From Anabaena sp. UHCC 0187 (GTDB lineage: Bacteria; Cyanobacteriota; Cyanobacteriia; Cyanobacteriales; Nostocaceae): a stretch of DNA of 36,723 nt. The stretch is from the NCBI RefSeq assembly GCF_009712035.1, contig NZ_VILB01000019.1:1-36723 (forward strand), written 5' to 3'. Positions 1 to 36,723 of this stretch are shown here, piece by piece. Below the pieces are notes generated by a model that did no database searches, was not told where the DNA came from, and was given only the letters and a program-made list of their open reading frames with translations. Each line of letters begins with the position of its first letter. Position 1 is the first letter of the stretch. The translations under genes were made by a program, and so were the position numbers.

Positions 1-841
1 CGAAAGAACTGGATTTAGGTATGTTCTCTGTTGTTGAAGATAATATCACCGCAGTGGCTGCTGATGTGGAATCACCGTTTGGTAATTCGTGAGCAATTAA
101 AGTAACTGGTTCAACAATGATTTTTTGCGGAGATTTTTCCCCATTCCCATTTTGATGAGTTATGGCTTCGCTACGGAGGCTATCAGCCATTTGTAAAACT
201 GTAGGTGCGCCCCCTGTTACTAATTTGAGGGAGTTAGCGTCTCTATTTTTTTCTACTTCACTGCGGAGACGATTCACAAATTCTGCTAATATTGCTTCCC
301 CTTGCTGTTGTTGGCTATACATCCGCGACAACTGCTGGGAAAGATCACCTTGATAGTTTTTAAGTTCTTGCAATAGTGAACTAAAGGCCATGGTGACAGT
401 ATCATCTAGACTGTCAATCATGCTATTGACATTCTGTCCGATTTCGTTAATTGCATTATTATTTATTTCGGCATTCTGAAGCGCAACTTTATCAGGTGAG
501 TCATGCTCTACGGCTTGAGTAGCTAGAGTTTTCAGTGAGGATTGTAATTGGGAAGAGATGTGTTTGGCTAAAACTTCTGCTAACTGACGGATTAACACTT
601 GCTGTTCCGTGATTTGCCGTGATTGCTGTAACTGTTCTTTTTCCTCAATTAACTTTTGAATATCGTTAGATAATCGGTTTTTTTCAATTTCCAGGCGTTT
701 CACATCTTCCTGTAACGTCCTCAACAGATTTTGTTGAAGATTTTCTAAATCCTCAACTACATCCCATAGAGCATTTTCTGCGGCTCTGGATAGCTCACCT
801 CTAATGCGTGGGTTTTCTGGTCGCTTCTCAAATCGCCCCAT
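1..841 (-). CDS. N-terminal part of a coiled-coil cyanobacterial protein, cut by window edge
   Basis: Reading the minus strand from ATG at 841 gives 280 uninterrupted codons to base 2, so the gene runs off the left edge. The N-terminus (MGRFEKRPENPRIRGELSRA) is followed by a long Glu/Gln/Lys/Leu-rich heptad region (about residues 25-90), then a Gln/Asn-rich helical part and a low-complexity Ser/Thr/Pro tail. No signal peptide or membrane segment is visible in this part. The look is that of a conserved cyanobacterial N-terminal extension; I have a weak recollection of such extensions in front of EamA/DMT-type transporter domains, but nothing in the visible portion proves it. Function not assigned. 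There is no gene within 400 bases upstream. Confidence 0.8.
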   Translation of the reverse strand, partial: MGRFEKRPENPRIRGELSRAAENALWDVVEDLENLQQNLLRTLQEDVKRLEIEKNRLSNDIQKLIEEKEQLQQSRQITEQQVLIRQLAEVLAKHISSQLQSSLKTLATQAVEHDSPDKVALQNAEINNNAINEIGQNVNSMIDSLDDTVTMAFSSLLQELKNYQGDLSQQLSRMYSQQQQGEAILAEFVNRLRSEVEKNRDANSLKLVTGGAPTVLQMADSLRSEAITHQNGNGEKSPQKIIVEPVTLIAHELPNGDSTSAATAVILSSTTENIPKSSSF

Positions 842-1241
842 CAGTTTCTAGCCTCTAACACCTTGATGATTAAGTTGCTGCCCCAGATACCAGATTGCTT
901 CTGGCACACTGCGCGAACAACACTTATATTAAGTTTCCTTGAGAAAAGACAGGAAACTGAACAATTTTACTGAACTTATAAATTTAACTCACCTATAGAA
1001 GATTAGTACCTATCATTTCTTCAAAAAATGATAGTTATGAAATTCTTACATATCAATACCTAACTACAAGCATCAAATCAGTGCGGAATGCCTATTGCTT
1101 GATAGTTGCCATCATCATGGGTAACTATTAATTATCTATCTTTTACAAATCATTGTAATTAATAGGCAGAAATTATGCAAAATCTTCTCAAGCAGAGAGA
1201 AGTTCTGGCAAAATTCAAGAATTTACGGTGGTATTTTCACG
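842..1241. other. Intergenic stretch with one hairpin
   Basis: No credible gene is seen here. It holds the upstream region of the leftward gene starting at 841 and the downstream region of the permease ending at 1242. A hairpin can be formed at 1102-1128 (ATAGTT, CCAT, loop CATC, ATGG, AACTAT), which may act as a terminator or processing site. No strong U-run directly follows it on either strand, so this is weak. Confidence 0.4.
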
Positions 1242-2498
1242 TTAGTGCCAAAAAATTCCCATAATCGTGAAAATAGCGGCACTCAGGGCGGTACTGATAG
1301 GGACTGTAATTAACCAAGCAGCGGCGATATTTTGGATAGTGGAAAATTTTATTGATTTAATATTTTGTACCAGTCCAATACCCACAACTCCACCGATAAG
1401 GGCGTGAGAGGTGGAAACAGGTAAACCTAAGCGGGAAGCCAGCAAGATTGTCATGGCTGTAGCTAGTTCGGCGCAAAATCCGCTACTAGGTTCTAAGGAA
1501 ATAATATTTTCGCCAATAGTGGCAATAACTTTTTTACCCCAAACTGCCAAACCTGCCACAATTCCCATCGCACCGAGAACCAGAATCCACGGGGGAATGG
1601 TGAGTTCATCACTGGGGACTTGACCTTGTTGATGAATATAGGAAATTATTGCTAGGGGAGCGATCGCATTACCAACATCATTAGAACCGTGAGCAAAAGC
1701 GACAAAGCAAGCACTCAAAACTTGAAATTTGGCAAATAAACCTTGAATTTTATGGTCAATTTGACTATTTGCCAATTGTCGCCAACTGATCAGAGTTAGG
1801 ATAATTACGCCGATGCCACCGATGAATAGGGTAATGTCATGGGGGGGAATATTCAATTTTCCCTGTTCTATTAAAAACTGGCTCAGAGGTTGAGTGACTG
1901 TGGGGAGAACAATAATTCCAAATACACTCAATAGCAATGTACTTAACCAGGGAATCCATTCCTGTAACTGGGATAGGGGCTGGGGTTGGTTAAAAATCCA
2001 ATATTGAATCAGACTATAAAACCCAGCGGCGATCGCCCCACTAATTATTGGTGTTAAAATCCAGCCAATGGTAATTAAACCAATGGATGACCAATCTATT
2101 GCTTCTATTCCTAATGCTACCCAAGTAAAGCCAGCGATCGCGCCCACAATGGCATGAGACGAAGACACAGGTAAACCCCTAGCTGTGGCAATTTGTAGCC
2201 ATATCCCAGCCGTTAGCAGTACCGAAATCATCCCCATCACTAAAGTTTGTGGTGTCGTCGCAAATAAGGCTGGATTAGCGATTTTCGTGCCAAGGGTAGA
2301 CGTTACCTCTTGTCCAAACAAGACAGCGCCAAGAAACTCTAACACCCCAGCAATAATAATTGCTTGCTTGAGTGTGATAGCCCCAGATCCCACAGAAGTT
2401 CCCATGGCATTAGCAACATCATTTGCACCCAAATTCCAGGCGACGTAGAAGGCTAAGAGGGCGACTATTGCGGTTTGGATGTCCATAAAATAAACCAT
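1242..2498 (-). CDS. PiT-family inorganic phosphate permease
   Basis: A 418-residue inner membrane protein with about ten to twelve hydrophobic segments. It shows the duplicated signature of the PiT family: GANDVANAMGTSVGSGAIT near residues 25-43 in the first half and AFAHGSNDVGNAIAPL near residues 268-283 in the second half, plus paired P-V-S-[ST]-S-H-A motifs. The family carries out low-affinity phosphate (sometimes sulfate) uptake driven by cations. The start at 2498 is preferred over an in-frame ATG at 2486 because AGGTG lies just upstream of it. That Shine-Dalgarno is part of a 14-bp palindrome (2503-2516). The gene stands alone; no phoU-like partner gene is adjacent. Confidence 0.93.
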   Translation of the reverse strand: MVYFMDIQTAIVALLAFYVAWNLGANDVANAMGTSVGSGAITLKQAIIIAGVLEFLGAVLFGQEVTSTLGTKIANPALFATTPQTLVMGMISVLLTAGIWLQIATARGLPVSSSHAIVGAIAGFTWVALGIEAIDWSSIGLITIGWILTPIISGAIAAGFYSLIQYWIFNQPQPLSQLQEWIPWLSTLLLSVFGIIVLPTVTQPLSQFLIEQGKLNIPPHDITLFIGGIGVIILTLISWRQLANSQIDHKIQGLFAKFQVLSACFVAFAHGSNDVGNAIAPLAIISYIHQQGQVPSDELTIPPWILVLGAMGIVAGLAVWGKKVIATIGENIISLEPSSGFCAELATAMTILLASRLGLPVSTSHALIGGVVGIGLVQNIKSIKFSTIQNIAAAWLITVPISTALSAAIFTIMGIFWH

Positions 2499-2502
2499 TC
2501 AC

Positions 2503-2516
2503 ACCTGTTAACAGGT
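2503..2516 (-). promoter_or_regulatory. Palindrome overlapping the ribosome binding site of the phosphate permease
   Basis: ACCTGTTAACAGGT is a perfect 14-bp palindrome ending four bases before the permease ATG (minus strand). As RNA it folds into ACCTG/CAGGT with loop TTAA, so the AGGT of the Shine-Dalgarno would be paired. It could equally be a protein operator. It does not look like the tandem CTTAACC-type Pho box. Confidence 0.5.
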
Positions 2517-2697
2517 AAAAATTGTGATGAATGATTTACATTTTCCATTTTTTTGGCTGTAAAAATCCGGACGAGCTACTAAACTCGACAAAATGCTTAA
2601 CAAAACTTAATTTTTCAAGAAATAGGTTGAAAACCTTGAACAATAATTACTGGGATTTTGCTTTTCAAAACCGTGAGGACAAAGTTGAGAAACTTGA

Positions 2698-2853
2698 TCT
2701 ATCCATCACTCTAACGAAATATCTCCTCTCAAATCCCAACTGATAGCTTTTGACCATATTCCCCAAGGACAAATCCGAGTCATAGATGTTGTTTGTGGTA
2801 CTGGACAAACACTAAAGTTAATGAGAGCAACTTTACCTAAAGTGATGAGTTGA
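2698..2853 (+). pseudogene. Fragment of a class I SAM-dependent methyltransferase
   Basis: Frame 2698-2853 is open after a TGA at 2695 and ends at TGA 2851. From about 2719 it reads PLKSQLIAFDHIPQG, then QIRVIDVVCGTGQTLKLM, which carries the glycine-rich SAM-binding motif I (V-I-D-x-x-C-G-T-G) with its usual cyanobacterial context. There is no start codon in a sensible place, no ribosome binding site, and the protein stops about 15 residues after motif I, far short of the 200 or more residues of an active enzyme. The upstream open stretch at 2531-2743 is in a different frame and may hold more of the decayed gene (an NNYWDFAFQ stretch), but that is uncertain. Confidence 0.7.
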
Positions 2854-2942
2854 CAAATTCAAATAAAAGTGTTCTTTTTCCTCGATTACGGTGATTATTT
2901 CCACCTATTAAAGCCTAATGTATAGCAACGGCTAGATTGGTA

Positions 2943-2973
2943 CGTGTATTAGTGATTGAGTCACCAATACACG
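2943..2973. repeat. Long imperfect hairpin
   Basis: Arms CGTGTATT/AATACACG and GTGA/TCAC with one mismatch between them and a TTGAG loop. There is no T-run on either side, so it is not a clear terminator. It sits in the gene-poor stretch after the methyltransferase fragment. Confidence 0.5.
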
Positions 2974-3033
2974 CCAAGGTTTGAGTAATTACCGGATGTT
3001 TTGATGAAATATTGAACAATTTTCCAGAGATGA

Positions 3034-3214
3034 AGTGCTGTAACTGTCTATGTTTTTAGCAGAGAAATTGAAATACTCATAGCTTGCGTGATGACGCAGG
3101 AGCCATACAACTGATCAACGATATAGTGCTTGTAACTATCTATATCTGGTGTCAGTCAAAGGAAAATTTACAAACGATAGAATCAAACAAGTGTAGTGCT
3201 GTAACTGTCTATGT
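3034..3214 (+). repeat. Three-copy dispersed repeat (consensus AGTGCTGTAACTGTCTATGT)
   Basis: Copies at 3034-3053 and 3195-3214 are identical over 20 bases; the copy at 3125-3145 has one inserted T and two substitutions. The starts are 91 and 70 bases apart. The intervening sequences are unrelated to each other. Whether it is a dead CRISPR-like array, the trace of a mobile element or a regulatory repeat cannot be told from three copies. The region 2854-3334 otherwise holds no gene. Confidence 0.6.
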
Positions 3215-3334
3215 CGTCTCGCTTCAAGAAGTGGGATGCAGGATTTGAAATATCCGATAATCCGGTAATATCATCTCGCTCGTTGGCAGGTATGACGCTC
3301 CAACTGTTAAATAACAAGAATTGACATTCCCAAC

Positions 3335-3568
3335 TTATCCATCTAAGCCTCTGCGACCACTACCTCGATGAGGATTGGGCTTTTCGGGTTGATTGGGGCT
3401 AGGTTTGGAGTTATCAGCCAGGTTGAAACTTTGGTTAACCAAAGGTGAAAGCTGGGAATCAGACTTAGCCATTGACAGAGCGGAAAAACGAGTCTGTACT
3501 GCTTCGCAGTTAAAAGCTAAGGAGCCAAATACCAGACTCGATACTAAAAGTGAAATGGCAGCACGCAT
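3335..3568 (-). CDS. patX: PatX, RGSGR-containing inhibitor of heterocyst differentiation
   Basis: A 77-residue protein with a hydrophobic N-terminus (about residues 4-24, signal-peptide-like) and a polar, Pro-rich second half ending in NPHRGSGRRGLDG. The HRGSGR sequence is the HetR-binding pentapeptide shared by PatS, HetN and PatX. A hydrophobic N-terminus plus C-terminal RGSGR is the published definition of PatX, which is found along with HetR in filamentous cyanobacteria and, when processed, suppresses differentiation of neighbouring cells. The upstream DNA supports this independently: TCCGGA (DIF element) 57 bases before the ATG and a perfect GTAN8TAC NtcA box just beyond it. The gene follows the FAD oxidoreductase on the same strand but has its own promoter in the 100-base gap. 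Confidence 0.92.
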   Translation of the reverse strand: MRAAISLLVSSLVFGSLAFNCEAVQTRFSALSMAKSDSQLSPLVNQSFNLADNSKPSPNQPEKPNPHRGSGRRGLDG

Positions 3569-3600
3569 AGTAGATGTCTATTTTAGAACTCTCTACTTCA

Positions 3601-3631
3601 CTAATACTTAACTTTGATATGTCTGTCCGGA
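3601..3631 (-). promoter_or_regulatory. DIF-type promoter of patX
   Basis: TCCGGA at 3626-3631 in the -35 position, a 19-base spacer, and TATTAG (3601-3606 on the minus strand) as -10. TCCGGA is the DIF element linked to HetR-dependent expression in developing heterocysts. A start near 3594 would leave a leader of roughly 26 bases. Confidence 0.8.
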
Positions 3632-3645
3632 AAATTCGGGAAAAA

Positions 3646-3659
3646 GTATTGTAGTTTAC
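3646..3659. promoter_or_regulatory. NtcA box upstream of patX
   Basis: GTA-TTGTAGTT-TAC matches the NtcA consensus GTAN8TAC exactly. It lies 14 bases beyond the DIF element, as described for patX of heterocyst-forming strains, and starts about ten bases behind the stop of the oxidoreductase gene. It predicts induction under nitrogen step-down. Confidence 0.8.
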
Positions 3660-3669
3660 TGAATAAAAG

Positions 3670-5418
3670 TTAATTTGATACTTCTTCAAGATGCTCAACA
3701 AGTAACCAATTTCCAGACAGATTTGGCCGCCCCCAAATCTTGAGCATTGTGTCTGGGGGAAAAGCTTGTAATTGTTGGTCTATATTCGATCTCAACGTCA
3801 CAAGCTGCCAATTTGTTGTAGTTAAATTGGTTTCTTTTGTAATATTAAATTGGTAATTTTGCTGATCTAGTCGTTGGAATTTGCCGATAAAGTAGTCGAG
3901 GTTTAATTTATTATCTTCCTCAACTAAAACATCAGGACAGTTACCATCGGCAGGATAAGCTTCTGGGTGGTCTAAATAATAAGTTTGCCAGTGCAACCAA
4001 TCGGGATGATTAGTTAATAAGTTAAACAAGGGAACAATTACGCCAGGTGCATAGTCGTCTGTCAATAATGCAGCCTGCAAACTCTTCACTGGTAGATCCC
4101 TGGGCTGACATTCTAGCACAATACAAAGAGCAGCCGCCATACCCGCTGCTTGACCAATGCCCATGACTACTGGTTGAAGTCTTGTAGCCCCATTGGCAAT
4201 GTGAGAAACGGAAATGTTTTTTTCGCAGACTAGTAAAGCATCTGTAGTGGCAGGAATCAGAGCGCGATAAGGGATAGTGAAGGGTGTTCCTGTCCATCTT
4301 CCACCCCAACGGATAGATTTAGGTTGGAGTAAAAACTCAATACCAGGATAATGGTGATCGTTGGCATAGTTACCGACAGCAATCGCATCAGGAAATGGTA
4401 ATGCGGTTTTACTGTGCGCTAAAGGCAAAATATCCTGTTCAGAAACAGTTGTTAAACCTACTAGGCGGCGACTTTCCCGATAATAGGGATGGAGAGCAAA
4501 AGCGGAATCAGCATGAGGAAAAATATTTTCTGCTAATCCGTAACGCCTACCAAACTGGGTTTGAATGAAATGGGCAAAATTTTGACCGTGCCAAAAACAT
4601 TCTTGCACAAATTCGCGCTTTTTAACATCCCCATCTAACAACCGATTGGCATTTTGGCAGTAATCGTTGCCCGCAATAGGCCAATTAATCATAAATCTAT
4701 CTGCTGGTAAGCGTCCATAGTTCAAAAATTTTTCTGGACTATAGTTATCCCAAGCTCCTGTAAACTGGGATGGATCATAGTTAGGGGCTGGGATAATTGC
4801 TGGGGCGGTACTTTCTCCAAAGTCTTGCATTACCACTACCCAAGTTGGTGCTTGCACTGGATAGGTTTGGGTCAGGGTGTTAAAATTTGCTGGAGCGCTG
4901 GGTTCTCCCCATTCTGACTGCAATTCCCAACCCCAACGGTAAGGTACTTCTCCTAAAGCTAATAAATCTCCTAATTCTGTGCCGTCGAGAATAATTTTGG
5001 CGTTGACCGTGAAATCCGCAAAGCGTACACCTGTGATCCGGTCTTGGGTTCGCAAAACTTCTAAAGGCACTTGTCCCGAAATCCACTGAAGATTCGGTAA
5101 TTCTCCCACCCAATCGGCAAATATTTCTGCACCTATCCGCGGATCATAACTGAAAAAGCTGACCCAACTATGATCTAATCCCCCCGGTTGTCTGCGTTGC
5201 AATTCCTGTAAAAAAGCCCCCCATAAACCAGTTTGAAAGGCTTGTAATTCGTTTCCGTCTGGTGCAGATACACCGGCAGAAGTTAGCATTCCTCCTAACC
5301 AGGGAAATTCACTGACTAAGATGGTTTTTACACCTCGTCGTGCTGCTTGGATAGCGGCCGCTGTTCCACCTGTGCCTCCACCAACTACTAAGACATCGGT
5401 TGTATAGGTTTGATTCAT
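3670..5418 (-). CDS. FAD-dependent oxidoreductase (FAD_oxidored family)
   Basis: A 582-residue flavoprotein with the dinucleotide-binding fold at the N-terminus: DVLVVGGGTGGTAAAIQAAR at residues 8-27, followed by the second-strand region ending at ILVSE. LGGMLTSAGVS follows, a pattern usual in this FAD_oxidored family. The internal strand AKIILDGTELGDLLALGEVP is the conserved region ahead of the FAD ribityl contact; RRLVGLTTV and a late MGIGQAAGMAAALC helix are also typical. Substrate unknown: relatives include xanthan-lyase-like and tricarballylate-like annotations that are not reliable. No signal peptide or membrane segment is seen. The C-terminal 100 residues look like an additional domain of no recognised type. 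The gene is followed by patX but is unlikely to share its regulation, since patX has its own promoter. Confidence 0.85.
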   Translation of the reverse strand: MNQTYTTDVLVVGGGTGGTAAAIQAARRGVKTILVSEFPWLGGMLTSAGVSAPDGNELQAFQTGLWGAFLQELQRRQPGGLDHSWVSFFSYDPRIGAEIFADWVGELPNLQWISGQVPLEVLRTQDRITGVRFADFTVNAKIILDGTELGDLLALGEVPYRWGWELQSEWGEPSAPANFNTLTQTYPVQAPTWVVVMQDFGESTAPAIIPAPNYDPSQFTGAWDNYSPEKFLNYGRLPADRFMINWPIAGNDYCQNANRLLDGDVKKREFVQECFWHGQNFAHFIQTQFGRRYGLAENIFPHADSAFALHPYYRESRRLVGLTTVSEQDILPLAHSKTALPFPDAIAVGNYANDHHYPGIEFLLQPKSIRWGGRWTGTPFTIPYRALIPATTDALLVCEKNISVSHIANGATRLQPVVMGIGQAAGMAAALCIVLECQPRDLPVKSLQAALLTDDYAPGVIVPLFNLLTNHPDWLHWQTYYLDHPEAYPADGNCPDVLVEEDNKLNLDYFIGKFQRLDQQNYQFNITKETNLTTTNWQLVTLRSNIDQQLQAFPPDTMLKIWGRPNLSGNWLLVEHLEEVSN

Positions 5419-5494
5419 AATATTAAGTAAATTGCTTATTGGCTATTAGGAGACGTTGATCACACATTATCAAGAAAATGCCGAAAACCCTTGA

Positions 5495-5523
5495 AGGTGC
5501 CTCCGACTCAGGAGGAAACACCT
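5495..5523. repeat. Hairpin upstream of galE, possibly the relic of a coding end
   Basis: AGGTG-CCTCC, loop GACTCA, GGAGG-(AAA)-CACCT forms a ten-pair stem with a three-base bulge. On the plus strand the same bases lie in an open frame ending TGA (GASDSGGNTCALDKG), which resembles the tail of a coding sequence more than random DNA; a TnpB-type transposase remnant is a guess. No T-run follows it. Confidence 0.4.
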
Positions 5524-5626
5524 GTGCTTTAGACAAAGGATGAAGTATGGAATTGGCAATTGGCTATTTTCCATAATTAAACTTAGGCTAAACTTAGATT
5601 CATAAAAGAACCATTAAGGAGAAATT

Positions 5627-6625
5627 ATGTCAGCGGGAAAGCCTAGCATTTTGGTGACGGGGGGAGCAGGATATATTGGTTCTCATACGGTGTTAGCACT
5701 CAAGCAAGCTGGTTATGAGGTGGTAATCCTGGATAACTTGGTATATGGACACCGGGATTTAGTAGAACAGGTTTTACAGGTAGAATTGATCGCAGGGGAT
5801 ACAAGCGATCGCTCTTTATTAGATCATCTTTTTCAAAGTCGTAATTTTGCCGCAGTTATGCACTTTTCCGCCTATGCTTATGTAGGTGAATCTGTAACAG
5901 ATCCAGCCAAATATTACCGGAATAATGTTTTAGGAACGCTGACATTATTAGAGTCAATGTTAGCAGCTTCTATTAATAAATTTGTCTTTTCTTCCACCTG
6001 TGCCACCTATGGTGTACCCAATTTTATTCCCATTACAGAAGATCATCCCCAAAATCCCATTAATCCCTATGGTGCAACTAAGTTAATGGTAGAAAGGATA
6101 TTAACTGATTTTGATGTGGCATACAATTTTAAATCAGTGCGTTTCCGCTACTTTAATGCTGCTGGTGCTAATCCTCAAGGATTATTAGGAGAAGATCATG
6201 ATCCGGAAACCCATTTAATCCCTTTGGTGTTACAAACAGCATTAGGTAAACGAGAAGCTATTAGCATTTTTGGCACAGATTACCCTACTCCTGATGGTAC
6301 TTGTGTTCGGGATTATATTCATGTTAATGATTTAGCAGATGCCCATATTTTGGGATTGGAATATTTATTAAATGGTGGTGAAAGCGAAGTTTTCAACTTA
6401 GGAAATGGTAACGGTTTTTCAGTCCGAGAAGTGATTGCGGCGGCTGAAGATGTCACAGGTATGGTAATACCAGTAGAAGAATGTGATCGTCGTCCCGGAG
6501 ATCCTCCAGCCTTAATTGGTACAAGTGAAAAAGCCAGAAAAATCTTGAATTGGCAACCCCAATATCCAGGTATTAAAGATATCGTCTCTCATGCTTGGCA
6601 ATGGCATCAAAGCAGACATAAATAA
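5627..6625 (+). CDS. galE: UDP-glucose 4-epimerase
   Basis: A 332-residue extended short-chain dehydrogenase. The NAD-binding loop GGAGYIG is at residues 12-18, the catalytic Ser/Thr region is FSSTCATYG near residues 121-129, and the YxxxK pair is Y148 and K152 in NPYGATK. The substrate-binding region RYFNAAGANPQG and the late GTDYPTPDGTCVRDYIHVNDLA motif are diagnostic of GalE. It interconverts UDP-glucose and UDP-galactose in the cytoplasm for polysaccharide and galactolipid precursor supply. The ribosome binding site AAGGAG lies 6 bases before the ATG. It is monocistronic here, with an inverted-repeat element behind it. Confidence 0.96.
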   Translation: MSAGKPSILVTGGAGYIGSHTVLALKQAGYEVVILDNLVYGHRDLVEQVLQVELIAGDTSDRSLLDHLFQSRNFAAVMHFSAYAYVGESVTDPAKYYRNNVLGTLTLLESMLAASINKFVFSSTCATYGVPNFIPITEDHPQNPINPYGATKLMVERILTDFDVAYNFKSVRFRYFNAAGANPQGLLGEDHDPETHLIPLVLQTALGKREAISIFGTDYPTPDGTCVRDYIHVNDLADAHILGLEYLLNGGESEVFNLGNGNGFSVREVIAAAEDVTGMVIPVEECDRRPGDPPALIGTSEKARKILNWQPQYPGIKDIVSHAWQWHQSRHK

Positions 6626-6690
6626 ATACCCCGCTGATATGGAAATACCAATATCCTCTAAGAGAACTCCACAAAAAAGATTATCCAATT

Positions 6691-6751
6691 TTGTGGGATG
6701 GGCATCTTGCCCGTCCTTGTATTATTAGCGGGCAAGATGCCCGCACCACAA
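6691..6751. repeat. Inverted-repeat element (GGGCAAGATGCCC type)
   Basis: TTGTGG (three unpaired bases) GGGCATCTTGCCCG, a 15-base centre, then CGGGCAAGATGCCC (three unpaired bases) CCACAA. The arms form a long stem. This is one of the small palindromic repeats dispersed between genes in many cyanobacteria and is probably non-autonomous. A chance ORF runs through it on the minus strand and should be ignored. Confidence 0.75.
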
Positions 6752-6853
6752 TAAGTTTTGGGATATTTTTTTAATTGGAAGTCTCTAAAGAATTCTAACA
6801 ACTTGCCTTGGGTCATTTTCCCCCCGTAGTACAAGCTAATAACTCGTGAATAA

Positions 6854-6884
6854 CAAAAATCCCGACTTCTTGAAGAAATCGGGA
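6854..6884 (-). terminator. Rho-independent terminator of chlM
   Basis: On the minus strand TCCCGA-TTTCTT-CAAGAAGTCGGGA forms a stem with one mismatch, followed by TTTTTG. It lies about 30 bases after the methyltransferase stop codon. Confidence 0.75.
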
Positions 6885-6912
6885 ATATCAAGTATAAATT
6901 ATACTATATTTA

Positions 6913-7605
6913 CTAAGCAGATGTACGAGTTGCTTCTAGTAAACTGGAAAAGTAGAACTTTGTCCGTGTCATAGCTTTTCTTTGGATTGAAAAGCCATTT
7001 TTTTGCAGGATTTTGATCACATCAGCTTCACGGTGTAAATAAGCGCGAGTAGTTTTACTCGGACCAGGAAAGAACGTACCGATTTTCTTGAGGATAGTCA
7101 GAAAACAGGTTTTAGGGGCAAAACTAAGAATGACTCTTGATTGTGCTAAAGAACATAGGTGAGAAATCATTTCATCAGCTTTTTCCTGGGGGTAATGAAT
7201 CAGAACATCTAAACAGATGACGGTGTGATAATTACCACTTAAAGATTCTAAATCCTGTACCGCAAAGGAGGGATTTACGGTATTTGACAAAGCCATTACA
7301 GCCCTATCCTGGGCTTCTGATACCATTTTGGCGGAAATATCACTGGCGTAGACTTTAGCGCCATCTATGGCGAGGGGAATACTCAGACTACCTACACCAC
7401 AGCCAGCATCACAAATTGATAATGATGGTAAATTGTTGTCAGCTTTTAACCAGCCGATGACATTATCCACGGTTTGCTGATGTCCAGTGCGAATATCTAG
7501 CTGGACTTTATTGACTTCACCATCACCATAGATGCGTTGCCACCGATCAAAGCCTGTGGAGTTGAAGTATTCGCGGACTATTGTTTTATCGTCGGCTACG
7601 GTCAT
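6913..7605 (-). CDS. chlM: Magnesium protoporphyrin IX methyltransferase
   Basis: A 230-residue SAM-dependent methyltransferase (also called BchM) that methylates the C13 propionate of Mg-protoporphyrin IX in chlorophyll biosynthesis. The N-terminus VREYFNSTGFDRWQRIYGDGEVNKVQ is characteristic of the family; motif I CDAGCGVGSLSIPLA is at residues 65-79, the acidic YASDIS loop follows, and the VICLDVLIHYP motif and a RAYLHRE loop near the C-terminus are also present. Length is normal for cyanobacterial ChlM. The gene stands alone, with its own terminator. Confidence 0.96.
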   Translation of the reverse strand: MTVADDKTIVREYFNSTGFDRWQRIYGDGEVNKVQLDIRTGHQQTVDNVIGWLKADNNLPSLSICDAGCGVGSLSIPLAIDGAKVYASDISAKMVSEAQDRAVMALSNTVNPSFAVQDLESLSGNYHTVICLDVLIHYPQEKADEMISHLCSLAQSRVILSFAPKTCFLTILKKIGTFFPGPSKTTRAYLHREADVIKILQKNGFSIQRKAMTRTKFYFSSLLEATRTSA

Positions 7606-7685
7606 AAACTCAATTATTAACGGTTCACAATTCTCAAAATTATCACTTGTCAGTGAATTCTTTGCGGAAATTTTTGCTGTCAGTG

Positions 7686-8183
7686 TTAAATTCTTAAAAA
7701 CCGACTAGCTAATTTAATCGCGTCAGCAATATCCACATCACCATCACCGTCAGCATCTAGAAATTGATTTAGCAAGGGATTACCACCAGATTGCAAGAAA
7801 CTCAAGATTAAAGGGACTAAAGTTGGTAATAATTGCTGAATGGTATTCACATCCAATCTAGTAACCTGGGCGGCATTTTCCGCTACTTGTGCTTGGATAT
7901 CTGGAGAAAATAGGCTATCTACGGCTTGGGAATCAGAAGAAGTTCCTGCAAATTGATTTACTAAATCTTGTACGGATTCACTTCCGTCGCTGGCTTGTTT
8001 CGCTTGTAAAGATGATTGTACCTGTTTACCGACTACTGATAAAATTGATTGCATGGTGGAGGAGTCTGCACCAACGCCATTACCTAATTGTTTAACGGTG
8101 GTGGCAATATTTACCAAGTTATCCAAACCACCTGGTTGAGTGGAATTAGTAACCGCGCCAAGAATTTGATCAAGTAGTCCCAT
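7686..8183 (-). CDS. DUF937-type protein with a C-terminal calcium-binding loop
   Basis: A 165-residue soluble protein. The N-terminal MGLLDQILGAVTN start and the following Gly/Ser/Gln-rich helical repeats are typical of DUF937 proteins. The C-terminus carries DADGDGDVDIADAIKLASRF (residues about 143-162), an EF-hand/dockerin-like Ca2+-binding loop with acidic residues at alternating positions, followed by a helix. There is no signal peptide. Function is not known for the family. Divergent from the GTPase gene across a 418-base gap and 80 bases upstream of chlM on the same strand, so co-transcription with chlM is possible. Confidence 0.8.
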   Translation of the reverse strand: MGLLDQILGAVTNSTQPGGLDNLVNIATTVKQLGNGVGADSSTMQSILSVVGKQVQSSLQAKQASDGSESVQDLVNQFAGTSSDSQAVDSLFSPDIQAQVAENAAQVTRLDVNTIQQLLPTLVPLILSFLQSGGNPLLNQFLDADGDGDVDIADAIKLASRFLRI

Positions 8184-8601
8184 TTATTTTTTCCTGTTGT
8201 TTTTAATTTCTCTAATTATCAATAATACAACAAAATAGCAGAGTAAATATTCAAATTGACTAGCTGTTTAAAAATAGATATCGCTTACTAATAGTCCTCC
8301 AGATGTACCCAAAATTGTTATTCCCAGGGAAAGAGTATACCCAAAGACAATTTTTTTTCTGATACTTAAGAGAGGGAATAATTTTTTGAAAGAGCTAAAA
8401 TATTTGAATTCAGAAAAAATTTCATAGTCTGAATCGGCTTTTCAATTTCCCCTTAATTGGGGTTAAAGAACAAATGCAGAATTTAATCGCCGATCATTAA
8501 GGATACATTGCACACAAACTAAATGTTAGTTTAACAAAAATTATGGCTTTTTACTTTCTATACTAGAAAAAAACACTATATAGTTACTATATTTATCATT
8601 C
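8184..8601. other. Divergent intergenic region, no gene seen
   Basis: AT-rich region between the leftward DUF937 gene and the rightward GTPase gene. Promoters for both must lie here, but I see no operator or RNA that I can support. There is no clear Shine-Dalgarno before the GTPase ATG at 8602. Confidence 0.4.
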
Positions 8602-10143
8602 ATGCCTTTATCGCGCATTGTCACTCTGATTGTTGGCCTAATCGTCATTTTGGCGTTAACCCTATGGCTAATTGATTCTCTCTCCCGGCTGTACTGGCAG
8701 TTGTCCTATTCCCCGTTGTTAGGTAATTTACTATTATTACTACTAGTTTTACTGATTGGTGGTTTAATTGCCGCTTTTATTTATTATGTACTAGTGCTGC
8801 GAAAGGGAGAAGAGAAATCCCGACAAAAACGGCACAGAGTGACTGCCGCCCAAATTCCCGCCGCTAAATCTGATGCTGCTTCTTCTACTCTCCAAGCGGT
8901 ACGTCAACAAGTAGCCCAAATTCAAGATGAAGTTACACGCCAAGCTTTACTGAGTCGCACTAGGGAAATTGAAGCGAATTTAGTCAGGGGTGAAATTCAA
9001 GTTGTTGTCTTTGGTACAGGTAGTGCGGGGAAAACTTCCCTGGTGAATGCGATTATGGGGCGGATAGTCGGCGAAGTAAATGCCCCTATGGGAACAACTC
9101 AGGTAGGAGAAACCTATTGTTTACGCTTGAAAGGATTGGAAAGAAAGATATTAATTACCGATACTCCAGGGATTTTAGAACCAGGGGTAGCGGGTACAGA
9201 ACGGGAACAACTGGCTAGGGCTTTAGCCACAGAAGCCGATTTACTGTTATTTGTGGTGGATAATGATTTGCGGCGTTCTGAATATGAACCTCTGCGGGGG
9301 TTAGCGGAAATTGGTAAGCGATCGCTTTTAGTCCTGAATAAAACAGATTTATATACTGAAACTGATACAGAAGTAATCTTGGCAAGATTGCGGGAACGGG
9401 TACGGGGGTTTATTGCTACCAATGATGTTGTTGCCATCGCCGCCAATCCCCAAATAGCAAAATTAGAAACTGGTGAAACTTTCCAACCCGAAGCGGATAT
9501 TATCCCCTTATTGCGTCGCATGGCTTCTATCTTACGCGCTGAGGGAGAAGATTTAGTAGCAGATAATATTCTTTTACAATCTCTGCGCTTAGGAGAAGAA
9601 GCCCGGAAACTTATAGACTCCCAACGTCGTCGTCAAGCTGATAAAATCGTTGAACGTTATCAATGGATTGGCGCAGGTGTAGTTTCAGTCACACCATTGC
9701 CCATGGTAGATTTACTCGCAACCGCCGCCGTTAATGCCCAAATGGTAGTAGAAATTGGCAGACTCTATGGTTGTGATTTAAACATGGAACGGGGCAAAGA
9801 ATTAGCCCTATCTTTAGGCAAAACTATTGCTGGTTTAGGTATCGTCAAGGGGGCAATTCAGTTATTATCAACGGCTTTGCAACTGAACGTTGCTACTTTT
9901 ATTGTCGGGAGGGCAATTCAAGGAGTCACAGCCGCATATTTAACCCGCATTGCCGGGAAAAGCTTTATTGAATATTTCCGCCATGATCAAGATTGGGGAG
10001 ATGGAGGAATGACAGAAGTTGTCCAACAACAGTTTCAGATTAATCGCCGTGATGAGTTTATCAAAGTTTTTGTCCAAGAAGCGATCGCTAAAGTCGTCAA
10101 ACCATTAACTGATAGCTTTGCAGAAAAGGAAGATCATCAGTAA
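8602..10143 (+). CDS. Membrane-anchored Era-like GTPase with DUF697 domain
   Basis: A 513-residue protein. Two transmembrane helices lie at about residues 8-26 and 40-66, followed by a basic linker and a short coiled coil. The GTPase domain has G1 GTGSAGKTS at residues 138-146, G2 region MGTTQVGE, G3 DTPG at 187-190 and G4 NKTD at 246-249. The C-terminal third (GAGVVSVTPLPMVDLLATAAVNAQMV onward) is a DUF697 domain with further hydrophobic helices. Such proteins are common in cyanobacteria and chloroplast-related genomes; their role is unproved but membrane remodelling or envelope/thylakoid functions are plausible. The gene ends 112 bases before the kinase gene on the same strand, so the two may be co-expressed. 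Confidence 0.88.
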   Translation: MPLSRIVTLIVGLIVILALTLWLIDSLSRLYWQLSYSPLLGNLLLLLLVLLIGGLIAAFIYYVLVLRKGEEKSRQKRHRVTAAQIPAAKSDAASSTLQAVRQQVAQIQDEVTRQALLSRTREIEANLVRGEIQVVVFGTGSAGKTSLVNAIMGRIVGEVNAPMGTTQVGETYCLRLKGLERKILITDTPGILEPGVAGTEREQLARALATEADLLLFVVDNDLRRSEYEPLRGLAEIGKRSLLVLNKTDLYTETDTEVILARLRERVRGFIATNDVVAIAANPQIAKLETGETFQPEADIIPLLRRMASILRAEGEDLVADNILLQSLRLGEEARKLIDSQRRRQADKIVERYQWIGAGVVSVTPLPMVDLLATAAVNAQMVVEIGRLYGCDLNMERGKELALSLGKTIAGLGIVKGAIQLLSTALQLNVATFIVGRAIQGVTAAYLTRIAGKSFIEYFRHDQDWGDGGMTEVVQQQFQINRRDEFIKVFVQEAIAKVVKPLTDSFAEKEDHQ

Positions 10144-10255
10144 AAATACTTAAACTATCATTATCAGATTTCACATACTGAATTATTCTTTATAATTCCG
10201 GAAAATAGCAGCCGATGTCAGAAAAGATATATAAGGATTTCTGAGTAATTGGATC

Positions 10256-12007
10256 ATGAGCAAGCAGATGATCGGCAAAGTATTACAAGAGCGTTACCAA
10301 ATTGTTCAACCACTTAGCGCAGGAGTGTTTGGACAAACATTTATCGCTGTAGATATATACCACCCAGAAAAACCCAGATATGTTGTTAAACAACTCAAGG
10401 TTAACAACTATCAATCTACATCCTACTTTGATTACCTCAGATTACGGTTTTTAACAGAAACTGAAACCCTGAAACATTTAGGCCGTCACCCTCAAATTCC
10501 GGAACTAATTACCTGCTTTGAAGAAAATGAGCGCTTTTATCTAGTCCAACAATTTATTCCCGGAGAGTCTTTAGCTGCGGAATTGCCTAACAACCCTGAA
10601 AGTCTAGGCAAATGGGGTGAAGCTGATATTATCAAATTTCTGGAAGATGCTTTATCTATTCTCGAATTTGTTCACTCCCAAGGCTTTATTCATTGCGATA
10701 TTAAACCAGAAAATTTAATTAGACGGGCTATAGATGCCAAATTGGTGTTAATTGACTTTGGTTCAATTCAACCAATAGACTTTAGTTTGGAAACAGAATT
10801 CTCTATAGATCAAATTCCTGTTACATCATTAGGTTACATTCCCCCAGAACAATTTATTGGTCAAACTCAGCCCAATAGTGACCTTTATTCCTTGGGAATA
10901 ATTGCTATTCAAGCGATTACAGGACTTTCACCTCTGCAATTAGAAATTGATGCCGAAACTAATGAAATTATTTGGTGTGATGATGACACACCTATCAATG
11001 ATTATTTAGTTGGTTTCCTCAGTCAGATGATCCGTTATCAACACCAAGAACGGTTTCAATCTGCTAATGAAGCACTATGGGTACTCAAGCATATAGAATG
11101 GGAAAATCAGCCAGATGGAATCATTGTAGAATCTCCATTATTTTCCGAAAATATTACAACTACAACTCAAAAATCTCAACCATTACTAGCAGGACTGCGA
11201 TTAGGGTTATTAATTAATTCCGTGCTGATAGGATTGGGAGTATATTCTTTATTTAATAATTCTCAAGCTTACTCAGCTACAGAAACTTTATATAAAGCTA
11301 TCGCAAAATACCAATCTGGAGATCTGCAAAAAGCGATTAATTTAGCTCAGTCAATCCCCATTCATAGCAATGTTTATCCAGAAGCCCAAGCTTCAATTGA
11401 AGAATGGCAAAAGCAATGGCAACAAGATTCAGAACATTATTTTTTAGCTGAAAAAGCGTTGACAGAATACCGATGGTCAGATGTATTACATCATGGTCTT
11501 CAAGTTCCCGTGAATTCCTATTGGCAATCAAAAATTCAGCCCTTGGTTGAACAAGCAAGAGTAAATATAGAGGCACAAACACAAGCTTTGTTAGCTAAAG
11601 CCTATGCAAAAGCGGAAGAGAGAGATTTTTCCACAGCTTTATATTACTTACAGCAAATACCTGAAGAAAGCTCCGCTGGTGCTATAGTTAAACAAAAATT
11701 ATCTGAATACAATCAAAAACGTCAAGTTAGATCAGGATACTATTTATATCAAGCTCACAATCAAGCATCTGTAGGTGACTTTTTTGGGGCAATTAAACTC
11801 CTCCAAAGAGTTCCCAAAGATGCTGATGTCTATGCACAAGCAAAAACCAAAATCCAAGAATATTCCCAAAAACTACGTCTACGTAATCAACAACAAGAAT
11901 TAGCTATACTGAAAACAGTTTCCGTTTCCGAAAAGAAAAATACAATTCCGCAGAGAGTATATCTTCAAATAGAAGATTCTTTGCAAGAAGTAAATATTCG
12001 TAATTAA
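10256..12007 (+). CDS. Hanks-type Ser/Thr protein kinase with C-terminal repeat region
   Basis: A 583-residue kinase. The glycine loop is SAGVFGQTF (residues 21-29), the ATP-binding lysine is K45 in VVKQL, the catalytic loop is HCDIKPEN (146-153), and DFG is at 167-169, followed by a GYIPPEQ activation-segment end. The residue before the catalytic Asp is Cys instead of Arg, so this is a non-RD kinase. A single transmembrane helix lies at about residues 315-335. The part after it contains three repeated units of the AKAYAKAEERDFSTALYYLQQIPEES type, which resemble tetratricopeptide repeats and would lie on the other side of the membrane. Target unknown. The sigma factor gene follows after 206 bases. 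Confidence 0.92.
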   Translation: MSKQMIGKVLQERYQIVQPLSAGVFGQTFIAVDIYHPEKPRYVVKQLKVNNYQSTSYFDYLRLRFLTETETLKHLGRHPQIPELITCFEENERFYLVQQFIPGESLAAELPNNPESLGKWGEADIIKFLEDALSILEFVHSQGFIHCDIKPENLIRRAIDAKLVLIDFGSIQPIDFSLETEFSIDQIPVTSLGYIPPEQFIGQTQPNSDLYSLGIIAIQAITGLSPLQLEIDAETNEIIWCDDDTPINDYLVGFLSQMIRYQHQERFQSANEALWVLKHIEWENQPDGIIVESPLFSENITTTTQKSQPLLAGLRLGLLINSVLIGLGVYSLFNNSQAYSATETLYKAIAKYQSGDLQKAINLAQSIPIHSNVYPEAQASIEEWQKQWQQDSEHYFLAEKALTEYRWSDVLHHGLQVPVNSYWQSKIQPLVEQARVNIEAQTQALLAKAYAKAEERDFSTALYYLQQIPEESSAGAIVKQKLSEYNQKRQVRSGYYLYQAHNQASVGDFFGAIKLLQRVPKDADVYAQAKTKIQEYSQKLRLRNQQQELAILKTVSVSEKKNTIPQRVYLQIEDSLQEVNIRN

Positions 12008-12213
12008 GCTGAGAAATGGGAGTAAAAGATAATTCTCCTAATTTTTCCTGATATTTCTCAGTATTATCACTGATTTTTATATTTAAGATTTAGTAAAATT
12101 CAGTAAAATGACTATAGCTTATTTAGCCTGAACTAAGGAAAATATGGACAGGCTTAAAAATAATATACGCAACTCCATTATTTGTACACAGAGATTAATA
12201 CAAAGGAATTGAT

Positions 12214-12999
12214 ATGACATTCAATGAGTCCTCTGCTCGTTCTGATGGTATTGATCTATTATACCTATACCATCAAAACCCCACTATTAAACTGCGTAAT
12301 CAATTAGTAGAATTACATAAGGGTCTAGTGCGAAAAATCGCCTATAAATTTAGTCATAGATGTTATGAACCTTATGAAGATTTGGAACAAATCGGATATT
12401 TTGGCTTAATTAGGGCCATAGAACGTTTTGATCCTTTCCAAGGATATGCCTTCAGTTCCTTTGCTGTACCGTATATTCGCGGTGAAATTTTACATTTTTT
12501 GCGGGATAACTCTACTTTAGTCAAAATTCCCCGTCGTTGCCAAGAACTTTACAATCAAGGGCAAAAAATTCGTAAAGAATTAGGAATATCTTTAAATCAT
12601 CCTCCCAAAGAAATTGAAATTGCTAATAAGTTGCGTATATCCCTGGAAGAGTGGCAAAAAACCAAGTTAGCAGCCCAAAATCGAATGCCTTTAAGTCTAG
12701 ATAATACAACATCTAATTATGTAGATTTCCCTATCACCTGGGCTGACTTAATTCCCTGTCCCCATGCCACAGCACTTCAGCAACAGCAAGAAGAACAACA
12801 ACAATTGGAAGGGGCTATGAGTATGCTTGATGATAAGCCACGTCTTGCGGTGGAATTAGTATTTGTCAAACAATTAACTCGCAAAGATGCAGCTAAGAAA
12901 ATCGGGGCTACACCAATGACAGTAACAAGATACTTGCAACAAGGTATACAACAATTAATTACTTATTTGCAACCAACCACCATTGCGACTGGATCTTAA
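12214..12999 (+). CDS. sigF: Group 3 RNA polymerase sigma factor (SigF)
   Basis: A 261-residue sigma-70 family protein of the SigB/SigF/FliA type. Region 2 is well preserved: YEDLEQIGYFGLIRAIERFD followed by FSSFAVPYIRGEILHFLRD (core binding and -10 recognition). Region 3 (LVKIPRRCQELYNQ onward) follows, and region 4 ends in a helix-turn-helix LTRKDAAKKIGATPMTVTRYLQQG. There is no region 1.1, excluding group 1 and 2 factors. In cyanobacteria SigF controls pilus, motility and cell-surface genes. AAGGAATTGAT precedes the ATG. The assignment to SigF and not another group 3 sigma rests on overall pattern only. A probable terminator lies about 134 bases downstream. Confidence 0.82.
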   Translation: MTFNESSARSDGIDLLYLYHQNPTIKLRNQLVELHKGLVRKIAYKFSHRCYEPYEDLEQIGYFGLIRAIERFDPFQGYAFSSFAVPYIRGEILHFLRDNSTLVKIPRRCQELYNQGQKIRKELGISLNHPPKEIEIANKLRISLEEWQKTKLAAQNRMPLSLDNTTSNYVDFPITWADLIPCPHATALQQQQEEQQQLEGAMSMLDDKPRLAVELVFVKQLTRKDAAKKIGATPMTVTRYLQQGIQQLITYLQPTTIATGS

Positions 13000-13439
13000 A
13001 ATACCTATAAGGATGACTAAATTTTTGCTAACAAATCCGGTGGGTTTTTGGCATTTTGGCATTTTTTCCACTTGTTACATTGTTATTCTGGGTACGCGAA
13101 TGTCTTTGTGCGATAATTCCGACTTGCAGAATCCCTCGGCCCACAACCGGGGGTATTTTTTATTCAGCTATATAACGATCTTTCTGGATTTTCCAAAATA
13201 TTTAAAAATCAAGACAACATAACGCAGATTGCGTAATTTTACTTTGCTTAGGAAAAATTAATCCGTTTTGATAACAAAGCCCGAATCAAGGTATGGCAAA
13301 ATTAACAAATCCCAACTAGAGAAAATAAAATATCACAGCTACACCAAGTTTGACAGCTTGTCTTTTGACATGGACATCATGGTAAGAGATGAAAAAGGTA
13401 TACTTTCCCCATTGCCAGTTCCCAGTTCCCATAATTAAT
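13000..13439. other. Intergenic region with no supported gene
   Basis: Contains the probable sigF terminator and, at 13405-13431, a CCCATTGCCAGTTCCCAGTTCCC stretch that belongs to the heptamer-type repeats found between genes in this window. The 79-codon ORF overlapping the sigF end lacks any sign of being real. Confidence 0.45.
13133..13163 (+). terminator. Probable rho-independent terminator after sigF
   Basis: CCCTCGG, loop CCCACAA, CCGGGGG (one G-U pair) followed by TATTTTTTATT. Downstream of sigF on the same strand. Confidence 0.6.
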
Positions 13440-14666
13440 ATGCTAGATTTATTACTCATCACGCTTCTAGGGTTTCTGGGCAGTTTTGGACATTGCTTTG
13501 GGATGTGTGGACCGCTAACCGTAGCTTTTTCTCTTTCTCAACAGCGACAAAATCCGACTTGGCAACAGCAATTAAAATTTCATACCTTACTCAACTTAGG
13601 GCGAATGTTGAGTTACGCTTTAGTTGGTGCTGGCATTGGTGCTATCGGTTCAGTATTAGTAGAAGGTGGACAACTGGCAGGAGTTGGTAGTGATTTGCGG
13701 CGTTGGATAGCCATCATTACAGGTATAATGCTGATTTGGTTTGGTTTAGGACAGGTAAAACCAGATTTTCTACCGCATATTCCCCTATTACACCCCATCT
13801 TAAAAGGGAATTTACACAACCGTTTGAGTGCGGCTATGATGAAATTATCTTCACAAACTCAATGGTGGACACCGGCACTTTTAGGCATGACATGGGGATT
13901 AATGCCCTGTGGTTTCTTATATGCGGCTCAAATTAAAGCTGCGGCTACAGGGAATTTGTGGCAAGGTCTAGCGACAATGTTAGCTTTTGGGATGGGAACC
14001 CTACCCATTATGCTGGGTGTAGGTGTTTCTACAGCATTAATTAGTAAAGATCGCCGCAGTCAATTATTTCGCTTGGGTGGGTGGGTAACTCTGATTATTG
14101 GTGCTATCACCCTATTACGGACGGGGGATACCATGACAGACTATAGCGGACACGCTGCCCTAATCTGTTTAATTCTTTCATTGATTGCTCGTCCTGTGAA
14201 TAGTTTTTGGTCTGCACCCCTGCGTTACCGACGGGCTTTAGGAGTTGGGGCGTTTGTTCTGTCTGGGGTACATACTATCCATAATGTTGAACACTCACTC
14301 AACTGGAATTTCAACGCTGTTTGGTTTTTACCGCTAGAATTCCAATGGGGGATGGGTGCAGGGGCTGTAGCATTGGTATTAATGACTCCCGCTGCTTGTA
14401 CAAGTTTTGATTTTCTGCAAAAGTTGTTAGGTAAACATTGGCGACCAATCCATCTTTTGAGTGTACCAGCTTTGTTATTGAGCGCTATTCATACGGTGTT
14501 GATTGGTTCTCATTACCTGGGTGCTTTAAAATTAAGTTGGCAAAACCAATTAGCAGCGGTTTCTCTGGGCATAATTACCTTTGCTGTATTGTTGATCCGT
14601 TCACGGTATTTTTGGTTATATTTACATCTAGAAAAGTTTTATGTTCCTCCCAATAAGTCGCGGTAA
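13440..14666 (+). CDS. TauE/SafE-like (DsbD_2-type) membrane protein
   Basis: About 408 residues from the ATG at 13440. An in-frame ATG at 13389 would add 17 residues encoded by low-complexity repeat-like DNA, so the later start is preferred. The N-terminus LITLLGFLGSFGHCFGMCGP has the His-Cys-x3-Cys signature of the sulfite exporter TauE/SafE-like and cytochrome-biogenesis DsbD_2 group, which in cyanobacteria is often tied to metal or thiol transport. The first half has about six transmembrane helices with the repeat MTWGLMPCGFLYAA. The second half (from about residue 245) adds several more helices with histidines and is an extension that typical members lack. The stop overlaps the next gene by 26 bases. 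Substrate unknown. Confidence 0.78.
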   Translation: MLDLLLITLLGFLGSFGHCFGMCGPLTVAFSLSQQRQNPTWQQQLKFHTLLNLGRMLSYALVGAGIGAIGSVLVEGGQLAGVGSDLRRWIAIITGIMLIWFGLGQVKPDFLPHIPLLHPILKGNLHNRLSAAMMKLSSQTQWWTPALLGMTWGLMPCGFLYAAQIKAAATGNLWQGLATMLAFGMGTLPIMLGVGVSTALISKDRRSQLFRLGGWVTLIIGAITLLRTGDTMTDYSGHAALICLILSLIARPVNSFWSAPLRYRRALGVGAFVLSGVHTIHNVEHSLNWNFNAVWFLPLEFQWGMGAGAVALVLMTPAACTSFDFLQKLLGKHWRPIHLLSVPALLLSAIHTVLIGSHYLGALKLSWQNQLAAVSLGIITFAVLLIRSRYFWLYLHLEKFYVPPNKSR

Positions 14667-15279
14667 ATTCACTATTTCTTCTCCACAGAAGAGCAAAATA
14701 AAGTATCTATTATTATTAGTTTTATCTAGTTTGATAGTTACTACAAATACTCAAGTTTTAGCCCATACTGTCAAAATATCGGCAGATGTTGGTGGTACTA
14801 TCCATATAGAACCTAATGATAATCCTCGCGCTGGGGAAGTTACTCAAGCTTGGTTTGCCCTGACTCGGAAGGGTGGTAAGGTAATTCCTTTAAAAGATTG
14901 TCATTGTCAGTTGGCTATTTATGCTGAACCCCATGCAGCCGGAGAACCGGCATTACTTGAACCTCCATTACAACCTATTCAGGCTGAACGGTATCAAGGC
15001 ATACCAGGCGCAAAAGTTACTTTTCCCAAACCAGGGGCTTACCAGTTGCAATTGAGTGGTAAACCTGTAACTGAGGGAAGTTTTCAACCTTTTGAGTTAA
15101 AGTTTCCTGTGACTGTGGCCACGGGAAAAACTATAGATACTCTTCAACCTGGGCAAAATCTAATTGAGGCTAGACCAAGAACAACAATTGGGTTAGCACA
15201 ACCTTTGATTTGGTTGGGAATTTTACTACTGTCTGGAGGAATTGTCGTTTTCTTAATACAGAATATGAAGAAGAACTAA
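14641..15279 (+). CDS. Secreted protein with C-terminal membrane anchor, partner of the TauE-like protein
   Basis: A 212-residue protein with an N-terminal signal/anchor (about residues 21-42, ending near LAHTVKI), a periplasmic beta-rich domain and a C-terminal transmembrane helix (about 187-207) followed by a short Lys/Asn tail. A DCHCQL motif lies in the middle of the domain, together with a PHAAGEPA stretch, which would suit metal or copper handling, but no known family is certain; a CopC/YtkA-like fold is only a guess. Its start lies 26 bases inside the preceding gene, implying coupled translation and a shared role. Confidence 0.72.
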   Translation: MFLPISRGKFTISSPQKSKIKYLLLLVLSSLIVTTNTQVLAHTVKISADVGGTIHIEPNDNPRAGEVTQAWFALTRKGGKVIPLKDCHCQLAIYAEPHAAGEPALLEPPLQPIQAERYQGIPGAKVTFPKPGAYQLQLSGKPVTEGSFQPFELKFPVTVATGKTIDTLQPGQNLIEARPRTTIGLAQPLIWLGILLLSGGIVVFLIQNMKKN

Positions 15280-15305
15280 ATGATATTTGAAAAATTTTAA
15301 GTAGT

Positions 15306-15360
15306 GTAGGGTGGGCATTGCCCACCAAAACCCACCTACGGTGGGCATTGCCCACCCTAC
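15306..15360. repeat. Inverted-repeat element (GGTGGGCATTGCCCACC type)
   Basis: GTAGGGTGGGCATTGCCCACC, a 13-base centre, then GGTGGGCATTGCCCACCCTAC. The outer arms are inverted relative to each other, and each arm is itself a palindrome around one central T. It sits between the ends of two convergent genes and may also end transcription. Confidence 0.75.
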
Positions 15361-15395
15361 TTGTATTTCAAAAATCAAATAATAGTTCTACATAT

Positions 15396-15989
15396 CTATT
15401 GATCTTCTAATTGACTACTGAATTCTTTAGGTGAACGTCGTCTTAACTCAACTGACTCAGTGCGGGGTAATAAGTCAAATACTTCTCTCAACTTGTCGTC
15501 TATTTCCTCAAAAGGGACTTGACCTTTTTTATTCAAAACTACCTTACCCGACTGGTCAAAAACTACAACTTGAGGAACACTTCCGCCATAGTAATATCCT
15601 GGTTCTGTCGGTTCATAGGTCTTATCAGCTAAAATAGTATCAACGCTGATAGGAATGATTTCTGATGCGCGGCCATAGAATGCTTGCATCTCGGAAACAA
15701 CTGGCGCATATTTTTTGCAATCGCTACTATCATCAGTGTAAAATGTCACTATCGCTGGTTTATGTTGTGCTAATGTCTGCGCTAGTGTTTCCTTGGAAGG
15801 GACTAAAGAACCATTACCAGCATAAATTACAAAAATATTGCCATCATATCGGTCATCTTTAATACCTGCTAATGCTGGCTGCATACTAATTATGAATAGG
15901 CAAACAAGCAGCAATAAGCATTTTGACACTAACCGTCGCCAATTAGTAATTATTTGAGTTTGTAAAAAAAGCCACTTTATGCTATTCAT
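15396..15989 (-). CDS. Thioredoxin-like thylakoid membrane protein, PSI accumulation factor type
   Basis: A 197-residue protein. An N-terminal hydrophobic segment (about residues 20-42, ending in PALAG) is a signal or anchor. The following domain has a thioredoxin-like strand AIVTFYTDDSSDCKKYAPVV, where the usual CxxC is reduced to a single Cys (SSDC), so it cannot do classical dithiol exchange. SVPQVVVFDQSGKVV is the cis-Pro region. This pattern, including the charged C-terminal tail, fits the cyanobacterial family annotated as a thylakoid membrane photosystem I accumulation factor; I recall the family rather than prove it. Divergent from murT across 231 bases. Confidence 0.72.
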   Translation of the reverse strand: MNSIKWLFLQTQIITNWRRLVSKCLLLLVCLFIISMQPALAGIKDDRYDGNIFVIYAGNGSLVPSKETLAQTLAQHKPAIVTFYTDDSSDCKKYAPVVSEMQAFYGRASEIIPISVDTILADKTYEPTEPGYYYGGSVPQVVVFDQSGKVVLNKKGQVPFEEIDDKLREVFDLLPRTESVELRRRSPKEFSSQLEDQ

Positions 15990-16220
15990 TAACAGAAACC
16001 TTGTCTTTGCTACTATTTTTCCTAAGTTTGTGCTGAACTGATGTTAACTAGTTTGGATAATCATCATACGCACACACTATTTTTTAAGATAACCTTTACA
16101 TGGTATTTTCTGGAAAAAATTATTTCTTAGTGAGACTATACTCATTTTGATGCTATCTTTTCTAATTAGTTAAACTTACCAGTTTAAATTCTTTTTGCAA
16201 TTATAGGTTATTAATAAATC

Positions 16221-17564
16221 ATGACTGTGGGTAAGAAAATAAAAGTTATAGATAGACTCCGCTTGGGTTTTGCAGTATCAATGGCAAAAAGTGTCACGTT
16301 TTTGGTGAGGTCACTGCGTCTTGGTGCTGCTAGTGTCTTACCAGGTTCTATTGCGCGACGGATAGAACCGCGCATTTTAGAGTTATTAAGTCAGCAAGTG
16401 AAGAATGGCGTAATTCTCATTGCTGGGACGAATGGGAAAACTACTACAGCGTTACTGTTATGCACTATTTTAGAACGAAAGGGTTTTCGTGTTGCCCATA
16501 ATTCTACAGGTGCAAATCTCGAAAATGGGTTAGCAACGGCTTTAATAGACAATGCTAATCTCTTGGGAAACCTCAATGTAGATTATGCAATTTTGGAAGT
16601 TGATGAAAATATAGTTCCCAAGGTTTTAAAACCTCTAGAACCTCGAATTATTCTCTGTTTAAATCTGTTCCGTGACCAACTGGATAGATATGGAGAAGTA
16701 GATAGTATTAGTAAGCGGTGGACAAAGGTAATTGCTACTTTACCAGAAACAACGGTAGTTATTCCCAATGCTGATGATCCAACTTTATCATATTTGGGTC
16801 AACAGTTACCCCAAAAGGTTTTATTCTTTGGTTTAAATGAACCAGAAAATTATTTAGAAGCTATTCCTCACGCGGTTGATTCTATCTATTGTCCTAAATG
16901 TGGTCATGCTTTAGATTATCAAGGGGTTTATTTATCTCATTTGGGAGATTTTACTTGTCCTAGTTGTGGTTTTACTAAAAGTCAACCCGCATTAATCAGT
17001 CAGGAATGGTCACAAATTCTCGTTGGTTTGTACAATAAATATAATACTTTAGCCGCAGCCACAGCGGCGCAAGAATTAGGAGTTGATGAAGTTAGTATCA
17101 GAGATGGAATTAATAATTTCCAAGCGGCTTTTGGTCGTGCAGAAGATTTAGTTATTGATGGTAAACGGGTGAGAATTTTATTATCAAAAAATCCCGTAGG
17201 AACAAATGAAACTATTCGTGTCGTCACTCAAAGTACCGATAAAACTACTTTATTGGTGTTGAATGACCGGACTCCAGATGGTACTGATGTATCATGGATT
17301 TGGGATGTGGATACAGAAAAGTTAGTAGCACGGGGTGGAACTTTGGTTGTCAGTGGCGATCGCGTGTATGATATGGCTTTACGTCTGCGTTATAGTCAAG
17401 AGTCTGTAGAGAGTAACATTAACCTGATTGTAGAGTCAGATTTGCACAAAGCGATCGCCACTGCTCTAGAGCATACACCAGCAAATGAAACTTTGCACAT
17501 TCTCCCCACTTATTCAGCCATGCTAGAAGTCCGAGAAGTATTGACTGGTAGAAAAATCCTCTAA
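16221..17564 (+). CDS. murT: Lipid II isoglutaminyl synthase subunit MurT
   Basis: A 447-residue Mur-ligase family protein. The ATP-binding loop is GTNGKTTT at residues 69-76, the central-domain motif is LEVDENIVPKVL, and a zinc ribbon (C224, C227, C246, C249 in CPKC and CPSC) is inserted, as in MurT. The C-terminal part is a DUF1727 domain (LLSKNPVGTNETIRV). MurT works with the GatD glutaminase to amidate the D-Glu of lipid II. No gatD gene is adjacent here: the next gene is an unrelated small protein, so the partner must lie elsewhere. No distinct Shine-Dalgarno is seen. Confidence 0.9.
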   Translation: MTVGKKIKVIDRLRLGFAVSMAKSVTFLVRSLRLGAASVLPGSIARRIEPRILELLSQQVKNGVILIAGTNGKTTTALLLCTILERKGFRVAHNSTGANLENGLATALIDNANLLGNLNVDYAILEVDENIVPKVLKPLEPRIILCLNLFRDQLDRYGEVDSISKRWTKVIATLPETTVVIPNADDPTLSYLGQQLPQKVLFFGLNEPENYLEAIPHAVDSIYCPKCGHALDYQGVYLSHLGDFTCPSCGFTKSQPALISQEWSQILVGLYNKYNTLAAATAAQELGVDEVSIRDGINNFQAAFGRAEDLVIDGKRVRILLSKNPVGTNETIRVVTQSTDKTTLLVLNDRTPDGTDVSWIWDVDTEKLVARGGTLVVSGDRVYDMALRLRYSQESVESNINLIVESDLHKAIATALEHTPANETLHILPTYSAMLEVREVLTGRKIL

Positions 17565-17625
17565 CAACTGACAACTGAGCAATAATTAGCTATGCTGTAT
17601 CAGCAGCAGTGTTTATGGGTGAATT

Positions 17626-17898
17626 ATGAAAATAGTCAAACTGATTTTGCTTGCTTTTCCCGTGTTTTTAGCATCTCTGCTATTGGTAATTAATCCAGCA
17701 CACGCTTCCAGATTGAAATCTACACCTGCTGCACAAATAATTGTGGTGTCATCTACTCAAGCAAATCTTGATCTAGCTACACCGCAAATAAATAACATCA
17801 CACATTCTGTGATAGAGCAAACTGGTTGCAGTTGCGCTAATTGTGTTCAAGGTAATTTGCAAATGTTACAAGGTAAGTTACCTATGGTTGGCATTTAA
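17626..17898 (+). CDS. Small secreted protein with CxCxxC motif
   Basis: A 90-residue protein with a clear signal peptide (MKIVKLILLAFPVFLASLLLV, cleavage after AHA near residue 27). The mature part is short, Ser/Thr/Asn-rich, and ends with TGCSCANCVQGNLQMLQGKLP, whose three cysteines (CxCxxC) could bind a metal or form a disulfide. I recognise no family. It starts 62 bases after murT and may be transcribed with it. A strong hairpin follows. Confidence 0.7.
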   Translation: MKIVKLILLAFPVFLASLLLVINPAHASRLKSTPAAQIIVVSSTQANLDLATPQINNITHSVIEQTGCSCANCVQGNLQMLQGKLPMVGI

Positions 17899-17923
17899 TA
17901 AGTTAGATGAATCAATGTTTTAC

Positions 17924-17946
17924 AAGACACAGCAAGTCTGTGTCTT
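17924..17946 (+). terminator. Hairpin terminator after the small CxCxxC gene
   Basis: AAGACACAG, loop CAAGT, CTGTGTCTT is a perfect nine-pair stem, followed by TTATTACTTTAT. The U-run is broken, so this is a moderate terminator call. Confidence 0.55.
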
Positions 17947-18023
17947 TATTACTTTATATAATTCTCCAACTGAGAAAGTTTAAATTCTAGACTTTTTAAT
18001 ATATTCATCAATTAAAATAAATT

Positions 18024-19007
18024 ATGTTAGAAAGAAAACTATCTACACATTTATTCAAAACTACTATTTTAGGTTTAGTGCTGGGTTTATTCGGCTGTGG
18101 GAATAAAACTATGAGTACAACATATAATCTCAGTAATAAAACCATTAATAATAATTTACCTGTAGTAGTAGCAACTAATAGCATAATTTGCGATTTAACA
18201 AAACAAGTTGCTGGAAATACAATTAACCTGATTTGCTTAATTCCTCCTGGTATTAATCCCATAAATTATAAACCGATACCAGAAGATATTCAAACTATTG
18301 AAAATGCTAATTTAGTTTTATATCATGGTTATAATTTTGAACCAGGTTTAATAAAAATAATTAAGACAATTAAAAACTCTCAACCAAAAATTGCGGTTGC
18401 TCAACTTGCTGTTATAAATACTGTTAAAGTCAAACAAAACCGTAAACAAATTACTGAGCCTCATGTTTGGCATAATCCCAAAAATACTATTAAAATGGTA
18501 GAAATAATTAATAGTAATTTAATTAAATTAGCACCAAAAAACAAAAATACTTATACTAAAAATAGTAAAAAAATAACTAGAGAAATCAATCAAATCAATA
18601 GTTGGATTAAAGTAAGATTAGCTAGTATTCCCGCTAAAAATTGGCAATTAATTACAGCTAATGAAGCAATGATTTATTATGTCAAGGCTTATGATATGCC
18701 ATATACTGGAAGTTTAGCAAATATCAAAAATATAGAAAAATTGACAGATACAAAAGTCAAAAATTTGGCTAGAGATATTCAAAAATCTAAAGTACCAACA
18801 ATTTTTGCAGATACAATCACCAACTCCAATTTACTTGCACCTATAGCCAAAGAAGCTAAAGTCAAGGTTTTTCAAAGGCCACTTTATATTGATGGACTAG
18901 GTGAAGCGGGAAGTGACGGAGAAACCTATCAAAAAATGATGGCGGCTAATACAAGAATAATTGTAGAAGGATTGGGGGGAACATATCTAAAATTTGAGCC
19001 TAAATAA
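18024..19007 (+). CDS. ZnuA/MntC-type lipoprotein, orphan ABC transporter binding protein
   Basis: A 327-residue cluster A-I solute-binding protein with a lipobox ending at C25 (LGLFGC). Family features include the substrate-domain start VVVATNSIICDLTKQVAG, the middle motif EPHVWHNPKN with its ligand His (H147), and the late LYIDGLGEAG...TYQKMM motif. The usual first metal-ligand motif G-x-D-P-H-x-Y-x-P reads GINPINYKP (residues 76-84), so the ligand His is Ile80. The usual third-ligand position (His or Glu) reads as Asn in ITANEAMIYY. There is no permease or ATPase gene nearby. The coding region is visibly richer in AAT/AAA/ATT codons than its neighbours. It may bind a different ligand, or be a chaperone or decoy. 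Confidence 0.82.
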   Translation: MLERKLSTHLFKTTILGLVLGLFGCGNKTMSTTYNLSNKTINNNLPVVVATNSIICDLTKQVAGNTINLICLIPPGINPINYKPIPEDIQTIENANLVLYHGYNFEPGLIKIIKTIKNSQPKIAVAQLAVINTVKVKQNRKQITEPHVWHNPKNTIKMVEIINSNLIKLAPKNKNTYTKNSKKITREINQINSWIKVRLASIPAKNWQLITANEAMIYYVKAYDMPYTGSLANIKNIEKLTDTKVKNLARDIQKSKVPTIFADTITNSNLLAPIAKEAKVKVFQRPLYIDGLGEAGSDGETYQKMMAANTRIIVEGLGGTYLKFEPK

Positions 19008-19057
19008 TGTTTTAGAGGAAATATGATAATCTTTAATTTTTATAAATGAAAACTAAT

Positions 19058-20140
19058 TTAATTTTTCTCAAGTTTCCAAATATTGATTTTTCTATCAAAT
19101 CCACCACTAGCCAGGGTTTTACCATCTGGACTAAAAGCAATTGCACTTATCCAATCATGAGAATTATCAAGTGATTTTTCTAATTCACCTGTAGTTAAAT
19201 CCCACAATCTAATGCCATCTTTACCCCCACTAGCCAGAGTTTTACCATCTGGATTAATAGCGATAGCATTTACCCAATTATGATGTCCCTTTAGCGTTAA
19301 AACTTCTTTGCCAGTATTAACATTCCAAACTTTAATTGTATTATCCCGGCTACCACTAACCAACTTTTCGCCATTAGGAGTAAAAGCTAAAGATGTGACT
19401 ATTTGCGAATGTCCTTTTAACTGATCAATTAATTCACCACTAGTCAAATTCCACAGTTTAATTACACCTTTATGATCACCACTAGCTAAAGTTTGACCAT
19501 CAGGACTAATAGCTAAAGTATAAATAACATTATCAAACCGGACTAACGTTGCTAATGGACGCTGTTGTCGTAAATCCCACAAACGAATTCCGTCTAAACC
19601 GCCACTAATCAAAATTTTACCATCAGGAGTTATAGCTAAAGACAATACTTGGCTGGTATGTCCTAACAAAACACGGTTAAAGACCAAGTTTTTCAGATTC
19701 CAAAGATTAATCCTGTTCTCACTACCAGCACTAATAAAAGTTTGACCATCTGGAGTAATGGCCATAGATTCTACCGCTGCTGAATGTGCCTTACGAATAT
19801 TTCCGATATTTTTACCAGTTTGAAAATTCCAAAAGTGGATACTACCTTCATTTTCACCCCCACCACTGACCAGCATTTTTCCGTTAGGACTGAAGATCAG
19901 GGATTTGACAATACCTGTATGGGCAACAAAACTATGCAGCAGTTGAGGTTCCGCAAGGCTATTGCTACCTACTGAATTTGGGACTAGATCATTGGCAGCT
20001 TCAGCAGGATTAATCCTGAAGTTTTGCCCAATTTGAACAGATATCAGGACAAATGCCATTAATACCAGAATCTTGCTTCTGTCTCTTCTTTGACTGCTCG
20101 CAGTTTTGCTGAATTTCCAGAATAAATTTAACAATTTCAT
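19058..20140 (-). CDS. WD40 repeat protein, seven-bladed propeller
   Basis: About 360 residues from the ATG at 20140; a TTG six bases upstream is less likely. A signal/anchor lies at about residues 22-45 (ILVLMAFVLISVQIGQ), so the propeller is outside the cytoplasm or on the lumenal side. Seven WD40 units follow, ending IHFW, INLW, IRLW, IKLW, IKVW, IRLW and INIW, which is a complete propeller. Partner proteins are unknown. The start is nine bases after the stop of the upstream small membrane protein, so the pair is co-transcribed. Confidence 0.9.
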   Translation of the reverse strand: MKLLNLFWKFSKTASSQRRDRSKILVLMAFVLISVQIGQNFRINPAEAANDLVPNSVGSNSLAEPQLLHSFVAHTGIVKSLIFSPNGKMLVSGGGENEGSIHFWNFQTGKNIGNIRKAHSAAVESMAITPDGQTFISAGSENRINLWNLKNLVFNRVLLGHTSQVLSLAITPDGKILISGGLDGIRLWDLRQQRPLATLVRFDNVIYTLAISPDGQTLASGDHKGVIKLWNLTSGELIDQLKGHSQIVTSLAFTPNGEKLVSGSRDNTIKVWNVNTGKEVLTLKGHHNWVNAIAINPDGKTLASGGKDGIRLWDLTTGELEKSLDNSHDWISAIAFSPDGKTLASGGFDRKINIWKLEKN

Positions 20141-20149
20141 TGCCAATAA

Positions 20150-20443
20150 TTACTGACGGGGTTTTTTCTTAGAAACCTTCAGCACAGGTAAAGGATCAGC
20201 AGAAGACTGAGGAGGTAAATAATATTGAACCACAGGCTCTTCTGGTAAAGACGGACGTTGCTGCATTCGCCATAATTTAAAAGCGAGAGCAATTCCGGCT
20301 GTTCCTAGACCAAAAGTGAAAAGTGACCAACTATCATCCAACCCACCAATCAGAGCATCTACAATACCCATTGTTATAAACGCACTGATTAGAGGTTCTT
20401 TGCGGTAGGCTGACTTTAAAAAACGAGGCAATACAGCATTCAT
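20150..20443 (-). CDS. Small cyanobacterial membrane protein of unknown function
   Basis: About 97 residues from the ATG at 20443 (a GTG codon sits directly before it). Two hydrophobic segments (about residues 17-35 and 40-57, GIVDALIGGLDDSWSLFTFGLGTAGIALAF) are followed by a Pro/Gln-rich cytoplasmic tail ending in KVSKKKPRQ. No family is known to me. Nine bases separate it from the WD40 gene, suggesting a common function with it. Confidence 0.72.
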   Translation of the reverse strand: MNAVLPRFLKSAYRKEPLISAFITMGIVDALIGGLDDSWSLFTFGLGTAGIALAFKLWRMQQRPSLPEEPVVQYYLPPQSSADPLPVLKVSKKKPRQ

Positions 20444-20779
20444 CACAGCTTACTTAGTTCCACTTAGAGTTTTTATATAGATTTACTCAGGATATCCCGA
20501 CTACGATTTGTCTGTTTCATCAAAGGCAAATAATAGCACAAACAATTGTAATTTCCTTTGGCAAAAAAGTGAGTACGGTAATTAACACCAAGGGCGATAA
20601 TTGCTTTTAGGATCATCACAGTTATTCCTATTGTATAGGAATCACGCACTAAGTTGATTTGGGGCAACAGAGTGTTAGGACACAAATAAAACTAAAACTA
20701 ATGTAGAGACGTTCCATGGAACATCTCTACACATAAACTTATACCTGAGAATGGCTATCAGCAACGCCAAATTATCAAT
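20444..20779. other. Intergenic stretch containing a palindromic repeat
   Basis: No gene is supported. A 70-codon minus-strand ORF at 20473-20685 has no recognisable features. The only structure is the palindrome at 20702-20731. Confidence 0.45.
20702..20731. repeat. Palindromic repeat (TGTAGAGA...TCTCTACA)
   Basis: TGTAGAGA-C-GTTCC-AT-GGAAC-A-TCTCTACA: a 30-base near-perfect palindrome with a single C/A mismatch. This is one of the small palindromes widely dispersed between cyanobacterial genes. Confidence 0.75.
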
Positions 20780-20950
20780 CTACTTTAAACCGAGCCATGC
20801 AAGTACACCTTGATTGGTAGCGTATTCAATCACTACCATTAAAATAAAGCCAATCATAGCGGCTCTACCATTTAAACGCTCGGCATATTCATTAAAGCCA
20901 AACTTGGGTTCTTCTAATTTTGGGGTAATAGTTGGTTGTTGTTGTGTCAT
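20780..20950 (-). CDS. hli: High-light-inducible protein (single-helix Lhc-like)
   Basis: A 56-residue ORF on the minus strand: after a polar N-terminus (MTQQQPTITPKLEEPKFGFN) comes EYAERLNGRAAMIGFILMVV, the chlorophyll-binding helix with the ExxNxRxAMIGF motif, then ALWLG-like C-terminus AWLGLK. Hli proteins bind chlorophyll and carotenoid, dissipate excess light energy and assist photosystem assembly; they are induced by high light and nutrient stress. AAAGGA upstream of the ATG fits a ribosome binding site. The neighbours give no further clue. Confidence 0.93.
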   Translation of the reverse strand: MTQQQPTITPKLEEPKFGFNEYAERLNGRAAMIGFILMVVIEYATNQGVLAWLGLK

Positions 20951-21198
20951 AATCAGTGATTCCTTTCTTGATAATTGGCAAACAAAAATTTACAGGGATT
21001 TTTCAAGTAAATTGCTGGGGATGGTGATCCGTACTTAACAATTTTTAATTATTCTTTATCTATTGTAAGAAAACTAGCGGATTAGTCAAGATATAGGGTG
21101 AGAGACTAAAAATTTTGCATTTTGAATTACTGAATACGGAAATAGTAAGATGTATACTGGCAGGCTAAAGTGAAACAATAAAATATAAGAGGCTGTCA

Positions 21199-22290
21199 AT
21201 GGAAATTGGTGTTCCTAAAGAAACTAAAGATCAAGAATTTCGGGTAGGTTTAAGCCCTTCCAGTGTCCGGGTATTACGGGAAAATGGCAATAATATTTTT
21301 GTAGAAAGTGAAGCTGGTACTGGTGCGGGATTTACAGACGAAGATTACCGCAATGCTGGAGCAGAAATTGTCAATACCGCTGATGCTGCTTGGAATCGGG
21401 AATTAGTTGTTAAGGTGAAAGAGCCTTTGACAAGCGAGTATAAATTTTTGCAAAAAGAACAGTTGTTATTTACTTATTTACATTTAGCGGCCAATCGCCA
21501 ATTAACAGAACATTTAATTGATTGTGGCATTTGTGCGATCGCTTATGAAACCGTAGAACAACCAGGAGCAAATAGACTCCCCTTACTCACCCCCATGAGT
21601 ATTGTTGCTGGTCGGTTAGCCGTCCAATTTGGGGCAAGATTCTTAGAACGTCAACAAGGAGGAAGAGGGGTACTTTTAGGAGGTATACCCGGAGTCAAAG
21701 CCGGGAAAGTCGTAATTTTAGGTGGTGGTGTAGTCGGTACAGAAGCCGCCAAAATCGCCGTCGGTATGGGTGCAATGGTGCAAATATTAGATGTCAACGT
21801 GGAACGCCTATCTTACCTAGAAACCCTCTTTGGTTCGAGAGTAGAACTACTTTACAGCAACTCCGCCCATATTGAAGCCGCCGTTAAAGAAGCCGATTTA
21901 CTCATTGGTGCAGTCTTAATTCCCGGCAAAAAAGCCCCGATTTTAGTATCTCGTGAATTAGTTAAACAAATGCGTCCTGGTTCAGTGATTGTTGATGTTG
22001 CTGTAGATCAAGGTGGCTGCGTGGAAACATTACACCCCACATCTCACACTAAGCCAGTATACATTGACGAGGGAGTCGTACATTATGGCGTTCCTAATAT
22101 GCCAGGAGCAGTACCTTGGACATCAACACAAGCCCTTAACAATAGTACCTTACCCTATACTGTCCAGTTAGCCAAACTAGGTATTAAAGCCTTAGATATT
22201 AACCCAGCCTTAGCAAAAGGTTTAAATGTCCAAAATCATCGTCTTGTACATCCTGCTGTCCAAGAAGTTTTCCCCGATTTAGTTGGGTAG
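21199..22290 (+). CDS. ald: Alanine dehydrogenase
   Basis: A 363-residue NAD-dependent L-alanine dehydrogenase, converting alanine to pyruvate and ammonium. The N-terminus MEIGVPKETKDQEFRVGLSP carries substrate-binding R15, with K74 in VKVKEP and catalytic H95 in YLHLA. The Rossmann motif is VVILGGGVVGTEAA and the C-terminal signature VDVAVDQGGCVET...YGVPNMPGAVPWTSTQAL is diagnostic. In heterocyst formers the enzyme participates in nitrogen assimilation and diazotrophic growth. AGAGG lies ahead of the ATG. Monocistronic. Confidence 0.97.
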   Translation: MEIGVPKETKDQEFRVGLSPSSVRVLRENGNNIFVESEAGTGAGFTDEDYRNAGAEIVNTADAAWNRELVVKVKEPLTSEYKFLQKEQLLFTYLHLAANRQLTEHLIDCGICAIAYETVEQPGANRLPLLTPMSIVAGRLAVQFGARFLERQQGGRGVLLGGIPGVKAGKVVILGGGVVGTEAAKIAVGMGAMVQILDVNVERLSYLETLFGSRVELLYSNSAHIEAAVKEADLLIGAVLIPGKKAPILVSRELVKQMRPGSVIVDVAVDQGGCVETLHPTSHTKPVYIDEGVVHYGVPNMPGAVPWTSTQALNNSTLPYTVQLAKLGIKALDINPALAKGLNVQNHRLVHPAVQEVFPDLVG

Positions 22291-22294
22291 GTAA

Positions 22295-22376
22295 TGGGTG
22301 ATTGGTGATTGGTGATTGGGAATTGGGAATTGGGAATTGATAAAATTCAACCCAGTCCCCAGTCCCCAGTCCCCAG
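22295..22376 (+). repeat. Short tandem heptamer repeats
   Basis: Three GGTGATT-type units pass into three GGGAATT units, and after a short AT-rich part into CCCAGTC-type units. Such short tandemly repeated heptamers (STRRs) are a mark of filamentous cyanobacteria. They lie in the gap between two convergent genes. Confidence 0.8.
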
Positions 22377-22377
22377 A

Positions 22378-22767
22378 CTACTTCACCATAGATAAAATAA
22401 TCCCCACCAGCGAACCAAGAATTAGCACGATACTACTCAAAGAACTAATTGCAAAACCTGGACCGCGTTTTTCTGCGGCTATATAATATCCCCAAGCATA
22501 GGCAATTCTTCCCACTACCCAAGCTGCACCGAGGGCAGAACCCCAAATAGGACTAACGTAAATAGAAAATAACCATAAAGCCGGGATAAATAAAGCCAGT
22601 TGTTCCAAGGTGTTTTGCTGCACCCTTAGCACTCGCTCAAAATCGAGGTTTCCGGTAGTTTGCGGGACAGGGACTTGATATTTAAATCTAGCTCTACCAA
22701 CATTAATTGTCACTACAAAATATAGTATAAGTGCGGAAACAGTTACTAAACTAGGATAAGGAGACAT
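22378..22767 (-). CDS. MAPEG family membrane protein
   Basis: A 129-residue protein with four hydrophobic helices. The family pattern is visible as ERVLRVQQNTLEQLALFIPALW (residues about 44-65), followed by VVGRIAYAWGYYIAAEKRGPGF. MAPEG proteins include glutathione-dependent membrane enzymes; the substrate in cyanobacteria is not known. Stop codon almost touches the heptamer repeats; the gene is convergent with ald. Confidence 0.88.
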   Translation of the reverse strand: MSPYPSLVTVSALILYFVVTINVGRARFKYQVPVPQTTGNLDFERVLRVQQNTLEQLALFIPALWLFSIYVSPIWGSALGAAWVVGRIAYAWGYYIAAEKRGPGFAISSLSSIVLILGSLVGIILSMVK

Positions 22768-22851
22768 AAACTCTAGTAAAATTAGAAATTGGCTGGATTT
22801 ACAAAAATATTATAGGTTACAGGTGATAGCTGAATCAATTACCAACTAGCA

Positions 22852-23643
22852 ATGACAGAACTATTAGAACCATTAATTGAATTAAGAGGTATTTCTAAAA
22901 CTTTTGGCAACAACAAAGTTTTAGATCAAATAGATTTGAAGATATACCGAGGACAAGCATTAGGAATTATTGGCCCTTCGGGTACTGGTAAATCAACGGT
23001 TTTGCGGATTATAGCCGGATTATTAAAACCCGACGAGGGAGAAATTTATATTCAAGGAGTCCGCAGAGAAGGTTTAATAGAAGATGCTGCTGATCCTGTG
23101 GGGATTGGGATGGTATTTCAGCAAGCGGCCTTATTTGACTCCTTGACAGTAGAAGAAAATATCGGATTTCTACTTTATCAAAATTCTCGATTAAAGCGAT
23201 CGCACATTCGGGAATTAGTCAATGAAAAATTAGAAATGGTAGGTTTAGCTGATATTAGTCATCTTTACCCGTCGGAACTTTCGGGAGGAATGCGAAAAAG
23301 AGTCAGCTTTGCGCGAGCGATTATGTCTAATCCTCAGCGTCCCACAGATAGCCCAGAGGTTCTATTGTACGATGAACCGACCGCTGGACTAGATCCCATA
23401 GCCTCCACGGTAATTGAGGACTTAATCCGCAGTTTACAACATACCCAAGGAGTCTGTAGTACATACTCAATTGTCACTCACCAAGAAAGTACCATTCGCC
23501 GTACCTGCGACCAAATTGTATTTCTTTATCAAGGAAAAGTGCAATGGCAAGGTACAGTAGTTGCCTTGGATCACACCGAAAATCCTTTGATTAGACAATT
23601 TATGAGTGGAAGTGTACATGGACCGATTCAAGTAGCAGGTTAA
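22852..23643 (+). CDS. MlaF-like ABC transporter ATP-binding protein
   Basis: A 263-residue ATPase. Walker A GPSGTGKST lies near residues 43-51, the Q-loop is MVFQQAALFDSLTVEENIGF, the signature is LSGGMRKRVSFARAI, Walker B is VLLYDEPTAGLDP, and the switch histidine is in SIVTHQ. The Q-loop/signature variants (LSGGMRKR) match MlaF of phospholipid transport systems. Together with the next gene (MlaD type) it would drive lipid movement between membranes. No MlaE permease gene is next to it, so that subunit must be encoded elsewhere. Confidence 0.9.
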   Translation: MTELLEPLIELRGISKTFGNNKVLDQIDLKIYRGQALGIIGPSGTGKSTVLRIIAGLLKPDEGEIYIQGVRREGLIEDAADPVGIGMVFQQAALFDSLTVEENIGFLLYQNSRLKRSHIRELVNEKLEMVGLADISHLYPSELSGGMRKRVSFARAIMSNPQRPTDSPEVLLYDEPTAGLDPIASTVIEDLIRSLQHTQGVCSTYSIVTHQESTIRRTCDQIVFLYQGKVQWQGTVVALDHTENPLIRQFMSGSVHGPIQVAG

Positions 23644-23717
23644 GCACCAAATCAAAGAAAATTACTAAGTTTAATTTTATGGCTTATGTTACGCTAACGT
23701 TATCCGTGGAGGAATAA

Positions 23718-25196
23718 ATGCGAGGTCTAATTAGCAGTTTCACGTCTGCACGCACATGGAGAGAAGGTTCTGTAGGATTGTTGCTCCTGCTAGGGTTAGG
23801 CGCATTTGGAGTAATTTTGCTGTGGTTAAATAGAATCACCCCTGGACAAAGTTCCTATAAAGCAATTATTGAATTTGCTAACGCTGGGGGAATGCAAAAG
23901 GGTTCAGCAGTGCGTTTTCGGGGTGTGAAAGTGGGGACTATTACCAATGTTCAAGCCGGAGCAAATGCTGTTGATGTCGAAATTCAAATTAACTCACCTG
24001 ATTTAAAGATTCCCAGTAATTCGGTAATTGAAGCCAATCAAAGTGGATTAATTAGCGAAAACATTATTGATATTACGCCAAAAGCGGATTTACCTCCTGG
24101 GAGTGTGTCCGCTAAACCCCTAGATAAAGACTGCAACCCCAGTTTGATTATTTGTAATGGTTCTCGCTTAAAAGGTGCAATTGGTATCAGTGTTGATGAA
24201 ATGATTCGTCAATCAGCAGCTTTTGCGGCTCAATATAGTAACGAAAAATTTTATAAAAATATTAATCGCACTTTAGAAACCTCGGCTAATGCTGCTGCTA
24301 ATATTGCCGATTTGACTAAGGATTTACAAGGTTTAAGCAAAACCTTCAAAGGACAAATAGGTATATTTTCTGGTACGGCGGTGACATTACAACGCTCTAC
24401 AAACAAGCTAACTGCAACCACAGCTAAAACAGCAGATCAATTAGGGACAACAGCCAAGGACTTTAGTGTCACAGCCAAACAAGCAAGCCGCTTATTGACA
24501 AATTTAGATAATCTCGTCAGTACCAATCGTTCCTCTTTAGTCGGTACGTTGAATAGTATGACGGAAACTAGTAACCAACTCCGTCAAACAGTTACAAGTT
24601 TATCACCTGCAATTAACCGCTTAACCCAAGGGCAATTATTAAACAATCTAGAAACCCTGTCTGCAAATGCAGCCGAAGCTTCTGCGAATTTAAAAGATGC
24701 TTCTAAAACTTTAAATGATCCAAAAAACATTGTCTTACTACAACAAACTTTAGATTCAGCGAGAGCAACCTTTGAAAATACCCAAAAAATTACCGCTGAT
24801 TTAGATGAATTAACAGGTGATCCTAAGTTCCGCCAAAATCTACTGCGATTGGTAAATGGTTTAAGTAAATTAGTTTCTTCTAGCAAGGATATAGAGGAAC
24901 AAGCCAAGGTAGCTATGACTTTGGATTCTCTCAAAGCTGCTACTAATCAATCAAAGGTAGTAATTACCGCACCTATTCCCCAAAAACAAGCATTGGTAGT
25001 TGAGCGAAGTCGAAACTTAGTCATAAATCCCGAACCTAAAATAGTGGAGAAGGTAGAGAAAATCCCCCAAACAGTCCCAGAAACACCCAATTCATCCCAA
25101 GAACAACTCCTACAGCAACTCCGAAATTATCGAGAACTGGGGACAGATAATCTTTCCCCAGTCCCCAGTCCCCAGTCCCCAGTCCCCAGTCCCTAA
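23718..25196 (+). CDS. MlaD/MCE family lipid-binding protein
   Basis: A 492-residue protein anchored by one N-terminal helix (about residues 18-37), followed by an MCE/MlaD domain (residues about 40-135: SYKAIIEFANAGGMQKGSAVRFRGVKVGTI). A long alpha-helical region follows with many Asn/Thr/Ala repeats, as in longer MCE proteins that bridge the envelope. GGAGG precedes the ATG. The last 12 or so codons (SPVPSPQSPVPSP) are written in the CCCCAGT heptamer repeat, so a repeat expansion has entered the end of the gene. It overlaps the convergent DUF3288 gene by four bases. Confidence 0.9.
   Translation: MRGLISSFTSARTWREGSVGLLLLLGLGAFGVILLWLNRITPGQSSYKAIIEFANAGGMQKGSAVRFRGVKVGTITNVQAGANAVDVEIQINSPDLKIPSNSVIEANQSGLISENIIDITPKADLPPGSVSAKPLDKDCNPSLIICNGSRLKGAIGISVDEMIRQSAAFAAQYSNEKFYKNINRTLETSANAAANIADLTKDLQGLSKTFKGQIGIFSGTAVTLQRSTNKLTATTAKTADQLGTTAKDFSVTAKQASRLLTNLDNLVSTNRSSLVGTLNSMTETSNQLRQTVTSLSPAINRLTQGQLLNNLETLSANAAEASANLKDASKTLNDPKNIVLLQQTLDSARATFENTQKITADLDELTGDPKFRQNLLRLVNGLSKLVSSSKDIEEQAKVAMTLDSLKAATNQSKVVITAPIPQKQALVVERSRNLVINPEPKIVEKVEKIPQTVPETPNSSQEQLLQQLRNYRELGTDNLSPVPSPQSPVPSP
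25160..25194 (+). repeat. CCCCAGT heptamer repeats inside the 3' end of the MlaD-like gene
   Basis: Five CCCCAGT units in a row, in frame with the end of the MlaD-like protein and giving it an SPVPSPQSPVPSP tail. The same unit occurs between genes near 22352-22376. Confidence 0.85.
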
Positions 25197-25489
25197 TTCC
25201 AATCCTGCTCATCTTTTTTACCGCGACTTTTGTAAATTCCGCCTAGATCATGAAGTTGACGGGTTTTTGCAAATAATTCAGTCTCCGTTAAACCCCAGCG
25301 TTGCAAAACTTTATCTAAGTTGCTTTGGATGTCTCGCGCTCCCGGAAAACCTTGATAGCGAATTTTTAGTCTAGCCAATTCTGATAAATTGTAATCTGTT
25401 GCGTCCTGAGAGAGTAAAATATCAATAAGGGGGCGATCGCGGTTGTAGAGTGGATGTTGTTGGTCTTTACCGCCGGAAGATTCTATCAT
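25193..25489 (-). CDS. DUF3288 family protein
   Basis: A 98-residue soluble protein with the conserved DUF3288 pattern: HPLYNRDRPLIDILLSQ, DYNLSELARLKIRYQGFPGARDIQ (residues about 32-56), then WGLTETELFAKTRQLH and a DWN C-terminus. The family is cyanobacterial and without known function. Its last codons overlap the last codons of the MlaD-like gene (convergent), so transcription of each may run into the other. Confidence 0.85.
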   Translation of the reverse strand: MIESSGGKDQQHPLYNRDRPLIDILLSQDATDYNLSELARLKIRYQGFPGARDIQSNLDKVLQRWGLTETELFAKTRQLHDLGGIYKSRGKKDEQDWN

Positions 25490-25733
25490 AATTAATACCC
25501 GTATGAAGTTAGCAATAAATCAACAACTCAAGAGCAAAAAATCTCTATCATTGCTAATTATCCACCATTATCTGGTGAATGACGGCAACTACGCCTTGTC
25601 ACTTACGGCTGTCACTACTGCCATTTAGCTTTAAATAAAGATACATTATCTTTAAGAAAATACAAGAAACTTAAGATGAGGGTGAAATAATATCTCACCC
25701 AAAGTCCAAGCAGCACGAGGGAAAGAACCCGCT

Positions 25734-28187
25734 ATGTTTGAACACTTCACTTCCGAAGCCATTAGGGTAATCATGTTAGCCCAGGAGGAAGCACGACGAC
25801 TGGGACACAACTTTGTAGGAACAGAACAAATTCTCCTGGGTCTAATGGGAGAAGGAACAGGTGTTGCTGCTAAGGTGCTGGCTGAGTTGGGTGTTACCCT
25901 GAAAGAAGCCCGTCGGGAAGTAGAAAAAATAATTGGCCGGGGTTCTGGGTTTGTCCCACCGGAAATTCCTTTTACCCCCAAAGTAAAAAGCCTGTTTGAG
26001 CAATCTTTCCGAGAAGCTCACGGTCTTGGACATAATTACATAAACACTGAACACTTATTATTAGGTTTAACTGAGGCTGGGGAAGGAGTCGCCGCCAAAG
26101 TATTACAAAATCTAGGAGTGGATTTACCAGTTATCCGTTCGGCTGTAATGAGCCGTTTGGGTGAAGATACAACCGTTGTCGCTGGTGGTAGGGGTAATAA
26201 TTCCCAGCGCAATCAAAATCTATCTATAGAGGAGTTTGGCAGAAATCTCACCAAACTGGCTCAGGATGGCAGACTAGACCCCGTAGTCGGTCGCCAGAAG
26301 GAAATTGAAAGAACTGTGCAAATTCTCGGTCGTAGAACCAAAAATAACCCGGTTTTGATTGGAGAACCAGGGGTTGGTAAGACTGCGATCGCTGAAGGTT
26401 TAGCGCAACGCATTGTCAATCAAGACGTTCCCGAAATTTTACTTGATAAACAAGTAATTAGCCTCGATATGGGGTCTGTGGTGGCGGGAACTCGCTTCCG
26501 GGGTGATTTTGAGGAACGCCTCAAGAAAATCATGGAGGAAGTCCGCATCGCCGGTAACATCATCTTAGTCATTGATGAAATTCATACCTTAGTGGGTGCA
26601 GGTGGCACAGAAGGCGGTTTAGATGCAGCTAATATCCTCAAACCGGCTCTAGCACGGGGTGAACTCCAGTGCATTGGTGCTACTACCTTAGATGAATATC
26701 GTCAGCACATTGAGCGTGATGCGGCTCTAGAGCGGCGTTTCCAGCCAATTTTGGTGGGAGAACCATCGGTAGCAGAAACTATTGATATTCTCTATGGTTT
26801 ACGCGGTGCTTATGAACAGCACCATAGAGTCAATATTACTGATGAAGCAGTAATTGCGGCGGCTGAATTGGCAGATCGTTATATTAGCGATCGCTTCCTA
26901 CCAGACAAAGCCATTGACTTGATTGATGAAGCTGGTTCTCGCGTGCGCTTACGTCACTCCCACATTGCGAATAACAAAGAACTCAAACGGGAATTAACCA
27001 CCGCTACCAAAGCCAAATCTGAAGCCATTAGAGTTCAAGATTTTAGCAAAGCTGGTAAATTGCGGATACAAGAATTAGAACTGCAAACCAGACTTGATTT
27101 AGAAGAAAATCTGGAAACTGTCAACGCTCCCCTTGTCAATGAAGAAGACATTGCTCAAATTGTCGCTTCCTGGACGGGTGTTCCCGTTAACAAACTGACT
27201 GAATCTGAATCAGAGTTACTGTTACATCTTGAAGACACTTTACATACAAGATTGATCGGACAAGAACAAGCAGTTACATCGGTTTCTCGCGCTATTCGTC
27301 GCGCCCGTGTCGGCTTAAAAAGTCCTAATCGTCCCATTGCTAGTTTTATCTTCTCTGGTCCAACTGGTGTCGGGAAAACTGAATTAGCTAAGGCTTTAGC
27401 GTCTTACTTCTTTGGTGATGAAGAATCAATGGTGCGTTTGGATATGTCCGAATACATGGAAAGCCACAACGTTTCCAAGTTGATTGGTTCACCTCCAGGT
27501 TATGTAGGATACGACGAAGGCGGACAATTAACGGAAGCTGTGCGGCGCAAACCTTACACAGTGTTGCTATTCGACGAAATCGAAAAAGCGCACCCCGATG
27601 TGTTCAATATGCTACTGCAAATCTTGGATGACGGTCATCTTACGGATGCGAAAGGTCGGAAAGTAGATTTCAAGAATACATTAATTATCTTGACTTCTAA
27701 TATCGGTTCTAAGGTCATTGAAAAGGGTGGTAGCAGCTTAGGGTTTGAATTTGATAATGCAGCAGAAGCTAGTTATCATCGGATTCGTAACTTGGTTAAC
27801 GAAGAACTCAAAGCATATTTCCGTCCCGAATTCCTCAACCGTGTTGATGATATTATCGTCTTCACTCAACTCAACAAAGATGAAGTCAAGCAAATTGCTG
27901 AAATCATGCTGCGTGATGTTGCTAGTCGTCTCAAAGATAAGGACATGACTTTAGAAGTGACTGAAGCTTTTAAAGAGAAGGTTGTCCAAGAAGGCTATGA
28001 TCCTAGCTACGGTGCTAGACCATTACGCCGCGCTATTGTCCGTCTTTTGGAAGATTCTTTGGTTGAAGCGATCTTATCTGGGGAAATAGCAAATGGAGAT
28101 AAGGCTATTGTGGATGTTGATGATGATGGCCAGGTAAAGGTTAGAAAGTCGGAAACTCGTGAGTTGTTATTAACTAATGTTGGTTAA
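25734..28187 (+). CDS. clpC: ATP-dependent Clp protease ATP-binding subunit ClpC
   Basis: An 817-residue AAA+ chaperone, normal length for cyanobacterial ClpC. Two Clp N-repeats occupy residues 1-140. AAA-1 Walker A is GEPGVGKT at residues 210-217 and Walker B is [14 protein letters not shown]/linker region (about residues 425-460) is present, which distinguishes ClpC from ClpB. AAA-2 has GPTGVGKTE (near residue 546) and [14 protein letters not shown]. The C-terminal [15 protein letters not shown] is typical. ClpC unfolds substrates for ClpP/R, including phycobilisome degradation via NblA. The ATG lacks a strong Shine-Dalgarno. Confidence 0.97.
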
Positions 28188-28218
28188 TTACGGATTCCTA
28201 CAATATCGGTAATTTATT

Positions 28219-28253
28219 TGGTGGGTGACTTTATTGTTAACCCACCATTTTTT
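28219..28253 (+). terminator. Rho-independent terminator of clpC
   Basis: TGGTGGGT, a 13-base loop, ACCCACCA, then TTTTTTA. It lies 32 bases after the clpC stop codon. Confidence 0.8.
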
Positions 28254-28354
28254 ATGGGTTTTTACGGAAGAATATGGATTAAATGAACCACGAAGAAGCG
28301 AAGAACACGAAGGAAGAAGGAAGAAGAAATAGGTAATCTTATACTATGAGTATG

Positions 28355-28430
28355 GTAGGTTGGGTTGAGGAACGAAACCCAACATTATCAAAGATTTTGT
28401 TGGGTTTCGCTGTCGCTCAACCCAACCTAC
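28355..28430. repeat. Inverted-repeat element (GTAGGTTGGGTTGAG type)
   Basis: Outer arms GTAGGTTGGGTTGAG (28355-28369) and CTCAACCCAACCTAC (28416-28430) are exact inverted copies, with inner arms CGAAACCCAACA and TGTTGGGTTTCG also pairing. This is a common small palindromic element between cyanobacterial genes. A purine-rich AAGAAGCGAAGAACACGAAGG stretch lies just before it. Confidence 0.8.
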
Positions 28431-28455
28431 ATTTCCTTAACCGACAAGTATTGGA

Positions 28456-29277
28456 TTAGCTACTTTCTTTAAGTCTTCTATTAACTGGTTTAACTTCATA
28501 ACCAATAGCTTGTGAAATTAGCTTACATTCTTCAGCAGAAACATATTTTCTAACATAAGTGGGAAACTTATCAGGAATATAAGTATCTTGTAGCCATTGG
28601 TGAAATTTGCCTAATAATTCAAAAGGATAAATCTTTACAAATTGTAAATCTCTATTATCTGGATAGTAATGAGGATATTGTTCTAAACTAGAGGTATCAT
28701 AATTTTCTTCTTCTCTGAGCCAATCACACCATGTCCTTCCTACTGAAATATCAATAGTTGCTCTATCATGTAAAGCTACTCCTTTAGCTTCTAAGTTTCT
28801 CATTAATTTACATATTTCCTCAAAAATACACCATGTTCCATTCGGTAATTTTGTTTTTTGCTCAAACAGCTTTAAACGTTCATACCAAACACGCTGGTAA
28901 GGATGTAAAATTGCGGGTTCTGAAGTAGTAGGAGTTTGACCAATTAAAAGCCATTGCTCCACCCATTCAGATACCATCATTTCAAATTCAGGTGAGAGCC
29001 ACATGGCAAAAGAAACAGCAAGTTTGGGATGAATCCAAATCTCTTTATTTCTACCTTCTTCCCTTTTTTGTACTAGGTCATAAATTTCAATCCCCGTCTT
29101 GTTTTGTAGTAGGTTTAAGAATTGATGAGTTCTATCTTTTTCAAACCAATCATTTGGATTTCTCTTCTTTTGAGTTTGTATCTCATATGCTTTCGTTAAT
29201 TTAGTTGCACTAATATAACCGTCAGTTTTGCGCTGACTAACAATTAATTCACCAACTCGATGTTCAATGTATTCCAT
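28456..29277 (-). CDS. KilA-N domain protein
   Basis: A 273-residue protein. The N-terminal KilA-N domain is recognisable: GELIVSQRKTDGYISATKLTKAY, then WIHPKLAVSFAMWLSPEFEMMVSEWVEQWL (residues about 75-105). This is a DNA-binding module best known from phages and large DNA viruses. The rest is helical and of no recognised type. No phage gene surrounds it, and the region contains few of the octamers common elsewhere, so it may have arrived by transfer. Target unknown. Confidence 0.82.
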   Translation of the reverse strand: MEYIEHRVGELIVSQRKTDGYISATKLTKAYEIQTQKKRNPNDWFEKDRTHQFLNLLQNKTGIEIYDLVQKREEGRNKEIWIHPKLAVSFAMWLSPEFEMMVSEWVEQWLLIGQTPTTSEPAILHPYQRVWYERLKLFEQKTKLPNGTWCIFEEICKLMRNLEAKGVALHDRATIDISVGRTWCDWLREEENYDTSSLEQYPHYYPDNRDLQFVKIYPFELLGKFHQWLQDTYIPDKFPTYVRKYVSAEECKLISQAIGYEVKPVNRRLKESS

Positions 29278-29783
29278 ATCATTAGATTCCTTACTTTGGC
29301 TTATCTAACCACAAATAGTTTTTTTACTAACATCTGCTTTATTGCTTGATGTAGCAACTTATATACCCATTAACATAATAATCATATACAAACGTAGTTG
29401 TAAATACTTTCCTAGTTTATTTTTATTGCTAAGTAGATAATTGCTGTAACAAAACTTCAGTAAACCGCTAAATACTAACTCTATGGGGTACGGAATGTGG
29501 AGTACAAGCAAGCTACAACCCAACCGTATATCTGAGAAGATGTACTTTTAAGTACAAAATGTATAATTTATCATCCAAACATATTTGTTATAACTAATTA
29601 AACGAACATGATATTACGCTATCATGATTTTTAGTTGGCTCTGATACGGCATTTCTATTACCATTAATAGATAATAATTAAATCTTCAATTCATCTTGAT
29701 TACCATCTGACACAAAATTAACAATTAGTTTGATAACTAATGACTAATAATCCATGACTAATGACTAATTAGGTTTTGTTCTG
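29278..29783. other. AT-rich intergenic region, no gene seen
   Basis: A long AT-rich gap between two divergent genes. It contains TGTACTTTTAAGTACA at 29541-29556, which includes a GTAN8TAC match, followed six bases later by TATAAT, and near its end (29737-29771) a run of TGACTAA heptamers. No RNA gene is evident. Confidence 0.45.
29737..29771 (+). repeat. TGACTAA heptamer repeats
   Basis: Three or four units of TGACTAA(T), interrupted by AATCCA, directly in front of the following gene; a typical short tandem repeat of filamentous cyanobacteria. Confidence 0.6.
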
Positions 29784-30392
29784 ATGTCAAATATTTACAA
29801 TACCCAAGAGTTAATTCAGATTTTGGCAACCGAACGCCAAGCTTGCTTAAAAGGTGAACGTTTAAAGTTAGATGTAACTGTTTCTGGTAATCCATTGATA
29901 GACCAGTTTGTCAGAACCGACGGACTGCAAAGATTCACGGCTTACCAAGACTTTAAAACCTCTATTCATGAATATCAACAAGAAAATCAAGTTTCTGGAA
30001 TTATCTGGAAAGATATTACCGTTAAAGGGAAAAATCTGCATTATCCAGAAATTGATCCCGAATTAATTGCTTTAGAAACTGATTTAGAAATCTTGAAATC
30101 TGCCAAAAATTCAATTTTAGAATTTTGGTACACAACAACAGTAGAAATGGATTTGTATTTAAGTTTTAGTAATGGTAAACAACATCAACAAGTTATCAAA
30201 GTAGATGTTGAGAGAATTACCCAAAGAACAGAATGGGCAACTTTATTAAAATGGGAAAACCCGAATTTTTTAGAAATTATTTTGCAATTAGGTTGGGGAC
30301 AACCACAAGAAGCCGCTTATAAACGGGGGAGACCACTTGCAGGTAGTGAATTTATTCATGCGGTCAATCCGGGCTGTTATCCTATCGGTTAA
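29784..30392 (+). CDS. Conserved-looking protein of unknown function
   Basis: A 202-residue soluble protein with no signal peptide or membrane helix. It contains helical N-terminal segments, a central beta-rich part (NSILEFWYTTTVEMDLYLSFSNG) and a Pro/Gly-rich C-terminus (GRPLAGSEFIHAVNPGCYPIG). Normal codon use and an ATG close to heptamer repeats. I recognise no family. It overlaps the convergent J-domain gene by four bases. Confidence 0.7.
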   Translation: MSNIYNTQELIQILATERQACLKGERLKLDVTVSGNPLIDQFVRTDGLQRFTAYQDFKTSIHEYQQENQVSGIIWKDITVKGKNLHYPEIDPELIALETDLEILKSAKNSILEFWYTTTVEMDLYLSFSNGKQHQQVIKVDVERITQRTEWATLLKWENPNFLEIILQLGWGQPQEAAYKRGRPLAGSEFIHAVNPGCYPIG

Positions 30393-31075
30393 ACCGACTC
30401 TTGCGCTTCCCGATACAATCTTTTAGCTATCCGAAATAATTCTTGGCCTGTGTGCAAATAGCGTTCATCATAGTTCAACGGGAAGTAGGCTAACTCTTCT
30501 ATTCCGTCTCCCACTTGACTCATACAGTAGTAAATATGCGCTGCTGCTGGTGCAAAACTAGCAGGATTGGGCAAAGAACGAAACTTAATTTGCGCGTCTC
30601 TCAAGTCTTCTCGACAGGATTCTAAATAATCTTGAAATTCCTCTAAAAGATCATCATCAAAAGGATCTGCGGCTAATTCCTCAATTTGTGCTTCTAAAGA
30701 ATTGAGAATTGTACAAAGTATCCGATTTACTGGTTTATAAACTAAACGTAACCATTCCTCAACGTTCTCATCAACATCTTTTCTAGTTTTCCTAGTTGCT
30801 TTGTAATGCTGTTGGGCAGATTCTGTACGTTTTTGGCGAACTTGATGGAATTGTTCCTTGCTGTGACGGAGTTTTTCATCATAATTCAGGCGACTTTTAC
30901 TGTCACTCAACACCTCATAGGCAGCATTAACACGAATAATTTGCTCATTATCAGTTATTTCTTGATTACTATCAGGATGAAAAATTTTCACCAAGCGGCG
31001 ATAAGCTTGTTTAATCTCCGCTTGACTAGCATGGGTACTAATTTTTAGGGTATCGTAGTGATTAAAATCGGACAT
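30389..31075 (-). CDS. J-domain (DnaJ-like) protein
   Basis: A 228-residue protein with an N-terminal J domain (residues about 6-70): YDTLKISTHASQAEIKQAYRRLVKIFHPDSNQ includes the essential HPD (residues 33-35). There is no Gly/Phe or zinc-finger region, so it is a type III J protein that would direct DnaK to a particular client. The remainder is helical, with two acidic clusters (EELAADPFDDDLLEEF). The client is not evident. Confidence 0.9.
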   Translation of the reverse strand: MSDFNHYDTLKISTHASQAEIKQAYRRLVKIFHPDSNQEITDNEQIIRVNAAYEVLSDSKSRLNYDEKLRHSKEQFHQVRQKRTESAQQHYKATRKTRKDVDENVEEWLRLVYKPVNRILCTILNSLEAQIEELAADPFDDDLLEEFQDYLESCREDLRDAQIKFRSLPNPASFAPAAAHIYYCMSQVGDGIEELAYFPLNYDERYLHTGQELFRIAKRLYREAQESV

Positions 31076-31160
31076 GAATCCAATAGATTGTTAACTGCTA
31101 ATGATAGAACGACCAATAAATAGTAATTTCCAGGAATATGCCGAACAAAGTTTTAATAAC

Positions 31161-31295
31161 CTAACGACGGCCATAGTCAGAAATTACAATTAATAACTTA
31201 CCATGTTGGCAGCGTAAACCAGGCAAATTAACTCGACCTCCCAGATCCAATGACGAGCGGACAGCTTTTTCCCTGGAGTTGACAGGAGAATTAGC
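31161..31295 (-). pseudogene. Possible remnant of a protein-coding gene
   Basis: A 44-codon frame on the minus strand, open from directly after an upstream TAA to TAG at 31161, reads like a protein end (SREKAVRSSLDLGGRVNLPG, then LRCQHGKLLIVISDYGRR) with ordinary codon use but without any start codon. The family is not recognised. It may be the C-terminal relic of a decayed gene or a chance open frame. Confidence 0.3.
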
Positions 31296-31374
31296 TTAAA
31301 GTTATTCTAGATCATAAAAAAATATCGAAATCGGGTTTTTGCTTTTTCATAATTATCAAGTCTAACTCACCCTA

Positions 31375-32199
31375 ATGTCAGCTAAAGATAAAACTAACAT
31401 AAAAGAACATCAAGTGTTAAATATTAAGCAAGATTTTGCCCTTGTTTTAACAGCCAGTATTGATATCAAGGGGATGCCCAAAGCTTATCCTACTGTAGCA
31501 GAACAGCGACAAGAAGATTATTATAATAGTCTTAAATACTATGTCAATAATCACCCGCAAATCCAGAAAATTATATTTATTGAAAATTCAGGATGGAGTC
31601 TTGATAAAGTCAAGAAAGCTGTTACTGATAATCCTTATGATAAAAAGGTTGAATTTATTTCCTTAAATAATAATGATTTTCCGAGAAAGTTTGGCAAAGG
31701 ATATGGAGAGTGTTTATTAATAGAAAAAGGATTAGAAAAATCTAGTTTAATTAATACAGTTACCCATTTTGCTAAAGTCACGGGTCGAATTTATTTAAAA
31801 AATATGACACAAATATTAGAAAATACAAAAGAAGATTATGAGTGTTTATGTGATTATAAGGATCAGGGTTGGAGAATTAGAAGATTATGGGGAGAAAAAA
31901 ACGTAACCGCCCATTGTGATACCCGGTTTTTGGTTTTTACTCAGGAATTTTATCATCAGAATATTAAACCTCTCCATCAACAACATGAACAGGGGTCTTT
32001 TCGTATTGAAACTCAATTTTATCAAGCTATTAAAAGTTTAGAAGGACAACAAAAAATAATTTCTCGTTTTGGTATTGAGCCTGATTTTCAAGGAATCGCT
32101 GGTCATTTTGGTGGTAAAAACTATAGCAGTAAAAAGGAGAGAGCAAAGTTTATGATTCGTTCATGGACTCGGAGATTAATCCCAAGTTTACATCTTTAA
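31375..32199 (+). CDS. Glycosyltransferase-like protein of unknown specificity
   Basis: A 274-residue soluble protein. It begins with a strand FALVLTASIDIKG followed by RQEDYYNSLKYYVNNHPQIQKIIFIENSGWSLD, the pattern of a nucleotide-sugar binding fold in which a short stretch after the strand is followed by a helix, then a HFAKVTGRIYLKNM motif and late SRFGIEPDFQGIAGHFGGKNY and RSWTRRLIPSL. This resembles polysaccharide-cluster proteins with a glycosyltransferase-like fold, but no DxD-type motif is certain. AT-rich relative to its neighbours. Confidence 0.55.
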   Translation: MSAKDKTNIKEHQVLNIKQDFALVLTASIDIKGMPKAYPTVAEQRQEDYYNSLKYYVNNHPQIQKIIFIENSGWSLDKVKKAVTDNPYDKKVEFISLNNNDFPRKFGKGYGECLLIEKGLEKSSLINTVTHFAKVTGRIYLKNMTQILENTKEDYECLCDYKDQGWRIRRLWGEKNVTAHCDTRFLVFTQEFYHQNIKPLHQQHEQGSFRIETQFYQAIKSLEGQQKIISRFGIEPDFQGIAGHFGGKNYSSKKERAKFMIRSWTRRLIPSLHL

Positions 32200-32261
32200 A
32201 TCCCAACTCTTGATTGTTATTTTTGATTTAATTGATCTAAATAACGATGCTGCTTTGGCTA

Positions 32262-32291
32262 GGTATATTCTAGAAATATCTGGAATATACC
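32262..32291. terminator. Hairpin between the convergent cysK and glycosyltransferase-like genes
   Basis: GGTATATTC, a 12-base loop, GAATATACC: a perfect nine-pair stem located between two convergent stop codons. The T-rich tract behind it on the plus strand (AAGGTTTTAA) is short, so a terminator role is probable but not strong. Confidence 0.4.
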
Positions 32292-32301
32292 AAGGTTTTA
32301 A

Positions 32302-33264
32302 CTAAGTGACACTAGTTGTTGTCTTGGCTTCTAATTCTTGGAATAAAGGTGTACTTAAATATCTCTCGCCGAAACTAGGCTGAATCATCACAATTAAGCG
32401 TCCCTGATTTTCTGGACGTTGGGCGACACGAACCGCCGCACACAGGGCTGCACCGCTGGAAATGCCTGATAGTAAACCTTCCTCCCTCGCTAATTTGCGA
32501 CTAAAGGCGATCGCCTCCTCATCAGTAACCGTAATTACCTCATCAATCAATTCTACCTTTAATACTTGAGGAATAAAACCCGCCCCAATGCCTTGAATTT
32601 TGTGAGGGCCTGGTTTACCACCAGATAATATGGGACTATTAGCTGGTTCTACAGCGATCGCTTGAAAACTGGGTTTCCGTGCTTTCAGCACTTCTGCAAC
32701 CCCAGTAATTGTCCCCCCTGTCCCCACTCCTGCCACAATCATATCTACCAGTCCATCGGTATCTGACCAAATTTCCTCAGCGGTAGTTTCCCGATGAATT
32801 TGAGCATTGGCCGGGTTGCGGAACTGCTGCAACATATAGGAGTATGGCGTTCTATCCACTATGTCTTGCGCCCGACGAATCGCCCCACTCATCCCCTCAA
32901 TCCCTGGTGTGAGTTCTAATTCTGCCCCATAAGCCCTTAACATCGCCCGTCGTTCCGCGCTCATGGTTTCCGGCATTGTTAAAATTAATTTATACCCCTT
33001 AGCCGCTGCGGCCATTGCCAAAGCAATTCCGGTATTTCCCGATGTTGGTTCTACCAAAATTGTCTTACCAGGGGCAATTAATCCTTCTGTCTCAGCCGCA
33101 GTAATCATACTTACCCCAATGCGGTCTTTTACCGATGCTGAGGGGTTCATACTTTCCAATTTCACGAGAATTGTAGCCACACAACCTAATTCTTGAGAAA
33201 TCCGGTTTAACTTAACTAAAGGTGTCCGTCCCACCAACTCCGTAATATTTTCAACAATCCGCAT
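32302..33264 (-). CDS. cysK: Cysteine synthase A
   Basis: A 320-residue PLP enzyme making L-cysteine from O-acetylserine and sulfide. The PLP lysine is K46 in [11 protein letters not shown], the substrate loop is PTSGNTG (73-79), the phosphate-binding loop is GTGGTITG (about 177-184), and [12 protein letters not shown] is present near the C-terminus. The lack of a CBS domain separates it from cystathionine beta-synthase. It is preceded by an Rrf2-type regulator with only a 17-base gap, so both are probably one operon, as with CymR-like control of sulfur assimilation genes. Confidence 0.95.
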
Positions 33265-33281
33265 GATAAGTTTTTATGCCT

Positions 33282-33719
33282 TCAAATGTAATACATGATA
33301 TCCAACTGCTTCCGGGAATCCCGTTTTTCACAAAGATCCTGAAGCGAATAGTTTTGTAACACTGAATTTGCCGCCTGACGTGCTTCTTGCCAAATTTCTG
33401 ACACCACAGAATTGTCTAAACTTGTGGGGTTAGTATTTTGCTCACTAGTCTGCACATCTAAACCTTCCAAACATTCTAAAATATCAAAGATACTAATTTT
33501 CCGAGGTTCTCGCGCCAATAAATAACCGCCTTTTGAACCCCGTTGACTTTTAACTATACCCCCACGCCGCAAAGTTGCTAACAGTTGTTCTAAATAACGA
33601 TCAGGTATCTTTTGTTGCGTCGCTATTTGCCGAATTTGCATCGGTTCACCGTTTTCATAATGAGTAGCCATTTCTAATAACGCCAAAATTGCGTATTCAG
33701 ATTTACACGATAGTTCCAC
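33282..33719 (-). CDS. Rrf2 family transcriptional regulator (CymR-like)
   Basis: A 145-residue winged-helix repressor, starting with GTG at 33719: MELSCKSEYAILALLEMA matches the typical Rrf2 start. The recognition helix region is IRQIATQQKIPDRYLEQLLATLRRGGIVKSQRGSKGGYLLAR. The three closely spaced cysteines used by IscR for its Fe-S cluster are absent (cysteines only at residues 5, 83 and 129 or so), so CymR-type control of cysteine metabolism is the better guess, in line with the cysK gene 17 bases downstream. Confidence 0.88.
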   Translation of the reverse strand: MELSCKSEYAILALLEMATHYENGEPMQIRQIATQQKIPDRYLEQLLATLRRGGIVKSQRGSKGGYLLAREPRKISIFDILECLEGLDVQTSEQNTNPTSLDNSVVSEIWQEARQAANSVLQNYSLQDLCEKRDSRKQLDIMYYI

Positions 33720-33823
33720 AAGCAGTAATCCAAGATGAAAGTTGAAGTATGAAGATGAGCAAAACCTGACAGTTCATCTCTTATCCAGTATACTCCGGTT
33801 CTTAACTGGGGTTTTTCTGCCCA

Positions 33824-33850
33824 CAAAAAAACCCCGCCTCATGGCAGGGT
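33824..33850 (-). terminator. Rho-independent terminator of the porin gene
   Basis: On the minus strand ACCCTGCC, loop ATGA, GGCGGGGT followed by TTTTTTTG. About 40 bases after the porin stop codon. Confidence 0.85.
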
Positions 33851-33888
33851 AAAATAACGTTTCAACTTATCAACCGACTTTTAACAGT

Positions 33889-35622
33889 CTAGAAGCTGAA
33901 AGTAGTTCTGAGTGTACCGATAAAGGCATCACTACTGTTAGTAGCTTGTCCAGGAGATGTAACCCAGATAACTCCAGGAGTTACAGAGATATTTTCGGAA
34001 ACGCGATACTTATAGAAGCCTTCAACTTGGTATGGTGTTTCGCCAGCACCAGCACCTAGTGAATAGGGTTGAGCGCCACCAAAGATACCCAAGACGTTAC
34101 CTTTTCTACCAAAGTCAGGTAAAGCTAAACCAACACCATAGCTCCAAGCTTCTTTATCATCATTAGCACCAAAGCCTGTAACATCGTGGTAGGAAACGAA
34201 ACCACTTACAGACAGTCTTTCGCTAGGCTTGAAGGCTGCGGAAATACCGTAGGAGTTACTGGAAGAGGCGCTGGCTGCCAGTGTTGTCCTGTCCACACCT
34301 AAACTATTAGCTTGTGAACTACCTACTAAAGCAGTACCACCATTAATTCCGGAATCAAATAAGGTGCTACCAGCTTTATGATAACCATGCACATAGGTTG
34401 CAGCTAAAGCAACGCGATTACCAACGTTAAAGTTTAACTGACCTAAAGCTGCATAGTTACCATCGAACAAGCCATTACTTGGGCTAGGATCATTAGCATT
34501 GGAAGCTAAGTAACCTAATGTGATGGAACTTGGTTTCAAGAAACTATCACCAGGTTTACCAAAAGGTACATTCAATGCAATCCCTGAACCACCACCAATC
34601 CGGTAAATGGGGTTTTCAGATGCAAAAGTTGTTAAAGCACCCTTACCACCATCGGTTTTATCAAAGAAGTAGGGGTTGTTAACAGCCGCATAATCGCTAT
34701 GTTGACCACCACTGGCTGCAAGATAAACTCTTGCAGGACCAACAGGAGCTTCATAGGTTAATTTGTCAATTCTAACGCTGTTAGCACCAGTGCTACCGAC
34801 TTCAAATGTTTGCTTACCGATTCCAGCAGCAGCAATAGAATTACCATCAGGAGGAGTATTATCTCGGAAATCAAAGCCTGTAGCATTACCAGCAGCCAGA
34901 CGGGTTGTTAACATATCCCTACCTGTAAAGCTGGTTTCCAAGCCTAGACGAACTCTGTCTTGGAATACTGCACGGTTAGCTTTACCTGTCTCATTACCAA
35001 AAGTATCAGTGACAGCAAAAATAGCTTCACCTTTTAACTTAGTAGTAGTGGAGAATTGATTTGCTTCTAATTCAGCAGTGCGAGCTTCTAAAGCATCTAC
35101 ACGTCCACGTAAAGTGGCTAATTCTGCGGAAAATTCTTCTTGCAAACGCTGTAATGTTGCTAAATCCTGTTTTGTCACCATGTCAGCCGTTGCTGTGGCG
35201 ATCAATTCGTTCACACGATCTAAACAAGAATTTAAACCAGCCGCAAATTCGTAACGGCTTAAAGCCCGATTACCGCGAAATGTGCCATTGGGATAACCTG
35301 CAATACAACCGTATCGCTCAACCAAAGACTGTAATGCTTGGAATGCCCAATCTGTAGGTTGAACATCAGAGAACTGAGAAACTGATGTTACCTGAGACAG
35401 GGAATCTTTATTTTCGTTGCTGTAGCGGTTAACTTGAGCTAAAACTTGAGCTTCTTTAGCCAATACTTCTGGCTTTTGGGAAACTTCTGTTGCAGAGGAA
35501 GTTTCTACTGATAATACTTCCTTGGTGGTAGTGGTCGCGGCTATCGCTGTTGACGATACTAACAACGCTGCTCCCAAAATTGCTGGGCTAACCACCAGGG
35601 ATTTCCACAAGATATTAGACAT
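33889..35622 (-). CDS. SLH-domain porin (iron uptake porin / OprB type)
   Basis: About 577 residues from ATG at 35622, chosen over a GTG at 35640 because AGGAGAAAAGGA lies directly before the ATG. A signal peptide (about residues 8-28, ending in STAIA) is followed by a Ser/Thr/Glu-rich linker, an SLH domain (FSDVQPTDWAFQALQSLVERYGCIAGYPNG...), a coiled coil (about 160-190, TLRGRVDALEARTAELEAN), and a beta-barrel of the OprB-like type ending in aromatic Phe (RTTFSF). This is the standard cyanobacterial outer membrane porin, often annotated as iron uptake porin. It is likely strongly expressed. Confidence 0.93.
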   Translation of the reverse strand: MSNILWKSLVVSPAILGAALLVSSTAIAATTTTKEVLSVETSSATEVSQKPEVLAKEAQVLAQVNRYSNENKDSLSQVTSVSQFSDVQPTDWAFQALQSLVERYGCIAGYPNGTFRGNRALSRYEFAAGLNSCLDRVNELIATATADMVTKQDLATLQRLQEEFSAELATLRGRVDALEARTAELEANQFSTTTKLKGEAIFAVTDTFGNETGKANRAVFQDRVRLGLETSFTGRDMLTTRLAAGNATGFDFRDNTPPDGNSIAAAGIGKQTFEVGSTGANSVRIDKLTYEAPVGPARVYLAASGGQHSDYAAVNNPYFFDKTDGGKGALTTFASENPIYRIGGGSGIALNVPFGKPGDSFLKPSSITLGYLASNANDPSPSNGLFDGNYAALGQLNFNVGNRVALAATYVHGYHKAGSTLFDSGINGGTALVGSSQANSLGVDRTTLAASASSSNSYGISAAFKPSERLSVSGFVSYHDVTGFGANDDKEAWSYGVGLALPDFGRKGNVLGIFGGAQPYSLGAGAGETPYQVEGFYKYRVSENISVTPGVIWVTSPGQATNSSDAFIGTLRTTFSF

Positions 35623-36257
35623 TTTTCCTTTTCTCCTCACACCTTATATGGATAACTTGAGTTCGCTTAGGCTTATTGCTTAGAAGTGCGACATCTTGTT
35701 GAAACCTGTGTAATAGGCATGACTGCCAACTAGTTATTACAATCTTAGCTCTCACAAGAATAACAATTGATTAACTAATCGTTAAACTTCAATGCAATTA
35801 ACTTATGCAAAAACTTCTACTCATATTTTCTGATTATATTATATTCGCTTCCAATAATCAAGATAAGATTTTTCGATTAAGTGATCGTCAATTTTTCTGG
35901 TAGTATATTGTCATTTATACTAAGTAGATTTAATTGTCTTAAACTTACATCAAACTATTCTCACCAAGATTCTTAGCGAACAGGCTTTAGCATGAAAAAA
36001 CTTAGATAAGGCTTAAAAGATACTTTCAATCAAAACCTTTCTACATCATTTTTCTGGCACAAACCTATCACTGCGAATGATTCATGATTGGTGAAAAATG
36101 TTCCCCAATCATGATTTACCCGCCTAATAACTGTAATAAGATATCTAAAATAATATTTAGTGCTACTGGTCAAAAAAGTTTAAAATCTGACAATATAAGC
36201 TTTATTTCTTTCTGACTTCTTGCAAGAACTTATTAATTGTTAAATCAAAAACCATCC
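35623..36257. other. AT-rich intergenic region ahead of the porin
   Basis: No coding gene is supported. It contains the promoter region of the porin, for which I see no certain operator, and a perfect 10-pair hairpin at 36082-36114 (TCATGATTGG / CCAATCATGA, 13-base loop) without a T-run. Near 36241 the separate minus-strand transcript candidate begins to end. Confidence 0.45.
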
Positions 36258-36306
36258 TTAAAAACTATCCGCCCTGATTTAGATCAGATAATCTAAGTCA
36301 GGGCGG
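36258..36306 (-). terminator. Strong hairpin terminator of the small transcript
   Basis: On the minus strand CCGCCCTGA-C-TTAGAT, loop TATCTG, ATCTAA-A-TCAGGGCGG: 15 pairs with one C/A mismatch, followed by ATAGTTTTTAAGG. Confidence 0.8.
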
Positions 36307-36312
36307 TCTAGC

Positions 36313-36456
36313 GGGTCTTCAAGTTGCAACCAGACTGCCGGAAGGAACTCCGATGTCAAGCCTAGCTAGTTGAGCTAACTTAGTATCTCAAGAGAACTAA
36401 AGCTAACTTAGAGAACAGCCCCGGCGCACAGCCGGCTAACTGCAACTTGATGACCC
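36313..36456 (-). ncRNA. Structured RNA region, class unknown
   Basis: On the minus strand GGGTCATCAAGTTGCA (36441-36456) pairs with TGCAACTTGAAGACCC (36313-36328) over 16 positions with one mismatch, enclosing 112 bases. Inside are CCGGC/GCCGG around TGTGC, TTAGT-CTC/GAG-ACTAA, CGGA/TCCG and a direct repeat CTAAGTTAGCT. The arrangement is too regular to be chance but matches no RNA family I know. Boundaries of the transcript are predicted as about 36554 to 36258. Confidence 0.55.
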
Positions 36457-36479
36457 ATGCGTATACTACTTTCTATCAT
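36408..36479 (-). CDS. 23-codon leader-like ORF with extended Shine-Dalgarno
   Basis: ATG at 36479 opens a 23-codon frame ending TAA at 36408 (MIESSIRMGHQVAVSRLCAG plus three residues). AAGGAGGTGAT (36484-36494 on the minus strand) matches the 16S 3' end over 11 bases and places GGAGG eight bases before ATG, much stronger than any other site in this window. No family is recognised. It could be a real micropeptide, a leader peptide of an attenuator, or an accidental frame in an RNA. The first third can pair with sequences downstream of the ATG, hiding the start. Confidence 0.5.
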   Translation of the reverse strand: MIESSIRMGHQVAVSRLCAGAVL

Positions 36480-36560
36480 GGGCATCACCTCCTTATTGCC
36501 TAAACGGTCTTCGTTTCAAAAGGGGCAAAGCAAAATGCTTTGGGTTTGTAACCTAGGATT

Positions 36561-36588
36561 ACTATAACACAACTGCAAAAATTTGCAA
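36561..36588 (-). promoter_or_regulatory. Promoter of the small transcript
   Basis: On the minus strand TTGCAA (36583-36588), a 16-base spacer and TATAGT (36561-36566): close to the sigma-70 consensus. A start near 36554 would be about 75 bases before the leader ATG. Confidence 0.6.
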
Positions 36589-36613
36589 TACCTTAATCTC
36601 AATTTCTGCCATT

Positions 36614-36640
36614 AAAAAACCCCCACCAATGAGGTGAAGG
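36614..36640 (-). terminator. Rho-independent terminator of psbD
   Basis: On the minus strand CCTTCACC, loop TCATT, GGTGGGGG (two G-U pairs), then TTTTTT. It lies about 40 bases after the psbD stop codon and isolates it from the next transcript. Confidence 0.8.
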
Positions 36641-36678
36641 CTAATTAAACAAAGATAAATCTAGGAGCAATTCTAGAA

Positions 36679-36723
36679 TTAGAGAGCGTTACCGCGAGGT
36701 AGCACTTCTTCAGGGAAGACAAA
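36679..36723 (-). CDS. psbD: Photosystem II D2 protein, C-terminal end
   Basis: The minus strand from the window edge reads FVFPEEVLPRGNAL and then TAA (36679-36681), which is the conserved C-terminus of PsbD. D2 is one of the two reaction centre core proteins of photosystem II, in the thylakoid membrane. The rest of the gene lies outside the window. No psbC reading frame overlaps or follows the stop, and a terminator lies directly behind, so this is the solitary psbD copy and not the psbD-psbC operon. Confidence 0.93.
   Translation of the reverse strand, partial: FVFPEEVLPRGNAL

Follow-up and report, generated by a model that had tools for sequence, protein, structure and literature searches.

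The window, by which we mean the whole stretch of 36,723 nucleotides of contig NZ_VILB01000019.1 of Anabaena sp. UHCC 0187 that was analysed, carries a compact minus-strand unit that sits between the end of psbD and a gene for an SLH/OprB porin. The sequence elements described for this unit in a first-pass annotation were found where they had been placed, and its coordinates are correct. In the direction of transcription, the features are:

36679..36723, minus strand: 3' end of the upstream psbD gene (...LPRGNAL*), recognised by eye
36561..36588, minus strand: promoter-like site TTGCAA-16-TATAGT with extended -10 TGTGTTATAGT (9 of 12 matches, TG before the -10)
near 36554, minus strand: predicted transcription start
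36499..36507, minus strand: leader block CCGTTTAGG, common to many homologues (consensus of 162 sequences)
36484..36494, minus strand (36494-36484): extended Shine-Dalgarno AAGGAGGTGAT, an 11-mer anti-16S match
36477..36486, minus strand: 5' arm of the start-codon hairpin, GATGCCCATG, which includes the ATG at 36479-36477
36408..36479, minus strand: ORF of 23 codons, MIESSIRMGHQVAVSRLCAGAVL, stop TAA, read in the sequence
36464..36470, minus strand: AGTAGTA block, codons 4-6, found in 67 of the 70 BLAST-found loci
36449..36459, minus strand: masking segment CATGGGTCATC, codons 7-11 (closed-fold and open-fold computations, shuffle control)
36411..36456, minus strand: 5' arm of the long stem, second half of the ORF (26 pairs in four helices, to 36419)
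36313..36350, minus strand: 3' (post-stop) arm of the long stem, GAGTTCCTTCCGGCAGTCTGGTTGCAACTTGAAGACCC region (RNAalifold, pair counts)
36260..36311, minus strand: intrinsic terminator CTAGACCGCCCTGAC...GGGCGGATAG followed by TTTTT (RNAfold, RNAalifold)
33889..35640, minus strand: downstream SLH/OprB porin gene (Pfam OprB and SLH)

The ATG lies 8 nt past the GGAGG core and 4 nt past the anti-16S 11-mer, and the TTTTT ends at 36260. The masking segment has two potential partners, namely the start region or, through its GGGTC, the GACCC of the post-stop arm; the long stem has further pairs down to 36411, beyond the 26 that were counted.

The unit is real and old. Homologues were identified by BLASTN in 97 of 100 genomes drawn as relatives, its own genome counted (the misses are G028, G074 and G082), and a covariance model (R1) matches 133 of the 155 genomes of the window's class at an E-value of 0.01 or better, or 126 of the 145 genomes of good quality. 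A single match is present in 131 of these 133 genomes, among them that of the window, in which the window copy is the only one found. Two genomes have two matches: the second in G429 is weak and does not look like the RNA, and was rejected, while G443 has two strong matches (on C112 and C329, the second with E 1e-38) and thus contains the sole credible second copy in the 155 genomes. Family f34 contributes seven weak matches (E 1e-5 to 2e-3), and the match in G440 is doubtful (0.009). Good-quality genomes among the 155 in which the model finds no match are G028, G507 and most of f49/g97; G028 is a 3.8 Mb single-contig genome from the window's own family. A 4,659,019-bp genome from a deep lineage has a match with E 2e-13 and an ORF, MSIPGTSLNLRTANGRLCAGAVAL, in which RLCAGAV is retained. 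At least 117 stretches were found in a scan of named genomes, and among the matches listed 114 are labelled cyanobacterial and three Chloroflexota. Among members of the phylum outside the class, none of 48 was found by a pattern that finds 24 of 31 inside the class. No exact match to the start pattern was present on viral contigs. Many homologues lie about 200-500 nt from a contig end (e.g. G004:C44 and G013:C107), probably because the duplicated psbD breaks assemblies, which can hide the RNA in draft genomes.

The pattern that yielded loci L080-L196 fixes GGAGGTGATG, a spacer pyrimidine and AGTAGTA, and for this reason the conservation of these elements was recounted on the 70 BLAST-found loci. 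In the consensus step, 12 of the 185 loci were dropped for want of the 3' pattern (nine cyanobacterial and three Chloroflexota). The non-redundant set consists of 72 sequences, of which 69 form the rows of alignment A1 (L085, L129 and L164 were left out); L066, with a frameshifted ORF, and L069 were not matched by the start regular expression.

The first-pass annotation could recall no known cyanobacterial RNA that fits this unit. This was wrong, since the RNA matches ncl0160 / Sye_sRNA1 (PMC4734099, PMC6091082), an identity which we infer from context, ORF and distribution. In the text on ncl0160 in PMC4734099, this RNA of Synechocystis and Nostoc, first seen in Synechocystis, has 83 homologues with 89 genomes compared, and a conserved peptide, judged likely translated, encoded by an ORF of 23-25 aa with an RBS always present and with stops TAA 47, TAG 34 and TGA 2. 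Presence in 133 of 155 genomes agrees with this wide occurrence, as do ORF length (23 aa in 66 of the 70 BLAST-found loci, 24 in three, and 34 in the frameshifted L066) and stop use, which is TAA 111, TAG 69 and TGA 2 in 182 loci picked by Shine-Dalgarno and start, with some genomes counted twice. According to the relevant text of PMC6091082, no sRNA of S. elongatus UTEX 2973 was more abundant in control cultures than Sye_sRNA1, a conserved structured RNA verified by Northern blot. Of its 53 homologues, most follow a psbD or cobB gene; homologues were confirmed in Anabaena 7120, S. elongatus PCC 7942 and Synechocystis PCC 6714. A light response is reported as well, and the RNA is said to rank with the most abundant transcripts of several cyanobacteria. 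The upstream neighbours are the same here: the nearest upstream gene is psbD-like in 77 and CobB-like in 15 of 201 loci, many of which have little upstream flank. One member of each kind was checked in Pfam, the psbD-like one being Photo_RC.

The published descriptions differ from ours in several respects. ncl0160 is likewise a widely conserved cyanobacterial RNA with a short ORF and RBS, but the text on it in PMC4734099 gives no switch, covarying long stem or function, and the corresponding text of PMC6091082 describes Sye_sRNA1 as an sRNA, mentioning neither an ORF of its own nor a gated start; its main transcript is about 200 nt, compared to the roughly 295 nt predicted for the window RNA. 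Yfr6 / Downstream-peptide motif RF01704 is another cyanobacterial RNA whose ORF is short (33 aa), but the passages on it place the motif within the 5' UTR of its ORF (PMC1242208, PMC2864571), and the window has no Rfam match; Yfr6 has been compared with RNAIII (PMC1242208). A search of the whole window against Rfam (4227 families) gave no match at the gathering cut-off, the sub-threshold matches being chance-like. Identity with tmRNA was considered and rejected, as the one match of this genome to RF00023 over the cut-off is located at G000:C22. No function or switch for ncl0160 / Sye_sRNA1 was found in the texts of the open-licence literature that were searched, and text searches with Shine-Dalgarno, peptide and terminator strings gave nothing relevant. 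Term searches did not identify the RNA in the texts of PMC3610870, PMC2662882, PMC5126843, PMC6202907, PMC5386190, PMC3219970, PMC13104629 and PMC8386757, but such terms can miss it, because homologues are confirmed in the strains of PMC3219970 and PMC5386190 (PCC 7942 and PCC 6714). The RNA itself is therefore already known, and new here are the covariation of the long stem, the proposal of start gating, the kept open frame with its weak constraint on the amino acids, and the parallel in Anaerolineales.

The promoter had been called near-consensus. Its hexamers alone are not above chance (four promoter-like sites versus 3.6 in shuffles), whereas the extended -10 (TGTGnTAnnnT), 30-150 nt before the Shine-Dalgarno, is present in 48 of 71 non-redundant homologues versus 1.2% of shuffled windows. 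Likewise, the anti-16S 11-mer alone is at chance level in the genome (four places, and four for the reversed control). The 11-base site ahead of a 23-codon ORF is nevertheless present as annotated, and a match of at least 9 bases is kept in 69 of the 70 BLAST-found loci and in 71 of the 72 sequences of the non-redundant set, the pattern-found members of which have 9 by construction. The strong terminator of the annotation is drawn by both RNAfold and RNAalifold, but is missing from the list of a simple terminator scan. The base of its hairpin is visible in the 162-sequence consensus, for which sequences had been selected by a match to that base; in most loci read, the base CTAGACCGC..GCGGATAG of the hairpin (36265-36311) is unchanged, seemingly beyond the need of a plain terminator. 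The fold of the 300-nt RNA as a whole beats shuffled sequences (z -3.87, 0 of 200), while the region from 36500 to 36313, without leader and terminator, and the ORF part do not do so clearly (z -1.35, 21 of 200, and z -1.38, 16 of 200, respectively).

RNAalifold on alignment A1 draws one imperfect hairpin, in which the second half of the ORF pairs with the arm past the stop codon. The long-range stem with 36313-36328 noted earlier is thus present, and in fact exceeds what had been described, with 26 pairs counted and reaching codon 21. Double changes occur in 16 of the 26 pairs and in 151 cells, neither of which numbers was reached in any of 500 shuffles (the count of pair types was reached by five of 500); this covariation score is not a probability, since almost the same sequences had served to derive the structure and shuffling takes no account of kinship. 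Slid-column controls do preserve kinship, and here 96.7% of the cells are paired in register versus 24-56% when one arm is slid by 1-3 columns. In the 32 BLAST-found rows alone, double changes are present in 15 of the 26 pairs (75 cells). The conservation and compensatory changes in related genomes by which the annotation proposed to check its unit are both found, the latter in the long stem.

The start-codon hairpin, in which GCCCATG faces CATGGGT, has a core of seven pairs, with 463 of 483 cells paired in the 69 rows and 218 of 224 in the 32 BLAST-found rows. A double compensatory change is seen in none of its ten pairs, as initiation leaves no freedom on the AUG side and the long stem leaves none for GGGTC, and support for this predicted hairpin consists of kept pairing and thermodynamics. 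In the CCC of the spacer, ten of the 11 changes among the 70 BLAST-found loci are to U, by which pairing is retained. The pairings of GATGCCCATG with CATGGGTCATC and of the long stem are mutually exclusive, exactly as the first-pass annotation had it.

Ensemble folding was performed at equilibrium at 37 C, on RNA from 25 nt before the GGAGG and without terminator. When the RNA ends at the stop codon, the median probability that the AUG is unpaired is 0.01, compared to 0.43 when codons 7-23 are shuffled, the native value being lower in 66 of 72 sequences. Addition of half of the post-stop part leaves the median at 0.01 and addition of the whole part raises it to 0.43, whereas the value is 0.02 when this part is shuffled. 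Opening exceeds the shuffled control in 64 of 69 sequences and, after thinning to less than 65% identity, in 35 of 40. These opening folds used 69 of the 72 non-redundant sequences, three having no anchor, and so did the ensemble calculation from which the Anaerolineales values given below come. With BLAST-found loci alone, the closed state lies below its control in 30 of 31 and the open state above it in 29 of 31. In these folds both the mask and its remover are specific, since shuffling the ORF tail opens the AUG and shuffling the post-stop part keeps it closed. The opening is partial (median 0.43), and five of the 69 sequences do not open (L053, L055, L106, L126 and L129). Start gating has thus specific computed support on the closing as well as the opening side, and the earlier suggestion that the start codon is shut in one fold and open in the other is supported by conservation, compensation in the long stem and the folding controls.

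The reading frame is kept. Among 541 changed codons, no in-frame stop is found where 14.1 are expected, and in codons 10-23, which no search pattern selected, there are none versus 9.2 expected, while the two other frames have stops in excess; the inserted codons of four rows lie outside the columns used for this count. Synonymous changes over the whole ORF are barely above expectation (121 versus 105.8), with an excess in the paired half (104 versus 84.2) and none in the unpaired half (17 versus 21.6). Ser-Ser near the start is kept in deep lineages by AGT, AGC, TCC or TCT codons, and the Cys codon changes to Ser, Arg or Trp. Several lineages (L085, L149, L212-L217 and L223) have an ORF of only 17 codons through an earlier stop, and a related RNA remains; L213, L085 and L149 among the carriers of the 17-codon ORF are Thermosynechococcus-like. 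Judged from the aligned sequences, it is the reading of the frame, more than the peptide itself, that seems to count, with a weak constraint on the amino acids; the serines kept through different codons and the synonymous excess in the paired half nevertheless point to a function of the peptide.

With regard to the genomic surroundings, a recurrent one-strand order psbD - RNA - PCD - SLH/OprB porin - Rrf2 - cysK was observed in the 201 loci, the window itself being without PCD. PCD (Pterin_4a) is the first downstream ORF in 85 of the 201 loci and the porin in 42, and 119 loci have a relative of the porin close to the RNA, in almost all cases on its strand and downstream of it. In L048 the RNA is followed by cysK. 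However, the downstream gene differs between loci and is at times on the other strand; PCD begins anywhere from about 0 to 1152 nt past the approximate end of the RNA, and the window's genome has kept the RNA with its one PCD match on another contig. The post-stop arm has no complementarity signal against the start regions of the porin (61 loci, mean z -0.22) or of PCD (48 loci, mean z -0.15), and this, together with the inconstant neighbours, argues against regulation in cis and yields no target in trans. The earlier view that the unit follows psbD as a standalone element agrees with the extended -10 motif, the terminator and the absence of a constant downstream gene. Cysteine attenuation, which the nearby cysK and the Cys codon could bring to mind, was rejected, since neither the Cys codon nor the proximity of cysK is constant.

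The family, the long stem, the closing and opening folds and the kept frame were established by comparison or computation, and we propose a model that would add to them an order of folding, an entry of ribosomes and a resetting. The RNA is, in our moderately confident opinion, a self-gated and independently transcribed mini-mRNA (or an sRNA with a mini-ORF), which would admit ribosomes once it is complete. In the nascent RNA, the masking segment in codons 7-11 would pair with the spacer between Shine-Dalgarno and AUG, shutting the start codon. The post-stop arm, when finished, would capture the masking segment in the long stem, so that the start codon opens and the near-perfect Shine-Dalgarno may hold ribosomes, which then translate the ORF. 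Translation would in turn melt the long stem and let the closed hairpin re-form, and each round would thus reset the RNA. Our guess is that the output would be ribosome engagement or activity of the RNA in trans, rather than expression of a neighbouring gene. Dual-function sRNAs such as RNAIII, SgrS and SR1 combine a mini-ORF and extensive structure in one RNA, as is the case here, but no pairing to porin or PCD starts was found for the window RNA. The two-state model names the bases that would close and open the start, and could be tested by point mutants.

Several other readings have to be weighed against this self-gated RNA. The 23-aa peptide could be the product, i.e. the locus would be a conserved small protein gene in which the folds only tune the rate of translation. 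This is possible, if rather doubtful: the frame is kept over the class, with RLCAGAV even in the deep-lineage genome and Ser-Ser preserved through different codons, synonymous changes are in excess in the paired half, and the text on ncl0160 in PMC4734099 judges the peptide likely translated, but over the whole ORF the synonymous excess is slight and in the unpaired half absent, the ORF has shrunk to 17 aa in several lineages, and the Cys codon can be replaced by one for Ser, Arg or Trp. We consider it unlikely that only the long stem matters and that the start hairpin arises incidentally from sequence required on other grounds. The lack of double changes in the hairpin and the tie of GGGTC to the long stem would fit such a by-product, yet the CCC of the spacer has no other evident reason for its conservation, its changes are nearly all pairing-neutral (ten of 11 to U), shuffled ORF tails open the AUG in 66 of 72 sequences, and the RNA of Anaerolineales described below has an equivalent mask.

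A translation-gated antisense sRNA, in which ribosomes melt the stem and so free the CCTCC-like, anti-Shine-Dalgarno post-stop arm for target mRNAs, would explain the high conservation of that arm, and the sRNA-like abundance and light response in the text of PMC6091082 as well as the frequent proximity of a porin gene are in line with it; the missing complementarity to the starts of the adjacent porin and PCD genes makes it rather improbable. The logic of a riboswitch or attenuator had been among the suggestions of the first-pass annotation. A cis-acting element of this kind could serve the downstream PCD, porin or cysK, with the hairpin as a conditional terminator, and the frequency of PCD and porin as first downstream ORF, or cysK in L048, could be taken in its favour. 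This reading is very unlikely, because the downstream gene is inconstant and sometimes antisense; the variable distances to PCD, the RNA retained in a genome with PCD elsewhere, the RNA's own terminator and the lack of an Rfam riboswitch match also speak against it. In hok and aapA1, the nascent start region is hidden by a transient hairpin and the full-length RNA folds over a long range, a logic similar to that proposed here, so that a type I toxin mRNA, with its start also hidden while nascent, comes to mind. The full-length fold is inactive in these toxin mRNAs, whereas that of the window RNA is computed to open the start; moreover, the RNA is near-universal in the class and mostly single-copy, and its peptide MIESSIRMGHQVAVSRLCAGAVL is, by eye, not of the hydrophobic membrane type. 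Membership of this toxin family is therefore extremely improbable, and we regard the window RNA as lying outside it.

A parallel to the proposed self-gated RNA was found in another phylum. Three contigs of Anaerolineales (Chloroflexota) carry the start GGAGGTGATG..ATG..GATAGTAGTA with a different 3' part. The cyanobacterial start pattern is rare in Chloroflexota (one of 301 genomes). A 20-mer from this 3' part, with two mismatches allowed, is present in 40 of the 121 genomes of the order. From these, 30 loci were read (L229-L258; ten of the 40 matched genomes were left out), of which 29 are real and L246 is a chance match. The RNAs have a GGAGG Shine-Dalgarno and an ORF of 15-18 codons, mostly with AAASLL (e.g. 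L250), and their own Shine-Dalgarno is matched by a complementary segment, CATCCCTCCTC or a near variant of it. In the predicted nascent folds, all 29 pair 10-11 bases of the Shine-Dalgarno region with CATCCCTCCTC, and the post-stop arm pairs with the overlapping GCTGCGGCATC, with changes on both sides at several positions; since part of this segment had served to select the loci, only its pairing partners count as independent evidence. Ensemble folding shows no clear release of the Shine-Dalgarno by the arm (0.14 to 0.18, p 0.15), because the leader can also pair with that site. No constant neighbour was found among the loci read, five of which precede a gene for a B12-binding subunit. The Anaerolineales RNA is a standalone RNA of similar design, either homologous or convergent.

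This parallel suggests design rather than accident, and an RNA class between sRNA and mRNA that annotation overlooks. More tentatively, Cyanobacteria and Anaerolineales may share a class of standalone, ribosome-gated RNAs, whose common features would be an extended Shine-Dalgarno, an ORF of roughly 15-25 codons with an internal mask, and a post-stop arm to capture that mask. Such RNAs would engage ribosomes only as finished molecules, and reading of the ORF would matter while its peptide hardly would. If this is true, the class could act as a sensor or buffer of free ribosomes. The cyanobacterial RNA, reported as abundant, is kept in most of its class, mostly as a single copy, and the literature texts consulted assign no function to it.

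A queA gene is located just upstream of the RNA in the three Thermosynechococcus-like loci L213, L085 and L149 (Pfam Queuosine_synth for L085) and, by eye, also in five Anaerolineales loci (L234-L237 and L240). This neighbourhood in both groups reflects either common ancestry or chance.
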